A stretch of 64,000 bases of DNA from Vogesella indigofera (lineage in GTDB: Bacteria > Pseudomonadota > Gammaproteobacteria > Burkholderiales > Chromobacteriaceae): contig NZ_RBID01000013.1 of assembly GCF_003633895.1 (NCBI RefSeq), positions 248,001 through 312,000 of the forward strand. Direction: 5' to 3'. The position numbers were made by a program, and so were the translations under genes. Shown here piece by piece: positions 1 through 64,000 of this stretch (positions are counted from its first letter, which is position 1; every line of letters begins with the position of its first letter). The notes beneath the pieces were generated by a model. That model ran no database searches. It was not told the origin of the DNA and saw only the letters and a program-made list of their open reading frames with translations.

Positions 1-777
1 GCCCTGCCCTTCATCGAATCCCGCGACGTCGCGGACGGCCGCCAGGTCTGCTATGAAAAACACTCGCACGAGACGTTCTCGCTGGGCGTGATTGATGGCG
101 GCCACAGCCACTACCTGAACGGCAACAAGCGGCACGAGATCGCCGCCGGCAGTGTACTGATGATGAATCCGGGCGAGGTGCACGCCTGCGCGCCCGTTCG
201 CGGCGCCGGCTGGGCGTATCGCATGCTGTATGTGGACCAGGACTGGCTGGGGGCACGGCAGGCCGAGCTGGGGCTGTCGCCGCATGGCGACTTCCAGCCG
301 CTGGCTTGCCAGCTCAGTACCGACCCTCGCCTGTATGCCGCGTTTACCCGTTTTCACGCCGTGCTAACCGCCGCCGATAGCGAACAGCTACTGAAGGAAA
401 GCGTCGCCGTACAGTTCTTCAGCGAGGCCTTGGCCGCCTTGGCCCATGGCAAGCTGCCAAGGCCTGGCGCACCGGACAAACTGGCGCGGGCCGCCGACTT
501 CATCCACAGCCACGCGACCGAGTCCTTGACGCTGCAGCAGATCTGCGCGGCAGCCTCGCTGTCACCGTCCTACCTGATCCGTGCCTTCAGCCAGCACTAT
601 CACATGACACCGCACGCCTATCTGCTCAACTGCCGTATCCAGCATGCAAGACGTCTGCTGCGTGACCGGCAGCCGCTGGCGGAAGTCGCGCACGCCAGCG
701 GCTTTGCCGACCAGGCGCATTTCCAGCGTGTGTTCAAACGCCTCACCGCCGTCACGCCAGGCCATTACCGGCGCTGA
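1..777 (+). CDS. AraC-family transcriptional regulator (5' end missing)
   Basis: DNA-binding regulator of the AraC/XylS family. The frame is open to the window edge, so the N-terminus is missing and 258 residues are visible. They show a cupin-like sensing domain (KHSHETFSLG near residue 20) and a C-terminal double helix-turn-helix from about residue 160 (SLSPSYLIRAF, then GFADQAHFQRVFKR). The TGA stop directly abuts the stop of the converging LysE-type exporter. AraC regulators of this layout often sit beside such exporters, so control of that gene is likely but inferred. The ligand cannot be told. Confidence 0.9.
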   Translation, partial: ALPFIESRDVADGRQVCYEKHSHETFSLGVIDGGHSHYLNGNKRHEIAAGSVLMMNPGEVHACAPVRGAGWAYRMLYVDQDWLGARQAELGLSPHGDFQPLACQLSTDPRLYAAFTRFHAVLTAADSEQLLKESVAVQFFSEALAALAHGKLPRPGAPDKLARAADFIHSHATESLTLQQICAAASLSPSYLIRAFSQHYHMTPHAYLLNCRIQHARRLLRDRQPLAEVAHASGFADQAHFQRVFKRLTAVTPGHYRR

Positions 778-1356
778 TCAGAACAGCAAGACCGTGCTCA
801 GCAACAGCAAGACCGCCAGCAAACGGTTCAGCAGCCGGATACGGGCGGCAGAGTGCAGATATTGCCCCAGCGCCGCGCCGGCATAAGCCCAGCAGGCCAG
901 CGAGAGATAGCAGATCGCCCAGTACAGCGCGCTGAATTGCCAGACCAGCAGGCTGTCACCACCGGCAAAGGCCCCCATGCCGGCCACCGCTGCCAGCCAG
1001 GCCTTCGGGTTCAGCCATTGCATCAGGGCACCCTGCCAGTACGACGGCGCCTGCCCGGCACGCTGGTCTCCCAGTGCGCCATCCGCGCGGAACAGCTTCC
1101 AGGCCATATACAGCAGAAAAGCAGCACCGGCCCACTTGATGGCGGTGGTCACCAGCGGCCAACGGGTCAGCACCTCGTGCAGACCGAGGCCGATCAACAG
1201 CAGTAACAGGGTAAATCCCATGGTGGCGCCGGTGACATGCCGCAGGCTGGCACGAAAACCGTACTGCACACCGTGGGCCAGGCCCAGCAGATTCACCGGG
1301 CCCGGAGAAATGGAGGCCGCCAGCGCAAACAAGGACATCGACAGATACAGGCTCAT
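778..1356 (-). CDS. LysE/RhtB-family amino acid exporter
   Basis: Inner-membrane exporter of the LysE/RhtB family, 192 residues, the usual length. The N-terminus carries the family signature SISPGPVNLLGLAHG, followed by hydrophobic segments making about six membrane helices and a conserved WLNPKAW turn. The start at the ATG giving MSLYLSMSLF was chosen because it begins directly at the first helix and has GGGAAG upstream; the open frame continues further upstream with no recognisable sequence. It converges on the AraC gene with zero spacing. The substrate is unknown; family members export basic amino acids, threonine or homoserine lactone. Confidence 0.88.
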   Translation of the reverse strand: MSLYLSMSLFALAASISPGPVNLLGLAHGVQYGFRASLRHVTGATMGFTLLLLLIGLGLHEVLTRWPLVTTAIKWAGAAFLLYMAWKLFRADGALGDQRAGQAPSYWQGALMQWLNPKAWLAAVAGMGAFAGGDSLLVWQFSALYWAICYLSLACWAYAGAALGQYLHSAARIRLLNRLLAVLLLLSTVLLF

Positions 1357-1690
1357 GGGTTGCTTCCCGTGGATGAAAGAGCCTGCAGCGTAAGAAATCC
1401 GGTTTGACCGGTATTGAACGAAATGACCCTGTTGACCGCCATGCCTCGCCAACAGCCCTACCGGTGATCGCGGCAAAGGCGTGCAGCGTGCCGGAACCGA
1501 AGCCGTGCAACAGGCAGACGCCCGGTCTGCAGCCCCCCCCTGCGCAGGAAGCTCAGGGCAAGCGAACGGCACGGCAAGCCACCCGCCACCGCGCCCGCTT
1601 GGCCGGGTCAATCCGATCGCCCGACTCCACTTATCACGACAAAAAGCCGACGCCCGCGCGTCGGCTTTTTTGCGGCCAACCCTGGCCGAG
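1357..1690. other. Intergenic region, lysE upstream / solute-binding gene downstream
   Basis: This 334 bp stretch holds the presumed lysE promoter on its left side, a strong hairpin terminator at 1641-1670 and one copy of the 14-mer repeat at 1671-1684. No gene or RNA is evident in the rest. Confidence 0.5.
1641..1670 (-). terminator. Hairpin terminator of the solute-binding protein gene
   Basis: Perfect 13-bp stem (AAAAAGCCGACGC / GCGTCGGCTTTTT) with a 4-nt loop; T-tracts on both strands make it potentially bidirectional. It lies 21 bp past the stop of the minus-strand gene. Confidence 0.8.
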
Positions 1691-2491
1691 TCAGTGATTG
1701 AGGTAGATCGCCATACGCCGCTGCAGCAGCGCGTCGCGCTGGCGCGCCACCTGCTGCCACATGCACTGCACCAGCTGCGGCTGGCGCGCGGCGAACTGGC
1801 GGCTGAACGGCATGAAGTAGTCCTTGCTCACCAGCGGCTGCGGCAGCGCGCGCACCGCGAGCTTCGGATGCGTCGCCAGATAGCCGGCGGCCAGCAGGTC
1901 CTGGATCGCGTAGGCGTCGATGCGCCCGGCCTGCAGCTTGTTGAAGTTGCTGCCGACATTGAGCGCGGTTTCCACCTTGATCTGCAGGCGTTCCAGATCC
2001 TTGATCACCGACCAGCCGATATTGCTGCCCACCACCGCCTGCGACGGGGTCAGCCGCTCGCCGTCCCACGCCAGCAGGCTGTCATTGCGCACGAACAGCA
2101 CGTAGCGCAGCGTGCTCATGCGCTGGCGGCCGTCGGGCTGGCCGTCGCGCAGCGGGTAGACCGCGAACTGCGCGCGTTCCTCGTTGTAGGACAGCAGCAG
2201 CGCCGCGTTGGCGCTGCCGCTTTTCAGGCTCTGCAGCATGCGCAGCCCCGGCTGGCGCAGCAATTGCAGCTCGACACCGCAGGCTTTCGCCGCGCGCTGC
2301 GCCAGCTCCACGGCAAGGCCGGGCTGCGGCGCGAAACTGTCGCCCTCGCCGATGACGTAGGGCGGCGACGCCTGGTCCATGGCAACGATGGTCAGCGGCA
2401 CGCGCGTGCCGGCCGCCACCGCCGCCAGCGGCAGGCCGCACAGCAGCCCCAGCCAGCCGCCCAGCCATCTCCAGTTCATTCCGTGTCGCAT
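1691..2491 (-). CDS. Periplasmic solute-binding protein, amino-acid type (SBP_bac_3-like)
   Basis: Probable periplasmic binding protein of the family 3 (polar amino acid) type, 266 residues. A signal peptide with a long hydrophobic core (WLGGWLGLLCGLPLAAVAAG) is followed by a two-lobed fold; the stretches SPPYVIGEG, LDAYAIQ-like GRIDAYAIQD and QPLVSKDYFMPFS match the family. The start is taken at MRHGMNWRW, with AGGA about 10 nt upstream; MNWRW four codons later is an alternative. No ABC permease or ATPase genes are adjacent, so this is an orphan component, and a sensory or accessory role is possible. The ligand is unknown. Confidence 0.75.
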   Translation of the reverse strand: MRHGMNWRWLGGWLGLLCGLPLAAVAAGTRVPLTIVAMDQASPPYVIGEGDSFAPQPGLAVELAQRAAKACGVELQLLRQPGLRMLQSLKSGSANAALLLSYNEERAQFAVYPLRDGQPDGRQRMSTLRYVLFVRNDSLLAWDGERLTPSQAVVGSNIGWSVIKDLERLQIKVETALNVGSNFNKLQAGRIDAYAIQDLLAAGYLATHPKLAVRALPQPLVSKDYFMPFSRQFAARQPQLVQCMWQQVARQRDALLQRRMAIYLNH

Positions 2492-2660
2492 CCCGTGTCC
2501 GTCCTCGCCATGGCCGCTCATGATGGCATCGCCGGGTGACAATGCCATGACCAGCATAGCGCAACTACCGGTATTTCATTTTTGACCGGCAACAACCATA
2601 GTGTAGCCAGGCTCCGCAACGGCGCCCAGCCCAAACCTTCCCCTCCCGAAAGGACACACC

Positions 2661-2918
2661 ATGCGCCACCTTCTGCTGCTGCTCACCCTTGCGCTGTTCT
2701 CCGGCCCGCTGCTGGCCGCCAATCCGGCCTGCGAAAAAATGGCCACCGAGAAAAAACTCGCCGGCGCCGCCAAAAACAGTTTCATGAAGAAGTGCGAACG
2801 CGAACAGCCGGGCAACGCGCAAGCCATGTGCGACGGCAAGGCTGCCGAGAAGAAGCTGGCCGGTGCCGCCAAGAACAGCTTCGTGAAGAAGTGCCTGCGC
2901 GATAGCAGCGCCTCCTGA
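2661..2918 (+). CDS. psiF: PsiF-family protein
   Basis: Small secreted protein of the PsiF family (phosphate-starvation-inducible in E. coli; molecular role unknown). It has 85 residues, a signal peptide ending near LLAANPA, then two tandem PsiF repeats, each with Cys, the block EKKLAGAAKNSF and KKC. A good ribosome site (AAAGGA) lies 7 nt before the ATG. It stands alone and converges on a chemoreceptor gene through a shared hairpin. No clear Pho box was found upstream, so phosphate control is not shown here. Confidence 0.88.
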   Translation: MRHLLLLLTLALFSGPLLAANPACEKMATEKKLAGAAKNSFMKKCEREQPGNAQAMCDGKAAEKKLAGAAKNSFVKKCLRDSSAS

Positions 2919-2924
2919 GTAGCG

Positions 2925-2954
2925 CGGCCGGTGACCGCTAACGGTCACCGGCCG
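2925..2954. terminator. Hairpin between convergent psiF and chemoreceptor genes
   Basis: Perfect 13-bp stem CGGCCGGTGACCG with a CTAA loop, 7 bp from each gene end. There is no T-tract, so termination is likely but unproven. Confidence 0.6.
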
Positions 2955-2961
2955 GCCATGC

Positions 2962-4572
2962 CTACACGCGGAAGCGCGACACCGCCTGCTGCAGGTCTGC
3001 GGCCAACGTTTGCAGCCGCGCCGAGGCGCTGGTGGTGAAGCGTACCGAGGACTGCGTTTCCTCCACCACGTGCACCACCTGCTCCACGCTGCCGGCGATG
3101 CTGACTCCGGCCTGGCTCTGCTCGCTCATCGCCAGCGCCACGTTGCGGAAGCGCTCCAGCGTGTCGCCGACCTTGTCGTCGATCTGGCCCAGCGCGCCGG
3201 CCAGCTGCGTCACCTGCTGCACGCCGTCCTCCACCAGCGGCGCGATCTGTTCCATCGCGCCGGACACCCCGGCGGTCTCCTGCACCACGCTGTGGATAAT
3301 GCTGGAAATCTCGCTGGTGGCCTGCGCGGTGCGTTCCGCCAGCTTGCGTACCTCGTCCGCCACCACCGCGAAACCGCGCCCCAGCTCGCCGGCCCGCGCC
3401 GCCTCGATCGCCGCGTTCAGCGCCAGCAGATTGGTCTGGTCGGCGATGTCGCGGATGGTGTCGGCGATGCCGCTGATGCTGCGCGTGCGCTCGCTCAGCG
3501 ACAGCACGCGGCCGGAAGCATCGCTGACCTCGCCGGCAATGCCGCGGATGCTGGACACCACGCCTTGCGCCACGCCCAGCCCCTGCTGCGCCAGTTGTGC
3601 CACGCCGCGCGAATCGACCTCGGTCTGCCGCGCACTGTCGGACACGTGGTCGATGCTCACCGACAGCTGCTCGATCGCCGCCGCCGCCGCGGTGGTGGAA
3701 TCGTTGGCGGTGCTGGACACCGTGTCCAGCCGCTGCATCTGCTCGCCCAGCGCGGCGGCGGTGTCGCCCAGCTGCGCGGCGGAGTCGCTGATCTGCGCGA
3801 TCATCTCGCGCAGCTTCTGCTGCATCGCCGCCATCACGAACAGCAGGCTGTGCGGCTTGCCGTTGTGGCGGATGGTCTGGTTGAGGTCGCCGGCGGCGAT
3901 CGCCTCCACCACCGCCACCGCGTAGGCCGGCTCACCGCCGAGCGAGCCGATGATGCGGCGCGACATGGTCAGCGCCAGCGCCGCCAGCACCACCAGTACC
4001 ACGGCCGCCAGCGCCAGCAGCAGCGAGGCATTGCGCCAGAAGGTGGCCGCGATGTCGTCGACGAAGATGCCGGTGCCCACCATCCAGCCCCACGGCTCGA
4101 AGCGCACCACGCCGTTGAGCTTGGGCACCTGCTGGTCCGAGCCCTTGCGCGTGGTGTAGATCTCGGTGATGCCGTACTTGGCCGTGCGCAATGCCTCGTT
4201 GTAGGCGTCCACCGTGGTGCGTCCGTCCGGCAGCTTGGAGCCGAGGTCGACCTTGCCGATGCGGTCGGCCTTCACGTGCACCTGCATCACGTTGTCCTTG
4301 TCGCGGGCGAAGTAGTACACGTCGTCCACCGTCAGCATCGCCAGCGCCTGCCGCGCCTGCTGCTGCGCGTCGGCCTGGCTCAGCCGCCCCTGCTGCGCCG
4401 CGGCGGCGTAGTGGCCGAGCACCCCTTCCGCCATGCGCAGCTGGTTGACGATGAAGGCCTGTTTTTCCTCGTACAGCGACTGGCGGATGCTGTGCAGCGA
4501 CAGCCCGGCCAGCAGCAGCAATCCGATAAAGCTGGCCAGGATGATGACGGCCAGCCGGGTAGAAACGCGCAT
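2962..4572 (-). CDS. Methyl-accepting chemotaxis protein with periplasmic Cache domain
   Basis: Transmembrane chemoreceptor, 536 residues. Order: membrane helix (about 7-29), a periplasmic single Cache domain ([24 protein letters not shown]) up to about 178, a second helix ([16 protein letters not shown]), a HAMP segment containing GDLNQTIR, then the cytoplasmic coiled-coil signalling domain with the conserved tip [19 protein letters not shown]. It passes signals to CheA/CheW, which are not in this window. Small carboxylates are common ligands of such Cache domains, but the ligand here is unknown. The gene is monocistronic, with its own upstream region of about 300 bp. Confidence 0.93.
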
Positions 4573-4945
4573 GATGATTTCCTTGCAAACAAAGACGGAG
4601 GGGCGGGCCGGCAGGCGGCCCGCGCAGACAACTCGCGGCCCAGACTAGCAGCGCCGCCTTACAAAGCGCTGACAACGGCTTGGTAATATTGCGGCTTGCC
4701 AGCCGCCGCGCGTCGCCCTTTGCGGCCAACGTCATAACCTTGGCTCAGCATAGCCGGCCGTTGTCATGAAGCAAGGCTGGCATGGCGGCCGCGACGGCAA
4801 GAGCATGCTAGTGCCGCCCTTGGCCGCCCCACCATTGGGGAGTTCCGCATTGCGGCTTTCCCTCGTCCACGTCCGCGGCGGCCATAAAAAAACCGGAGCG
4901 CGAGGCTCCGGTTGGTGTGGCTGCCGCCGGCTGACGGCGGGCGCT
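4573..4945. other. Intergenic region upstream of the chemoreceptor, downstream of pgi
   Basis: This 373 bp stretch holds a degenerate copy of the 14-mer repeat at 4721-4734 (TGCGGCCAACGTCA) and the pgi terminator at 4884-4913. An AT-richer patch at 4675-4692 may belong to the chemoreceptor promoter, but no convincing -35/-10 pair or sigma-28 box was seen. Confidence 0.45.
4884..4913 (-). terminator. Terminator of the zwf-pgl-glk-hexR-pgi run
   Basis: On the minus strand a 9-bp stem AACCGGAGC / GCTCCGGTT with a 5-nt loop is followed by a run of seven T. It lies about 30 bp past the pgi stop. Confidence 0.85.
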
Positions 4946-6592
4946 TTACTGCGCGTTGGCGCGGCGGTAGCGCTCGATCAGCGCCTTGGTCGAGCTGTCG
5001 TGCGGTGCCGATTTCAGCTTGCCGGCCAGCTCGGCGTGGATGGTCTTCGCCAGCTGCTTGCCCAGCTCCACCCCCCACTGGTCGAAGCTGTTGATGTGCC
5101 AGATCACGCCCTGCACGAAGATCTTGTGCTCGTAGGCGGCGATCAGCGAGCCGAGGTTGCGCGGATCGAGGCGGTCCATCAGCAGGGTGTTGGTCGGGCG
5201 GTTGCCGGCGAACACCTTGTGCGGCACCAGCGCCTCCAGCGCCGCGCCCTTCAGCCCCTGCGCCTCCAGCTCGGCGCGCGCCTCGTCCGCGGTCTTGCCG
5301 CGCATGAACGCCTCCGCCTGCGCGAACACGTTGGCGAGCAGGATCTCGTGGTGGCCGGGCAGGCTGGAGCTGTTCTGCAGCGAGCAGATCAGGTCGATCG
5401 GCGAAATGTGGGTGCCCTGGTGCAGCAGCTGGAAGAACGCGTGCTGGCCGTTGATGCCGGTCTCGCCCCAGATGATCGGCGCGGTCTCGAAGTCCACCGG
5501 ATTGCCGTCGAGCATGGTCTGCTTGCCGTTGGACTCCATGTCCAGCTGCTGGATGAAGGCCGGCAAGCGGTGCAGGTATTGATCATATGGCGCGATCACG
5601 TGGCTGCCGCCGCCGTAGTAGTTGATGTACCAGATGCCGATCATCGCCAAGAGCACCGGCATGTTCTGCTCGAACGGCGCGTTGGCGAAGTGCTGATCCA
5701 TGATGTGGGCGCCGTTGAGCAGCTCGGTGAAGTTCTCTTCGCCCAGATACAGCATGATCGGCAGCCCGATCGCCGACCACAGGCTGTAGCGACCGCCGAC
5801 CCAATCCCAGAACTCGAACATATTGGCCGGGTCGATGCCGAAGTCGGCGACGGCTTTCTTGTTGGTGGACACCGCCACGAAGTGCTTGGCCACCGCTTTT
5901 TCGTCGCGCGCGCGCGCCACGAACCAGTCGCGCGCGGTCAGCGCGTTGGTCAGCGTTTCCTGGGTGGTGAAGGTCTTGGATTCCACCACGAACAGCGTGG
6001 TCTCCGGGTGCACCTTCTTCAGCGTTTCCTTCAGCTGCGCGCCGTCGACGTTGGACACGAAGTGCATGTTCATGCGCGGGTGGCCGAACGGCTTCAGCGC
6101 ACTACAGACCATCAGCGAGCCGAGATCCGAGCCGCCGATGCCGATGTTGACGATGTCGGTGATCGGCTGGTGGGTGTAGCCCAGCCACTCACCGGAACGC
6201 ACCGCGTGCGCGAACTTGCCCATCCGCGCCAGCACCGAGTTCACCTTCGGCATCACGTCCTCGCCGTCGACCAGGATCGGCGAGTTGGTGCGGTTGCGCA
6301 GCGCCACATGCAGCGCGGCGCGGTTCTCGGTGCGGTTGATCTTCTCGCCCTTGAACATCGCCTTGATGCGCGCCGGCAGCCCGGCTTCGCGCGCCAGCGC
6401 CATCAGCCCCTGCAGCGAGGTGTCGGTGATGCGGTTTTTGGAGTAGTCCAGGAACAGGCCGCCCACTTCCAGTGAGTAGCGTTCGGCACGCTGCGGATCG
6501 CTGTCGAACAGCTCGCGCATGTGCAGGTTTTTGGCGTCGTTGAAGTGGTCCCACAGGGCGTGCCAGGCGGGAAGCTGGGTCAGCGTGCTCAT
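4946..6592 (-). CDS. pgi: Glucose-6-phosphate isomerase
   Basis: Cytoplasmic interconversion of glucose 6-phosphate and fructose 6-phosphate, 548 residues, full length for the long bacterial type. Signature stretches: [47 protein letters not shown] and the C-terminal [17 protein letters not shown]. The start at [10 protein letters not shown] is the family start; a longer frame upstream lacks similarity. It is the last gene of the zwf-pgl-glk-hexR-pgi run. In an Entner-Doudoroff organism it mainly recycles fructose 6-phosphate toward glucose 6-phosphate. Confidence 0.97.
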
Positions 6593-6628
6593 GTTGTCTC
6601 CGGGTGTGTCTGGGGCTTCAGCCCCGGT

Positions 6629-6642
6629 TGCGGCCAACCTTG
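6629..6642 (+). repeat. 14-mer repeat, exact copy
   Basis: TGCGGCCAACCTTG in the short gap between the hexR stop and the pgi start. Confidence 0.85.
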
Positions 6643-6649
6643 GGGCGGC

Positions 6650-7501
6650 TCATTCGTCGTCGTGTTCACTGCGCAGCCGTTTTTGCCGCAGGCTGCGTTT
6701 GGCTTTTTCCAGTTGCGTCACCAGGCCGGGGCCGCGCTTGAGCGCGACGCCGACCGTCAGAATGTCAATGATCACCAGGTGCAGGATGCGCGACAGCATC
6801 GGGCTGTAGGTTTCGCTGTCTTCCGGCGCATCCACCGCCAGCGTCACCGTGGCGCGTTCGGCCAGCGGCGTGTCCGGCACGGTGATGGCGATGACCTTGG
6901 CGCCACCCTCCAGCGCCACGTCCACCGCGTCCATCAGCTCGCGAGAGCGGCCGGAGCTGGAGATGGTGACCAGCACGTCGTCCGGGGTCAGTACCGAGGC
7001 GGCCATGATCTGGATGTGGCTGTCGGCGTAGGCGACGGTGGGGATGCCGAAGCGGAAGAACTTGTGCTGCGCGTCGGCGGCGATGATGCCGGAGTTGCCG
7101 AGGCCATAGAACTCGATGCGGCGGGCGTGGGCCAGCAGCTCCACCGCCTCGTCCACCGCCTGCGGGTTGACCTCGTTGCGGCACTTCAACAGCGCGGTGA
7201 CGGTGTTGTCGAACACCTTGGCGGTAATCTCCGACACCGGGTCTTCCGGGCGCACGCTGGAGTGGACAAAGGGCACGCCGCCGACCAGGGTGCCGGCCAG
7301 CTTCAGCTTGAAGTCGGACAGGCCGGAGAAGCCCATGCTGCGGCAGAAGCGGATCACCGTCGGCTGGCTGACGCCGGCGCTGGCGGCGATGTCCGACACC
7401 GCCGACTGCATCACGGTATACGGCTGCGCCAGCACCTGTTCGGCGACGCGACGTTCGGCACCGGACAGGGTATCCAGCTCGGCACGGATTTTCTCAAGCA
7501 T
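6650..7501 (-). CDS. hexR: HexR-type transcriptional regulator (RpiR family)
   Basis: Repressor of central sugar metabolism in proteobacteria; the known effector of HexR is 2-keto-3-deoxy-6-phosphogluconate, the Entner-Doudoroff intermediate. It has 283 residues: an RpiR helix-turn-helix domain (1-77, SQPTVIRFCRSMGF) and a SIS sugar-phosphate domain (about 125-255, YGLGNSGIIAADAQHK and TISSSGRSRE). The ATG overlaps the glk stop by 8 nt; a GTG one codon upstream is an alternative start. Its place inside the zwf-pgi run and palindromes resembling HexR operators nearby (10811, 10988) make the assignment strong and suggest autoregulation. Confidence 0.9.
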   Translation of the reverse strand: MLEKIRAELDTLSGAERRVAEQVLAQPYTVMQSAVSDIAASAGVSQPTVIRFCRSMGFSGLSDFKLKLAGTLVGGVPFVHSSVRPEDPVSEITAKVFDNTVTALLKCRNEVNPQAVDEAVELLAHARRIEFYGLGNSGIIAADAQHKFFRFGIPTVAYADSHIQIMAASVLTPDDVLVTISSSGRSRELMDAVDVALEGGAKVIAITVPDTPLAERATVTLAVDAPEDSETYSPMLSRILHLVIIDILTVGVALKRGPGLVTQLEKAKRSLRQKRLRSEHDDE

Positions 7502-8480
7502 CACGTTCTCCCAGATGTTCGCGCAGCGCGGCCTGCACCCCGGTCAGCGCCGGGTAGGCGCTGTGGATCACGTACACCGGCAACGCGCGGGTGTAGTCGC
7601 GGAAGCGGCCCTTGGCCTCGAAGCGGGCGCGGAACGGCGACTGTGCGAACAGCTCGCCAAAGCGCGGCACGATGCCGCCGCCGATGTAGACGCCGCCGAC
7701 CGCACCCAGCGTCACCGCCAGGTTGGCCGCAGCGTTGCCGAGCATGCCGCAGAACAGCGCCAGCGTCTGCGCGCAGCGCGGGCAGGTGCCGGACAGGCCG
7801 CGCTCGCTGATCGCCGCCGCCGGCAGCTGGCCGGCGGCTTCGCCAGCGGCCTCCGCCAGCGCGTCATGGATCAGCTCCAACCCGGGGCCGGACAGGAAGC
7901 GCTCGGCGGACACGTGCTCGCCGAAACGGCGCTGCGCGTAGCGCCACAGCGCCACTTCTTCCTCGTTGCCGGGGGCGAAGGCGACGTGGCCGCCCTCGCC
8001 GGCGATCGCCACCCAGCCACCGCCGTGCGGCAGCAGGCCGGAGACGCCGAGGCCGGTACCGGCGCCGATCAGCGCCTTGGCGCCGTGGCGCGGCTCGCCG
8101 CCGCCGACCTGCACCAGCTCGTGCGGCGGCAGGAAAGGCAGCGACATCGCCAGCGCGGTGAAATCGTTGAGCAGCAGCAGCGTGGCAAAGCCCAGCTCGC
8201 GGCGGGTGGCCTCGATCGAGAACGCCCAGTGGTGGTTGGTCATCTGCACGTAGTCGCCGGTGACCGGATTGGCGATACCGATGGCGGCGTGGTGCACGGC
8301 GCGGGTGGCGGCGCGTTCCAGATAGCTGCGGATGGCGTCGACCAGCGTCGGGTAGTCCTTGCACGGCAACACGTCGATGTCTTCCAGCACCCCGGGTGCG
8401 GTTTCCAGCGCGAAGCGGGCATTGGTGCCGCCGATGTCGGCCAGGAGACGCGGGAAAGGATTAGGCTGCCCAGTAGACAT
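7494..8480 (-). CDS. glk: Glucokinase
   Basis: ATP-dependent phosphorylation of glucose to glucose 6-phosphate in the cytoplasm; 328 residues. The N-terminal phosphate-binding motif LADIGGTNARFALE and the sugar/ATP site GAGTGLGVSGLL are clear, as is LNDFTALAMSLPF. The start MSTGQPNPF overlaps the end of pgl by 20 nt, so translation is probably coupled. It receives glucose from the gts-type ABC transporter encoded 10 kb away. Confidence 0.95.
   Translation of the reverse strand: MSTGQPNPFPRLLADIGGTNARFALETAPGVLEDIDVLPCKDYPTLVDAIRSYLERAATRAVHHAAIGIANPVTGDYVQMTNHHWAFSIEATRRELGFATLLLLNDFTALAMSLPFLPPHELVQVGGGEPRHGAKALIGAGTGLGVSGLLPHGGGWVAIAGEGGHVAFAPGNEEEVALWRYAQRRFGEHVSAERFLSGPGLELIHDALAEAAGEAAGQLPAAAISERGLSGTCPRCAQTLALFCGMLGNAAANLAVTLGAVGGVYIGGGIVPRFGELFAQSPFRARFEAKGRFRDYTRALPVYVIHSAYPALTGVQAALREHLGERDA
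7718..7731 (-). repeat. 14-mer repeat, one mismatch
   Basis: Minus-orientation copy (CCAGGTTGGCCGCA on the plus strand) inside glk. Confidence 0.6.
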
Positions 8481-9138
8481 GAAGCGGGTTCTCCGTTTGT
8501 TGCAGTAGATGGCTGACCGGCTGCGCCGCGCTCAGCGTGCGGCTGGCCTGTTCCAGCACCCGCCGCTTGTTGTCACCGGCAATCGCCAGATACAGCTTGC
8601 CGCTGCGCAGGATCTCGGCCAGCGTCATGCTGATGCGGGTGTGCGGCGCCACCGGTGGCACCACCGCCAGCAGCGCGGCCGGATTGGCCGGATCGAGGCC
8701 GGCGGCGAGGTTGGCGGCGTCGGGAAACAGCGACGCGGTATGGCCGTCGTCGCCCATGCCCAGCACCACCACGTCCGGGGTCTGCCACTGTGCCGCGGCC
8801 TGCGCCAGCTCGGCGTCAACGTTGGCCGCCGTGCTCACCAGCGGCAGGAACGTCGCGTCGGCGGCGCCGCCCTGCAGCAGGTGATCGCGCACCAGTGCGG
8901 CGTTGCTGTCGGCGTGACCGGGCGCGACCACGCGCTCGTCAACCAGGGTAACGCTAACGCGCGACCAGTCCAGTACCTCGGCGGACAGCGCCTGCAGGAA
9001 CGGCACCGGCGAACGGCCGCCGGACACCGCCAGCACCGCGTGACCGCGGCGGCCGATGACGGCGGCGAGGTCGGCGGCGACGCGGCGGGCGAGCACCTCG
9101 GCCGCCGCCGCTTGCGATTCGAAAGCGTGGAACATCAT
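8461..9138 (-). CDS. pgl: 6-phosphogluconolactonase
   Basis: Hydrolyses 6-phosphogluconolactone to 6-phosphogluconate, the second step after Zwf; 225 residues, the usual length. Family stretches: LAVSGGRSPVPFLQAL, VTLVDERVV and VVLGMGDDGHTASLFPD. Two ATG codons stand in tandem; the first has GGAG 8 nt upstream. It follows zwf by 168 bp, in which a GC hairpin (8-bp stem, about 9159-9180) could set the ratio of the two products, and it overlaps glk downstream. Confidence 0.95.
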   Translation of the reverse strand: MMFHAFESQAAAAEVLARRVAADLAAVIGRRGHAVLAVSGGRSPVPFLQALSAEVLDWSRVSVTLVDERVVAPGHADSNAALVRDHLLQGGAADATFLPLVSTAANVDAELAQAAAQWQTPDVVVLGMGDDGHTASLFPDAANLAAGLDPANPAALLAVVPPVAPHTRISMTLAEILRSGKLYLAIAGDNKRRVLEQASRTLSAAQPVSHLLQQTENPLHVYWAA

Positions 9139-9306
9139 CTCTGTGTCTCCGTTGCCTGCGCGCGGCTGTGTTGCCGCGCGTCTTGTTATCTATGAAAGCG
9201 GATGCCGGCACGGCTGACACGTCAGCCGCGCTGGCCCGGCCGCCGGCTGAAACGCTGCCGCGACCGGTGCTGGCGGCCAAGCCTGCGGCCGGCCGCTAGC
9301 CTGGCT

Positions 9307-10779
9307 TCAACACTCTTCGTGCCAGCTGATGCTGTCGCGGCTCAGCAGCGCGCTGGAGGCGGCCGGGCCCCAGCTGCCGGCGGTGTACTGCTTGGGCGGC
9401 GTGGTGCTGCGCGCCCAGTTGTCCATGATCGGTTCCACCCAGCGCCACGCTTCCACCAGCTCGTCGCGGCGCATGAACAGCGCCAGCTTGCCGCGGATCA
9501 CGTCCAGCAGCAGGCGCTCGTAGGCGTCGGCGCGGCGCACCTTGAACGACTCGTGGAAATCGAGGTTGAGGTGTACCGGCTGCAGGCGCTGGGTATCGCC
9601 CGGCTCCTTGGCCAGGAAATACAGGCGGATGCTTTCTTCCGGCTGCAGGCGAATCACCAGCCGGTTGGCGGTGTTCAGCCCCAGCGGGCTGGGGAACAGC
9701 TGGTGCGGCACGTCGCGGAAATTGATCACGATCTCGGCCACCCGTTCCTGCATCCGCTTGCCAGTACGCAGGAAGAACGGCACGCCGGCCCAGCGCCAGT
9801 TGTCGATCTCGGCCTTGATGGCGACGAAGGTCTCGGTGTGGCTGGCGGCGGGGATGCCCTGCTCCTGCAGGTAGCCGACCACCGGCTGGCCACCGACGGC
9901 GCCGGCCTTGTACTGCGCGCGCACCGTCTTGTTGGCGACGTCCTGTTCGCTGAACGGACGCAGCGCCTTCAGCACCTTCAGCTTCTCGTCGCGCACCGCG
10001 TCGGCGCCGAGATTGGCCGGCGGCTCCATCGCCACGATGCACAACAGCTGCAGCAGGTGGTTCTGCACCATGTCGCGCAGCGCGCCGGTGTTGTCGTAGA
10101 AGTCGCCGCGGGTGCCGACGCCGAGGTCTTCGGCGATGGTGATCTGCACGTCGTGGATCCACTCGCGGCGCCACAGCGGCTCGAACAGCGCGTTGGCGAA
10201 GCGGATCGACAGCAGGTTCTGTACCGATTCCTTGCCCAGGTAGTGGTCGATACGGTACAGCTGCTCTTCCCTGAAGTGGCGCGCCACCGCTTCGTTGATC
10301 TCGTGCGACGACTCCAGGTCGTGGCCGAGCGGCTTCTCCAGCACCACGCGCACGCGGTCGTGGTTGAGGCCGACGGCGGCGAGGTTGTCGCAGATGCCCT
10401 CGAACAGGTCCGGCGCGGTGGCGAGGTAGCACACCGTCACCCGCTCGCCACCCTGCTGCAGCGCCGCGGCCAGACGCGGATAGTGCTCCGGCGTGGCGGC
10501 GTCGACCGTCAGGTAGTCCACCCGTGCGAGAAAGCCGCGCCAGGCGGCATCGGAGAAGCCCTCCTTGATGTGGACGCGTGCGCTCTTTTCCACCATCGCC
10601 AGATAGTCGTCGCGGCTCATGTCGCGGCGGCCCAGCGCCAGCAGGCGGCCCTCATCGTGCAGCAGGCCGGCGGCGTGCGCCTGGTATAGCGACGGCAGCA
10701 GTTTGCGCATCACCAGATCGCCGGTACCCCCGAACAGCACCATGTCGAATGCCGGGGTGTGCAGGTTTGTGTTCTCCAT
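9307..10779 (-). CDS. zwf: Glucose-6-phosphate 1-dehydrogenase
   Basis: Oxidises glucose 6-phosphate with NAD(P)+ to 6-phosphogluconolactone; 490 residues. The coenzyme fingerprint is [18 protein letters not shown] and the active-site signature is [16 protein letters not shown]. It is the first gene of the zwf-pgl-glk-hexR-pgi run and diverges from edd across 253 bp that contain two HexR-like palindromes, so both directions are probably controlled together. Confidence 0.97.
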
Positions 10780-10810
10780 CCTGATTGTTCTCTCGCACAG
10801 TGAGTTGTGA

Positions 10811-10825
10811 TGTAGTTATATTACC
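10811..10825. promoter_or_regulatory. HexR-like operator before zwf
   Basis: TGTAGTTATATTACC, an imperfect 15-bp palindrome (4 of 6 arm positions pair) starting 32 bp upstream of the zwf start. It fits the TGTARTNNNAYTACA type of HexR operator recalled from comparative work. Confidence 0.6.
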
Positions 10826-10987
10826 AAACGGTGGCGGCTTGTCTACGTGAAAACGCAGCCTGCCAAATCGACACACCCCACTGTTGCCGATCACCAACAA
10901 CCCATCAAATACCTGATTTATATAAATATAAAGACATCAAAGCCGCCGGATTCCGCTTTTTTATCACGTAATGCCTTGCCAACACAC

Positions 10988-11002
10988 TGTAGTAAAACTA
11001 CC
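10988..11002. promoter_or_regulatory. HexR-like operator before edd
   Basis: TGTAGTAAAACTACC, with 5 of 6 arm positions pairing around a 3-nt centre, 31 bp upstream of the edd ATG. This is the expected place for repression of edd-eda. Confidence 0.75.
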
Positions 11003-11032
11003 ATTCAGACACACCAATCAGGGCCTACACCA

Positions 11033-12871
11033 ATGAGTCTGCATCCCGTTCTTGCTGCCGTTACCCAGCGCATCATCGAGCGTAGCCGCGCCACCCGCGC
11101 CACTTATCTGGCCCAGGCCCACGCCGCCGTGCGCCAGGGCAAGGTCGAGCGCGCCCACCTGTCCTGTACCAACCAGGCGCACGCCTTTGCCGCGATGCCG
11201 GACGGGATCAAGATTCACCTGAAAGAGTCGGTGCGCCCCAACCTGGCCATCGTTACCTCCTATAACGACATGCTGTCGGCACACCAGCCGCTGGAAACCT
11301 TCCCGGCGCTGCTGAAAGACGAAGCGCTGAAGGCCGGCGCCACCGCGCAGGTGGCCGGCGGCGTGCCGGCAATGTGCGACGGCGTGACGCAGGGCTTCGA
11401 GGGCATGGAGCTGTCGCTGTTCTCGCGCGACGTGATCGCGATGAGCACCGCCATCGCGCTGTCGCACCAGATGTTCGACGCCGCGCTGTACCTCGGCGTC
11501 TGCGACAAGATCGTGCCCGGCCTGTTGATCGGCGCGCTGTCCTTCGGCCACCTGCCGGCGCTGTTCGTGCCGGCCGGGCCGATGACCACCGGCATCTCCA
11601 ACGACGACAAGGCCAAGGTGCGCCAGCTGTTTGCCGAGGGCAAGGTTGGCCGCGACGCGCTGCTGGAGTCGGAGTCGGCGTCCTATCACGGTCCCGGCAC
11701 CTGCACCTTCTACGGCACCGCCAACTCCAACCAGATGCTGATGGAGATCATGGGCCTGCACCTGCCCGGCGCCGCCTTCGTCAACCCGAATACCCCGCTG
11801 CGCGAGGCGCTGACCCGCCACGCCGCCCGTGTCGCCGCCGAGATCAGCGCGCAGGGCTCGCGCTTCACCCCGATTTGCGACGTGATCGACGAGAAAGCCA
11901 TCGTCAACGGCATCGTAGGCCTGCTCGCCACCGGCGGCTCCACCAACCACACCCTGCACATCAATGCCATCGCCCGTGCCGCCGGCATCGATATCAACTG
12001 GGACGATTTCGACGAGCTGTCCGCGGTGGTGCCGCTGATCGTGCGCGCCTACCCCAACGGCAAGGCCGACGTGAACCACTTCCACGCCGCCGGCGGCATG
12101 GGCTTCGTGATCCGCGAGCTGCTGGATGCCGGCCTGCTGCACGACGACGTGACCACCGTGATGGGCAAGGGGCTGCGCGCGCACACCAGCGAAGCGTGGC
12201 TGGACGACGGCAAGCTGACCTGGCGCGCGGCGCCGGCAGCCAGCGGCGACGACGGCGTGCTGCGCACCGCGGCCAAGCCGTTCTCGCACGACGGCGGGCT
12301 GAAGGTGCTGACCGGCAACATCGGCCGCGCGGTGATCAAGGTCTCCGCGGTAAAAGCGGAACACCGCGTGGTGGAAGCGCCGGCGGTGGTGTTCCACGAC
12401 CAGAACGAACTCTTGGCCGCCTTCAAGCGCGGCGAGCTGGAAAAGGACTTTGTCGCGGTGATCCGCTTCCAGGGCCCGCGCGCCAACGGCATGCCGGAGC
12501 TGCACAAGCTGACGCCGCCGCTGGGCGTGCTGCAGGAACGCGGCTTCAAGGTGGCGCTGGTCACCGACGGCCGCATGTCCGGCGCCTCCGGCAAGGTACC
12601 GGCCGCCATCCACGTGTCGCCGGAAGCGCTGCTGGGCGGCGACATCGGCAAGGTACGGAACGGTGACCTGGTGCGGCTGGATGCCAACAGTGGCGAGCTG
12701 AGCATCCTGGTGGATGCCGCCGAGTGGGCGGCACGCGAACGCGCTGCGGCCAACCTTGAACAACACCAGCACGGCGTCGGCCGCGACCTGTTCGCCGGCA
12801 TGCGCCAGCAGGCCACCACCGCCGAGGAAGGCGCGATGACCTTCGCCCATCCGCTGTGGAGCAAGCCGTAA
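11033..12871 (+). CDS. edd: Phosphogluconate dehydratase
   Basis: Fe-S dehydratase converting 6-phosphogluconate to 2-keto-3-deoxy-6-phosphogluconate; 612 residues, close to E. coli Edd. IlvD/Edd family blocks: [20 protein letters not shown] with a cluster cysteine, [20 protein letters not shown] and [20 protein letters not shown]. The start [10 protein letters not shown] was chosen because family similarity begins there; the longer frame runs through the operator. No good ribosome site precedes it. It is followed by eda after an unusual 131-bp gap. Confidence 0.96.
12745..12758 (+). repeat. 14-mer repeat, exact copy in edd
   Basis: TGCGGCCAACCTTG read in the frame giving Ala-Ala-Asn-Leu near the edd C-terminus. 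Confidence 0.85.
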
Positions 12872-12880
12872 ACGTATTTT

Positions 12881-12992
12881 TCACCACGGAAAACACGGAA
12901 GCCGCGCCCGGACAACACCGGCAGCAGCGGGCAGCGCGCCAGCGGCGCCGATACTTTCTGTGTAGTTCTGTGGTTTCTGTGGCAATCGAAAA
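12881..12992. repeat. Imperfect inverted repeat between edd and eda
   Basis: The left arm TTTCACCACGGAAAACACGG (12882-12901) is mirrored by a TTTCTGTGTAGTTCTGTGG...TTTCTGTGG stretch at about 12954-12988 (about 13 of 17 paired in the best part). It looks like a dispersed intergenic repeat rather than coding DNA; the family is not identified. Confidence 0.45.
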
Positions 12993-13002
12993 GGATAGAT
13001 AG

Positions 13003-13629
13003 ATGGACGCACTGACTCTGCTACGCCAAGGCCCGGTTATGCCGGTGATCGTGGTCAACGACGCCGCGGTCGCGGTCGACCTCGCCCGCGCACTGGTCGC
13101 CGGCGGCATCCGCACCCTGGAAATCACGCTGCGCACCAAGGCGGCACTGGCGGCGATGCGCCGCATCCGCGACGAAGTGCCGGACGCCATCGTCGGCGCC
13201 GGCACCGTGCGCACCCGCGCCCACCTGGAAGCCGCGCTCGACGCCGGCGCCCAGTTCGGCATCAGCCCCGGCCTGACGCCGGAGCTGGCCGCCGCCGCGC
13301 GCGCGTCCGGCGTGCCGTTCATCCCCGGCGTGGCCACCCCGTCCGAGGCGATGCACGCGCAGGACGAAGGCTTCAACATCCTCAAGCTGTTCCCGGCCGA
13401 GGCGGTCGGCGGCATCAAGCTGCTGAAGGCGCTGGCCGGCCCGCTGCCGGAACTGCGCTTCTGCCCCACCGGCGGCATCGACATCAACAGCGCGCCGAAC
13501 TACCTGGCGCTGCCCAACGTGCTGTGCGTCGGCGGCAGCTGGCTGACCCCGGACGACGCCATCGCCGCCCAGGACTGGGCGCGCATCACCGCGCTGGCGC
13601 AACAGGCCAGCGCGCTGGCGGTGCGTTAA
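13003..13629 (+). CDS. eda: KDPG aldolase (2-keto-3-deoxy-6-phosphogluconate aldolase)
   Basis: Cleaves 2-keto-3-deoxy-6-phosphogluconate to pyruvate and glyceraldehyde 3-phosphate; 208 residues. Active-site segments: [17 protein letters not shown], the Schiff-base lysine in [11 protein letters not shown], and [22 protein letters not shown] precedes the ATG. The TAA stop is the target site of a MITE-like element that begins immediately after it, placing about 175 bp between the stop and the terminator hairpin. Confidence 0.96.
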
Positions 13630-13772
13630 GAGCCTGTTCAATGCCTGCTGCGCGTCGTGGAACGTTACACGGTGAGTACGCCTTCGGAATGCTCATTGAC
13701 CCCATGTCAACTCCGCTTCCTCAGTCGTTTTCGCCTTGTCTCGCTCTAGCTCGCGAGACCTTGAACAGGTTC
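13630..13772. mobile_element. MITE-like element, copy A, inserted at the eda stop codon
   Basis: 143 bp without coding capacity. Ends: GAGCCTGTTCAA on the left and TTGAACAGGTTC on the right (11 of 12 paired). The flanking triplets are TAA (13627-13629, the eda stop) and TAA (13773-13775), a 3-bp TNA target duplication. The minus strand of 13704-13746 carries the internal block shared with copies B and C (GAGACAAGGCGAAAACG...). A TNA duplication is typical of IS5-type transposases; no transposase is present here. Confidence 0.8.
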
Positions 13773-13803
13773 TAAGCCGCAGACCGACTCTCCCGTTTTT
13801 CAC

Positions 13804-13840
13804 AAGGGCTTGCCGACTCTCCCCGGCAAGCCCTTTTTTT
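13804..13840 (+). terminator. Terminator of edd-eda
   Basis: 12-bp perfect stem AAGGGCTTGCCG / CGGCAAGCCCTT with an 8-nt loop, followed by a T-run. Confidence 0.9.
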
Positions 13841-13964
13841 ATGCAGCCGGCCGCTGCCACCAGAAGCACATCCGGGATCAACCAGAGCGGCTGATCCGGA
13901 GAATGGGGGTTCGCCGGATGCACTGCGCGTCTCCGGGTGATTAATGACCACACCACTCAAACCT

Positions 13965-13978
13965 TGCGGCCAACCTTT
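13965..13978 (+). repeat. 14-mer repeat, one mismatch
   Basis: TGCGGCCAACCTTT in the leader of the response-regulator gene. Confidence 0.75.
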
Positions 13979-14045
13979 CCCCTCGCCAAAGCCGGCGCGA
14001 GCTTCTAACATCATGGCTTGTCTCAGCCCGCAGCCGGACCCCACC

Positions 14046-14729
14046 ATGAAACTGTTCCTAGCCGAAGACGACGCCGTCCTCGCCGATGCCCTGCTCACCC
14101 GCCTGGGCCAGCTCGGCTTCAGCGTCAGCCACGCCGCCGACGGCCTCGCCGCGCAGCAGCAATTGCTGGCCGAGCCGTTCGACGCGGTGATCCTCGATAT
14201 CGGCCTGCCCGGCCTCGACGGCCTGCAGGTGCTGCGCAACGTGCGCGTGCACCGCCCGGCGCTGCCCATCCTGCTGCTGACCGCGCTGGACAGCATGGAA
14301 GACCGCGTCGCCGGGCTGGACGCCGGTGCCGACGACTACTTGGTCAAACCCTTCGAATTCCCGGAGCTGGAGGCGCGCATCCGTGCGCTGCTGCGCCGCC
14401 ACCGCGTCGCCGACAACGTGCGCGACGAGCTGCACTTCGGCCGCCTGCGGCTGGACCGCGGCGGGCAGCGCGCGTGGGCCGACCAGCAGGCGCTGGAATT
14501 GTCGGCGCGCGAGCTGCAGCTGCTCGACATCCTGATGGCCCATGCCGACCGCGTGGTGACCAAGGAGCAGATCGCCGGCGAGCTGTCCGGCGACGGCGAG
14601 GAAGTCGGCGCCAACGCGGTGGAGGTGTACGTGCACCGCCTGCGCAAGAAGCTGGACGGCAGCGGCGTCGGCATCCGCGCGGTGCGCGGGCTGGGCTACC
14701 TGCTGGCTCGGCTCGAGCCCGGCGCCTAA
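14046..14729 (+). CDS. OmpR-type response regulator (TctD/QseB-like)
   Basis: DNA-binding response regulator, 227 residues. Receiver domain with acidic pocket (LFLAEDDAVL), phospho-acceptor Asp in VILDIGLPGLDG (about residue 51) and the switch lysine in DDYLVKPFEFPE; then a winged-helix domain ending VRGLGYLLA. The sensor kinase follows 11 bp downstream. Because a glucose-type ABC transporter lies next, it may control sugar uptake as GltR does in Pseudomonas; this is inference from position. Confidence 0.92.
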   Translation: MKLFLAEDDAVLADALLTRLGQLGFSVSHAADGLAAQQQLLAEPFDAVILDIGLPGLDGLQVLRNVRVHRPALPILLLTALDSMEDRVAGLDAGADDYLVKPFEFPELEARIRALLRRHRVADNVRDELHFGRLRLDRGGQRAWADQQALELSARELQLLDILMAHADRVVTKEQIAGELSGDGEEVGANAVEVYVHRLRKKLDGSGVGIRAVRGLGYLLARLEPGA

Positions 14730-14741
14730 AGGTTGGCCGCA
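14728..14741 (-). repeat. 14-mer repeat, one mismatch, fused to a start codon
   Basis: On the plus strand AAAGGTTGGCCGCA fills the whole gap between the TAA of the response regulator and the ATG of the kinase. Its AAAGG part sits at ribosome-site distance. Confidence 0.8.
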
Positions 14742-16156
14742 TGAGCGCCGCCCGCCCCCGCCAGCTGTCGCTGCGCCGCCAGCTGCTGCTGTGGCTGCTG
14801 CTGCCGCAACTGGTGCTGTGGCTGGGCGCCGCTTTCCTCGCGCACAGCATGGCGATGAGCTACGCCGGCGAAGTGATCGACCGCTCGCTGGCCAAGTCCT
14901 CGCGCGCGCTGGCGCGACAGGTGAAACCGTTCGGCAACGGCTTCTACATCGACTTCCCGCAGGCGGCGCGCGAGATCCTGGAGCAGGATCCGGACGACCG
15001 CATCTACTACATGGTCAGCTCGCCGCCGGAGGCCTTCCTGCTCGGCGAGCCGGCGATGCCGCGACCGCCGGCCAGCCTGCAGCGCAAGCCGGGGGAAACC
15101 TTCTTCTACGATGGCCGCATCAAGCGGCTGGCGGTGCGCGTCGCCGCGCTGTACCTGCCGGCCGGCACCCCGGAGCGGCCGGAGCTGATGCTGGTGCAGG
15201 TGGCGAAAAGCCGGGCACTGAACGCCGAGCTGGCGCGCAAGATCCTGCGCGACATGGGCCTGCCGCTGCTGGCGGTGATGCTGCTGACCAGCGTGCTGGT
15301 GTGGGCCGGCATCAGCCGCGGCCTGTCGCCACTGCGCCACCTGCGCCGCAGCGTGGAAAACCGCTCGCCGCGTGACCTGGCGCCGATCGAGATCGACAAC
15401 GCGCCGTCCGAGGTGCGCGCGCTGGCGCGCGCCATCAACGAGCTGCTGCACGAGGTCGACGGCCAGGTGGCGCAGCAGCGCCGCTTCATCGCCGATGCCG
15501 CCCACCAGCTGCGCACGCCGCTGGCGGGGCTGAAATCGCAGAGCGAGCTGGTGCGCGCCGAGCTGGCCGCCACACCCCCGGATGTCACCAGCGCCAGCCG
15601 CCAGCTGCAGCAGGTGGAAACCAGCGTCGCGCGCTCCATCCGCCTGATCAACCAGCTCTTGGCGCTGGCGCGCGCGGAGCCGGAGGCCGGGCTGCAGCTG
15701 GCGGCGCTGGACCTGCGCCAGCTGGCGCGCGAGGTCACCAGCGAGGCGGTGCCGCTGGCGCTGGCGCGCGATATCGACCTCGGCCTGGAGGCCGCCGACG
15801 ATGCGCTGCCGGTCGCCGGCCACGGCGGCCTGCTGCGCGAACTGCTGGCCAACCTGATCGACAACGCCATCCAGTACACGCCGCCCGGCGGCGAGGTCAC
15901 TGTCAAGCTGCTGCACGGTGCCGGCACGGTGACGCTGCAGGTGTGCGACAACGGCCCCGGCATTGCCGAGAGCGAACGCGAGCAGGTGTTCGCCCGCTTC
16001 TACCGCGGCCGCGCCGAAGGCCAGGGCAAGGGCTGCGGCCTCGGCCTTGCCATCGTGCAGGAAATCGCGCGCCGCCATCACACCCGCATCGTGCTGTCCG
16101 ACAATCTGCCGCACGGCCTGGTCGCCAGCGTCGATTTCGCGTTGTTGCCGCACTAA
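14741..16156 (+). CDS. Sensor histidine kinase, TctE-like
   Basis: Membrane sensor kinase, 471 residues: one N-terminal helix (LLLWLLLPQLVLWLGAAF), a periplasmic 2CSK_N-type domain (about 40-170), a second helix (LPLLAVMLLTSVLVWAGI), HAMP, the phospho-acceptor box FIADAAHQLRTPLAGLKSQ, the N-box LIDNAIQYTPPGGE and G-boxes DNGPGI and GLGLAIV. Partner of the preceding response regulator. The 2CSK_N domain is known from TctE citrate sensors, so a carboxylate or sugar acid is a reasonable guess for the signal. The only ribosome site is within the repeat at 14728. Confidence 0.92.
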   Translation: MSAARPRQLSLRRQLLLWLLLPQLVLWLGAAFLAHSMAMSYAGEVIDRSLAKSSRALARQVKPFGNGFYIDFPQAAREILEQDPDDRIYYMVSSPPEAFLLGEPAMPRPPASLQRKPGETFFYDGRIKRLAVRVAALYLPAGTPERPELMLVQVAKSRALNAELARKILRDMGLPLLAVMLLTSVLVWAGISRGLSPLRHLRRSVENRSPRDLAPIEIDNAPSEVRALARAINELLHEVDGQVAQQRRFIADAAHQLRTPLAGLKSQSELVRAELAATPPDVTSASRQLQQVETSVARSIRLINQLLALARAEPEAGLQLAALDLRQLAREVTSEAVPLALARDIDLGLEAADDALPVAGHGGLLRELLANLIDNAIQYTPPGGEVTVKLLHGAGTVTLQVCDNGPGIAESEREQVFARFYRGRAEGQGKGCGLGLAIVQEIARRHHTRIVLSDNLPHGLVASVDFALLPH

Positions 16157-16458
16157 AACGGCGCCGCCAATTTGCCGCGTGTGTAGTTGACACACTACAA
16201 CGCTGCTTTTTGGTGCAACGCAGCAAACACGCCTACCAGCAAAGGCAAGCCTTTCGCCAATGTCATGACGCGGTGCACGATCCGCGCCCCGTTTCCTTAC
16301 GCCATTCCCTCTCAATCCTTACACAAAACTTACGGTTGCCCGCTATAGTGCAGTCAATCCTGTGCGGCCGCCCCGGTGTGGGCGCCCTGCTGCCGGGACA
16401 CCGTTATCCGCATCACAAAAAAATCCGTGCGGAGATCACAACACAGAAGGAGAGAGTT
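16157..16458. other. Upstream region of the sugar ABC operon
   Basis: 302 bp. A HexR-like inverted repeat lies at 16182-16199, and TATAGT at 16344-16349 could be a -10 element (no good -35). No small gene was seen. Confidence 0.5.
16182..16199. promoter_or_regulatory. HexR-like inverted repeat before gtsA
   Basis: TGTAGT-TGACAC-ACTACA: perfect 6-bp arms but a 6-nt centre, instead of 3 nt as before edd. It lies 260 bp upstream of gtsA. Confidence 0.55.
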
Positions 16459-17703
16459 ATGAAACTGAAACGTCTGAGTGCGGCCGTGCTGGCAGCCAGC
16501 CTGTTCCCTGTTGCCGCCCAGGCCGCCGACGTGGAAGTCCTGCACTGGTGGACCTCCGGTGGCGAAGCCAAATCCGTCGCCGAACTGAAAAAGATGATGA
16601 GCGCCCAGGGCGTGACGTGGAAGGATTTTGCCGTCGCCGGTGGCGGCGGTGACAACGCGATGACCGCGCTGAAGACGCGCGTGGTGTCCGGCAACCCGCC
16701 GACCGCCGCCCAGATCAAGGGCCCGGCGATCCAGGAGTGGGGCGCCGAAGGCGTGCTGGCCGACATCGATGCCGTAGCCCGCGCAGGCAACTGGGACAAG
16801 CAGCTGCCGCCGGTGGTCAGCCGCGTGATGAAGTACAAGGGCAAGTACGTGGCCGCACCGGTCAACGTACACCGCGTGAACTGGCTGTGGGCCAACCCGG
16901 AAGCGTTCAAGAAGGCCGGCGCCACGGTGCCGAAGACCTGGCCGGAATTCTTTGCCGCCGCCGACAAGCTGAAAAAGGCCGGCATCCAGCCTATCGCCCA
17001 CGGCGGCCAGCCGTGGCAGGACGCCACCCTGTTCGAATCGGTGGCACTGGGCGTCGGCGGTGCCGACTACTACCAGAAGGCGTTCGTGAAGCTGGACAAG
17101 GCCACCCTCGCCGGCCCGACCACCGTCAAGGTGTTCGAAACCCTGGGCAAGGTGAAGACCTACATCGACAAGGGCGCCGCCGGCCGCGACTGGAACCTGG
17201 CCACCGCCATGGTGATCAACGGCAAGGCCGGCATGCAGTTCATGGGCGACTGGGCGAAGGGTGAATTCACCGCCGCCGGCAAGGTACCGGGCAAGGACTT
17301 CATCTGCACCGACGCACCGGGCACCCAGAATGCGTTCACCTTCAACATCGACAGCCTGGCGATGTTCCAGCAGAAAAACCCGGCTGCGGTACAGGCCCAG
17401 GCCAAGCTGGCCGCCACCGTGATGAGCCCGGCGTTCCAGGAAGTGTTCAACCTCAACAAGGGCTCGATCCCGGCCCGTCTCGACACGCCGATGGCCAAGT
17501 TTGACGACTGCGCCAAGAAGTCCAGCTTCGACATGAGCGCCGCATCCAAGGGCAGCAAGCTGGTGCCGAGCTTCGCCCACAAGATGGCGATGCCGTCCGC
17601 CACCGAAGGCGCGATGGTGGACGTGATCTCGCAGTTCATGAACTCCAGCATGACCGCGCAACAGGCCACCGAACGTCTGGCCCGTGCCGGCGCCGTGCGC
17701 TAA
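16459..17703 (+). CDS. gtsA: Glucose/mannose-type ABC transporter substrate-binding protein
   Basis: Periplasmic sugar-binding protein, 414 residues, with a signal peptide (LSAAVLAASLFPVAAQAA) and the strongly conserved start of the mature protein VEVLHWWTSGGEAKSVAELK, as in Pseudomonas GtsA. FAVAGGGGDNAMTALKTR and GPAIQEWGAEGVLADID also match. AAGGAGAG precedes the ATG. It is the first gene of gtsABCD, and a HexR-like site lies upstream. Its TAA stop is the target of MITE copy B, which now separates it from gtsB by 265 bp. Confidence 0.92.
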   Translation: MKLKRLSAAVLAASLFPVAAQAADVEVLHWWTSGGEAKSVAELKKMMSAQGVTWKDFAVAGGGGDNAMTALKTRVVSGNPPTAAQIKGPAIQEWGAEGVLADIDAVARAGNWDKQLPPVVSRVMKYKGKYVAAPVNVHRVNWLWANPEAFKKAGATVPKTWPEFFAAADKLKKAGIQPIAHGGQPWQDATLFESVALGVGGADYYQKAFVKLDKATLAGPTTVKVFETLGKVKTYIDKGAAGRDWNLATAMVINGKAGMQFMGDWAKGEFTAAGKVPGKDFICTDAPGTQNAFTFNIDSLAMFQQKNPAAVQAQAKLAATVMSPAFQEVFNLNKGSIPARLDTPMAKFDDCAKKSSFDMSAASKGSKLVPSFAHKMAMPSATEGAMVDVISQFMNSSMTAQQATERLARAGAVR

Positions 17704-17855
17704 GAGCGTATTCACGATCTAGCGAGCTCGCGCGAGACAAGGCGAAAACGGTTGGGGAAGCGGAGTTTACAAGCAGTAAATGCGCAGACCTGAATCGTAC
17801 TTAACGCCGTATCGCCCCAGTTGAAATCAAATCGCAGCAGATCGTGAACAGGCTC
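17704..17855. mobile_element. MITE-like element, copy B, inserted at the gtsA stop codon
   Basis: 152 bp, non-coding. Left end GAGCGTATTCACGATCT; right end is the complement of GAGCCTGTTCACGATCT (15 of 17 paired). Flanked by TAA at 17701-17703 (gtsA stop) and TAA at 17856-17858. The plus strand of about 17727-17766 carries the shared block GAGACAAGGCGAAAACGG and GGAAGCGGAGTTTAC. It lies inside the operon between gtsA and gtsB. Confidence 0.85.
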
Positions 17856-17968
17856 TAAGCAGCGTGTGATCCGCGGCACCGGTGGCCCCCCGCCGCCGGT
17901 CTGACCGGTCCGCCCCAGGCGGGCGGACCGGCTGCCGTGTTTTTGTACCGAGACAGCAAGGAATCATC

Positions 17969-18863
17969 ATGTCCGGATCTTCATCCCAAGGCAGCCTGCA
18001 CGCGCTGGCCGACCGCTGGCTGCCCAAGCTGGTGCTGTCGCCGACGCTGGCTGCCAGCCTGATCTTCGTCTACGGCTTCATCGCCTGGACCGGCTGGCTC
18101 TCGTTTACCGAGTCCCGCCTGATGCCGCGCTACGAGTGGGCCGGCTTCGTGCAATACCAGGCACTGTTCGAAAACGAGCGCTGGTGGACCGCTGCGGCCA
18201 ACCTTGGCCTCTTCGGCGGCCTGTTCATCCTGTTCTGCCTGCTGGTCGGCCTGCTGATGGCCGTGCTGCTGGACCAGAAAATCCGCGCCGAAGGCATGCT
18301 GCGCACCATCTACCTGTACCCGATGGCACTGTCCTTCGTGGTCACCGGCACCGCCTGGAAGTGGATGCTGAACCCCGACATGGGCCTGCAAAAGGTGGTA
18401 GTCGACCTCGGCTTCACCGACTTCACCTTCGACTGGCTGGTCAACCCGGACATGGCGATCTACACCGTGGTCATCGCCGGGGTGTGGCAGAGCTCCGGCT
18501 TCGTGATGGCGCTGTTCCTCGCCGGCCTGCGCGGCATCGACGACTCCATCATCAAGGCGGCGCAGGTGGACGGCGCATCGCTGCCCACCATCTACCGCCG
18601 CATCCTGATCCCGTCGCTGCGCCCGGTGTTCTTCAGCGTGCTGCTGATCCTGTCGCACATCGCCATCAAGAGCTTCGACCTGGTGATGGCGCTGACCGGC
18701 GGCGGCCCCGGCAACTCGTCCGACGTGCCGGCGATCTTCATGTACCAGTTCGCCTTTACCCGTGGCCAGCTGGGGGTGGGTGCCGCCTCCGCGATGATGA
18801 TGCTGTTCACCATCGTCGCCGTGCTGGTGCCGCTGATGTATATGGAAACAAGGAGTGCCAAAC

Positions 18864-18871
<8 letters not shown>
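17969..18871 (+). CDS. gtsB: Sugar ABC transporter permease (MalF-type)
   Basis: Inner-membrane permease, 300 residues, about six helices. The cytoplasmic coupling loop with the EAA-type motif is AAQVDGASLPTIYRRILIPSLRP. AAGGAATC precedes the ATG at MSGSSSQGSL. It overlaps the next permease by 8 nt. With gtsC it forms the channel fed by gtsA. Confidence 0.92.
18193..18206 (+). repeat. 14-mer repeat, exact copy in gtsB
   Basis: Translated as Ala-Ala-Asn-Leu in gtsB. Confidence 0.85.
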
Positions 18872-19721
<850 letters not shown>

Positions 19722-19724
19722 GAA

Positions 19725-20833
<1,109 letters not shown>

Positions 20834-20834
<1 letters not shown>

Positions 20835-21730
20835 TGAGCCGGCTGACCTTGCAAGGGTTGGCCGCAGACGGGCCGCTGCTGTCACCGGTGGCGGCCGGCG
20901 TGTGGCGCCTGGACGAGTGGGGCTTCGACGATGCGGCGCTGGCGGCGTGGGTGGAACACGCCATCGCGCTGGGCATCACCACCTTCGACCATGCCGACCT
21001 GTACGGCGGCTTTCGCTGCGAGGCGCTGTTCGGGCGCTGGCTGAAGGCCAATCCGTCGCGGCGCGACGCCATCCAGCTGGTCAGCAAGTGCGGCATCAAG
21101 CCGCCGGATGCGGCGCGCGGCTGGCGGGTGAAGCACTACGACACCAGCGCCGCGCACATCACCGCCAGCGTGCACGCCTCGCTGCAGCACCTGGGCAGCG
21201 ACCACCTGGACCTGCTGCTGATCCACCGCCCGGACCCACTGCTGGACACCGACGAGGTGGCAGAAACCTTCGAGCGCCTGCGCGAGGCGGGCAAGGTACT
21301 GCACTTCGGCGTGTCCAACTTCAGCCCGGCGCAATACGCGCTGCTGGCCTCGCGCACCCGGCTGGTCACCAACCAGGTCGAAGCCTCGCTGCTGCACCTG
21401 GATCCGCTCATCGACGGCACCTTCGACCAGTGCCAGCAACTGGGCGTGCGCCCGATGCTGTGGTCGCCGCTGGCCGGCGGCCGCCTGTTCGACGCTGCGG
21501 CCAAGCCGGCGCTGGCGGCCGAACTGGCACGGCTGGCCACGCACTACGCGGTCACACAGGCCACCGTCGCGCTGGCCTGGCTCATCCGCCACCCGAGCCG
21601 GCCGCTGCCCATCATCGGCTCGCGCAAGTTGGCCGCACTGGACGAGGCGGCCGCCGCCTGCCGGCTGACGCTGGCGCGCGAGGACTGGTTCGCGCTGCTG
21701 CAGGCGGCGCGCGGCACGGAAGTGGCCTGA
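20834..21730 (+). CDS. Aldo/keto reductase
   Basis: NADPH-dependent oxidoreductase of the aldo/keto reductase superfamily, 298 residues, TIM-barrel fold. Catalytic residues are visible: Asp and Tyr in FDHADLYGGF, Lys in LVSKCGIKP and His in LLIHRPDPLLD; the cofactor end is IIGSRKLAAL. Its ATG shares a base with the gtsD stop (TAATG), so it is the fifth gene of the transporter operon and may act on a transported sugar. The substrate is unknown. Confidence 0.9.
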
Positions 21731-21809
21731 GCCGGCGGCAGTTGCAACGGCCACCGCGCCCGACCATTCCCTTTGCCTCACCACGGCGGCCTGCGGGCCG
21801 CTGTTTTCA

Positions 21810-21823
21810 TGCGGCCAACCCTG
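21810..21823 (+). repeat. 14-mer repeat, one mismatch
   Basis: TGCGGCCAACCCTG in the gap after the aldo/keto reductase gene. Confidence 0.75.
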
Positions 21824-21893
21824 GCCACAAGCACCTAAAACAGCGACCAAGCGGTGGCCGATGTCATCACGGCCGCGGCCGCCATCCTGCATA

Positions 21894-21907
21894 CAACGTT
21901 GGCCGCA
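21894..21907 (-). repeat. 14-mer repeat, one mismatch
   Basis: CAACGTTGGCCGCA on the plus strand, same gap, opposite orientation to the copy at 21810. Confidence 0.75.
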
Positions 21908-21964
21908 AACCGTGCGGCCGGTCAGCGGCGCACCTCTTCCGTTACCCGCCAACCTGCCCCCCCC

Positions 21965-22011
21965 AAAAAAAACAAGCTTGGCCGCCAGCGATCACCGGCG
22001 GCCAAGCTTGT
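21965..22011 (-). terminator. Terminator built from a divergent 14-mer pair
   Basis: 15-bp perfect stem ACAAGCTTGGCCGCC / GGCGGCCAAGCTTGT with a 10-nt loop; on the minus strand it is followed by a T-run. The arms are two-mismatch variants of the 14-mer (AAGCTTG form). It lies just past the stop at 22042. Confidence 0.75.
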
Positions 22012-22041
22012 CTCCCCGCGTGGCGGAGGGCGCCCGTGCGC

Positions 22042-22524
22042 CTAGTCGCGGCTGGCCTGCCCCGCCAGCAACACCTTCCTGGCAACGGCGTAGCAGTCGT
22101 CCACGTGTGCGTTGCCGACCAGCTTCATCGCGCCAAAGCTGAGCGACGCCGCCAGCGCCTGCCCCAGCAGCGGCACGAAGCGGGCCGCCGACTTGGTCGC
22201 CAGCCGCAACCCGATGCGCTGCAGCACCTTCAGCAGCAAGGGCCGGGTCACCAGCTTGCCGATCAGCTCGCTGCCGATGCTGGTGATGGCCACCAGCATG
22301 ATTTTCTTCAGCTGCGGATCCAGCGCCTCGATCTGCTCCGGGCTGAGGCCGAACTTGCGGTTGATGGCCGGGATCATTTCCAGCAGCAGGCTGACATCGG
22401 CGCCGATGTCCAGCCCCGGGATCGGCAGCACCGCGGCGCCGGCGGAGAGGCCGGCGCGTTTGGTTACCATCGCCTTGCATTCGTCGCGCAGGGCGTCCAG
22501 TTCGGCCAGCGTGCGTGGCGGCAT
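22042..22524 (-). CDS. Small helical protein, possibly DUF697-like
   Basis: 160 residues, not firmly recognised. It has hydrophobic helical stretches (AGAAVLPIPGLDIGADVSLLLEM; KKIMLVAITSIGSELIG; VPLLGQALAASLSFGAM) reminiscent of the DUF697 domain that accompanies membrane-associated GTPases, but no GTPase motif is present. AAGGAATAATC precedes the ATG. It is probably membrane-associated. It stands alone, downstream of the Lrp gene on the same strand, about 70 bp away, and may be cotranscribed with it. Confidence 0.6.
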   Translation of the reverse strand: MPPRTLAELDALRDECKAMVTKRAGLSAGAAVLPIPGLDIGADVSLLLEMIPAINRKFGLSPEQIEALDPQLKKIMLVAITSIGSELIGKLVTRPLLLKVLQRIGLRLATKSAARFVPLLGQALAASLSFGAMKLVGNAHVDDCYAVARKVLLAGQASRD

Positions 22525-22570
22525 GATTATTCCTTTCTGTCTCTGTTCCTGTTGCTCTGCTCGGGCAGCT

Positions 22571-22590
22571 TGCGGCCAACGTTGGCCGCA
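22571..22590. repeat. Palindromic pair of 14-mer repeats
   Basis: TGCGGCCAACGTTGGCCGCA is a perfect 20-bp palindrome made by two overlapping opposite copies (each one mismatch), in the gap between the Lrp stop and the helical-protein gene. Confidence 0.85.
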
Positions 22591-22597
22591 GGCCGCG

Positions 22598-23026
22598 TCA
22601 CACCTTGTGTGTGGACAGCAGCAGGCTGGTCTCGGTGGCGGCGATGCCGGGGATCAGCCGGATGCGGCCCAGCACGCGGTCGAACTGTTCCAGCGTGTCG
22701 GCGCGCAGCTCGGTGACGATGTCCCAGCGGCCGTTGGTGGAGTGCAGCGCGTACACGTGCGGCTCGCCGCGCAGCGCCTGCAGTACCGCCGGCGTCCGGT
22801 TGCCCTCCACCGCGATATTCATCCACGCGCGGATGCGGTGCGCCTCTGCCTCCGGCTTCAGCCGCACGGTGTAGCCGATGATCACCCCGCTCTGCTCCAG
22901 CTTGTCGATGCGGTTCTGCACCGTGGCGCGCGACACCCGCAGCCGCTGCGCCAGCTCGGTCACCGACATGCGCGCATTGTCGCGCAGCAGCGCGATCAGC
23001 TGGCGATCTGTATCACTCATTGACAT
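22598..23026 (-). CDS. Lrp/AsnC-family transcriptional regulator
   Basis: 142-residue Lrp-type regulator: helix-turn-helix (VTELAQRLRVSRATVQNRIDKLEQSGVIIGY) and a RAM ligand domain. The start at MSMSDTDRQL was chosen; an ATG two codons later is equally possible, and no strong ribosome site is seen. It diverges from the CtlX-type hydrolase gene across about 120 bp, so local control of arginine/citrulline-related breakdown is likely (inference). Confidence 0.9.
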   Translation of the reverse strand: MSMSDTDRQLIALLRDNARMSVTELAQRLRVSRATVQNRIDKLEQSGVIIGYTVRLKPEAEAHRIRAWMNIAVEGNRTPAVLQALRGEPHVYALHSTNGRWDIVTELRADTLEQFDRVLGRIRLIPGIAATETSLLLSTHKV

Positions 23027-23149
23027 AACGCTACCCAAAAAGATCAATCTGCCAGTTTTTCGCCGGAAAAGTGACAGATTGTCAACTTCAGTATGGCAGC
23101 AAGCGACCGGAAAATAAGCACCATCCAAACCAGACCGCTACCCGCCGCC

Positions 23150-24070
23150 ATGACCCAGACCACCCGCAACATCGTGATGATCCGCCCCGCCAATTTCTTT
23201 TCCAATCCGGAAACCCGCGCCTCCAACCGCTTCCAGAAGCCGGGCCAGGACGACGCGGCGGCGCAGGACAGCGCGCGGGCGGAGTTTGACGGCTATGTGG
23301 CGGCATTGCGCGCCGCTGGCGTCAACGTGCTGGTGATCGACGACGAGCCGGAGGGCAATACCCCGGACGCCATCTTCCCCAACAACTGGATCAGCATGCA
23401 CCCGGACGGCCGCGTGTTCCTGTATCCGATGGAAGCGCCCAACCGCCGCCGCGAACGCCGCGACAGCGTGATCGCGCGCATCCGCGCAGAGTTTGCCATC
23501 GGCGAGCTGGCCGACCTCAGCGCCTTTGAGGACGAGGGCAAGTTCCTGGAGGGCACCGGGTCGATGGTGTTCGACCACGACCATCGCCTCGCCTATGTCT
23601 GCCGGTCCTCGCGCAGCCACCCCGAGGTGCTGACCGCGCTGCTGATGCAGCTGGACTACCAGGCGCTGCTGTTCGACGCCGTCGACCGCGGCGGTGCCGC
23701 CATCTACCACACCAACGTGATGATGGCGGTCGGCCGCACGCTGGCGGTGGTGTGCCTGGAGGCCATCCAGCCGGCCAGCGCCCGCCAGCAGGTGCGCGAG
23801 CAGCTGCAGCGCCACGGCAAGCAGATCATCGACATCGACTACACGCAGATGGAAAACTTCTGCGGCAACGTGATCGAGCTGGCCGACGCCGCCGGCAAAG
23901 CGGTGTTCGCGATGTCGTCGCGCGCCTGGCAGGCATTCACCCCGCAGCAACAGGCCACGTTGGCCGCAAACGGCACGGTGGCGCATGCGCCGCTGGACAC
24001 CATCGAGAACCTCGGCGGCGGCGGCGCGCGCTGCATGGTGGCCGAGAACTTCCTGCCCCGGCACCGTTGA
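23150..24070 (+). CDS. ctlX: Arginine-deiminase-related amidinohydrolase, CtlX-type
   Basis: 306-residue enzyme of the amidinotransferase/deiminase superfamily, closest to citrulline utilisation hydrolases (CtlX). Substrate and catalytic stretches: [34 protein letters not shown] (catalytic His) and the C-terminal nucleophile Cys in [12 protein letters not shown]. The start at [16 protein letters not shown] fits the family; an upstream in-frame ATG at 23093 lacks similarity. Likely to act on a guanidino or ureido amino acid; the exact substrate is not certain. It diverges from an Lrp regulator. Confidence 0.85.
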
Positions 24071-24098
24071 GCCGCCGCTGAGCCGTCGCGTCTGGCCT

Positions 24099-24112
24099 GC
24101 GGCCAACCTTGG
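24099..24112 (+). repeat. 14-mer repeat, exact copy
   Basis: TGCGGCCAACCTTG between the CtlX-type gene and the aminotransferase gene. Confidence 0.85.
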
Positions 24113-24230
24113 CCACCACGTTCGGCGCGACACTGGACAAGCGCCATGCCGGCCGCTTACGATGGCCCTTCCCCTGTGTCGGGGGAGCGTCGCTCGGACG
24201 GTTCCGGGCGCTTACGTTGAAGGATTCCCC

Positions 24231-25439
24231 ATGTCGTCTACCGGCAAGCGCCGCTTTGCGCGCATCGATCGTCTCCCGCCCTACGTTTTCAACATCACCG
24301 CCGAACGCAAGATGGCCGCCCGCCGCCGTGGCGACGACATCGTCGACATGAGCATGGGCAACCCCGACGGCGCCACGCCGCCACACATCGTCGCCAAGCT
24401 CACCGAAGCCGCCCAGCGCCCGGATACCCACGGCTACTCGGCGTCCAAGGGCATCCCGCGCCTGCGCCGCGCCATCAGCCGCTGGTACCAGGAGCGCTAC
24501 CAGGTGGACATCGACCCCGACAGCGAGGCCATCGTCACCATCGGCTCCAAGGAAGGGCTGGCGCACCTGATGCTGGCGACGCTGGACCGCGGCGACACCG
24601 TGCTGGTGCCGGACCCGAGCTACCCGATCCACATCTACGGCGCGGTGATCGCCGGCGCGCAGATCCGCAGCGTGCCGCTGGCGCCGGGCATCGACTTCTT
24701 TGCCGAGCTGGAAAACGCCATTCGCGGCAGCTACCCCAAGCCGAAGATGATCGTCATCGGCTTCCCGTCCAACCCCACCGCGCAGTGCGTGGAGCTGGAC
24801 TTCTTCGAGCGCGTGATCGCGCTGGCGAAGAAGCACGACATCTTCGTGGTGCACGACCTCGCCTACGCCGACATCGTGTTCGACGGCTGGAAGGCGCCGT
24901 CCATCATGCAGGTGCCAGGCGCCAAGGACATCGCGGTGGAGTTCTTCACCCTGTCCAAGAGCTACAACATGGCCGGCTGGCGCATCGGCTTCATGGTCGG
25001 CAACCCCGATCTGGTCGCCGCGCTGGCGCGCATCAAGAGCTATCACGACTACGGCACCTTCACCCCACTGCAGATTGCGGCCATCGCCGCGCTGGAGGGC
25101 GACCAGCAGTGCGTGAAGGACATCGCCGCCACCTACCAGAAGCGCCGCGACGTGCTGTACAAGGGGCTGATGGAGGCCGGCTGGCAGGTGGAGCTGCCGA
25201 AGGCGTCGATGTACATCTGGGCGCGCATTCCCGAGCACTACCGCAGCCTGGGCTCGCTGGCGTTTGCCAACCTGCTGCTGGACCAGGCCCGCGTGTCGGT
25301 GTCGCCCGGCGTCGGCTTTGGCGACTACGGCGACGAGTACGTGCGCTTCGCGCTGATCGAGAACGAGAGCCGCATCCGCCAGGCCATCCGCGGCATCAAG
25401 ACCATGTTCCGCGCCGACGGCATCCTGCCGCCGGGCTGA
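24231..25439 (+). CDS. alaC: PLP-dependent aminotransferase, AlaC-type
   Basis: Fold-type I class I/II aminotransferase, 402 residues, resembling glutamate-pyruvate aminotransferase AlaC. Motifs: [32 protein letters not shown] (cofactor Asn), [13 protein letters not shown] and the Schiff-base lysine in [23 protein letters not shown] precedes the ATG. It probably makes alanine from pyruvate and glutamate. It may be read through from ctlX but has its own 160-bp leader. Confidence 0.88.
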
Positions 25440-25440
25440 G

Positions 25441-25562
25441 CCTGACTTTCCCGGATGCGTCGGTGACTTCCCGGATGCGCCGACACACTGACGCTCCCCG
25501 GATGCGGCGTCGCCTTATCCGGGCGACCAGACTTACCCGGACGACCAAACCGAGCCAACCAT
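25441..25562. repeat. REP-like cluster of CCCGGATGCG words
   Basis: Three direct copies of TGAC(N)CCCGGATGCG begin near 25443, 25463 and 25489; the last pairs with CGCCTTATCCGGG. The pattern resembles enterobacterial REP sequences (GCCGGATGCGGCG...CGCCTTATCCGGC). It lies between alaC and its terminator. Confidence 0.6.
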
Positions 25563-25567
25563 GCAAC

Positions 25568-25597
25568 ACGCCGCCCATACCGGGCGGCGTTTTCTTT
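25568..25597 (+). terminator. Terminator of alaC
   Basis: 9-bp stem ACGCCGCCC / GGGCGGCGT with a short loop and TTTCTTTT after it. Confidence 0.8.
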
Positions 25598-25618
25598 TGC
25601 GGCCAACGTTGGCCGCAA
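25597..25618. repeat. Palindromic pair of 14-mer repeats
   Basis: A perfect 22-bp palindrome: the 20-bp palindrome TGCGGCCAACGTTGGCCGCA with one extra T and A, directly after the alaC terminator T-run. Confidence 0.85.
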
Positions 25619-25637
25619 GGCACTGGCGGGTCGGGCG

Positions 25638-26189
25638 TCAGAACAGCTGCGGCTGGGTGTCGCCGAAGCGGCTGCGCTGCTCGTGCTGCAGCAGCCAGGC
25701 CTTGCGCTGCAGGCCGCCGCCGTAGCCGGTGAGGCTGCCGTCCTTACCGATCACGCGGTGACAGGGCACGATGATGGCGACGCGGTTGGCACCGTTGGCG
25801 CCGGCCACCGCACGGATAGCGGCGGGGTTGCCCAGCCGCTCGGCCTGCTGCTGGTAGCTGGCGGTGTCGCCATAGGGAATCTGCTGCAGCGCCGCCCACA
25901 CCTGCTGCTGGAAGGCGGTGCCGGGCAGGTGCAGCGCCACCTCGAACTGCTGGCGCGTGCCGGCAAAGTACTCGCCGATCTCGACCTCGGCCTGGCGGGT
26001 ATGGGCGTTTTCGCCGGCGATGATGCGCGTTTGCAGCAGGCGCTGCAGGTCTTCGAATTCGCGCTCGTTGCGCTGGCTGACGGCAAACTCCAGCAGGCAC
26101 ACGCCCTGTTCGCTGGCGCACACGAACATCGGCCCCAGCGGGCTGTGAAAACGGTGAAGCAGGATGGGGGCGGGTTGTGTGCTGTGCAT
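25638..26189 (-). CDS. ogt: Methylated-DNA--protein-cysteine methyltransferase
   Basis: DNA repair protein removing O6-alkyl groups from guanine by transfer to its own cysteine; 183 residues. The acceptor is in VPCHRVIGKDGSLTGYGGGL; the DNA-binding helix AAIRAVAGANGANRVAII is intact. It belongs to the Ogt type without an Ada domain. It stands alone and converges on alaC. Confidence 0.95.
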   Translation of the reverse strand: MHSTQPAPILLHRFHSPLGPMFVCASEQGVCLLEFAVSQRNEREFEDLQRLLQTRIIAGENAHTRQAEVEIGEYFAGTRQQFEVALHLPGTAFQQQVWAALQQIPYGDTASYQQQAERLGNPAAIRAVAGANGANRVAIIVPCHRVIGKDGSLTGYGGGLQRKAWLLQHEQRSRFGDTQPQLF

Positions 26190-26345
26190 GGTGTTGCTGC
26201 CGGTGGGTTGCGTGAAATGGTGCCCCGGGCGCCGCCAACAGAATATCGCGACCGACGCAGGCCGTCCTAATGGTACGGCAAGGCGCGCAACGCAGGAGCG
26301 GGTTTTGTTAGTGGCGCCGGGCCGCGCTGACGGTCATGAGCGGAC

Positions 26346-26372
26346 AAAAAAAGGCCCCGCCGTGGCGGGGCC
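26346..26372 (-). terminator. Terminator of the RNase II-like gene
   Basis: 8-bp stem GGCCCCGC / GCGGGGCC with a run of seven A on the plus strand (T on the transcript). Confidence 0.8.
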
Positions 26373-26384
26373 GGGTCTTGCCGC

Positions 26385-26406
26385 TTGCGGCCAACCCTGG
26401 CCGCAA
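26385..26406. repeat. 14-mer repeat as a near-palindrome
   Basis: TGCGGCCAACCCTG at 26386-26399 followed by GCCGCAA gives a 22-bp inverted repeat with a mismatched centre. Confidence 0.75.
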
Positions 26407-26409
26407 CGC

Positions 26410-28299
26410 TCAGGCCGGTTGCTCGCTAGCCGCCGCGGCCGGCTGCTGCTTGCGCTCGATGACCTCGATGAAGCGGAACTCGATCTCCTGCATCAGCTCG
26501 TCGATGCGGATGATCTGCAGCTTGATGCGGTCGCCGGCGGCCAGCTCCGGCAGGCCGGGGATGCGCTGGCGCATCGGCACGCCGTCGATGCGCACCAGGT
26601 CTTCCTTGATGTAGCTGGCGGTCGGCTCGCTGATGCCTTGCTGGCTGAACCAGCGCAGGCACCAGAAGTGCTCCATCTTGTCCTGGAAGCCGAGGTAGGC
26701 ACTGTAGGCGGCGTCGAAATCGCGCAGCAGCGCGAACAGCATCGCGTCGCCCTGCGGGTATTGCGGTGTCTCGCCGCGGATCATCGCCACCAGCTGGCGC
26801 TGGTTGACGAAGTCCGACGCGCGGCGCAGCGGCGAGGTGCTCCACGCGTACTGCTGCACGCCCAGGCCGATGTGCGGCTCCGGACGGGTGGTCATGCGTA
26901 CCTTGCCCATGCTCTGCGCGCGGTACATCGCCGGGATGTCGGCCTCGGCCAGCATGCGGCCCCACTCGCTGTTGGCGAGGATCATCAGCTCGGACACCAG
27001 CTTGTCCATCGGCGAGCCGCGCTTGCGCACGCTGATGATCACCTTGCCGTCGACCACGTTGAAGTTGTAGTCCACCTGCGGCGGGCGGTTCGGGTCCGGT
27101 GTCTTGCCGCGGAACGCCTCGCGCGCGTTGGCGAACTGCCACAGCCAGACCAATTCCTTCTTGAACGCGTAGTCCGGGCCGAAGCCGTCTGCGGCCAAGG
27201 TGTCCTCGTTGAACACCTGCTCCAGCTGGTCGTGGCGCAGGTTGGCCGCGATGTTGACGCGCTCGATGCGGTTGTCGAAGCCGACCAGCGAGAAGTCCGG
27301 CGCCACCTCAACGTACAGGCTCAGCGCCGGGCAGGCCTGGCCTTCCTGCAGCGTGAACTGCTGCACCACGTCGTCCGGCAGCATGGTGATCTTGTCGCCG
27401 GGGAAGTAGACGGTGGACAGCCGGTTGTGCACCAGCTTTTCGATGTCGGAGCCGACCGCCACGCCCAGCGTCGGCGCGGCGATGTGGATGCCGACGCGGA
27501 TGTTGCCGTTATCCAGCCACGCAACCGACAGCGCGTCGTCGATCTCCGTGGTGGCGGCGTCGTCGATGGAGAAGGCCTGCACCTCGGACAGCGGCAGGTC
27601 GGCCGGCATGGTGGCCGGCGCGTAGCTGCCAAAGCCCAGCCCTTTCGGGAAGTGCTCCAGCTGGAAGCCGGCCATCAGGTATTCCGGCACCGACGGGATG
27701 CCGCCGACGTGGTGCGCCAGGCGCAGCGGCGGCAGGCCGCTGGCACGGCTGGCCTGGTCGAAGGCCTTGAATTCGAGGGTGTTCTTGTCCGGGCGGTACA
27801 GCAGCGGCATCAGGTGGCTGCGGATCGCGTCCGGCAGCGTGCCGGCGGCCAGCTCGGCGGCCCAGGCGTCGACCTGTTCCTGCTCGCGCTTCTTGCGCTC
27901 GATACCGGCCAGCGCCGCCTTCAGCGTCTCTTCCGGTGCCGACTTGAAGCGGCCCTTGGCCTTCTTGTAGAAGTACATCGGCGCCGCGTACAGCTTGATC
28001 AGGATGGCGGCCGATTCGAACGCGTTCGGCGCGTGGCCGAAGTAGTCGGCGGCCAGGGTGTCGAAGCCGAACTCGTCGTCGCCGCAGCATTCCCACAGAA
28101 AGTCGACGTCGATGTCGGCCGCAATCGCCTCGGCCGCGGGCAGGAAGTCCTGCAGCGCGCTGGAAAACTCCAGGAACACGTTGGCGGCCTTGAGTTTGGC
28201 GCGCTTGCCGTGCTGGGTGTCGACTTGCAGGCTGGCATCATTGCGGGAGACGATGCTGCCCACCTTGAAGCTGCCGCTTTCTTCGTAAAAGACGTTCAT
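26410..28299 (-). CDS. RNase II/R-family exoribonuclease (RNB domain)
   Basis: 3'-5' exoribonuclease-type protein, 629 residues. The RNB catalytic centre is clear: FSIDDAATTEIDDALSVAW, supplying the metal-binding aspartates, then GIHIAAPTL; the later block RMTTRPEPHIGLGVQQYAWS and TSPLRRASDF are also typical. The N-terminal half lacks obvious cold-shock domains and resembles the short betaproteobacterial branch of the family. Its start MNVFYEESGSFKVG matches that branch. Monocistronic. Which RNAs it degrades is unknown. Confidence 0.88.
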   Translation of the reverse strand: MNVFYEESGSFKVGSIVSRNDASLQVDTQHGKRAKLKAANVFLEFSSALQDFLPAAEAIAADIDVDFLWECCGDDEFGFDTLAADYFGHAPNAFESAAILIKLYAAPMYFYKKAKGRFKSAPEETLKAALAGIERKKREQEQVDAWAAELAAGTLPDAIRSHLMPLLYRPDKNTLEFKAFDQASRASGLPPLRLAHHVGGIPSVPEYLMAGFQLEHFPKGLGFGSYAPATMPADLPLSEVQAFSIDDAATTEIDDALSVAWLDNGNIRVGIHIAAPTLGVAVGSDIEKLVHNRLSTVYFPGDKITMLPDDVVQQFTLQEGQACPALSLYVEVAPDFSLVGFDNRIERVNIAANLRHDQLEQVFNEDTLAADGFGPDYAFKKELVWLWQFANAREAFRGKTPDPNRPPQVDYNFNVVDGKVIISVRKRGSPMDKLVSELMILANSEWGRMLAEADIPAMYRAQSMGKVRMTTRPEPHIGLGVQQYAWSTSPLRRASDFVNQRQLVAMIRGETPQYPQGDAMLFALLRDFDAAYSAYLGFQDKMEHFWCLRWFSQQGISEPTASYIKEDLVRIDGVPMRQRIPGLPELAAGDRIKLQIIRIDELMQEIEFRFIEVIERKQQPAAAASEQPA

Positions 28300-28404
28300 G
28301 CTGGCTCTGCGGGACAGGCTCGCCCCGGATCGTAGGTGAAACCGGAAAGTATACCAGCAGCGCCGCTGATCCCGCCGTGCCATCGCACCGCGGTGTGGGT
28401 TTTG

Positions 28405-28896
28405 TCACGACACGCCGCCGCGCGTCGTCTTGTCCGCCAGCGGCAGCACGCCGAGCTGGTTCTTGATGGTCTGCATCACGATGTAGGAACAGATGTCGCG
28501 CATGCCCGGCAGCTTGTTCAGCTTGTCGACGACAAAGGCGGAAAACGCCGCCAGATTGGCGCAGCGCACGTGCAGCATGTAGTTGCACGGCCCGGCGACG
28601 ATGTAGGCGGCGGCGACCTCGTCGAAGGCCTGCACCTGCTGCAGAAAGGTGTCGTGCCAGTCGTCGCGGCTGCGGTCGAGGCTGACCTGCACCATCGCCT
28701 CCAGCTCGAAGCCCAGCCGCGCCGCGTCCAGCTCGGCACGGTAGCCGCGGATCAGGCCAGACTCCTCCAGCATGCGCACCCGGCGCAGGCAGGCCGACGG
28801 CGACAGCGCCACCTGGTCGGCGAGGTCCTGGTTACTGAGCCGGCCGTTGTGCTGCAGCGCGGCCAGAATGCGCCAGTCGATTGCGTCCAGTTGCAT
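28405..28896 (-). CDS. kynR: Lrp/AsnC-family regulator, KynR-like
   Basis: 163-residue Lrp-type regulator with helix-turn-helix LSNQDLADQVALSPSACLRR and a RAM domain. It diverges from the kynureninase gene, the usual place of KynR, which activates kynurenine breakdown in response to L-kynurenine. GGAG lies 8 nt upstream of the ATG at MQLDAIDWRI. The symbol rests on position plus family. Confidence 0.75.
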   Translation of the reverse strand: MQLDAIDWRILAALQHNGRLSNQDLADQVALSPSACLRRVRMLEESGLIRGYRAELDAARLGFELEAMVQVSLDRSRDDWHDTFLQQVQAFDEVAAAYIVAGPCNYMLHVRCANLAAFSAFVVDKLNKLPGMRDICSYIVMQTIKNQLGVLPLADKTTRGGVS

Positions 28897-29021
28897 TTGC
28901 AAGACTCCACGAAATAAATACCGTAAAAGTGAATATTCTGTGAAATCAGCCACTTTCACAATCCGAACTTGCAATTTTTCTGGCGCGCGACGCTGCTAAG
29001 CTATGTTCATGGCTGCACCGT

Positions 29022-29035
29022 TGCGGCCAACCTTA
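29022..29035 (+). repeat. 14-mer repeat, one mismatch
   Basis: TGCGGCCAACCTTA in the kynR-kynU intergenic region, 19 bp before the kynU ATG. Confidence 0.75.
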
Positions 29036-29054
29036 GCCCACAAGGAGCCCTACC

Positions 29055-30305
29055 ATGCTTAGCCGTCTCGACTGCCTGCAGGCCGACCAGCAAGACCCGC
29101 TTGCCCGCTTCCGCCAGCAGTTCGCACTGCCCGCCGACACCATCTACCTCGACGGCAATTCGCTGGGCGTGCTGCCGCACAGCGCGCTGGCGCGCAGCCA
29201 GCAGGTGATCGCCGAACAGTGGGGGCAAGGCCTGATCCGCAGCTGGAACGACGCCGGCTGGTTCGAGCTGCCCGCGCGGCTGGGCAACAAGCTGGCGGCG
29301 CTGCTGGGTGCCGACGCCGACGAGGTGGTGGTCACCGACACCACCTCGCTCAACCTGTTCAAGGCACTGGCCGCCGCGCTGCGCATCCAGCAGCAGGCAC
29401 ATCCGGCACGGCGGGTGATCGTGTCCGAGCGCGACAACTTCCCCACCGACCTGTACATGATTCAGGGCCTGATCGACCTGCTGCAGCAGGGCTACGAGCT
29501 GCGCCTGATCGACGAGGCGCTGCCGCTGGCGACGGCGCTGGACAACGACGTCGCCGTGCTGCTGCTGTCGCACGTCAACTACCGCACCGGCTACCAGTAC
29601 GACATGGCGGCGACCAACGAACTCGCCCACCGCCACGGCGCGCTGACGATCTGGGATCTGGCGCACGCCGCCGGCGCGGTGCCGCTGGCACTGAATGCCG
29701 CCGATGCCGACTTTGCCGTCGGCTGCACCTACAAGTACCTGAACGGCGGCCCCGGCGCGCCGGCCTTCATCTGGGTGGCGCCGCGGCACCAGGACCGCTT
29801 CTGGCAGCCGCTGTCCGGCTGGTGGGGCCACGCGCGGCCGTTCGAGATGGGCAGCGACTACCAGCCGGCCGGCGGCATCCGCCGCTTCCTGTGCGGCACG
29901 CAGCCCATCGTGTCGCTGGCGCTGCTGGAGTGCGGGCTGGACATCGCGCTGCAGGCGGACATGGACGTGGTACGGCGCAAGTCGCTGGCGCTAACCGACC
30001 TGTTCATCGAGTTGGTGGAGCAGCGCTGCGGCGAGCATCCGCTGACGCTGATCACCCCGCGCGATCATGCGCAGCGCGGCAGCCACGTCAGCTACCGTCA
30101 CCCGCACGGCTTTGCCGTGATGCAGGCGCTGATTGCCGCCGGCGTGATCGGCGACTACCGCGAACCGGAAGTGCTGCGCTTCGGCATCACCCCGCTCTAT
30201 CTGGGCTACACCGACATCTGGGACGCGGTCGACACCCTGAAACGGATCCTCGACAGCGGCAGCTGGGATGCGCCGCAATTCCACCGCCGCGGCGCGGTGA
30301 CCTGA
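29055..30305 (+). CDS. kynU: Kynureninase
   Basis: PLP enzyme cleaving kynurenine to anthranilate and alanine; 416 residues, full length. Motifs: [12 protein letters not shown] at the N-terminus, cofactor aspartate in [11 protein letters not shown] and the Schiff-base lysine in [19 protein letters not shown] lies 7 nt before the ATG. The other genes of the tryptophan-to-anthranilate route (kynA, kynB) are not adjacent, which is unusual because they often form one operon. Confidence 0.95.
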
Positions 30306-30309
30306 GCCT

Positions 30310-30323
30310 TGCGGTCAACCTTG
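30310..30323 (+). repeat. 14-mer repeat, one mismatch
   Basis: TGCGGTCAACCTTG directly after the kynU stop. Confidence 0.7.
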
Positions 30324-30331
30324 CACAAACA

Positions 30332-30357
30332 AACAGGGCACCCGCGGGTGCCCTGTT
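30332..30357. terminator. Bidirectional terminator between kynU and the DeoR gene
   Basis: A perfect 26-bp palindrome with half-site AACAGGGCACCCG and a T-tract on the plus strand; it serves two convergent genes. Confidence 0.85.
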
Positions 30358-30374
30358 TTGTGCTGCGTGACCTG

Positions 30375-31145
30375 TCAGACCGGATCGGCCAGATACATCC
30401 TCACGCTGTGTTCCTCCAGCAGCTTTTTCAGGCTCTCCGGCGGCATCGCGTCGGTGTAGATGGCGTTGAATTCGCTGATGTGGCCCATGCGCACCAGCGC
30501 ATTGCGGCCGAACTTGCTGTGGTCGGCGGCGAGGAAGCGGTGACGGGCGTTGGCCATCATCGCCTGCGCCACGCGCACTTCGCGGTAGTCGAAATCAAGC
30601 AGCGAGCCGTCAGCCTCTATTCCCGACACCCCGATCACCGCGTAGTCGACCTTGAACTGGTTGATGAAGTCCAGCGTCGCCACCCCGGTGATGCCGCCGT
30701 CTGAGGCCCGCACCACGCCGGAGGTGATCATCACCGTGAAATCGGGGTTGGTGGACATGATCGAGGCGACGTGGATGTTGTTGGTGATCACGCGCAGCCC
30801 CTTGTGGGTGCTGGTCAGCGCCTGCGCCACCGCCTCGATGGTGGTGCCGATGCTCATGAACAGCGAGGCATGGTCGGGGATGTTTTCCGCGATCATGTCG
30901 GCGATGTGCGCCTTTTCGCTCTGCAGCTTGCCCTTGCGCGCGAAGTAATCCTCGTTCTCCACGCTGCTGCCGAGGGCGGCGCCACCGTGATAGCGGCGCA
31001 GCAGGTTGGCCTCGCACAGCTGGTTGATGTCGCGGCGGATGGTCTGCGGGGTAACGTCCAGCAAGCGGGCGAGCTCTTCAATCGGCATAAAGCCGTTTTC
31101 GCGCACCAGCTGCAAAATCTTGTCGTGTCTGGGTGATCGGCTCAT
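30375..31145 (-). CDS. glpR: DeoR-family transcriptional regulator, GlpR-like
   Basis: 256 residues: a DeoR helix-turn-helix (IEELARLLDVTPQTIRRDIN) and a sugar-phosphate sensor domain (VITNNIHVAS, GISGIEADGSLLDFD-type VIGVSGIEADGS). The sequence is closest to GlpR, repressor of glycerol 3-phosphate metabolism, but no glp genes are adjacent, so the target is open. It stands alone and converges on kynU. The leader is AT-rich for this genome. Confidence 0.8.
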   Translation of the reverse strand: MSRSPRHDKILQLVRENGFMPIEELARLLDVTPQTIRRDINQLCEANLLRRYHGGAALGSSVENEDYFARKGKLQSEKAHIADMIAENIPDHASLFMSIGTTIEAVAQALTSTHKGLRVITNNIHVASIMSTNPDFTVMITSGVVRASDGGITGVATLDFINQFKVDYAVIGVSGIEADGSLLDFDYREVRVAQAMMANARHRFLAADHSKFGRNALVRMGHISEFNAIYTDAMPPESLKKLLEEHSVRMYLADPV

Positions 31146-31241
31146 GGCAGCAAGTTCGTAAACGAAAATTACAGCTTAGTCTTTAACATAGTTGCTACAT
31201 AAACCGCAACTTTTCGGCGCCACAAACGAACCATTCGCCAT

Positions 31242-31270
31242 AAAAAACGCCAGCGCGGTCAGCGCTGGCG
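31242..31270 (-). terminator. Terminator of the MBL-ATL gene pair
   Basis: 9-bp stem CGCCAGCGC / GCGCTGGCG with a 5-nt loop and a T-run on the minus strand. Confidence 0.85.
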
Positions 31271-31316
31271 GGGCGGGGTACTGGCCGCGCGCCGCCGTGC
31301 CATCTGCCGCGCGCAC

Positions 31317-31640
31317 TCAGCGCAGGAAATACGCCGGCGGCCAGCCATAACGGAACAGGTCGACGCGGCCCTTGCCGTCCAGCTCGATGCCGTCCTGCAG
31401 CAGCAGCAGGCGCTGGTAGTCGGCGCCCTCGCTGCCCGGCCGCGCGATGCGGCCGCCGCTGCCGACCACGCGGAACCACGGCAGCGCCAGCTCCGCCGGC
31501 AGCCGCCCCAGCAGCGCGCCGACATGGCGCGCGTGGCGCGGATAGCCGGCCAGCGCCGCCAGCGTGCCGTAGGTGCTGACCATCCCCGGCGGAATGTCGC
31601 GCAGCGCGCGCAGCACCGCGTGCTCGAACTCCGGCGCCAT
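31317..31640 (-). CDS. Alkyltransferase-like protein (MGMT homologue without the acceptor cysteine)
   Basis: 107-residue protein with only the DNA-binding domain of the alkylguanine-transferase family. The acceptor position reads PWFRVV instead of PCHRV, so it cannot take up an alkyl group; family knowledge says such ATL proteins bind O6-alkylguanine and recruit nucleotide excision repair. The ATG overlaps the stop of the preceding metallo-hydrolase (ATGA), so the two genes are cotranscribed. It complements the active Ogt at 25.6 kb. Confidence 0.88.
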   Translation of the reverse strand: MAPEFEHAVLRALRDIPPGMVSTYGTLAALAGYPRHARHVGALLGRLPAELALPWFRVVGSGGRIARPGSEGADYQRLLLLQDGIELDGKGRVDLFRYGWPPAYFLR

Positions 31641-32290
31641 CAGCCGTAGCGGCGGTCGGCAACGAAGGGGTTGCTGCGCCGCTCCTCTCCTATAGTGGTA
31701 AAGGGGCCATGCCCCGGCACCACCACCATGTCGTCCGGCAGCGCGAACAGCTTGCCGCGGATGGCGTCGATCAGTTGCTGGTGGTTGCCCATCGGGAAGT
31801 CGGTACGCCCGATGCTGCCCTGGAACAGCACGTCGCCGACGATGCAAAGGTTGGCCGCATGACTGACAAACACCACATGACCCGGGGTGTGGCCGGGACA
31901 GTGCAGCACCGCCAGCACTTCCTCACCCACCGTCACCGTGTCGCCCTCTTCCAGCCAGCGCTCCGGCGTCAGCGGCTCGCTGCGCGGAAAGCCGAACATG
32001 GTGCCTTGGCTGGGCAGCTGGTCGAGCCAGAAGCTTTCGGCCCGCTGCGGGCCTTCGATCGCCACCCCCAGCGCATCGGCCAGCGCGCGTGCGCCGCCGG
32101 CGTGGTCGATGTGGCCGTGGGTGAGCAGCAACTTTTCCACCGTCAGGTCGTGCTCGCGCACGAAGGCGAGGATGCGGTCGATGTCGCCGCCGGCGTCGAC
32201 CACGGCGGCACGGCGGGTGACATCGCACCAGATCACGGAACAGTTTTGCTGGAATGGCGTCACCGGGACGACTTGCAGTTGCAGGGACAT
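31640..32290 (-). CDS. Metallo-beta-lactamase-fold hydrolase, glyoxalase II-like (YcbL-type)
   Basis: 216-residue zinc hydrolase. Metal ligands: THGHIDHAGG, HCPGHTPGH, CIVGDVLF and VVPGHGPFT. This is the short glyoxalase II-like family. The start is taken at MSLQLQVVPVTPFQQNC; an ATG three codons upstream is possible, neither with a good ribosome site. It probably hydrolyses a thioester such as lactoyl-glutathione. It is followed by the ATL gene with a 1-nt overlap. Confidence 0.88.
   Translation of the reverse strand: MSLQLQVVPVTPFQQNCSVIWCDVTRRAAVVDAGGDIDRILAFVREHDLTVEKLLLTHGHIDHAGGARALADALGVAIEGPQRAESFWLDQLPSQGTMFGFPRSEPLTPERWLEEGDTVTVGEEVLAVLHCPGHTPGHVVFVSHAANLCIVGDVLFQGSIGRTDFPMGNHQQLIDAIRGKLFALPDDMVVVPGHGPFTTIGEERRSNPFVADRRYG
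31846..31859 (-). repeat. 14-mer repeat, one mismatch, in the MBL gene
   Basis: In the coding strand it reads Ala-Ala-Asn-Leu within the MBL protein. Confidence 0.75.
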
Positions 32291-32343
32291 GGCAGGCATC
32301 ACTTGAAGGGAGTCAGTCTTGGGATTGTGGCACGGGCGGGCGG

Positions 32344-32357
32344 TGCGGCCAACCTTG
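32344..32357 (+). repeat. 14-mer repeat, exact copy
   Basis: TGCGGCCAACCTTG in the divergent gap between the MBL gene and gap. Confidence 0.85.
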
Positions 32358-32472
32358 CCGCCGCCGGCAAGCCGCAGAGACCGGCGCCGGTCACAATCAG
32401 GCCCTGACGCGGCGAAATTGAGTAAAGAAGTGTTAACAGGCGCCGTTGTTGGTAATCCACCCCTTACAGTGG

Positions 32473-32490
32473 TGTAGTCGGTTGAGTACA
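32473..32490. promoter_or_regulatory. HexR-like inverted repeat before gap
   Basis: TGTAGT-CGGTTG-AGTACA: 5 of 6 arm positions pair, with the same 6-nt centre as the site before gtsA. It lies 77 bp upstream of the gap ATG. Confidence 0.45.
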
Positions 32491-32566
32491 TCGGCCATTG
32501 CGGCAACGATGTCATGCATCGGGACGCGACCGTGCGTCCGGCCAAACACAAGAAAGAGGAGTCATC

Positions 32567-33577
32567 ATGGCACTGAAACTGGCAATTAACGGCTATGGCC
32601 GTATCGGTCGCATGGTACTGCGTGCCTGGCAGGAACGCTTCGCCGACAAGGATATTGAAATCGTTGCCATCAACGATCTGGGCAATCCGGAACTGCACGC
32701 CCACCTGACCAAGTACGATTCCATCCACGGCCCGTTCCCCGGCACCGTGGCACTGGACGGCGACAAGCTGGTGGTCAACGGCAAGCCGATCCAGCTGCTG
32801 TCGGTACGCAACCCGGCCGAACTGCCGTGGGGCGAGATGGGCATCGACATCGTGCTGGAATGCACCGGCATCTTCACCAAGCGCGACAAGGCCGGCCTGC
32901 ACCTGCAAGCCGGTGCCAAGAAGGTGCTGATCTCCGCGCCGGCCGACGATGCCGACGCCACCATCGTGTTCGGCGTCAACGACAACACCCTGCGCAGCGA
33001 GATGAGCATCGTGTCCAACGCCAGCTGCACCACCAACTGCCTGGCACCGCTGGTCAAGCCGCTGAACGACACCATCGGCGTCGCCCACGGCCTGATGACC
33101 ACCGTGCACTCCTACACCAACGACCAGGTGTTGCTGGATACCGAACACAGCGACCTGCGCCGCGCCCGTTCCGCCGCGCTGTCGATGATCCCGACCAAGA
33201 CCGGCGCCGCCGCCGCCGTCGGCCTGGTGCTGCCGGAGCTGAAAGGCAAGCTGGACGGCTTCGCCGTGCGCGTGCCGACCGCCAACGTGTCGCTGGTGGA
33301 CCTGACCTTCACCGCCCGCCGCGATACCACCGTCGCCGAGGTGAACGAGATCGTCACTGCCGCCGCCAATGGTCCGCTCAAGGGCGTGCTGGCGGTGAAC
33401 ACCCTGCCGCTGGTGTCCATCGACTTCATGCACAACCCGGCGTCCAGTGTGTTCGACGCCTCGCTGACCCGCGTCATTGAGGGCCGCCAGGTGAAGGTAC
33501 TGTCGTGGTACGACAACGAGTGGGGCTTCTCCAACCGCATGCTGGACACCGCACGCGCCTGGGCTGCCGCCAAGTAA
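32567..33577 (+). CDS. gap: Glyceraldehyde-3-phosphate dehydrogenase, type I
   Basis: NAD-dependent oxidation and phosphorylation of glyceraldehyde 3-phosphate; 336 residues. NAD fold [14 protein letters not shown], catalytic cysteine in [13 protein letters not shown], histidine in [10 protein letters not shown] and the C-terminal [21 protein letters not shown] precedes the ATG. It takes the glyceraldehyde 3-phosphate released by Eda, which fits a HexR-like site in its leader. Confidence 0.97.
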
Positions 33578-33648
33578 TTCCCTGGCGTCCGTGTGGAGAC
33601 GGACGCCTTGCTCTTTGGTTCTGTTGCTTCTTCGTGCATAAACCGTTT

Positions 33649-33676
33649 GCCTGCCCGCCACCGGGCAGGCTTTTTT
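33649..33676 (+). terminator. Terminator of gap
   Basis: 9-bp stem GCCTGCCCG / CGGGCAGGC with a 4-nt loop and six T. Confidence 0.9.
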
Positions 33677-33864
33677 ACGTCTATGCTCAAGCATGCCGTT
33701 GCGGAACCTTTTGCCGTCGGCACAGCCCATCCAGCACCGGCCATGACAATGCACTGAACTGCCCGCCTGCGTGCGCACCCCGACGCGGGTGGCCGCGACA
33801 GGGCCAGGGCCGGTACCCGGGTTGACGTTTTTCCACGTTGTGATGTTCGTCCAAGGAGGTAGTC

Positions 33865-34179
33865 ATGCCAGATCAATTCCTTAACGCCGAGAAAGAAAAA
33901 CTGCTGGCCGATGTGCGCAGCGTGCTCAACCATACCGAGGAGCTGCTGGCCAGTGCCGGCGAGGAAGGCGGCGCCAAGGCGCTGGAACTGCGCAACAAGC
34001 TCAGCGCCAACCTGAAGCTGGCCAAGGAACGGCTGCTGGACGCGGAAAAGGCGACGGTGGCAAAAGCCCGGGCCGCGGCCAAGGTCACCGACAACTACGT
34101 GCATGAACACCCGTGGAAAGCGATCGGCATCGCCGCCGCCATCGCCTTCCTGCTCGGGCTGCTGGTGTCGCGCCGCTGA
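33865..34179 (+). CDS. DUF883 family protein (YqjD/ElaB-like)
   Basis: 104-residue inner-membrane protein. A long amphipathic helical part (about 1-80) is followed by the motif VHEHPWKAIGIAAAIAFLLGLLVSRR, one C-terminal membrane helix ending in arginines. YqjD and ElaB of E. coli anchor ribosomes at the membrane in stationary phase. AAGGAGG lies 5 nt before the ATG. First gene of a three-gene operon with overlapping ends. Confidence 0.9.
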   Translation: MPDQFLNAEKEKLLADVRSVLNHTEELLASAGEEGGAKALELRNKLSANLKLAKERLLDAEKATVAKARAAAKVTDNYVHEHPWKAIGIAAAIAFLLGLLVSRR

Positions 34180-34559
34180 TGGCTGATACCCCGCGCCTGG
34201 GTAGCCTCGCCTCGCTGCTGCACGGGCTGGGCGCGCTGCTGTTCAACCGCGCCGAGCTGGCGCGGCTGGAGTGGCAGGAGCAACAGGAACGGCTGCTGCT
34301 GCAGACCATGCTGGCGGGGCTGGCGGTATTGCTGCTGCTGGCGGCGCTGATCGCGCTGCTGCTGTTCGTGGCGCTGGTGACGCCGGCGGCGTGGCGCGCC
34401 ACGGTGATGGGCGCGCTGGCACTGCTGCTGGCTGGCAGCGGCATCGGCCTGCTGCTGGCGCTGCGGCGCCGTGCGGAACGCGCCCCGGCGGCATTCGCCA
34501 GCACGCTGCAGGAGCTGCGCAAGGACTGGCAGGCCCTGTCCGGCAAGGAGCTGCCATGA
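34179..34559 (+). CDS. YqjE-family (phage holin-like) membrane protein
   Basis: 126 residues with two hydrophobic helices (MLAGLAVLLLLAALIALLLF; ALALLLAGSGIGLLLAL) and charged ends. It overlaps the DUF883 gene by one base and YqjK by four, the conserved yqjDEK arrangement. Function is unknown; probably a membrane partner of the DUF883 protein. Confidence 0.85.
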   Translation: MADTPRLGSLASLLHGLGALLFNRAELARLEWQEQQERLLLQTMLAGLAVLLLLAALIALLLFVALVTPAAWRATVMGALALLLAGSGIGLLLALRRRAERAPAAFASTLQELRKDWQALSGKELP

Positions 34560-34801
34560 CGCGAGCGCAACGCGAAGAACGCAAGCAGTTGCTGCTGCTG
34601 AAGGGGGAATTGCTGCGCATGCAGCTGGTGCTGGAAGCCGAACGCTGGCGCCAGCCGGCGCACCTGCTGCGCCAGGGCGTCAGCCTGTTCGGCGCCTCCG
34701 CCGGCAGCGGCCTGCTGTTGCTGCTGCGTCAGGGCCGGCTGCGGCGCTGGCTGCGGTGGCTGCTGGCCATCCTCGGCCTGTGGCGGATGCTGCGGCGCTG
34801 A
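34556..34801 (+). CDS. YqjK-like protein
   Basis: 81 residues, Arg/Leu-rich: an amphipathic N-terminal helix (EERKQLLLLKGELLRMQLVL) and a basic hydrophobic C-terminus. It begins within the end of the YqjE-type gene (ATGA overlap). The assignment rests on position and composition more than on sequence motifs. Confidence 0.7.
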   Translation: MTRAQREERKQLLLLKGELLRMQLVLEAERWRQPAHLLRQGVSLFGASAGSGLLLLLRQGRLRRWLRWLLAILGLWRMLRR

Positions 34802-34865
34802 CGGCAATACCGACCGGCGGCCCATGGACGCCGGCTTCCCGACTCGCCCGCCGTGGCGCTGGCGC

Positions 34866-35309
34866 TTACTCGTCGTCGCGCCAGCCCGGCATCCGCGCAC
34901 CGACCGGCACGTCGATCACGATCGAGGTCTTGGTGTCGCCGTACTGCATCAGCCGCGCGATCACCTGCTGCAGGGTGGCCATATTGTCGACCGCCACCTT
35001 GATCATCAGCCCGCTGCTGCCGGTGATCGAGTAGCACTCGGTGATCTCCGGCATCGTCTTCAGCGTCTCCAGCACACCGTAGTATTCCAGGTTTTTCACC
35101 GTCAGCTCGATCAGGCACTGGATCGGGTAGCCCAGCTTTTCCGGGTTGATTATTGCCCGATATCCGGTAATGACACCGGAACGCTCCAGTTTTTCCACTC
35201 TTTCGGCAACAGCCGGTGCCGACAGGCTGACGCGGCGCGCCAGTTCGGCGTAGCTGAGACGGGCGTTTTCATGCAGTGCAGCAATGATTTTGCGATCAAA
35301 CTTGTCCAT
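34866..35309 (-). CDS. Lrp/AsnC-family transcriptional regulator
   Basis: 147 residues: helix-turn-helix (LSYAELARRVSLSAPAVAERVEKLE) and a RAM domain. The start MDKFDRKIIAALHENARL is the family start. It converges on the yqj-type operon and faces a 644-bp region without clear genes, so its target may be itself or the transcript proposed at 35419. It differs from the two other Lrp-type proteins of this window. Confidence 0.9.
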   Translation of the reverse strand: MDKFDRKIIAALHENARLSYAELARRVSLSAPAVAERVEKLERSGVITGYRAIINPEKLGYPIQCLIELTVKNLEYYGVLETLKTMPEITECYSITGSSGLMIKVAVDNMATLQQVIARLMQYGDTKTSIVIDVPVGARMPGWRDDE

Positions 35310-35418
35310 GCTTTGGATTCGAAAGTAAATTTGCCAAAAATAAATTGTATACAAAGAACATCGACAATAAAACCTTTGATTACCTGTTATCGGGGGGCAA
35401 CAAGCCACGTACAATTCG

Positions 35419-35607
35419 CCCCGTGTTGGCAGTAGCGGGTCCGCGCCCGAGGCTGTCGACTTCTGGATACGTATGAGGGTGTCGGTGTCCCTGGCATCTT
35501 TGAACTGTTCTGGTGATCTCTTTGTCCCTGGTCTTTGTGTTTGTGGCCCGAGTGGCCGCAAACCGACCCTTAGTCGCCTGTCCCTCACCGGACAGGCGTT
35601 TTTTTTT
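35419..35607 (+). ncRNA. Candidate small RNA, unknown family
   Basis: About 190 nt between TACAAT (35410-35415, possible -10; the -35 TTATCG is weak) and an intrinsic terminator at 35575-35607. No open frame with a ribosome site fills it and no protein gene ends there, so the terminator has no other user on this strand. It does not match tmRNA; a 6S identity was considered but not supported. Start and strand are inferred. Confidence 0.4.
35575..35607 (+). terminator. Strong orphan terminator
   Basis: 9-bp stem CGCCTGTCC / GGACAGGCG, 6-nt loop, then nine T. No plus-strand gene ends within 700 bp upstream. Confidence 0.9.
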
Positions 35608-35816
35608 GCGCCGCGCGCGCGTACCTGCGTCACCCTGCCCCCGCCACCGCGTGCGATCGCCATCCTTCCCCTCAGCACACCGCCTTATCTCGCCAGCCCT
35701 TAATCCAGATCAATCCGCTGCCGCTGCCTGCTGACGACAATACGAAGCATTCTTCTTTGTAGTCATGCCGCCGCAGCCTGCCCCTCACGCGCGCGCCGCC
35801 ACGGCTGACGTTGCGG

Positions 35817-35853
35817 CTTGCGGCTTGCGGCTTGCGGCTTGCGGCCAACCTTG
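35817..35853 (+). repeat. Tandem TTGCGGC run ending in an exact 14-mer repeat
   Basis: Five consecutive TTGCGGC units; the last one is the beginning of TTGCGGCCAACCTTG (exact 14-mer at 35840-35853). Confidence 0.85.
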
Positions 35854-35953
35854 CCTGCCGCTGTGGCTTGCCGGCAACAGTAAAGGTTCGCATTTAAGTT
35901 TTTATTAAGATTCGCGCTGCTCTAATGGCGCCCCCTCCGCAAAGGAACCCGTG

Positions 35954-36499
35954 ATGAAAAAAAGCATGATCCCGGCGCTGGCCCTGCCCGTGCTGCTTGG
36001 CCTCAGCCTGTCGGCCCAGGCGCTGGAATACCCGATCGGCAAGCCGCAGCTGAAAGGCGGCATGGAGATCGCCGCCGTCTACCTGCAGCCGGTGAAAATG
36101 GAACCGGACGGCATGATGCGCAAGGCGGAACAGTCCGACATCCACCTCGAAGCCGACATCCACGCCACCGCCAGCAACAAGAACGGCCTGGCCGAGGGCG
36201 ACTGGGTGCCGTACCTGCTGATCAAGTACGAAATCAGCAAGGTCGGCGGCAAGGACGTGGTCAAGGGCGACTTCATGCCGATGGTGGCCTCCGACGGCCC
36301 GCACTACGGCGACAACATCAAGCTGCAAGGCCCGGGCAAGTACAAGCTGAAGTACACCATCCTGCCGCCGAGCATGAACCCGCACGCCCACTTCGGCCGT
36401 CATGTCGACAAGGAAACCGGCGTCGCGCCGTGGTTCCAGCCGATCGAGCTGAACTACGAATTCACCTACGCCGGCATCGGCAAGAAGGGCGGCTACTAA
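35954..36499 (+). CDS. ftrA: Periplasmic iron-binding protein, P19/Tp34 type (FtrA)
   Basis: Periplasmic protein binding copper and ferrous iron, 181 residues. A signal peptide (ALALPVLLGLSLSAQAL) is followed by the Tp34 fold; metal ligands lie in KGGMEIAAVYLQPVKM, SDIHLEADIHA, NPHAHFGRHVDKETG. AAAGGA precedes the ATG; a GTG one codon earlier is in the same frame. First gene of the ftrABCD iron-uptake operon. Confidence 0.9.
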   Translation: MKKSMIPALALPVLLGLSLSAQALEYPIGKPQLKGGMEIAAVYLQPVKMEPDGMMRKAEQSDIHLEADIHATASNKNGLAEGDWVPYLLIKYEISKVGGKDVVKGDFMPMVASDGPHYGDNIKLQGPGKYKLKYTILPPSMNPHAHFGRHVDKETGVAPWFQPIELNYEFTYAGIGKKGGY

Positions 36500-36556
36500 G
36501 CCGCACCCGCTGCGGCCGCACCCCGGCCGCAGCCCACCCCCCCACAGGAGCACTCC

Positions 36557-36886
36557 ATGCGTGCACGCCATATCCTGCCACTGCTGGCCCTGCTGCTGGC
36601 CGGCACCGCCCACGCCGAGGAATTGCCGGTGTTCCGGCTGGAACTGAACGACGGCCAGCTGAAGCCGGCACGGCTGCTGGTGCCGGCCGGCAAGCGCTTC
36701 AAGATCGAGATCTTCAATCGCGGCAAGACGCCGGTGGAGTTCGAAAGCCTGCAGCTGCGCAAGGAAAAGGTACTGGCCCCCGGCGCGCAGAGTTTCGTGG
36801 TGTTCAACCCGCTCAGCGCCGGCGAGTACAAGTTTTTCGACGAATTCCACATGGCGACGGCACAGGGCGTGCTGGTCGTGAAGTAA
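36557..36886 (+). CDS. ftrB: Periplasmic cupredoxin-like protein (FtrB)
   Basis: 109 residues: a signal peptide (LLALLLAGTAHAEE) and a cupredoxin fold related to the N-terminal part of EfeO (FKIEIFNRGKTPVEFES, GEYKFFDEFH). In FtrABCD systems it is thought to oxidise or pass on iron delivered by FtrA. It lies 57 bp after ftrA and 12 bp before ftrC, in one operon. AGGAGCACTCC precedes the ATG. Confidence 0.88.
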   Translation: MRARHILPLLALLLAGTAHAEELPVFRLELNDGQLKPARLLVPAGKRFKIEIFNRGKTPVEFESLQLRKEKVLAPGAQSFVVFNPLSAGEYKFFDEFHMATAQGVLVVK

Positions 36887-36898
36887 GGAGCGGGCGCG

Positions 36899-37726
36899 AT
36901 GGAACAGGTGTTGTTTATCGTCTGGCGCGAGAGCGTGGAAGCGATGCTGGTGATCGGCATCCTGCACGCGTGGCTGTCGCAAAACCCGGCCGCCGGCGGC
37001 AAGCGCTGGCTGTGGGGCGGGGTACTGGCCGGGCTGCTGCTGGCGGCGCTGCTGGCACTGGGCCTGTTTGCCGCCAGCGAGGTGTTCGGCAGCTACCAAG
37101 AGCTGTTCCAGGCGGCGATGGTGTTCAGCGCCGCGGCGCTGATCGTGCACATGGTGTTGTGGATGCGCGAGCACGGCCGCAGCCTGAAACGCGAGCTGGA
37201 GGCCGGCCTTGCCGCCAGCCGCGCGCGCAATAACGGCTGGGGCATCCTGCTGCTGGTGGCGCTGGCGGTCGGCCGCGAAGGCAGCGAGACCGTGGTCTTC
37301 CTGTACGGCACGTTGTCCGGTAGCGAGGGCACCGCGCTGTGGCCGCTGCTGCTGGCCGGGGTCGCCGGCTTCCTGTTGGCGCTGCTGTCGTTCTGGCTGC
37401 TGCAGCTGGGTGGGCGCTACCTGTCGTGGCGACTGTTCTTTCGCGCCACCGAAATCATGCTGCTGTTGCTGGCGGCGGCACTGTTCACCAGCGGCATCGA
37501 CAAGCTGATCTCGCTGGACATCCTGCCGGCACTGGTCGATCCGCTGTGGGACAGCTCGGCGCTGCTGGACGACATGAGCGCCAGCGGCGGCGTGGTGTCG
37601 GCGCTGACCGGCTACCGCGCGCACCCGGCGCTGATGACGCTGCTGGCCTACGCCGGCTACTGGCTGGCGGTGCTGGCGCTGATGCGCTGGCGCAGCCACC
37701 GCGTGGCGACAAGGTTGGCCGCATGA
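36899..37726 (+). CDS. ftrC: FTR1-family iron permease (FtrC)
   Basis: Inner-membrane iron permease, 275 residues, about seven helices. It carries the two iron-binding motifs of the family, RESVE near residue 11 and REGSE near residue 124. AAGGAGCG precedes the ATG. The end of the gene contains an exact 14-mer repeat, which runs straight into the next start codon. Confidence 0.92.
   Translation: MEQVLFIVWRESVEAMLVIGILHAWLSQNPAAGGKRWLWGGVLAGLLLAALLALGLFAASEVFGSYQELFQAAMVFSAAALIVHMVLWMREHGRSLKRELEAGLAASRARNNGWGILLLVALAVGREGSETVVFLYGTLSGSEGTALWPLLLAGVAGFLLALLSFWLLQLGGRYLSWRLFFRATEIMLLLLAAALFTSGIDKLISLDILPALVDPLWDSSALLDDMSASGGVVSALTGYRAHPALMTLLAYAGYWLAVLALMRWRSHRVATRLAA
37710..37723 (-). repeat. 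14-mer repeat, exact, overlapping the ftrC end and ftrD start
   Basis: CAAGGTTGGCCGCA on the plus strand; its last A is the first base of the ftrD ATG, and its AAGG sits at ribosome-site distance. Confidence 0.85.
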
Positions 37727-39129
37727 AACTGCACGATTGCAGCACGGCAGCCGCCACGCGACCGTGGCTGGCGCGGGTCGGCGATGGCCTGCAGCGGCAC
37801 GCGCCGCTGATCCGCCGCCTGCAGTGGCTGGTGGTGGCGGTGTACCTGTTATTGATCGTGCTGCCGGTGCTGACGCCGCTGCCGGACGAAACCGCACACC
37901 TGTGGAACCACATCACCCTGATCGCACAGTTTGCGTTCTGGGGCATCTGGTGGCCATTCGTGCTGCTGTCGATGGTGCTGTTCGGCCGGCTGTGGTGCGG
38001 CGTGCTGTGTCCGGAGGGTGCGCTGTCGGAATGGGCGGCACGGCACGGCAAGGCACGGCCGATTCCGCGCTGGCTGCGCTGGCCGGGCTGGCCGTTCACC
38101 GCCTTCGTGCTGACCACGGTGTACGGGCAGATGGTCAGCGTCTACCAGTATCCGCAGGCGGTGCTGCTGGTGCTGGGCGGCTCCACCGTCGCCGCGGTGT
38201 GGGTCGGCTACTACTACACCCGCGGCAAGCGCGCCTGGTGCCGCTACCTGTGCCCGGTCAACGGCGTGTTCGCGCTGCTGGCCAAGCTGGCGCCGCTGCA
38301 TTTCCGCGTCAACGAAGAGGCGTGGCAGGCGTCGCTGGCGCACAAGCGCGTGCTGCCGATCAAGGCGGTGGACTGTGCACCACTGCTGCCGGTCCGGCAG
38401 ATGGAAGGCGCCAGCGGCTGTCACATGTGCGGCCGCTGCAGCGGCCACCGCGACGCGGTGACGCTCAGCGCCCGTTCGCCGGCCGACGAGGTGGTGCGCC
38501 TCGGCGCGCGCGACGCGGACGGCTGGCAGAGCGCGCTGATCCTGTTCGGCCTGCTCGGCGTCGCCATCGGCGCCTTCCACTGGAGCGCCAGCCCGTGGTT
38601 CGTCACCCTGCGCACCGCGCTGGCGGAGTGGCTGATCGAGCGCGACCTGCTGTGGCCGCTGGACGCCGACGCGCCGTGGTGGCTGCTGACCAACTACCCG
38701 CTGCGCAACGACGTGTTCAGCTGGCTGGACGGCGGCCTGCTGCTGGCCTACATCGCCGTCACCGCCCTCGCGCTGGGCGGGCTGTGCAGCCTGCTGCTGG
38801 CGGCGGCGGTCGCCTGCCACGGCTGGCAGCGGCAGCGCTTTCACCACCTGGTGCAGGCGCTGATCCCGCTGGCCGGTTGCGGCGTGTTCCTCGGCCTCAC
38901 CACCGTCACCCTCAGCCTGCTGCGCAGCGAGCACATCGTGTGGCCATGGGTCAACGACGCGCGGCTGCTGCTGTTGCTGGGCGCCAATGGCTGGTCGCTG
39001 TGGCTGGCGGCGCGCATCGGCGCCAGCTGGCATCGCAGCCGGCTGCGGCAGGCGCTGGCGCTGCTGCCGTTCTGCGCCGCGCTGCTGTGGATCGACAGCG
39101 CCTGGGGCTGGCTGTTCTGGTGGTGGTAA
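37723..39129 (+). CDS. ftrD: Polyferredoxin-type membrane electron donor (FtrD)
   Basis: 468-residue membrane protein with about eight helices and Fe-S cysteine motifs: RLWCGVLCPEGALSEW, RAWCRYLCPVNG and GASGCHMCGRCSGHRD. It belongs to the NapH/CcoG-like group; in FtrABCD it is thought to return electrons to the periplasmic iron oxidase step. It overlaps the ftrC stop by 3 bases (ATGA). It ends before a terminator formed by two 14-mer repeats. Confidence 0.9.
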   Translation: MKLHDCSTAAATRPWLARVGDGLQRHAPLIRRLQWLVVAVYLLLIVLPVLTPLPDETAHLWNHITLIAQFAFWGIWWPFVLLSMVLFGRLWCGVLCPEGALSEWAARHGKARPIPRWLRWPGWPFTAFVLTTVYGQMVSVYQYPQAVLLVLGGSTVAAVWVGYYYTRGKRAWCRYLCPVNGVFALLAKLAPLHFRVNEEAWQASLAHKRVLPIKAVDCAPLLPVRQMEGASGCHMCGRCSGHRDAVTLSARSPADEVVRLGARDADGWQSALILFGLLGVAIGAFHWSASPWFVTLRTALAEWLIERDLLWPLDADAPWWLLTNYPLRNDVFSWLDGGLLLAYIAVTALALGGLCSLLLAAAVACHGWQRQRFHHLVQALIPLAGCGVFLGLTTVTLSLLRSEHIVWPWVNDARLLLLLGANGWSLWLAARIGASWHRSRLRQALALLPFCAALLWIDSAWGWLFWWW

Positions 39130-39161
39130 ACCACTGAATCGCCGATCAGTTGCCACTCAAT

Positions 39162-39199
39162 AAAAGGTTGGCCGCAAGCATGCTTGCGGCCAACCTTTT
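39162..39199. terminator. Terminator made of an inverted 14-mer pair (ftrD / BCCT gene)
   Basis: A perfect 38-bp palindrome: copies at 39163-39176 (minus) and 39185-39198 (plus) separated by AAGCATGCT, with A and T tracts outside. It serves both convergent genes. Confidence 0.9.
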
Positions 39200-39206
39200 T
39201 GCTGCC

Positions 39207-41219
39207 TCAGCCGTGCGCCGGTGCCGCACTGAGCAGACGCGCCTGCTCGTCATGCAGTAACACCAGATAACGCTGGTACTGCTTCAGCACGTCGGCAATG
39301 ACCTCCTGCTGCTGCAGGTATTCGATGCTGTAGCCCTCGCGACCATCCACAAAAAATGTCATCGGTTGATAGCTGTACAAACGCTGTCCGGCTGGCAGCG
39401 CCACATCGCGCAGGACAAAGGCCGGTGTCGCCTGCTCCACACAGCGCACGCCGTAGACGAAGTCGCGGAGTGACGGCTGCGGGATACTCAGCTGCACGGT
39501 CCCGCTGACGGCATCGCGCGTGACCTCTGCCGTCACGCCGCGGGTGGCCATTTCCGCCGCCACCGCCTGCAGTGCCGGCTGCACCGTGTCATCGATAAAC
39601 TGCTGCACCTCGGCCGCCTGCGGCTGGTTCAGCATCACCGCCAGGCGCTGTCGCCAGTGGTGGCCACTCCAGAACGACGTTGCCGGTGCCAGTGCTTGTG
39701 TGGCGTGATGACGGTCGGCACGCAAACCGCGCAGCAGCCCGTAGCACAGCAACAGCATGATGGCGGCAAACGGCAGTGCACTGATCAGCGTCATCGCCTG
39801 CAAGGCCTTCAGCCCGCCAGCGGCAAGCAGTACCGCCGCCGTTAGCCCCAGCAGCGCCGCCCAGAAACAGCGCTGCCACAGCGGCGACTGCGCCGCACCA
39901 CGGCTGGCGATGGCATTGAGTACCAGCGCCCCGGAATCGGCTGAAGTTACAAAGAACACCGCCACCAGCAGCACCGCCACGCCGGACGTCAGCTGCGGGT
40001 ACGGCAGGTAATCAAAGAAACGGAACAGTAATGCGTCGACATTGCCGGCGCTGGCGCCCAGCACACCGGCAGCGACATGGCTGTCCAGCCAGATCGCGCT
40101 GTTGCCGAACACCGTCATCCACAACAGGTTGAACAGCGACGGCACCAGCAGTACGCCGATGATGAATTCGCGGATGGTGCGCCCGCGCGAAATACGGGCA
40201 ATGAACATGCCGACAAACGGCGACCACGAAATCCACCATGCCCAGTACAGCAGCGTCCAGCCGCCAAACCAGCCTTGCATGTCGCTGTCGCTGTAGCTGA
40301 AGGTGCGGAAGGTCAACGACACTACGCTGGACAGGTACTGGCCGATGTTTTCGCTGAAGGCGTTAAGCAGGTACAGCGTCGGCCCGGTCACCAGCACGAA
40401 CAGCAATAGCAGTCCGGCCAGCGTCAGGTTCAGTTCGCTCAGACGGCGCACCCCCTTGTCCAGCCCGGAAGCCACCGATAGCCCGGCCAACAGCATCACC
40501 ACCGCGATCAGACCCAACTGGAATGTCAGCGCCGAGGTGTCCTGTCCGGTCAGCGTGGCAAGCCCGGCGCTGATTTGCAGCACGCCATAGCCCAGGGTGG
40601 TGGCGATACCGAAGACGGTGCCGACCAGCGCAAAGACGTCCACCGCATGGCCGAGCGGGCCGTTGATGCGCTCACCCAGCAGCGGATACAGGCCGGAACG
40701 CACTGTCAGAGGCAGCTGGTAACGGAAACCAAAATAGGCCAGCACCAGACCGACTACGCCGTAAATCGCCCACGCGTGCAACCCCCAGTGCTGGAAGGTG
40801 GTCAGCATCGCCACCTGCCCTGCCACCGCAGGTGTCACCGCGGCGGTGGGCGGATTGAGGAAGTGCAGCATCGGCTCGCCGACCCCAAAGTACATCAGGC
40901 CGATACCCATGCCGGCTGCGAACAGCATCGCCAGCCACGAGGTAAACGAGAATTCCGGCCGCGATTCATCCGGCCCCAGCCGGATATCGCCGTAGCGACT
41001 GACCGCAATGGCCAGCAACAGCAACAGGAAGATCGCCACCGCCAGGATATAGAACCAGCCGAAGTGACGGATCACCCACTGCTGCGCCAATAAAAAGGTG
41101 TGCTCGGCACTGCTCGGCAGCAGTACCGCCCAAGCCAGCAGACTGCCGATCAGCAGCAGGCTGGGAATGAATACTGGCCAAGCCAGCGTGGTGGAACGGG
41201 AGGAGATAACGTTGTCCAT
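39207..41219 (-). CDS. BCCT-family transporter (choline/glycine betaine type)
   Basis: Sodium- or proton-coupled transporter for choline, betaine or carnitine, 670 residues: twelve helices plus a cytoplasmic tail of about 170 residues. The family signature is WTLLYWAWWISWSPFVGMF and ARISRGRTIREF; GMGIGLMYFGVGEPM is also conserved. The long tail resembles E. coli BetT, where it gives osmotic response. No bet genes are adjacent, so the substrate is not assigned. Confidence 0.93.
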   Translation of the reverse strand: MDNVISSRSTTLAWPVFIPSLLLIGSLLAWAVLLPSSAEHTFLLAQQWVIRHFGWFYILAVAIFLLLLLAIAVSRYGDIRLGPDESRPEFSFTSWLAMLFAAGMGIGLMYFGVGEPMLHFLNPPTAAVTPAVAGQVAMLTTFQHWGLHAWAIYGVVGLVLAYFGFRYQLPLTVRSGLYPLLGERINGPLGHAVDVFALVGTVFGIATTLGYGVLQISAGLATLTGQDTSALTFQLGLIAVVMLLAGLSVASGLDKGVRRLSELNLTLAGLLLLFVLVTGPTLYLLNAFSENIGQYLSSVVSLTFRTFSYSDSDMQGWFGGWTLLYWAWWISWSPFVGMFIARISRGRTIREFIIGVLLVPSLFNLLWMTVFGNSAIWLDSHVAAGVLGASAGNVDALLFRFFDYLPYPQLTSGVAVLLVAVFFVTSADSGALVLNAIASRGAAQSPLWQRCFWAALLGLTAAVLLAAGGLKALQAMTLISALPFAAIMLLLCYGLLRGLRADRHHATQALAPATSFWSGHHWRQRLAVMLNQPQAAEVQQFIDDTVQPALQAVAAEMATRGVTAEVTRDAVSGTVQLSIPQPSLRDFVYGVRCVEQATPAFVLRDVALPAGQRLYSYQPMTFFVDGREGYSIEYLQQQEVIADVLKQYQRYLVLLHDEQARLLSAAPAHG

Positions 41220-41585
41220 GCTTTCCCTTCAAAAGTTGGGTGGCAGGATGTCGCGGGAGCGTCCAGATCGCTGGAGAAGACTGCAAAATAGCGGATAAAG
41301 CAAGAATATCTGTCGGTGACAGACAATTGGACTGGGCGCATCACGGCACGCCGCGAGAGGCGGCATTCTACGTGACAATTAATTTTTGTACAAAACTTAA
41401 TTACAAACAAATTAAAGCACTACCGGTGCCGCGGTCGATTCGTGACATAATCGCGCGGCTTCTCCGGCCAGCAGCGGCATATCCTGCCATTTCGTTGGCA
41501 TGAAGCGGACGGAAGCATGAAGCGTCATATTTCTGTAACGCCCTGTTTCTATCCTTGCCATAATTTCCAATGGGAGGATGCCCAC
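41220..41585. other. Divergent promoter region BCCT gene / phoB
   Basis: 366 bp. It holds an AT-rich stretch (41374-41415) with the words TTAATTTTTGTACAAAACTT, probably the BCCT-gene promoter, and the Pho box at 41522-41539. No gene seen. Confidence 0.55.
41522..41539 (+). promoter_or_regulatory. Pho box upstream of phoB
   Basis: GCGTCATATTTCTGTAAC matches the Pho box pattern of two CTGTCAT-like 7-mers spaced 4 nt apart. It lies 47 bp before the phoB ATG and implies autoregulation. Confidence 0.8.
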
Positions 41586-42275
41586 ATGGCTGCCAATATC
41601 CTGCTTGTCGAAGACGAGCCCGCGATCCAGGAACTGATTGCCTTCAACCTGACCCAGGCCGGCCATCACGTGCTGCGCGCCAGTACCGCCGAAGCGGCGC
41701 TGATGCTGGTGAAGAACGCCCTACCCGACCTGATCCTGCTGGACTGGATGCTGCCGGGTGCCTCCGGCGTCGAGATCGCGCGCAAGCTGCGCGGCGATGA
41801 GCGCACGCGCCAGATCCCGATCATCATGCTCACCGCCCGCTCCGAAGAGCAGGACAAGGTGCAGGGGCTGGAAGCCGGCGCCGACGACTACATCACCAAG
41901 CCGTTCTCGCCGCGTGAGATGCTGGCGCGCATCAAGGCGGTGCTGCGCCGCCGCGCGCCGCAGATGACCGACGACGCGGTCGAAGTGAAAGGGCTGCGCC
42001 TGGATCCGGCCACCCACCGCGTGCAGGGCAACGGCGACACCATCGACCTCGGCCCCACCGAATTCCGCCTGCTGCACTTCTTCATGACCCACGCCGAACG
42101 CGTGCACTCGCGCACCCAGCTCTTGGACCAGGTGTGGGGCGACCACATCTTCGTCGAGGAGCGCACCGTCGACGTGCACATCCGCCGCCTGCGCAGCGCG
42201 CTGGAGGCCACCGGCCATGACGCGCTGATCCAGACCGTGCGCGGCACCGGCTACCGTTTCTCGGCACAGGGGTAG
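41586..42275 (+). CDS. phoB: Phosphate regulon response regulator PhoB
   Basis: 229-residue OmpR-type regulator. Acidic pocket LLVEDEPAIQ, phospho-acceptor Asp in LILLDWMLPGASG, switch lysine in DDYITKPFSPREML; the winged helix has LGPTEFRLLHFFMTHAERVHSR and VDVHIRRLRSAL as in PhoB. GGGAGG lies 9 nt before the ATG, and a Pho box lies upstream. Cotranscribed with phoR, 4 bp downstream. Confidence 0.95.
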   Translation: MAANILLVEDEPAIQELIAFNLTQAGHHVLRASTAEAALMLVKNALPDLILLDWMLPGASGVEIARKLRGDERTRQIPIIMLTARSEEQDKVQGLEAGADDYITKPFSPREMLARIKAVLRRRAPQMTDDAVEVKGLRLDPATHRVQGNGDTIDLGPTEFRLLHFFMTHAERVHSRTQLLDQVWGDHIFVEERTVDVHIRRLRSALEATGHDALIQTVRGTGYRFSAQG

Positions 42276-42279
42276 ACCA

Positions 42280-43584
42280 TTGACTGACTTTGCGCGGCGT
42301 TCGCTGGGCTGGCTGTTCGCCATCAGCAGCATCGCTTTCGGCTTTTCGCTGATCTACGGCCCGGAGATCGGGCTGCTGGTGCTGTGCGGCCAGCTGCTGC
42401 TGTGGCTGGGTTTCCACCTGCACCATATCGGGCTGCTGCTGCGCTGGCTGGAGCGGCCGGCCCCCGGGCGCATTCCGGAAGGCTACGGCATCTGGCACAA
42501 CGCGTTCATGGCGCTGTACCGCCAGGCGCGCAAGCAGAAGCAGAGCAAGCGCAAGCTGGCCAGCATCCTCGACCGCTTCATCAACGCCGGCGAGGCGATG
42601 CCGGACGGCGTGGTGGTGCTCGACGAGTACGACCGCATCGAGTGGGTCAACCCGGTCGGCGTCGAACACTTCGGGCTGGACCCGAAGGCCGATGTCGGCA
42701 ACCAGATCCTCAACCTGGTGCGCCAGCCCTCGTTCCACACCTATATGGCGGCGCAGAGCTACAGCCAGCCGCTGATCCTGCACAGCCCGACCCCGGACGA
42801 GCGCGTGCTGTCCATCCAGCTGGTGCCGTTCGACATCACCCGCAAGCTGCTGCTGTCGCGCGACATCACCCAGCTGGAGCGGGTGCAGACCGTGCACCGC
42901 GACTTCGTCGCCAACGTGTCGCACGAGCTGCGTACGCCGCTGACCGTGGTCGGCGGTTTCCTGGAGACGCTGTCCGACATGCCGGAGGTCGACGACGCCA
43001 CCCTGCGCCAGTTCCTGGCGCTGATGCTGGAACAGTCGCGACGGATGCAGAGCCTGGTCGAGGACCTGCTGACGCTGTCGCGCATCGAGAACAGCCCGCG
43101 CAGCATGCAGCAGGAAACGGTGAACATGGACCAGCTGCTGGACACGCTGATGGTGGAAGCCGAAGGCCTGTCGCAGGGCCGCCACCAGATCACGCTGGAC
43201 AACCGCTGCCGCCGCTGGCTGCGCGGCAACGTGCAGGAGCTGCACTCGGCGTTCGGCAACCTGGTGTCCAACGCGGTGCGCTACACCCCGGAAGGCGGCA
43301 GCATCACCCTCGCCTGGCAGGAACAGGACGAGGGCCGCGCCGTGTTCAGCGTCAGCGATACCGGCATCGGCATCCCGCGCGAACACCTGCCGCGGCTGAC
43401 CGAGCGCTTCTACCGCGTCGACCGCGGCCGCTCGCGCGGCAACGGCGGCACCGGCCTCGGCCTCGCCATCGTCAAGCACGTGCTGGCGCGCCACCAGGCG
43501 CGGCTGGAAGTGCACAGCGAGCCGGACAAGGGCAGCTGCTTCAGCGTGATCTTCAACGCCGAACAGCTGGCCGCCCGCGAATGA
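42280..43584 (+). CDS. phoR: Phosphate regulon sensor kinase PhoR
   Basis: 434 residues: a hydrophobic N-terminus with two helices (SLGWLFAISSIAFGF; IGLLVLCGQLLLWLGF), a PAS domain (about 95-190), phospho-acceptor box FVANVSHELRTPLTVVGGF, N-box LVSNAVRYTPEGG and GTGLGLAIV. The start appears to be TTG at 42280, since no ATG or GTG stands between the phoB stop and the first helix; this would lower its expression relative to phoB. pst and phoU genes are not in the window. Confidence 0.93.
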   Translation: MTDFARRSLGWLFAISSIAFGFSLIYGPEIGLLVLCGQLLLWLGFHLHHIGLLLRWLERPAPGRIPEGYGIWHNAFMALYRQARKQKQSKRKLASILDRFINAGEAMPDGVVVLDEYDRIEWVNPVGVEHFGLDPKADVGNQILNLVRQPSFHTYMAAQSYSQPLILHSPTPDERVLSIQLVPFDITRKLLLSRDITQLERVQTVHRDFVANVSHELRTPLTVVGGFLETLSDMPEVDDATLRQFLALMLEQSRRMQSLVEDLLTLSRIENSPRSMQQETVNMDQLLDTLMVEAEGLSQGRHQITLDNRCRRWLRGNVQELHSAFGNLVSNAVRYTPEGGSITLAWQEQDEGRAVFSVSDTGIGIPREHLPRLTERFYRVDRGRSRGNGGTGLGLAIVKHVLARHQARLEVHSEPDKGSCFSVIFNAEQLAARE

Positions 43585-43742
43585 GCCACCGGCAGCGGCC
43601 GTGCCATCCGGTCGCCGCGCGGCACGTAGTCGCCGATGTACTGGCGGCGAGCTGAAGCCGCCGCGCTGTAGTCTCTTTGCTTCAGCGCGGGCGCACGCTA
43701 CGATGGGGTGCCAAAAATGAAACCAATACCGGGACCCGCACC

Positions 43743-44804
43743 ATGAATCGTCTACAAGCCATCCGCCCCTTCGGCCAGCGTCTCTGGCTGGACAACCTGT
43801 CGCGCGAACTGATCGCCAGCGGCGAACTGGCCCGCTTGCTGGCCGACGACGGCATCGCCGGCGTCACCTCCAACCCGGCCATCTTCCACAAGGCGATCAG
43901 CACCGACCCGCGCTACCGCGACGAGCTGGCGCAGCTGAAAAGCGACGCCACGCTGAGCGCCGAACAGCGCTACGAAACCCTGGTCATCGCCGACATCCGG
44001 GCCGCCTGCGACCTCACCCTGCCGCAATACCAGACCACCGCCGGCGACGACGGCTACGTGTCGCTGGAAGTGTCGCCGGCGCTGGCGCACGACGAAGCCG
44101 GCACCCTCGCCGCCGCACGCCGGCTGTGGGTCGCGATCGACCGCCCGAACGCGATGATCAAGATCCCGGCCACGCCGCCAGGCATCGCCGCCTTCCGCCA
44201 GCTGACCGCCGAGGGCATCAACGTCAACATCACGCTGCTGTTCTCGCTGAAACAGGTCGAGGCGGTGTGGGACGCCTATATCGCCGGCCTCAGCGCCCGC
44301 CACGCTGCCGGCCAGCCACTGCGCCACGTCAAGGCGGTGGCCAGCTTCTTCCTGTCGCGCGTCGACAGCCTGCTGGATGCGCAACTGCCGGCGCCGCTGC
44401 AGGGCAAGGCCGCGATCGCGCTGGCCAAGGCCGCCTACCGGCGCTACCTGCAGCGTTTCCACGGTGCCGAATTCGCCGCGCTGCACGCCGCCGGCGCGCG
44501 GCCGCAGTTCCTGCTGTGGGCGTCCACCGGCACCAAGAACGCGGCCTACTCCGACGTGCTGTACGTGGAGAGCCTGATCGGCGCCGACACCGTCAACACC
44601 GTGCCGGACGCCACGCTGGCGCTGTTCCGCGACCACGGCCATGCCGCCGCCACGCTGGCCGCCGACGGCGATGCGGCGCTGGCCACGCTGGCCGCGGCAA
44701 AGGCGGCCGGCATCGACTTCGACGCCGTCGGCGAGCAGCTGCAGCAGGACGGCCTCGCGCTGTTCGAAAAGGCGTTTGCCGAGCTGCTGCAGCTCACCGC
44801 CTGA
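43743..44804 (+). CDS. tal: Transaldolase
   Basis: Pentose phosphate enzyme moving a three-carbon dihydroxyacetone unit between sugar phosphates; 353 residues. Motifs: GVTSNPAIFHKAI, the Schiff-base lysine in AMIKIPATPPGI, INVNITLLFSL and WASTGTKN. This is the longer bacterial type known also from Tal-Pgi fusions, here unfused. Monocistronic with its own terminator. Confidence 0.95.
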   Translation: MNRLQAIRPFGQRLWLDNLSRELIASGELARLLADDGIAGVTSNPAIFHKAISTDPRYRDELAQLKSDATLSAEQRYETLVIADIRAACDLTLPQYQTTAGDDGYVSLEVSPALAHDEAGTLAAARRLWVAIDRPNAMIKIPATPPGIAAFRQLTAEGINVNITLLFSLKQVEAVWDAYIAGLSARHAAGQPLRHVKAVASFFLSRVDSLLDAQLPAPLQGKAAIALAKAAYRRYLQRFHGAEFAALHAAGARPQFLLWASTGTKNAAYSDVLYVESLIGADTVNTVPDATLALFRDHGHAAATLAADGDAALATLAAAKAAGIDFDAVGEQLQQDGLALFEKAFAELLQLTA

Positions 44805-44824
44805 GTTCGTGGCCTAGCGCATGC

Positions 44825-44857
44825 AAAAACGGCGACCGCATGGTCGCCGTTTTTTTT
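44825..44857 (+). terminator. Terminator of tal
   Basis: A 13-bp stem AAAAACGGCGACC / GGTCGCCGTTTTT with a GCAT loop, followed by more T. The last T begins a 14-mer repeat. Confidence 0.9.
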
Positions 44858-44870
44858 GCGGCCAACCTTG
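44857..44870 (+). repeat. 14-mer repeat, exact copy
   Basis: TGCGGCCAACCTTG directly on the tal terminator T-run, followed by GCCGCC, so it is nearly palindromic. Confidence 0.85.
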
Positions 44871-45018
44871 GCCGCCGCCGCAACGCCAGTTGGCGTCCGG
44901 CTGATGCGGATCAAATTTAGCCCTTGGTCGGCGCAGGGTTATCGGCTGATAATTGTTGCAACAGCAGGCGGCAGCGACCGCCTGCCGCAACCAGCCGCCA
45001 TCCCTGCCCGGGCCTGCC

Positions 45019-46443
45019 ATGACCACCACTCCCCGCTACCACCACGCGCTGTTACTGGTCCCGCTCTACGTGAGCCTGGCCTGGCTGGGCATGTGGCTGG
45101 CGGCGAAACCGCCGTCCTCGCTCACCGTGGTATGGCTGCCGTCCGGCATCGGCCTGATCATGCTGCTGCTGGCCGGCCGGCGCGGCCTGCCACTGGTGCT
45201 GCTGTCCAGCGCCATCGCCAATGCCGGTGGCTGGCTGTACTTCGGCGGCAGCTGGGGCACCGCGCTGCTGGCCGGGCTGCTGCTGGCGCCGTTCGACAGC
45301 CTGCAAAGCTGGCTGGCGTGGCGCGGCTGCGGCGCGCCGCGGCGCCTGCTGCACGATGTCGGCGGCCTGCAACGCTTCTTCTGGCGCGTGTGCCTGCTGC
45401 CGCCGCTGCTGACCACCTGGGCGATGTACCTGATCAACCACGCCCTCGGCGCGCCGGCTACCGCGCAGGGCCATCTGGCCGGACTGGCGATGATGACCTC
45501 CGGCGACTGCCTCGGCCTGTTCGTGGTCACCCCGCTGTACCTGGTACTGCGCGAGGTGCCGTGGCCACGGCTGGCCGGCCTGACGCTGAAAATCGCGGCG
45601 CTGGTGGCGCTGCCGCTGCTGCTGGCGCAGGGCATGCACCCGTGGCTGATCTGGCTGCTGGGGCTGACGCTGATCTATGTCGCCATCCGCTACCGCATCG
45701 TCGGCTCCAGCATCGCGGTGGCGCTGCTCACCCTCGCCAGCCTGTTGCTGTTGCTGAGCGAACTGGGGCCGCAGCTGGCCTACGAACACAGCCTGAGCTA
45801 CGTCGCGCTGTCGCTGATGATCCTGTCGGTGGGGCTGGCGCCGCACTGCATCGGACTGGTGATCCAGCAGCTGGACGACGTCAACCACACGCTGGAACAG
45901 CGCGTCGCCGAGCGCACCCGCGCGCTGCGCGAGGTGCAGAAGCAGCTGGAAACCATGGCCTACAGCGACAGCCTGACCGGCCTTGGCAACCGCCACGCCT
46001 TCTACATCCGGCTGCAGGAAGAACAGGAGCGCGCCACCCGCCGCGGCCGCCGCTTTGCACTGGCGCTGCTGGACATCGACCACTTCAAGCGCATCAACGA
46101 CAGCTACGGCCACCAGACCGGCGACGAGGTGCTGCGCGCCGTCGCCGTGCTGATGCAGGACAGCGTGCGCGTCATCGACCGCGTCTACCGCTGGGGCGGC
46201 GAGGAATTCATGATCATCTTTCCGGACGCCGGCGCCGACGACGCGATGGTGCCGCTGCAGCGCATCTGCCAGCTGATCGGCATGCAGCCGGTGACCACCG
46301 CCAAGGGCGAGCTGTACACCTCGGTCAGCATCGGCGTCACCGAGTTCGCCGGGCGCCATGATGCCATCGACGCGCTGCTCGGCCGCGTCGACGCGCTGCT
46401 GTACCAGGCCAAGCGCGACGGCCGCAACCGCATCGCACGCTGA
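45019..46443 (+). CDS. Membrane diguanylate cyclase (MASE1-GGDEF)
   Basis: Synthesises cyclic di-GMP; 474 residues. An N-terminal MASE1 sensory domain with about eight helices (1-285), a short coiled coil ([20 protein letters not shown]), then a complete GGDEF domain with [12 protein letters not shown] and active site RWGGEEF. The product-inhibition site RVID lies five residues before it, so the enzyme should be feedback regulated. The start [12 protein letters not shown] was chosen because the hydrophobic domain begins there. Confidence 0.92.
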
Positions 46444-46573
46444 CGCCTCCCGGTCCGGCAACCGGCCGCCCCCGCGTTGGCCGCCGCGCCGGCCTCGGGT
46501 AAACTGCGCGGTTGCGCCAATTCCGGCGCGCCCCGGTCCGCCCTTTACGCGGGCGACCACCTGGAGACCACCG

Positions 46574-47515
46574 ATGCACACCCACCACCCCATCGTCGTC
46601 GCCGCGCTGTACCAGTTTGTCACCCTGACCGACTACGTCGCGCTGCGTGAACCGCTACACCAGGCCATGCTGGCCAATGACGTCAAAGGCACGCTGCTGC
46701 TGGCGGAAGAAGGCATCAACGGCACCGTCGCCGGCAGCCGCGAAGGCATCGACGCGCTGCTGGCCTGGCTGAAAAGCGACCCGCGCATGGCGGCGCTGGA
46801 GCACAAGGAATCGTACTGCGACGCGCAGCCGTTCTACCGCACCAAGGTCAAGCTGAAGAAGGAAATCGTCACCCTGGGCGTGCCCGGCGTCGACCCCAAC
46901 AAGACGGTCGGCACCTATGTCCAGCCGCAGGACTGGAACGCCCTCATCAGCGATCCGGAAGTGCTGGTCATCGACACCCGCAACGACTACGAGGTCGCCA
47001 TCGGCAGCTTCCAGCGCGCGATCGACCCGAAAACCGCCAGCTTCCGCGAATTCCCCGAGTACGTGAAACAGCACTTCGACCCGGCGGTGCACAAGAAAGT
47101 GGCGATGTTCTGCACCGGCGGCATCCGCTGCGAGAAGGCCTCCAGCTACATGCTGAACGAGGGTTTCGAAGAGGTGTACCACCTGCAGGGCGGCATCCTG
47201 AAATACCTGGAACAGGTGCCGGCGGAACAGAGCTTGTGGCAGGGCGACTGCTTCGTGTTCGACAACCGCGTCACCGTGCGCCACGACCTGACCGAAGGCG
47301 AATACGAGCTGTGCCACGCCTGCCGCCAGCCGGTTTCGGCCGCCGAGCGCGCCTCCGAGCACTACAGCCCCGGCATCAGCTGCCCGCACTGCTGGGACAG
47401 CCTGAGCGAAAAAACCCGCGCCAAGGCGCGCGAGCGGCAGAAGCAGATCGAGCTGGCACGCCAGCGCAACCAGCCCAACCCGCTGGGCCGCAGCATGGTG
47501 CACGGCGAAGACTGA
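46574..47515 (+). CDS. trhO: tRNA uridine(34) hydroxylase (rhodanese domain)
   Basis: TrhO/YceA family, 313 residues: adds a hydroxyl to uridine 34 of tRNAs with help of a rhodanese cysteine, here in [17 protein letters not shown]. The N-terminal domain ([28 protein letters not shown]) and the C-terminal cysteines [11 protein letters not shown] and SCPHCWDSL are typical. Monocistronic; its TGA stop is followed at once by a relic of the MITE-like element and then a terminator of paired 14-mers. Confidence 0.93.
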
Positions 47516-47542
47516 GCACCGGTTCACGATCTGAACCAGCGC
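47516..47542. repeat. Collapsed relic of the MITE-like element after the trhO stop
   Basis: GCACCGGTTCACGATCT starts right after the TGA stop and matches the left end of copy B/C (13 of 15 against copy C), joined to GAACCAGCGC, which matches the right end of copy C at 8 of 10. The interior is missing, and no second TGA flank remains. Confidence 0.55.
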
Positions 47543-47551
47543 ACCGCCACA

Positions 47552-47583
47552 CAAGGTTGGCCGCAGCACTGCGGCCAACCTTT
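47552..47583. terminator. Terminator made of an inverted 14-mer pair (trhO)
   Basis: An exact minus copy at 47552-47565 and a one-mismatch plus copy at 47570-47583, separated by GCAC, form a long stem followed by TTTT. Confidence 0.88.
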
Positions 47584-47684
47584 TTCATGCCGGCCACCGG
47601 CGTTGGCTGGACCACCGTGCCCCTTCCCCGCCCCGCAGCGGACGCGCTATGCTGGCGGCTTATCCTGACGCCACGGCCACCCGC

Positions 47685-48893
47685 ATGAGCCACCTGCACC
47701 TGACCCCGGATCACGCCCGCGCGCTGCACCTGCACGCGCAGGGCCTGCTGACCCCGCCGCGACGCAAGGCCAGCAAGGCCGACGTACTGGCCGCCATCCG
47801 CCGCATGGCGCTGCTGCAGATCGACACCATCAGCGTGGTGGCGCGCAGCCCCTACCTGGTGCTGTTCAGCCGCCTCGGCCACTACGACCCGGCGTGGCTG
47901 GACGCGCTGCTGGCCGAGGGCGCGCTGTTCGAATACTGGGCGCACGAGGCCTGCTTCGTGCCCAGCGAGGACTACCGCCTGCTGCGCCACCGCATGCTGG
48001 ACCCGGCGGCGATGGGCTGGAAATTCTCGGTGGAATGGATGAACAAGCACCACGCCGAAATCGACGCGCTGGTCGAACACATCCGCGCCCACGGCCCGGT
48101 ACGCTCGCGCGATTTCGAGCGCCAGGGCGGCAAGGGCAACGGCTGGTGGGACTGGAAGCCGGAAAAGCGCCATCTGGAGGTGCTGTTCTGCAGCGGCCGG
48201 CTGATGGTGCGCGAACGGCACAACTTCCAGCGCGTCTATGATCTGGCCGAACGGGTGCTGCCCGGCTGGGACGACGCGCGTGACCTGCCGACGCCGGAGG
48301 CGGCGCAGCGCGACATGGTGCGCGCCAGCTGCCGCGCGCTGGGCCTCGTCAAGAGCGGCTGGGTCGCCGACTACTACCGCCTCAGGCGCGGCAAGTACGA
48401 TGCGCTGCTGCACCAGCTGGCCGACGAGGGCGAACTGCTGCCGGCGCGCATCGAAGGTTGGCCGCACCAGGTGTTCGTGCACCACAGCCTGCGCGAGGCG
48501 GCGCTGGACGACAGCCTGCGCGCCACCGCCACCACGCTGCTGTCGCCGTTCGACCCGGTGGTGTGGGACCGCAAGCGCGCGAGCGAACTGTTCGGCTTCG
48601 ACTACCGCATCGAGTGCTACACCCCGGCCGCCAAGCGCCAGTTCGGCTACTTCGTCTTGCCCGTGCTCAGCCGCGGCCGGCTGGTCGGGAGGCTGGACGC
48701 CAAGGCGCACCGCGCGCAAGGGGTGTTCGAGGTCAAGGCGCTGTATCTGGAGGCCGGCGTGCGCCAGACGCAGCGCCTGCGCGACGACCTGCTGCGCGCG
48801 CTGCAACGCGCCGCCGACTGGCACGGCACGCCGACGCTGGCCTTTACCCGCCACAGCGAGCGCTGGCTGCAGCCGTCATCGCCGGAAACTTGA
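47685..48893 (+). CDS. Winged-helix DNA glycosylase of the YcaQ/AlkX type
   Basis: 402 residues of the HTH_42 family (YcaQ), known to unhook interstrand DNA crosslinks and remove bulky alkyl-purines. The catalytic segment reads [15 protein letters not shown], the Gln-x-Asp form typical of the YcaQ branch, and [20 protein letters not shown]-type sequence [13 protein letters not shown] is conserved. The start is [12 protein letters not shown]; an in-frame ATG 12 codons upstream overlaps a possible -10 (TATGCT). An exonuclease or kinase neighbour is not present. Confidence 0.88.
48453..48466 (-). repeat. 14-mer repeat, one mismatch, in the glycosylase gene
   Basis: Read in the frame giving Glu-Gly-Trp-Pro. 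Confidence 0.7.
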
Positions 48894-48972
48894 TCTGCCC
48901 GTTTTGCCTGCCGCCCGCCGCCGCGTAAGATGCGGACTCCGCTACCCGAGCGCCACCCGAGGGGAAATCCGC

Positions 48973-50076
48973 ATGTTCTTCCGCCACACCCGCGCTGCCC
49001 TGCAGCAAGCCCAAAGCGACAACACCGCACTGCAACAGGAAAACCGGCAGCTGCAGGCCCGCCTCGCCGCGCTGGAGGGCGAGCACGCCAGCCAGCGCAC
49101 GCAGCTGGACACGCTGACGCGCGAACGCGCAATGCTGCAGGGGGTGTTCGCCAACATCGGCAGCTTCGGCAACTCGCTGGGCGGGGTGCAGCACTCGTTC
49201 CAGGGGCTGGCCGGCAGCCTCGGCCAGGAAAAGGACGCCGCCCACGCGATGGCGACGCAGGCCGACGGCAACCGCAATGATTTCCAGCTGATCGCCGGCA
49301 ACCTGAAAACCATGTTCCAGCGCATCGAGCAGGCGTCCACCAACGTCGCCACCCTGCACCAGCAGGCGGAGCAGATCGGCGGCATCGTGCGCCTGATCAA
49401 GGACATCGCCGACCAGACCAACCTGCTGGCGCTAAACGCGGCGATCGAGGCCGCCCGTGCCGGCGAATCCGGGCGCGGCTTTGCCGTGGTCGCCGACGAG
49501 GTACGCAAGCTGGCCGAGCGCACCGCCAAGGCCACCACCGAGATCGCCGGCCTGGTCGGCCAGATCCAAGCCGAGACCGAGAGCGCCAAGCACACCATGC
49601 AGCAGGGCGCCGACGATGCCAGCCGCTTCTCCGGCGACAGCGAACAGGCGATGCACAGCATGCAGCGGCTGTACGACCAGGCGCAGCACATGGAAGCCAC
49701 CATCGCCGCCGCCGCGCAGCTGTCCGGCGTCGAGCTGGCCAACCTGGAAGAGCTGGCGATGAAGCTGGAGGTGTACAAGGTGTTCATGGGCATCTCGACG
49801 CTGCGCCCGGAACAGCTGCCGGACGAGACGCAATGCCGCCTCGGCCAGTGGTACTACGCCGGCGACGGCAAGGAACGCTTCTCGCGCCTGCCCGGCTACG
49901 GCGCGCTGGAAAGCCCGCACCGCGAGGTACACCAGCACGCACGCCGCGCGCTGGAGCTGTTCTACGCCGGCAACCCCGACGCCGCACTGCACGAGCTGGC
50001 GGCGATGGAACAGGCCAACGCCAGCGTGATGGGCGGGCTGGAACGCATGCTCAGCGAGCTGAAAACGGTGGCCTGA
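48973..50076 (+). CDS. Soluble chemoreceptor with C-terminal zinc-binding CZB domain
   Basis: 367 residues without a membrane helix: an N-terminal coiled coil ([19 protein letters not shown]), the methyl-accepting signalling hairpin with [20 protein letters not shown], and a CZB domain with Cys-His ligands in [25 protein letters not shown]. Zinc-bound CZB domains sense hypochlorous acid or metals in other species. CheA/CheW-linked and cytoplasmic. Monocistronic. Confidence 0.93.
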
Positions 50077-50087
50077 GCCGGCGACAC

Positions 50088-50101
50088 CAAGGTTGGCCGC
50101 A
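50088..50101 (-). repeat. 14-mer repeat, exact copy
   Basis: CAAGGTTGGCCGCA, 11 bp past the chemoreceptor stop. Confidence 0.85.
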
Positions 50102-50129
50102 GAGGACGCGCGGCCGGTTCCCGCCATGA

Positions 50130-50157
50130 AAAACGGCAGCCCGCGGGCTGCCGTTTT
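50130..50157. terminator. Bidirectional terminator, CZB receptor / ftsK
   Basis: A perfect 28-bp palindrome with half-site AAAACGGCAGCCCG; A/T ends serve both strands. Confidence 0.9.
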
Positions 50158-50174
50158 GCTGTCGGAGAAGCGAC

Positions 50175-53100
50175 TCAGTAGTCGCCGCGCTGCGGCACCA
50201 GCACCGTGCGGTTGCCGTTGCTTTCCATCGCCGACACGATGCCGGCGGCTTCCATGTCCTCGATCAGGCGCGCAGCGCGGTTATAGCCGATGCGCAGCTG
50301 GCGCTGCACCGAGGAGATCGACGCCTTGCGCGTGCGCAGCACGATTTCCACCGCCTCGTCGTACAGCGGGTCGCTCTCGCTGGCGGCCGCCGCACGGCCC
50401 TTGGCGTCGGCCTGTTCGTCGTCGGCCACCGATTCGCCGGTGAGCAGGCCTTCCACGTAGTCCGGCTCGCCCCACTGCTTCAGGTCCTCGACGATGGCGT
50501 GGACTTCCTCGTCGGTGACGAAGGCGCCGTGCACGCGCTGCGGATAACCGGTGCCCGGCGGCAGGTACAGCATGTCGCCCTGGCCCAGCAGGCTCTCGGC
50601 GCCCATCTGGTCGAGGATGGTGCGGCTGTCGATCTTGCTGGAGACCTGGAAGGCGATGCGGGTCGGGATGTTGGCCTTGATCAGGCCGGTAATCACGTCC
50701 ACCGACGGCCGCTGCGTGGCCAGAATCAGGTGGATGCCGGCGGCGCGCGCCTTTTGCGCCAGGCGCGCGATCAGCTCCTCGATCTTCTTGCCGGCCACCA
50801 TCATCAGGTCGGCAAACTCGTCCACTACCACCACGATGAAGGGCAGCGTGGCCAGCGGCTCCGGCGTTTCCGGGGTCAGGCTGAACGGGTTGCTCAAACG
50901 TTGGCCGCGAGCCTCGGCGGCGCGCACCTTGTCGTTGTAACCGGCCAGATTGCGCACGCCGAGGTGGCTCATCAGCCGGTAGCGTTTTTCCATCTCGCCC
51001 ACACACCAGTTCAGCGCGTTGGCGGCCAGCTTCATGTCAGTGACCACCGGCGCCAGCAGGTGCGGGATGTCGTTGTACACCGACAGCTCCAGCATCTTGG
51101 GGTCGATCATGATGAAGCGCACTTCGTCCGGCGTGGCCTTGTACAGCATGGACAGGATCATCGCGTTGACGCCGACCGACTTGCCGGAGCCGGTGGTGCC
51201 GGCCACCAGCAGGTGCGGCGCCTTGGCCAGATCCATCACCACCGGCGCGCCGCTGATGTCCTGCCCCAGCGCCAGCGTCAGCTTGGACGCGGAGTGCTGG
51301 AACACCTCGGCGCTGAAGATTTCCGACAGGCGGATCATCTGCCGTTTCGGGTTCGGCAGCTCCAGCCCCATGCAGGTCTTGCCGGGAATGGTTTCCACCA
51401 CGCGGATGGAGGCCACGCCCAAGGCGCGCGACAGGTCCTTGGCCAGGTTCACCACCTGGCTGCCGCGCACGCCGACCGCCGGCTCCACCTCGTAGCGGGT
51501 GATCACCGGGCCGGCGTAGGCGTCGACCACCGCCACCTTGACCTTGAACTCGGCGCACTTTTCCTCGATCAGGATGCCGCGCTCGATCAGGTAGTCCTCG
51601 CTCTGCACCGCCTTGTCGCTTTCCGGCGGCCGCAGCAGGTCCAGCGACGGCAGGCAGGCGTCGCCGTACACCACCGGCACGCTGTGCGGCTTGGGTACTG
51701 AGGGGACGGTGGCGGGCGCTGCGGCCAACGTTGTGGCGGTGTCGGGCAGCGGCGCGGCGGCAAGGTTGGCCGCAGGCGCCGGTTCGTCGATCAGCTGCCA
51801 CACCAGGCCGGCGGGGGCGGTGTCCTCGGCGATCGCCTCGGTCGCCAGCTCGTCGTCGGCCAGCAGATGCCAGACGATATCGGCGCTGGCCGCGCTGGCC
51901 GTAGTCTCCACTACCTCTGCATCTTCCACCTCTTGCGCATCCTCCGCGTCGGCGGTGTCCGCCACGGCGGCAGCGTGCACCGTGTCCGCGCAGGTGCACG
52001 AGCCAGCAACAACGGTCGCCGCATCCGTATCTGTATCCGTGTCAGCTTCTGCGTCCGTGTCTGCTGCCAGGCTGAGCGCAGCGAAGGCCTGTTCGTCCAT
52101 GTGCTCCGGTGCCGTGCTGGCGCCGGTCGGGGTCGGCATCCACGCGGCCGTGCGGCTGACCGGCGCGCCAGTTTCTGCCGCCGACGGTACCTGCGGCGCG
52201 GCGCCGGTATCGTGCGCGGCCGATGACAGCGCCGACTCGATGGCCACAGCCGGCTGCGGCCAGTCCGACTCGTGGCGGTCAGCAACCGCCACGTCGCCGT
52301 GATCGGCGGAAAGCAAGGCGGTGGCCGCTGCAGGCCAGGCGGTGAGCGGCGGCAACGGCGCGCTGTCACTGTCGTTGTCGCCCGTCAGGGTGTCCTCAGC
52401 CGGCGCAGCGGCAAACGCTGGCGCGACGGCAGCAACCGGCTCCGCCAGCGGTGCAACGGCCGGCTCCGGTACCGCCGTGAGCGATGCCGGAACGGCGACC
52501 ACATGGTCAACGGCGGCTGGCGGCGCCACCTCCGCCAGCGCGCTGTGGTGCGCTGTAGCGTCGGTGATCGTGTCGTCGCTGGCTAGTGGCGCCGTGGTGG
52601 CGGCTGGCGCTGACGCGACGGCGGGAGGCATCACGGGATGGTTCAGCGTCGGGCTGGCGACCGGGCCGGGTGCCGCGGCCGGCGGACTGGCGACACGGCC
52701 AGCCGGCGTGATGCCTGGCGCGGGCGATGGCGTGGCCGGGGCGGTGCCGGTGCCGGCAAAGCGCGAGCCGGCGCCGAACAGTGCCTCGGCATTGCGCTGC
52801 CGCGTCTGTTCGTCCGGGCGGCTGGCCAGCGAGGGCTTGCGCATCACCGGCGTCGGCTGCAGTACCACCACCGGTTTCGGCGGTTGCGGGGCCGCGTCGC
52901 GCTTGCCGTGCAGCTGCTGCAGGCTGGCGCGCACCTCGTCCGGGTCGATCAGCGGCAGCGCGCTGTCCTCATCCTGCCGCTGCAGGCGGCGCTGGCGACG
53001 TTCGCTGGCGGCCAGCTTTTGCCGCCGCTGCACGTCGCTCTGCAGGTTGCGCTGCACTTCGGCCAGGCCGATCACCGGCAGCTTGTCGTGCTGTGCGGCA

Positions 53101-53480
53101 GTCGCTGGCGCCGGCTTGCGGATGTAGCGCGGCACCGCCAGCGGCAGCTCGACCAGTGGCGGCGCGGCAGGCGCGCTGGCCGGACTGTCGGCGACGGGCT
53201 GGCCGACGGCCGACGGGCTGGCGTCGTCTTCCGTTTGCAGCCCGCTGCGCCGTGGCGGGCGCGGGGTGGCACGCGGCGTCCACGGCAGCTCGTCCGGCGG
53301 CATGTCGGCGGCCGGCAGCTCGCCCGGCGGCGGCATCTGCACGGCGGCATCATCGTCCGCCGCGTCGGCAAACAGTTCATCCCAGCGCGCCTGCAACGGC
53401 GTGTTTTTCAGCTTGCCGCTGCCAAGCGCCCACAGCAGCAGCACCGCAAACAACAGGGGTAAGGTCAGCAACCACAACAT
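50175..53480 (-). CDS. ftsK: FtsK/SpoIIIE-type DNA translocase
   Basis: DNA pump acting at the septum, 1101 residues. There is only one N-terminal helix ([18 protein letters not shown]) instead of the usual four; then about 560 residues of Ala/Pro/Asp-rich linker, with an acidic run near residue 480; then the motor (about 620-1010) with Walker [19 protein letters not shown] and Walker [14 protein letters not shown]; finally a winged-helix gamma domain ([20 protein letters not shown]). The motor and gamma domain are complete. It may be one of two FtsK proteins, as in Neisseria. It contains two 14-mer repeats in the linker part. Confidence 0.92.
51720..51733 (+). repeat. 14-mer repeat, one mismatch, in ftsK
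   Basis: TGCGGCCAACGTTG, antisense to ftsK, within the linker-coding part. Confidence 0.7.
51761..51774 (-). repeat. 14-mer repeat, exact, in ftsK
   Basis: In the ftsK reading direction TGCGGCCAACCTTG encodes Ala-Ala-Asn-Leu; opposite orientation to the copy 28 bp away. Confidence 0.85.
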
Positions 53481-53576
53481 GGAGAGATCCGCTTCTGTAA
53501 CTGGTTTAGGCGCGCCGGCGGCGCGCAGGGGCAGAATTGTACACCTTGCGGCAGCGCTGCCGCGTCTGCCGGCTCA

Positions 53577-53721
53577 GCGCCTGTTCACGATTTGCCGCAG
53601 CAGATCGGAACGGCGCGAGACGGCGTTGCAAACGGCCTCGGCAGGCGGGTTGATCCCGGCGTAAACGCCGCTTGTTCAGCCGTTGTCGCCTGGTCTCGCG
53701 TGAGCGATCGTGAACACGCGC
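53577..53721. mobile_element. MITE-like element, copy C, inserted at the rarD stop codon
   Basis: 145 bp, non-coding. Left end GCGCCTGTTCACGAT; right end is the complement of GCGCGTGTTCACGAT (14 of 15). Flanks: TCA at 53574-53576 and TCA at 53722-53724; the latter is the rarD stop (TGA on the minus strand). The minus strand of about 53658-53700 carries the shared internal block. It lies in the rarD-ftsK gap. Confidence 0.8.
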
Positions 53722-54636
53722 TCAGTGCGCCGGGCCGGGCGACTGTTTGCGCTGCTGGCGCAGGGTGTGCGCACCGGTGAGCAACACCGCCAGCCAGATC
53801 GGGCCGTAGGTCAGCAGCCGGTCGGCGGACAGCGGCTCGCCGAGGAAGGTGATCGCCAGCAGGAACAACAGCGCCGGCTCGACATAGCCCAGCAGCCCCC
53901 ACAGCCCCATCGGCAGCAGGTGGCTGGCGGTGATGTTGAGCAGCAGCGCCACCGAGCTGATCAGGCCGAGGCCAGCCAGCAGCGGCCAGAACAGCGGCTG
54001 TGCCAGCACGCCCCAGCCGGCCTCGCCCTGCAGGTAGAGCAGCCCCAGCGCCACCGGGAAGATCAGCATCATCTCCAGCGCGAAACCGGACACCGGCTCC
54101 ATCTTGCTGATGCGGCGCAGCACGAAATACGGCGGGTAGCCAAGCACCACCAGCAGCGTCGGCCAGGCGATGGCACGCGTCAGCCACAGTTCGTGCAGCA
54201 CGCCCAGCAGCGCCAGCGCCACCGCGATGCACTGCAGCCGGTACATGCGCTCGCCGTACAGCACGCGGCCAACCAGCACCATCACCAGCGGCGTCAGGAA
54301 GTAACCCATCGACACCGCCACCGTCTGGCCGTTCAGCGGCGCCCACAGGAACACCCACAGCTGCACCGCGTTCAGTGCCGCCATCAGCGGCACCAGCGCC
54401 CACAGCGCCGGTTCGCGCACGAAGCGGCGCAGCAGCTCGGCCAGCGCCTGGCGCTTGCGGGTCAGGTGCACGATCAGCAGCACGCCGGGCAGCGTCCAGA
54501 TCATGCGCCAGGCGAAGATGGCCAGCCCGTCCAGCGGCCGCAGCAGGGTGGTATAGCCGGACAGCACGGCAAACAGCAGCGAGGCGGCGAGCGAGAACGC
54601 GATTCCGCGTCCGGACGGGGCAACAGGGTGCGACAT
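53722..54636 (-). CDS. rarD: RarD-type EamA transporter
   Basis: 304-residue inner-membrane protein with ten predicted helices (two EamA repeats), of the RarD subfamily (chloramphenicol-sensitivity protein). Conserved stretches: WRMIWTLPGVLLIVHL, NGQTVAVSMGYFLTPL and LGYVEPALLFLLAITFLGEPL. The start is at MSHPVAPSGRGIAF. The substrate is unknown. Its stop codon is the target of MITE copy C. Confidence 0.9.
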   Translation of the reverse strand: MSHPVAPSGRGIAFSLAASLLFAVLSGYTTLLRPLDGLAIFAWRMIWTLPGVLLIVHLTRKRQALAELLRRFVREPALWALVPLMAALNAVQLWVFLWAPLNGQTVAVSMGYFLTPLVMVLVGRVLYGERMYRLQCIAVALALLGVLHELWLTRAIAWPTLLVVLGYPPYFVLRRISKMEPVSGFALEMMLIFPVALGLLYLQGEAGWGVLAQPLFWPLLAGLGLISSVALLLNITASHLLPMGLWGLLGYVEPALLFLLAITFLGEPLSADRLLTYGPIWLAVLLTGAHTLRQQRKQSPGPAH

Positions 54637-54791
54637 GACAAAACCGTTCGATGGATGGGGGTAGCCCGCTATCCTGCCCGTGCCGCAGCGCAGCAGCAAG
54701 CGCCGGCTGCGCCCGGCACCGCCAGCGCGGCCTTCATGCGCTCAGAATACGGCCTGCCGTCGCCCTGCCCGCCGCGGTCGGCGCGACGGAA

Positions 54792-55709
54792 TCAGCCGGC
54801 CGTCAGCGGTGCCGCCGGCTGCAGCAGCGCCCGCAGCCGTGGCAGCACGAAATCGAGGAATACCTGGTATTTGCGCGGCAGCGGCTGGCGGTAGGGAAAG
54901 ATCAGGAACACCGGCCAGTGGTCGCAGTGCCACTGCGGCAGCACCCGCTGCAGGCGGCCGGCGGCGACGTCCTCGGCCACCAGGAAATCCGGCAGCGCGG
55001 TGATGCCCAGCCCCGCGCACGCCAGCTGGTGGTTGACGAGGTAGGTCTCGCTGTACAGCAGCGGCGGCGGCATCGCCACCGTCACCATCTCGCTGCCGCG
55101 GTACAGCCGCTGCTGTGCCTGCTGCTCGTCGCCCAGCAGGCGGTGGCCGGCCAGCTCGTCCGGGTGCTGCGGCCAACCTTGTGCCGCCAGATACGCCGGC
55201 GCCGCGTACAGCGCTTCCTCCACCCAGCCCACAGACCGCGCCACCAGCGACTCGTCGTACACCTTGCGCGAACGCAGGCAGAAATCCAGTACGTCGGCCA
55301 GCGGGTCCTGCACCCGGTTGTTGACCTCCAGCCGCAGCTGCAGGCCGGGGTGCTGCTGCGCCAGCGCCACCAGCAGCGGCGCCAGCAAGGTCGACATCGA
55401 CGAGGTGGTGCTGATGCTGATCGGCCCCTCCACCTCGCAACTGGCCGTGTCCACCGCCGGCTGCATCTGCAGCAGGCTGTGGCGCAGCGCCTGCGCGTGC
55501 GGCAGCAGCCGCTGGCCGGCCTCGGTCAGCGCCAGCCGCCGCGTGGTGCGCAACACCAGCACCGCGCCGAGCTGCTTCTCCAGCGCCTTCAGCCGCAGGC
55601 TGACCATGCTCTTGGTGGAGCCCAGCGCCGTCGCGGCGGCGGTCAGACTGCCGCAGCGGGCAACCGCTTCAAAGGCCAGCACATCGTCTGGCGGTGGCAT
55701 TGTTTTCAT
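54792..55709 (-). CDS. LysR-family transcriptional regulator
   Basis: 305 residues: an N-terminal helix-turn-helix (FEAVARCGSLTAAATALGSTKSMVSLRLKALE) and a LysR substrate-binding domain (EGPISISTTSSMSTLLAPLL; GITALPDFLVAEDVAAGRL). Start MKTMPPPDD, or MPPPDD three codons later. It diverges from a 46-codon gene across 94 bp, and that gene may be its target. Confidence 0.92.
   Translation of the reverse strand: MKTMPPPDDVLAFEAVARCGSLTAAATALGSTKSMVSLRLKALEKQLGAVLVLRTTRRLALTEAGQRLLPHAQALRHSLLQMQPAVDTASCEVEGPISISTTSSMSTLLAPLLVALAQQHPGLQLRLEVNNRVQDPLADVLDFCLRSRKVYDESLVARSVGWVEEALYAAPAYLAAQGWPQHPDELAGHRLLGDEQQAQQRLYRGSEMVTVAMPPPLLYSETYLVNHQLACAGLGITALPDFLVAEDVAAGRLQRVLPQWHCDHWPVFLIFPYRQPLPRKYQVFLDFVLPRLRALLQPAAPLTAG
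55168..55181 (+). repeat. 14-mer repeat, exact, in the LysR gene
   Basis: Antisense to the gene; the coding strand reads Gln-Gly-Trp-Pro. Confidence 0.85.
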
Positions 55710-55803
55710 TTTCTCGACAAACCATCAAGTAATTGGCCATTTTTCTGTCGGCCGGTGTCTTCTATGCTGCAAACACGATCAACCACTCAACAGTGAGGAT
55801 GCC

Positions 55804-55944
55804 ATGAACACGCTGCGTCGCCTACTTGCCTACTGGAGCAACTACTGGTCACTGATGCCGGAATGCAACCTGAATTGCCACCATACCCAGCTGGAAGACC
55901 TGCGTCACGAAGCCGAGCGCTATAGCCGTGGTCGCTGGTTGTAA
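55804..55944 (+). CDS. Small protein of unknown function divergent from LysR
   Basis: 46 residues, beginning MNTLRRLLAYWSNYW and containing two cysteines (PECNLNC) and a charged C-terminal half. AGG lies 6 nt before the ATG, and a possible -10 (TATGCT, 55763-55768) is upstream. Its position opposite a LysR gene and the terminator after it support a real gene. No family was recognised. Confidence 0.6.
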   Translation: MNTLRRLLAYWSNYWSLMPECNLNCHHTQLEDLRHEAERYSRGRWL

Positions 55945-55965
55945 CAAGCGGCTGCGGCCGCCACG

Positions 55966-55992
55966 AAAAAAGCCTCCCTGACGGGAGGCTTT
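55966..55992. terminator. Bidirectional terminator, small gene / ppc
   Basis: 10-bp stem AAAGCCTCCC / GGGAGGCTTT with a TGAC loop; a run of A on the plus strand gives ppc a T-tract. Confidence 0.85.
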
Positions 55993-56014
55993 GTCCTTGC
56001 CGGTCGCGGCGTGC

Positions 56015-58723
56015 TCAGCCGCTGTTGCGCAGGCCGGCGGAGATGCCGTTGATGGTGAGGTGGATCGCGTACAGCGCCTCGGCATCGTCCGGTGCCTCGC
56101 GCAGGCGGCGCAGCAGCTCGACCTGCAGCAGGTTGAGTGCGTCGAGGTACGGCAGCCGCGTGGCCAGCGAGCGCGCCAGCGTCGGGTTGGTTTCCAGCAG
56201 TTTCTGCTGCCCGGTGATGGCGAAGAACGCCGCCAGCGTCTTGTCGTGCTCCGCCTGCAGGCGGCCGAACAGGCGGTCGGTCAGCGCGGCATCGCCGACC
56301 AGCGCCGCGTAACGGCGCGCAATCTCCAGGTCGGCCTTGGCCAGCACCTGCTCCATATTCGACAGCATCACCTGGAAGAACGGCGACGCCTGGTGCAGCG
56401 TGCGCAACTGGGTGAGACCAGCGTCCTCGCCGTGGGCGTCGAGGAAGGCGTGCACCGCGGAGCCGAAGCCGTACCAGCCCGGCAGCATCACCCGCGACTG
56501 CGACCACGAGAACACCCACGGGATGGCGCGCAGGTCCTTGATGCTGGTGAGGCTCTTGCGCGACGCCGGGCGGCTGCCGATGTTGAGCTTGGCGATGGCG
56601 CCGATCGGCGTCGCCTCCATGAAGTACTGCATGAAGCCGTCGGACTCCACCAGCGCGCGGTAGGTCTTGAAGGCGTGGCCGGACAGCTCCGCCAGCACGC
56701 TCTCGTCGGTGGCACCGCTGTCGCTGTGTGCCAGTGTCGATTCCAGCGCCGCCGCCACCAGTGCCTCCAGGTTGCGGGTGGCGTTGTCGGGATCGGCGAA
56801 CTTGGAGGTGATGATCTCGCCCTGCTCGGTGATGCGGATGCGGCCAACCACGGTGCCGGCCGGCTGCGCCATGATCGCCTCGTAGGACGGGCCGCCGCCT
56901 CGACCGACCGAGCCGCCGCGGCCGTGGAACAGGCGCATCTTGATGCCGGCGGCGTCGAACACGCGCACCAGGCGCTGCTCGGCCTGGTACAGCTCCCACT
57001 GGCTGGTGACGTAGCCGCCGTCCTTGTTGCTGTCGGAGTAGCCGAGCATCACTTCCTGCACCCCGCCGCGGCTCTTCAAGAGCTGCTGGTACCACGGCAG
57101 CGCGAACAGTTGCTGCATGATGCCGGCCGCCGCGTCCAGATCGGCGATGGTTTCGAACAGCGGCACCAGGTTGAGGCTGCTGCTCGGCGCGCCGCCGTGC
57201 AGGCGCAGCAGGCCGCTTTCCTTGCACAACAGCGCCAGCGCCAGGATGTCGGACACCGTGGCGCAGTTGGAGATGATGCACTGGCTGATGGCATCGACGC
57301 CGAACTGCTGCTGGATCAGCGCCGCCTCGCGGAAGATGGCCAGCTCTTTCTCGCTGTCGGCGCTGTAGCTGAGGAAGGGCGAGTACAACAGCCGCGGCGT
57401 GGCCAGCTCGCGCAGCAGCACGCGCACGCGCGCCGCCTCGTCCAGCGCCTCGTAGTGTTCCAGGTTGGCGTGGGCGAACAGCTCGCTGACCACGGCAGCG
57501 TGTTTCTCGGCGTGCTGGCGCAGGTCCAGCGGCATCAGGAAGAAGCCGAACACGTCCACCGCGCGCTTCAGCTTGCCCAGCCGCCCGTCAAGCAGCAGCG
57601 CGCTGCCGTGGGCGACCAGTGAATCGCTGAGCGTCTGCAGGTCGGCCAGCAGCCCGGCGGTGTCGGCATACGGCTCGCCGGCGGTCCAGCGGCCGCGCAA
57701 CGGCAGGCCCAGCCTGGCCGCCAGTGCCGACAGCCGGCCCTCGATGGTGGCCAGCGCCAGCCGGTACGGTTCTTCGCGACGGCTGATGGCGGTATCCGGC
57801 GACACCGAGGCCAAGGCGTGCACCGCGGCCGACACCTGCACGTGGCGCGACGACAGCGACAGCTCGCGATACAGCCCCGCCAGCTCGTAGAAGTAGTGCT
57901 TGAACGCCACCTCCGCCTGCCGCGTCACCGCGTGGCGCAGCACCGCGGCGTCGACGTTGGGGTTGCCGTCGCGATCGCCGCCGATCCAGCTGCCGACGCG
58001 CAGGAAGGACGGCACCTTGGCGTCCTCGCCCCACAGCTCGCGCACCTGCTTGCCGAGGCGCTCGTACAGCGCCGGAATGGCCTGGAAGAACGACAGCGGA
58101 TGGTAGGCGACGCCGTTCTCGATCTCGTCGGCGACGGTCATCTTGAAGGAGCGGATCTCGGTGGTCTGCCACAGCGAGTGGATCACGCGCTGCAGCTTGG
58201 CTTCCAGCTCCTGCTCTTCTTCCGGGGTGATCTCCGGCGACGATAGCTGCGCCAGGAACTTGCGTACCGCGCGGTGGCCGTCGAGCACGCTCTGGCGCTG
58301 CACCTCGGTCGGGTGCGCGGTCAGCACCGCGCTGACGCTGGCTTCCTGCAGCGCGCGGTTGAGCTTGCCGAAATCGACGCCGGCGTCATGGATGTGGCTC
58401 AGCGCCCGCGCCAGGCTGCCCTGCTGCGGCGCGCTGCCGGCACGCTGGTGCGCGCGGCGGCGGCGGGCGTGGTGCAGGTCTTCCGCGATGTTGAACAGCT
58501 GCGAATACAGGCCGCAGGCGCGCACCAGCGCGGTGGTCGCCGCCGGGCTCAGCCGGCCGACCAGCGCGTCAGCGCTGCGGTCGTGCTGTTGTGCGCCGCT
58601 GGGGATGGCGCGGATTTCCGTCACCACCTCCTCGCCGGCCTGCTCGCGCAGCAGGCTTTCCAGCAAACGGTCGAGCCGCGCCAGGTCTTCGCGCAGCGGT
58701 AAGTCCTTGTCCAGTTCCGTCAT
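56015..58723 (-). CDS. ppc: Phosphoenolpyruvate carboxylase
   Basis: Adds bicarbonate to phosphoenolpyruvate to form oxaloacetate, feeding the citric acid cycle; 902 residues, full length. The first active-site motif is VLTAHPTEVQRQSVLDGH with the catalytic His, the second FHGRGGSVGRGGGPSYEAI; RAIPWVFSWSQSR and the C-terminal GLRNSG are also present (the end usually reads QNTG or RNTG). Monocistronic, divergent from the AEC transporter gene. Confidence 0.96.
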   Translation of the reverse strand: MTELDKDLPLREDLARLDRLLESLLREQAGEEVVTEIRAIPSGAQQHDRSADALVGRLSPAATTALVRACGLYSQLFNIAEDLHHARRRRAHQRAGSAPQQGSLARALSHIHDAGVDFGKLNRALQEASVSAVLTAHPTEVQRQSVLDGHRAVRKFLAQLSSPEITPEEEQELEAKLQRVIHSLWQTTEIRSFKMTVADEIENGVAYHPLSFFQAIPALYERLGKQVRELWGEDAKVPSFLRVGSWIGGDRDGNPNVDAAVLRHAVTRQAEVAFKHYFYELAGLYRELSLSSRHVQVSAAVHALASVSPDTAISRREEPYRLALATIEGRLSALAARLGLPLRGRWTAGEPYADTAGLLADLQTLSDSLVAHGSALLLDGRLGKLKRAVDVFGFFLMPLDLRQHAEKHAAVVSELFAHANLEHYEALDEAARVRVLLRELATPRLLYSPFLSYSADSEKELAIFREAALIQQQFGVDAISQCIISNCATVSDILALALLCKESGLLRLHGGAPSSSLNLVPLFETIADLDAAAGIMQQLFALPWYQQLLKSRGGVQEVMLGYSDSNKDGGYVTSQWELYQAEQRLVRVFDAAGIKMRLFHGRGGSVGRGGGPSYEAIMAQPAGTVVGRIRITEQGEIITSKFADPDNATRNLEALVAAALESTLAHSDSGATDESVLAELSGHAFKTYRALVESDGFMQYFMEATPIGAIAKLNIGSRPASRKSLTSIKDLRAIPWVFSWSQSRVMLPGWYGFGSAVHAFLDAHGEDAGLTQLRTLHQASPFFQVMLSNMEQVLAKADLEIARRYAALVGDAALTDRLFGRLQAEHDKTLAAFFAITGQQKLLETNPTLARSLATRLPYLDALNLLQVELLRRLREAPDDAEALYAIHLTINGISAGLRNSG

Positions 58724-58775
58724 ACTCTGCTTTCCCTAATTGTTATGGTGATGCGAATGCTGCGAAGATAGCGCG

Positions 58776-59669
58776 ATGAACCCGGCGCTGATCCTGTTAC
58801 CCGATTTCCTGCTCATCCTGTCCGGCTTTGCGCTGCGCCGCAGCGGCATGCTGTCGCCGGCATTCTGGGCCGAGGCGGAAAAATTCGTCTACTTCATCCT
58901 GTTCCCGGCACTGCTGTTCCGCGCGCTGGCGCGGGCCGAGCTGGACTTTGCCGCCAGCCTGCCGATGCTGGCCAGCGGCCTGCTGTTCACCGGCGCCGGC
59001 TTCCTGCTCGGCAATGCCGCCAAACCGCTGTTCCGCCTGCCGCAGGCCTCGTTCGCCGCCGGCAACCAGGGCGCCTACCGTTTCAACACCTACGTCGCCT
59101 TCGCGGTGATGGGCAGCCTCGCCGGCACCCCCGGCATCGCGGTGATCGCGCTGCTGTGCGGCGCGATGGTGCCGGTGGTCAACCTGATGGCGGTGTGGCA
59201 GCTGTCGCAAACCAGCCAGCAGGGCATGCTCTACGAACTGGCGCGCAACCCGATCATCTGGGGCATCGGCAGTGGCCTTGCGGCCAACGTGTCCGGCCTG
59301 CCGGTACCGCAGCCGCTGTTCGCCGCCATCGACCACCTCGCCGCCGCCGCGCTGCCGCTGGGGCTGATCACCGTCGGCGCCGGGCTGCGCTTTACCGCGC
59401 TGGCCAGCCACTACGCGCCGCTGCTGTACTGGAACGGCATCAAGCTGTTGCTGCTGCCGCTGATCGCCGTCGCCACGGTGCAGCTGTTCGGACTCTCCGG
59501 CGTCTACCGCCAGGCGACGCTGGTGATGAGCATGCTGCCGACCGCCACCTCTGCCTACATCCTCGCGGTGCGCATGAAGGGCGACGGCGAGCTGGCCGCC
59601 GCGGTGGTGACCACCTCGACGCTGGCGGCGATGCTGAGCCTGCCGCTGATGCTGAGCTTGCTGCGCTAG
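58776..59669 (+). CDS. AEC-family transporter (auxin efflux carrier type)
   Basis: 297-residue inner-membrane carrier with about ten helices. Conserved features: [30 protein letters not shown] and the C-terminal [20 protein letters not shown]. Bacterial members carry malate, malonate or other organic acids. It begins 52 bp from ppc on the other strand. hemC follows 146 bp downstream after a perfect palindrome, so cotranscription is uncertain. Confidence 0.9.
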
Positions 59670-59697
59670 TCAATCCTGCCGCAAAACGCCGCCGCCG

Positions 59698-59712
59698 TGT
59701 AGTTAAACTACA
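59698..59712. promoter_or_regulatory. Perfect HexR-like palindrome before hemC
   Basis: TGTAGTTAAACTACA: perfect 6-bp arms around TAA, the best match in the window to the operator before edd (10988). It lies 104 bp upstream of the hemC ATG; TAAAAT at 59770-59775 could be the -10 element. Confidence 0.65.
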
Positions 59713-59745
59713 AGTACTGTTGCAGCTACACACACTGCCTTGCAT

Positions 59746-59759
59746 CAAGGTTGGCCGCA
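59746..59759 (-). repeat. 14-mer repeat, exact copy before hemC
   Basis: CAAGGTTGGCCGCA between the palindrome and the possible hemC -10. Confidence 0.85.
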
Positions 59760-59815
59760 ACGCTCGTGCTAAAATGCGCGCCATCTTCCCATTTGCCCGT
59801 GCAGGATCGCCGTCC

Positions 59816-60751
59816 ATGAACAAACTCGTCATCGCCAGCCGCGAAAGCAAACTTGCCATGTGGCAGGCCGAACACATCAAAGCCCGCCTCGAGGCGCTGT
59901 ATCCGGCGCTGACGGTGGAGATCCTCGGCATGACCACCCAGGGCGACCAGATCCTCGACAAGACCCTGTCCAAGATCGGCGGCAAGGGCCTGTTCGTGAA
60001 GGAACTGGAGCTGGCGCTGCAGGAAGGCCGCGCCGACATCGCCGTGCACTCCATCAAGGACGTGCCGATGAACCTGCCGGAAGGCTTCGCGCTGGCCGCG
60101 ATCTGCGAACGCGAAGACCCGCGCGACGCCTTCGTGTCCAACCGCTACAGCAGCCTGCACGAGCTGCCGGCCGGTGCCGTGGTCGGCACCTCCAGCCTGC
60201 GCCGCGAATCGCAGATCCGCGCCCGCTTCCCGCATCTGGTCATCAAGCCGCTGCGCGGCAACGTGCAGACCCGGCTGCGCAAGCTGGACGACGGCGAATT
60301 TGACGCCATCATCCTCGCCGCCGCCGGCCTGAAGCGCCTGGAGCTCGCCGAACGCATCCGCGCCGAACTGGCGCCGTCGGAAAGCCTGCCGGCCGTCGGC
60401 CAGGGCGCGCTGGGCATCGAGATCCGCGCCGACCGCGCCGACCTGATCGAACTGCTGGCGCCGCTGAACCACGCCGACACCCACGCCTGCGTCAGTGCCG
60501 AACGTTCGCTGTCGCGGGTGCTGGGCGGCAGCTGCCAGATTCCGATCGGCGGCTTTGCCACCATCACCGACGACGTGATCACCCTCGGCGGTTTCGTCGC
60601 CCATCCCGACGGCTCGGTGATGCTCACCGCCAGCGCCAGCGCACCACGCGACTACGCCGACGCGCTTGGCCGCGCGGTGGCCAAGAAGCTGCTGGAGCAG
60701 GATGCCGGCCCGCTGATCGCCGCAGTCATCGCCGAACAGGCCGCCAAGTAA
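59816..60751 (+). CDS. hemC: Porphobilinogen deaminase
   Basis: Polymerises four porphobilinogens to hydroxymethylbilane in haem synthesis; 311 residues. Motifs: [31 protein letters not shown] with the catalytic Asp, and the dipyrromethane-cofactor cysteine in [13 protein letters not shown]. The start is at [11 protein letters not shown]. First of hemC-hemD-hemX-hemY. Confidence 0.97.
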
Positions 60752-60752
60752 T

Positions 60753-61493
60753 ATGCCGGCCACGCTGCGGCCAACCTTGCTACTGGTGCGGCCGCAGGCG
60801 CAGGCGGCACAACAGGCACAGCGGCTGGCTGCCGCCGGCATCGCGGCGCTGCCGTTCTGCGTCGAGGACACCGTCGCCAATGAGCGCGCGCTGGTGGCAT
60901 TGCCACAGCAGGCCGCGGCCGCCGACTGGCTGGTCTTCGTCAGCCCGTCCTGCATCGAACTGGCGTGGCCGCACCTTGCCGGCCTGCCGCTTGCGGCCAA
61001 GCTTGCCTGCGTCGGCCGCGCCAGTGCCAACAAGCTGGCCGCGCTCAGTGGCCGCGCGGTGCTGCATCCGCCGCACGGCAACGACAGCGACGCGCTGCTG
61101 GCGCTGCCGCCACTGCAACAGCTGGCCGGACAGACGGTACTGATTGTGCGCGGCGACGGCGGCCGGCCACAACTTGGGGAAACCCTCGCCCGCCGCGGCG
61201 CGCAGGTGCACTACGCGGCGGTGTATCGCCGCGTGCCGGTACAGGCCGACTGGGCGCTGTTCGACCGCCTCGTTGCCGCCGGCCCGTCGCCGGCGCTGCT
61301 GATCACCTCCAGCCACAGCGCAGAGCTGCTGTTCCAGCAGGCCGGCGCCACGCGCCAGCGTGCGCTGCTGGCCTGCCGTTTCATCGCGCTGCACCCGCGC
61401 ATTGCCGTCACCCTGCAGCAGCTGGGCGTGGCACAGCCGCTGCACGCCGCCGACGAGCAGGCGCTGTGCGCGCTGTTCTCCACTCCTCACTAG
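60753..61493 (+). CDS. hemD: Uroporphyrinogen-III synthase
   Basis: Closes hydroxymethylbilane to uroporphyrinogen III; 246 residues, low sequence conservation as usual. Recognisable: LLVRPQAQA, LVFVSPSCIEL, VLIVRGDGGRPQLGETLARRGAQV and LLITSSHSAELLF. It starts one base after the hemC stop. The codons for LRPTL at its start are formed by an exact 14-mer repeat. Confidence 0.92.
   Translation: MPATLRPTLLLVRPQAQAAQQAQRLAAAGIAALPFCVEDTVANERALVALPQQAAAADWLVFVSPSCIELAWPHLAGLPLAAKLACVGRASANKLAALSGRAVLHPPHGNDSDALLALPPLQQLAGQTVLIVRGDGGRPQLGETLARRGAQVHYAAVYRRVPVQADWALFDRLVAAGPSPALLITSSHSAELLFQQAGATRQRALLACRFIALHPRIAVTLQQLGVAQPLHAADEQALCALFSTPH
60766..60779 (+). repeat. 14-mer repeat, exact, at the start of hemD
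   Basis: TGCGGCCAACCTTG covers codons 5-9 of hemD and is read as Leu-Arg-Pro-Thr-Leu. Confidence 0.85.
60992..61005 (+). repeat. 14-mer repeat, one mismatch, in hemD
   Basis: TGCGGCCAAGCTTG in hemD. Confidence 0.6.
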
Positions 61494-61685
61494 CCGCCGG
61501 GCCGCGCCGCTGGCAGCACCGGGGCGGCGCGGTTACAATGCCACGGTTCTGTTAAGATTTGTTTCGCTGCCGCCGCGCCGCGAGACAGCACGGCAGGGCG
61601 CAATAATTCCGGCGCAGATGCCGCCATATTCGAGCAAACACGGCCACGCCTTTTGGCTGGGCCACACTCCGGTTCTCCGTCATCC

Positions 61686-62714
61686 ATGAGCGAAGCCACT
61701 CCAGTTGAAAACGGCAGCAGCAAGCCGAACAAACCACCCGTCAACCTTGCGCTGATCGTTGCTGTCGTCGCGCTGGGCCTCACCGGCTGGCAGTATCTGG
61801 ATACCCGCCAGCAATTGAACAAGGCGCAGCAGGCGCTGGCCGAACGGCTGGCCGACGCCGGAGGCAGCACCAAGGCACTGCAGAACCAGGCCGAACTGAC
61901 CCAGGCCAGTACCCGCGAACTGCAGGCCAAGCTGGCGCTGGTCGAGGCCCGCGTCAACGAGTCCGCCGGACAGTACGCCACCCTCAGCGGCATGTACCAG
62001 GAGCTGACCAAGGACCGCAGCGACTGGCTGCTGTCCGAAGTGGAACACACCCTCGGCGTCGCCAGCCAGCAGCTGCAACTGGCCGGCAATATCAGCGGCG
62101 CGGTGTCGGCACTGGAAGTGGTGCAGACCCGGCTGTCGCACTTCGACAATCCCGGCCTGATCGGCGTCAAGCGCGCGGTGGCCAAGGATCTGGAAACGCT
62201 GAAGGCGCTGCCCTACCTCGACACCGTCGGCCTGACCGTCAAGCTGGACACCCTGATGCTGGGCGCCGAGACGCTGCCGCTGGTGATCGACCATCACCGC
62301 CTCGGCGGCAAGCCGGTGGCACAGCTCAACGTGGCCGCCGATGCGCCGTGGTGGTCGCGCCTGGCCGGCGAGCTGACGCAGAGCCTGGGCGACCTGGTGC
62401 GCATCCGCCGCATGGACAAGCCGGAGGCGCTGCTGCTGTCGCCGGAGCAGGCATTCTTCCTGCGTGAAAACCTGAAAATGCGCCTGCTGGACGCGCGTCT
62501 GGCGCTGATCCAGCGCGACGGCGCCACCTATCAGGCCGATCTCGCCGCCGCCGGCCAGTACGCCGCGCGCTACTTCGACCGCGATGCGCCGACCACCCGC
62601 CAGTGGCAGGCGGTGCTGTCCGAGCTGGCCGCGGTACGCCTGAGCGTGACGCTGCCGGACCTGTCTGCCAGCCTGAAAGCCGTGCGCGAAGCGCAGGGCA
62701 ACAAAGAGGAATAA
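61686..62714 (+). CDS. hemX: HemX-family membrane protein
   Basis: 342 residues: a short cytoplasmic N-terminus, one membrane helix (LALIVAVVALGLTGWQYL), a coiled coil (about 40-100) and a periplasmic part with DWLLSEVEHTLGVASQQLQL. It is the proteobacterial HemX found between hemD and hemY; despite older annotation it has no methyltransferase motifs. A 192-bp gap after hemD may hold its own promoter. The role is probably as a scaffold for haem synthesis. Confidence 0.88.
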   Translation: MSEATPVENGSSKPNKPPVNLALIVAVVALGLTGWQYLDTRQQLNKAQQALAERLADAGGSTKALQNQAELTQASTRELQAKLALVEARVNESAGQYATLSGMYQELTKDRSDWLLSEVEHTLGVASQQLQLAGNISGAVSALEVVQTRLSHFDNPGLIGVKRAVAKDLETLKALPYLDTVGLTVKLDTLMLGAETLPLVIDHHRLGGKPVAQLNVAADAPWWSRLAGELTQSLGDLVRIRRMDKPEALLLSPEQAFFLRENLKMRLLDARLALIQRDGATYQADLAAAGQYAARYFDRDAPTTRQWQAVLSELAAVRLSVTLPDLSASLKAVREAQGNKEE

Positions 62715-62717
62715 AGC

Positions 62718-63926
62718 GTGAGATTCGTATTCTGGGTCGTCGGGCTGTTTGCCCTCGCGGTGCTGATTGGCCTTGCCTCCACCATCAACACCGGCTACGC
62801 CATCCTGTTCGTGCCGCCGTATCGCATGGAGGTGTCGTTCAACTTCCTGATCCTCGCCATCGTGCTGCTGATCCTGGTTGCCTACGGCGTGCTGCGTCTG
62901 CTCGGCATTGCGGCCAACCTGCCGCACGAGGTGCGCACCTACCAGCGCCAGCGCAAGCTGAAGGCGTCGCGCCACGCGCTGCGCGAGGCGGCGATCGCGA
63001 TGTTCGAAGGCCGCTTCCAGCGCGCCGAACGCGAGGCGCTGAAGTCGATCGACGACGAGTATTCCGATGAGAACCGTGGGCTGGCACTGATGATCGCCGC
63101 GCGCAGCGCCGCCAGCGTGCAGGATCTGGAACGCCGCGACGGCTATCTGGCACGGCTGGAAGACATGCCGGAACGCATCCAGCTGGCGCGCCACATGCTC
63201 GAAGCGCAGATCCGCCTCGACGGCAAGCAGCCGCTGGAGGCGCTGGCCGCCGTCGAGCGCGCGCGCGCCATCTCCAGCAACCTGACCTCGGCGCTGCGGC
63301 TGGAGCTGAAGATCCGCCTGATGCTGAAGCAGCCGGAGCACGTGCTGACGCTGACCGAGAAACTGCTGAAGGCCGACGCGCTGGAAGCGGAACAGGCGCG
63401 CCGCTACCGCCTGGCCGCCTACCGCCAGCAGCTGGCCAGCTTCAGCAGCGAGCGCGAGATCCGCGACTGGCTGAAACGCATTCCCGGGGTCGAGCGGCAG
63501 AACCCGGCGCTGGTCGCCGACATCGCCAACCAGCTGATCAAGCTCGACGCCTACGACATGGCGGCGGAGCTGATCGCCGGCGCGCTGTCCGACGACGAAC
63601 AGGCGACGCCGGAGCTGGCGCGCGAGCTGGGCCTGCTGGCCGGCCACATCGACAGCCCGCGCCGGCTGACGCTGCTGCGCGATGCGGAAAACTGGCTGAA
63701 ATCACGGCCGCGCGACCACCTGCTGCTGCTGTCGCTGGGTCGCCTCGCACACGCCGAACAGCTGTGGGGCAAGGCGCAGAACTATCTGGAAGCCAGCCTG
63801 TCTATTCAGCCTACCCTGTGTGCGCACGCCGAACTGGCCAAGCTGCTGCTGGCGATCGACAAGCCGGAAAAGGCCGAACGCCACTATCAGGACGCACTGA
63901 AAATCGCGCTGGAGAACGGCTGCTGA
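62718..63926 (+). CDS. hemY: HemY-family TPR membrane protein
   Basis: 402 residues with two N-terminal membrane helices (FWVVGLFALAVLIGLAS; FLILAIVLLILVAYGVLRLL) and a C-terminal TPR-like helical domain (GKAQNYLEASLSIQP; KPEKAERHYQDALKIAL). The GTG start follows hemX by 3 bp with AGAGGA upstream. Proteobacterial HemY, unrelated to the Bacillus oxidase of that name; thought to organise haem enzymes in the membrane. Confidence 0.9.
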   Translation: MRFVFWVVGLFALAVLIGLASTINTGYAILFVPPYRMEVSFNFLILAIVLLILVAYGVLRLLGIAANLPHEVRTYQRQRKLKASRHALREAAIAMFEGRFQRAEREALKSIDDEYSDENRGLALMIAARSAASVQDLERRDGYLARLEDMPERIQLARHMLEAQIRLDGKQPLEALAAVERARAISSNLTSALRLELKIRLMLKQPEHVLTLTEKLLKADALEAEQARRYRLAAYRQQLASFSSEREIRDWLKRIPGVERQNPALVADIANQLIKLDAYDMAAELIAGALSDDEQATPELARELGLLAGHIDSPRRLTLLRDAENWLKSRPRDHLLLLSLGRLAHAEQLWGKAQNYLEASLSIQPTLCAHAELAKLLLAIDKPEKAERHYQDALKIALENGC

Positions 63927-64000
63927 TGAAACTCCTGGTCCGTAGCGTGCTTGCCCTCGCCTGCAGTCTGTGGCTGGGCAGTGCGCTGGCTGACGCCCTG
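63926..64000 (+). CDS. Secreted protein, truncated by the window end
   Basis: Only 25 codons are visible: a typical signal peptide (LLVRSVLALACSLWLGSALA) with likely cleavage after ALA. The ATG overlaps the hemY stop by one base, so it is cotranscribed with the hem genes. Identity cannot be judged. Confidence 0.55.
   Translation, partial: MKLLVRSVLALACSLWLGSALADAL

Follow-up and report, generated by a model that had tools for sequence, protein, structure and literature searches.

What places a short mobile element exactly at the stop codon of a neighboring gene? The 64-kb stretch of DNA analyzed here (the window) raises this question three times over. Each of the three element copies that it holds (143-152 bp) is bounded by 3-bp TNA repeats, and one of the two repeats is the stop codon of the gene next to it. 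An initial annotation had described this arrangement, and direct reading of all three loci confirms it. The core shared by the copies, GAGACAAGGCGAAAACGG, occurs three times in the window at up to 3 mismatches, against 0.03 occurrences expected, and the window gave no match to Rfam at gathering scores. The features are as follows, with the basis of each in brackets.

13003..13629, + strand: eda (KDPG/KHG aldolase), intact gene (NCBIfam)
13627..13629, + strand: TAA, eda stop and proximal copy of the 3-bp duplication (sequence; element-free site with a single TAA in genome G011)
13630..13772, - strand: MITE copy 1, 143 bp, R end next to the stop (sequence; profile score 95.8 bits)
13773..13775, + strand: TAA, distal duplication copy of MITE copy 1 (sequence)
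17701..17703, + strand: TAA, stop of the sugar-binding protein gene (earlier named gtsA) and proximal duplication copy (element-free in G005, G011 and G003, with a single TAA)
17704..17855, + strand: MITE copy 2, 152 bp, L end next to the stop (sequence; profile score 115.5 bits)
17856..17858, + strand: TAA, distal duplication copy of MITE copy 2 (sequence)
53574..53576, + strand: TCA, distal duplication copy of MITE copy 3 (sequence)
53577..53721, - strand: MITE copy 3, 145 bp, L end next to the rarD stop (sequence; profile score 93.8 bits)
53722..53724, - strand: TGA, rarD stop (TCA on the + strand) and proximal duplication copy (element-free in G012 and G003, with a single TGA)
53722..54699, - strand: rarD (EamA family transporter), intact gene, start codon not settled (NCBIfam)

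The identities given to eda and rarD agree with NCBIfam. The third gene is a carbohydrate ABC transporter substrate-binding gene: its product falls into carbohydrate ABC transporter substrate-binding families, with Pfam above cut-off and the NCBIfam models below their cut-offs, and a permease gene comes after it. The name gtsA itself is not backed by these domain matches.

A separate repeat, the 12-mer AAGGTTGGCCGC, occupies 23 places in the window (e.g. 6630-6641, 11642-11653 and 44858-44869). It occurs 1050 times in the genome that contains the window, compared with 0 for the reversed control, and 485-1050 times per genome in 13 genomes of the genus. It looks like a DNA uptake sequence; one published paper, which does not mention Vogesella in the relevant part, reports none that is obvious in the genomes of Chromobacterium, Pseudogulbenkiania and Laribacter (PMC3630211).

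Most element copies across the genome abut stop codons

A profile built from the sequence of 32 copies was searched against the Vogesella genome that contains the window (67% G+C). With the best 150 of 1448 candidates scored, this gave 136 matches. Of these, 28 fell on the other strand of palindromic elements already counted and were dropped, so that at least 108 places remain; two of them, C2:362655 and C2:362815, could be parts of a single interrupted element. A BLAST search with copy 2 found at least 44 matches in the same genome, with 40 of 102 candidates scored. No match to the element was found in a plasmid collection by a distant-mode search or in viral contigs by an exact 26-mer search.

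These copies have the anatomy of a MITE. They are short (mostly 135-154 bp, and 140-153 bp in most of the 32 aligned copies), have no coding capacity, and carry terminal inverted repeats whose ends pair in the consensus fold. They are present in multiple copies (at least 108 places), are flanked by a TNA target duplication that is identical on both sides in 45 cases, and have empty counterparts at all three window loci. The duplication is TNA, not the TA dinucleotide of Correia and ERIC elements.

We compared the copies with genes predicted by a codon-based caller trained on the window and seeded on three window genes. In 97 of the 108 copies, a predicted stop lies within -12 to +6 bp of an element boundary. 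The stop coincides exactly with the duplication in 81 copies, which makes 82 stop sites, one copy having stops on both sides. The initial description, that of a MITE-like element that duplicates TNA on a stop codon and leaves a stop in place, therefore holds genome-wide. It had been suggested along with that description that genomic copies be counted against a background of TNA sites. Here, 42 of the 45 copies with identical duplications sit on a stop, while stops make up 13.6% of the noncoding and stop TNA sites in the sampled sequence (binomial p ~4e-33 for stop residence). None of the 11 copies found off stops breaks a called gene after excision. At the 82 stop sites, the distal duplication is still TAA or TGA in 48 and mostly altered in the others, e.g. 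to CAA (6) or CGA (5). The median profile score is 104.8 bits for copies on stops versus 75.6 bits for the rest.

Related repeats in other bacteria

Several known repeats share some of these traits, as far as the cited passages describe them. Correia elements (CREE/NEMIS) of Neisseria are alike in size class, high copy number, terminal inverted repeats and a base-paired transcript, but they have a 5'-TA-3' terminus and 24-bp repeats where the element here has a TNA duplication (PMC2229807). The ERIC/RU-1 elements of enterobacteria are similar in size (~127 bp), form a hairpin and sometimes lie at gene 3' ends; however, they also have a TA terminus, and the fusion at ECA3499, which removes a stop codon, is the opposite of what is seen here (PMC2229807, PMC2759123). 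QMITE2 of Coxiella burnetii (150-190 bp) lies mainly in 3' untranslated regions but, unlike our element, has variable direct repeats of 7-11 nt and is not tied to the stop codon itself in the account given (PMC5896051). Phrase searches of one open library of papers, which would miss other wording, returned no report of elements that target or duplicate stop codons.

Insertion sites in sister genomes

A comparison with empty sites in sister strains had also been proposed, and it bears out the boundaries at all three window loci, each of which is empty in sister genomes and has one stop codon there. At the eda site, genome G011 reads TAA-GCCGCAGAC where the window reads TAA-element-TAA-GCCGCAGAC, and the site is element-free in G005, G003 and G012 as well. 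The site at the substrate-binding gene is empty, with one TAA, in G005, G011 and G003. In G012 (L279), the element is present there and has lost its right end and the distal duplication, while the stop copy is retained. The rarD site is empty, with one TGA, in G012 and G003.

In G000 and G011, the element sits at the rarD stop (L228-L231; window 53574-53724) in one orientation; in G005, the same stop holds an element of a different subfamily that points the other way. This suggests two independent uses of one stop codon, with replacement or inversion as further possibilities.

Partner insertion sequences

The element has no transposase, and a search for the insertion sequence with matching ends had been proposed as well. 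The initial annotation had pointed to IS5-type elements on the strength of the TNA duplication, and this relation is upheld: IS5-family (IS1031-type) copies of about 850 bp share both ends and TNA duplication with the MITE. Of the family's 61 genomes, 28 encode transposases with PF13340 and 11 carry the partner IS type, which is absent from all 13 in the genus. IS copies with the ends of the MITE lie in other genera of the family (L198, L199 and three more). Four of the five clean-ended copies measure 848-861 bp (L198, L199, L200/L255 and L257 are among these elements), and L254 measures 985 bp. Their ends are 17 bp long, read GAACCTGTTCAAAGTCT or GAACCTGTTCACGATCT, begin with GA and are flanked by TNA; the two end flavors of the MITE (CACGATC and CAAAGTC) parallel these two. 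The duplications are TTA/TTA or TAA/TAA at L253, L254 and L256, and the two sides differ at L255 and L257. Each partner has two overlapping frames, with PF13340 and PF01609, and the second frame scores above the cut-off of the IS5 model NF033580; judging from the sequence, a frameshift probably joins the two.

This anatomy can be compared with that of ISLrh, a member of the IS1031 subgroup that is described as 857 bp long, with 17-bp ends, GAACCTGTCTAGTATCT, a TNA target and two frames (PMC12016507). The partner IS resembles it in the 3-bp TNA duplication, the 17-bp ends, the length (~850 versus 857 bp) and the two overlapping frames; in the element of genome G057 discussed below, the ends read GAACCTGTCTAAAGTCT. 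The window element differs from ISLrh in having no transposase, and the part of the ISLrh report drawn on here does not mention stop residence (PMC12016507).

Within the genus, a search of the 13 genomes for a transposase with matching ends found no partner IS. Two PF01609 transposases in the genome of the window, and the PF13340 transposases of two of the 13 genomes (G003 and G011), were considered as partners and rejected, as neither group is bounded by a pair of ends that matches. Active transposition was not observed. We infer that the window MITE was mobilized by IS1031-type transposases that came from outside the genus or have since been lost from it.

In two genomes (G026 and G071), MITE-sized intervals adjoin IS copies, with a TNA common to both (L264, L267, L268 and L272-L275). 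As the element starts with G and ends with C, its insertion makes new C-TNA-G edges, from which arrays could follow.

The target motif and its supply

The bases around the duplicated stops depart from those around control stops in the same genome. C precedes the stop at 77% of the 82 stop sites versus 55% of control stops, and G follows it at 68% versus 45%. Given these two excesses, the preferred target is C-TNA-G. The same motif is found in G057, where 40 of 57 copies have the C before and 23 of 57 have both C and G flanks. Since most copies in that genome lie off stops, C-TNA-G is not a by-product of stop codons.

How often does this motif fall on a stop codon? After excision of the elements, the window contains 44 C-TNA-G sites in coding sequence, 15 at stops and 10 in noncoding sequence, such that stops are 15 of the 25 sites outside gene bodies. 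In gaps free of insertions, the ratio of stop to noncoding C-TNA-G sites is 13:2 between convergent genes, 22:12 between tandem genes and 0:7 between divergent genes. From these counts it follows that stops are the main supply of C-TNA-G once genes are closed to insertion.

The C-TNA-G context is itself found at 15 of 51 TNA stops in the window, compared with 10 of 254 noncoding TNA sites, an unusual stop-codon context in a GC-rich genome.

Stop residence along a gradient of G+C content

The exact 30-base core is present in V. fluminis, V. margarita, V. alkaliphila, Chromobacterium haemolyticum, Aquitalea and Pseudogulbenkiania (47 stretches). A profile search of these 47 named 8-kb stretches gave 55 matches, from which 3 on the opposite strand and 2 cut by an edge were dropped. 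Among the 50 copies left, a predicted stop adjoins 38 but not 11 others (one of them with a masked end), and 1 lies too close to an edge; the subset with identical duplications is on a stop in 21 of 23 cases. Common descent with the genome of the window probably accounts for many of these copies, so the set is not fully independent.

The profile also matches in two genomes from other families of the same order, G057 (at least 150 copies) and G049 (14 copies). Of the 11 copies examined in G049 (61% G+C), 7 sit exactly on a called stop; an eighth, with poor ends, also abuts one. G057 (54.8% G+C) is different: a called stop is abutted by 17 of 57 copies in the lenient window and by 7 of 57 exactly, where gene calls span 63% of the sequence, and an open frame of any kind of 80 codons ends at the duplication in 9 of 57. 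Exact residence on stops thus falls from 81 of 108 copies at 67% G+C to 7 of 11 at 61% and 7 of 57 at 55% (Fisher p ~1e-15 for the genome of the window versus G057, computed with the 82 stop sites). The C-TNA-G background in G057, which includes sites made by the elements themselves as these were not excised, comprises 232 coding, 11 stop and 222 noncoding sites. Where noncoding C-TNA-G sites are plentiful, then, the elements use them, and the direction of this effect is clear. The element of G057 is a 140-bp relative, present in at least 150 copies at 55% G+C, with ends (GAACCTGTCTAAAGTCT) close to those of ISLrh.

A gradient over three genomes allows target choice to be told apart from selection. 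With 7 of 57 copies on stops in G057, stop residence reflects a GC-rich host and is not a property of the element. The claim that the element inserts exactly at stop codons accordingly stands as a description of the outcome in GC-rich hosts and falls as a description of the element, the target of which is C-TNA-G. Likewise, target choice and selection had been offered as alternatives, either of which would do; the counts call for both (15 of 25 C-TNA-G sites at stops in the window, and 7 of 57 copies on them in G057). That most G057 copies lie off stops also lowers the standing of a reading in which the stop codon is recognized, and stop codons as such are probably not what the element recognizes.

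Are elements directed to gene ends?

A related possibility is that insertion is directed to gene ends, with the complex drawn to stops or to transcribed 3' ends, e.g. via translation or transcription termination. We regard this as improbable, although several counts lean toward it. We estimated for each gap how many copies should lie at stops, using context weights that were derived from the insertions themselves and make the expectations partly circular, and leaving out copies for which reconstruction gave no exact TNA stop. In convergent gaps, 44 of 48 copies are at stops versus 37.3 expected, and in tandem gaps, 46 of 51 versus 27.1. Within 30 bp of the stop, the values are 44 of 45 versus 39.6 (convergent) and 46 of 47 versus 40.5 (tandem). 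Among copies at strict C-TNA-G sites, 42 of 44 are on stops, compared with 15 of 25 available sites as counted in the window. A modest excess over availability therefore remains. Purifying selection on promoters could produce an excess in tandem gaps, and promoter avoidance can account for part of it there, but not in convergent gaps. G057 shows a similar tendency, with exact stops at 7 of 57 copies versus 11 of 233 C-TNA-G sites outside genes (p 0.06), and the occupation of one rarD stop in G000/G011 and, by another subfamily in the opposite orientation, in G005 is what directed insertion would also give.

Against this stands G057 itself, where 7 of 57 copies lie exactly on a called stop and 17 of 57 fall in the lenient window. 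The full-length IS copies point the same way: of the five with clean ends, L256 clearly and L255 probably interrupts a called gene, and none is on a called stop, a comparison that is weak because an uncalled 128-codon frame ends at the duplication of L257.

Hairpin structure and orientation

The element consensus is predicted to fold as one near full-length hairpin. Across 80 copies, the mean MFE is -59.6 kcal/mol and the mean z is -4.6 versus mononucleotide shuffles. When these copies are placed on the consensus structure, 84% of cells pair and double changes are found in 19 of 52 pairs; double-change cells number 134 on the 52 pairs versus a mean of 68 and a maximum of 87 in shuffled data. 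These pairing counts use a structure taken from the copies' own consensus, and the statistics ignore kinship. RNAalifold, given the same 80 copies, returned no structure in the F orientation and a weak one in R. As modeled, the hairpin may serve in transposition, in transcripts, or in neither.

Orientation depends on the type of gap. Among 93 copies with one abutting stop, the end next to the stop is R for 35 of 43 copies in convergent gaps (35 R : 8 F; 21 of 23 with identical duplications) versus 27 of 50 in tandem gaps (27 R : 23 F; 8 of 20), with a Fisher p of 0.008 for all copies and 0.0007 for those with identical duplications. The copies in the named stretches show a similar pattern by eye. 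One could read from this that, over and above the C-TNA-G motif, gene ends themselves guide transposition, with a preference for the stops of transcribed genes and a fixed polarity between convergent genes (35/43; 21/23), and that the element has evolved toward a niche in which its insertion repairs itself. We would give this reading a slim chance.

A further possibility, and one that we think unlikely, is that the hairpin is kept by the host as a 3' UTR, be it as a terminator, an mRNA stabilizer or an RNase III site, and that useless copies elsewhere are lost. The strength of the predicted hairpin (mean MFE -59.6, z -4.6) and its 134 double-change cells against a mean of 68 would fit such a role, as would the closer agreement of on-stop copies with the model (median 104.8 versus 75.6 bits) and the orientation rule in convergent gaps (35 R : 8 F); ERIC in Yersinia is described as affecting the stability of flanking mRNA, in the part of the source cited (PMC2229807). 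However, the RNAalifold result is null or weak while the structure that was counted came from the consensus of the same copies, tandem gaps show no preference in orientation (27 R : 23 F), and the sites are empty in close relatives, from which it follows that no host gene studied here needs the element. Nor does the element have a clear U-tract, which speaks against a terminator in particular.

Discussion

We consider it likely that stop residence results mostly from four things acting together: a C-TNA-G target, a high G+C content, compactly arranged genes and purifying selection. The element would be a non-autonomous MITE of the IS1031 type (IS5 family). Its anatomy suggests that its insertion, at C-TNA-G palindromes and with duplication of the TNA, depends on a transposase supplied in trans. 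In this compact genome with 67% G+C, the C-TNA-G sites outside genes are mostly stops (TAA or TGA, with C before and G after). Insertions in genes, and probably those in promoters, would be removed by purifying selection. Insertions at stops persist since, as the empty and filled sites show, duplication gives the gene an intact stop at its end and puts a second copy beyond the element. Later, selection on the protein end would keep the stop copy while the distal copy drifts, a pattern visible at the 82 stop sites. Judged by sequence, the copies appear to form a new family of IS1031-type MITEs, with high copy number in part of Vogesella and a scattered presence in its family and order.

For the host, the outcome is that about 90% of some hundred insertions lie at stops with the protein unharmed. 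An element transcribed with its host gene would, by the predicted fold, place a long RNA hairpin right after the stop. If such hairpins affect mRNA, dozens of genes would have an interchangeable 3' UTR that is absent from sister species. More generally, positional enrichment need not mean target recognition, and the element offers a natural case in which a short target motif and base composition make stop codons the main harmless landing sites.
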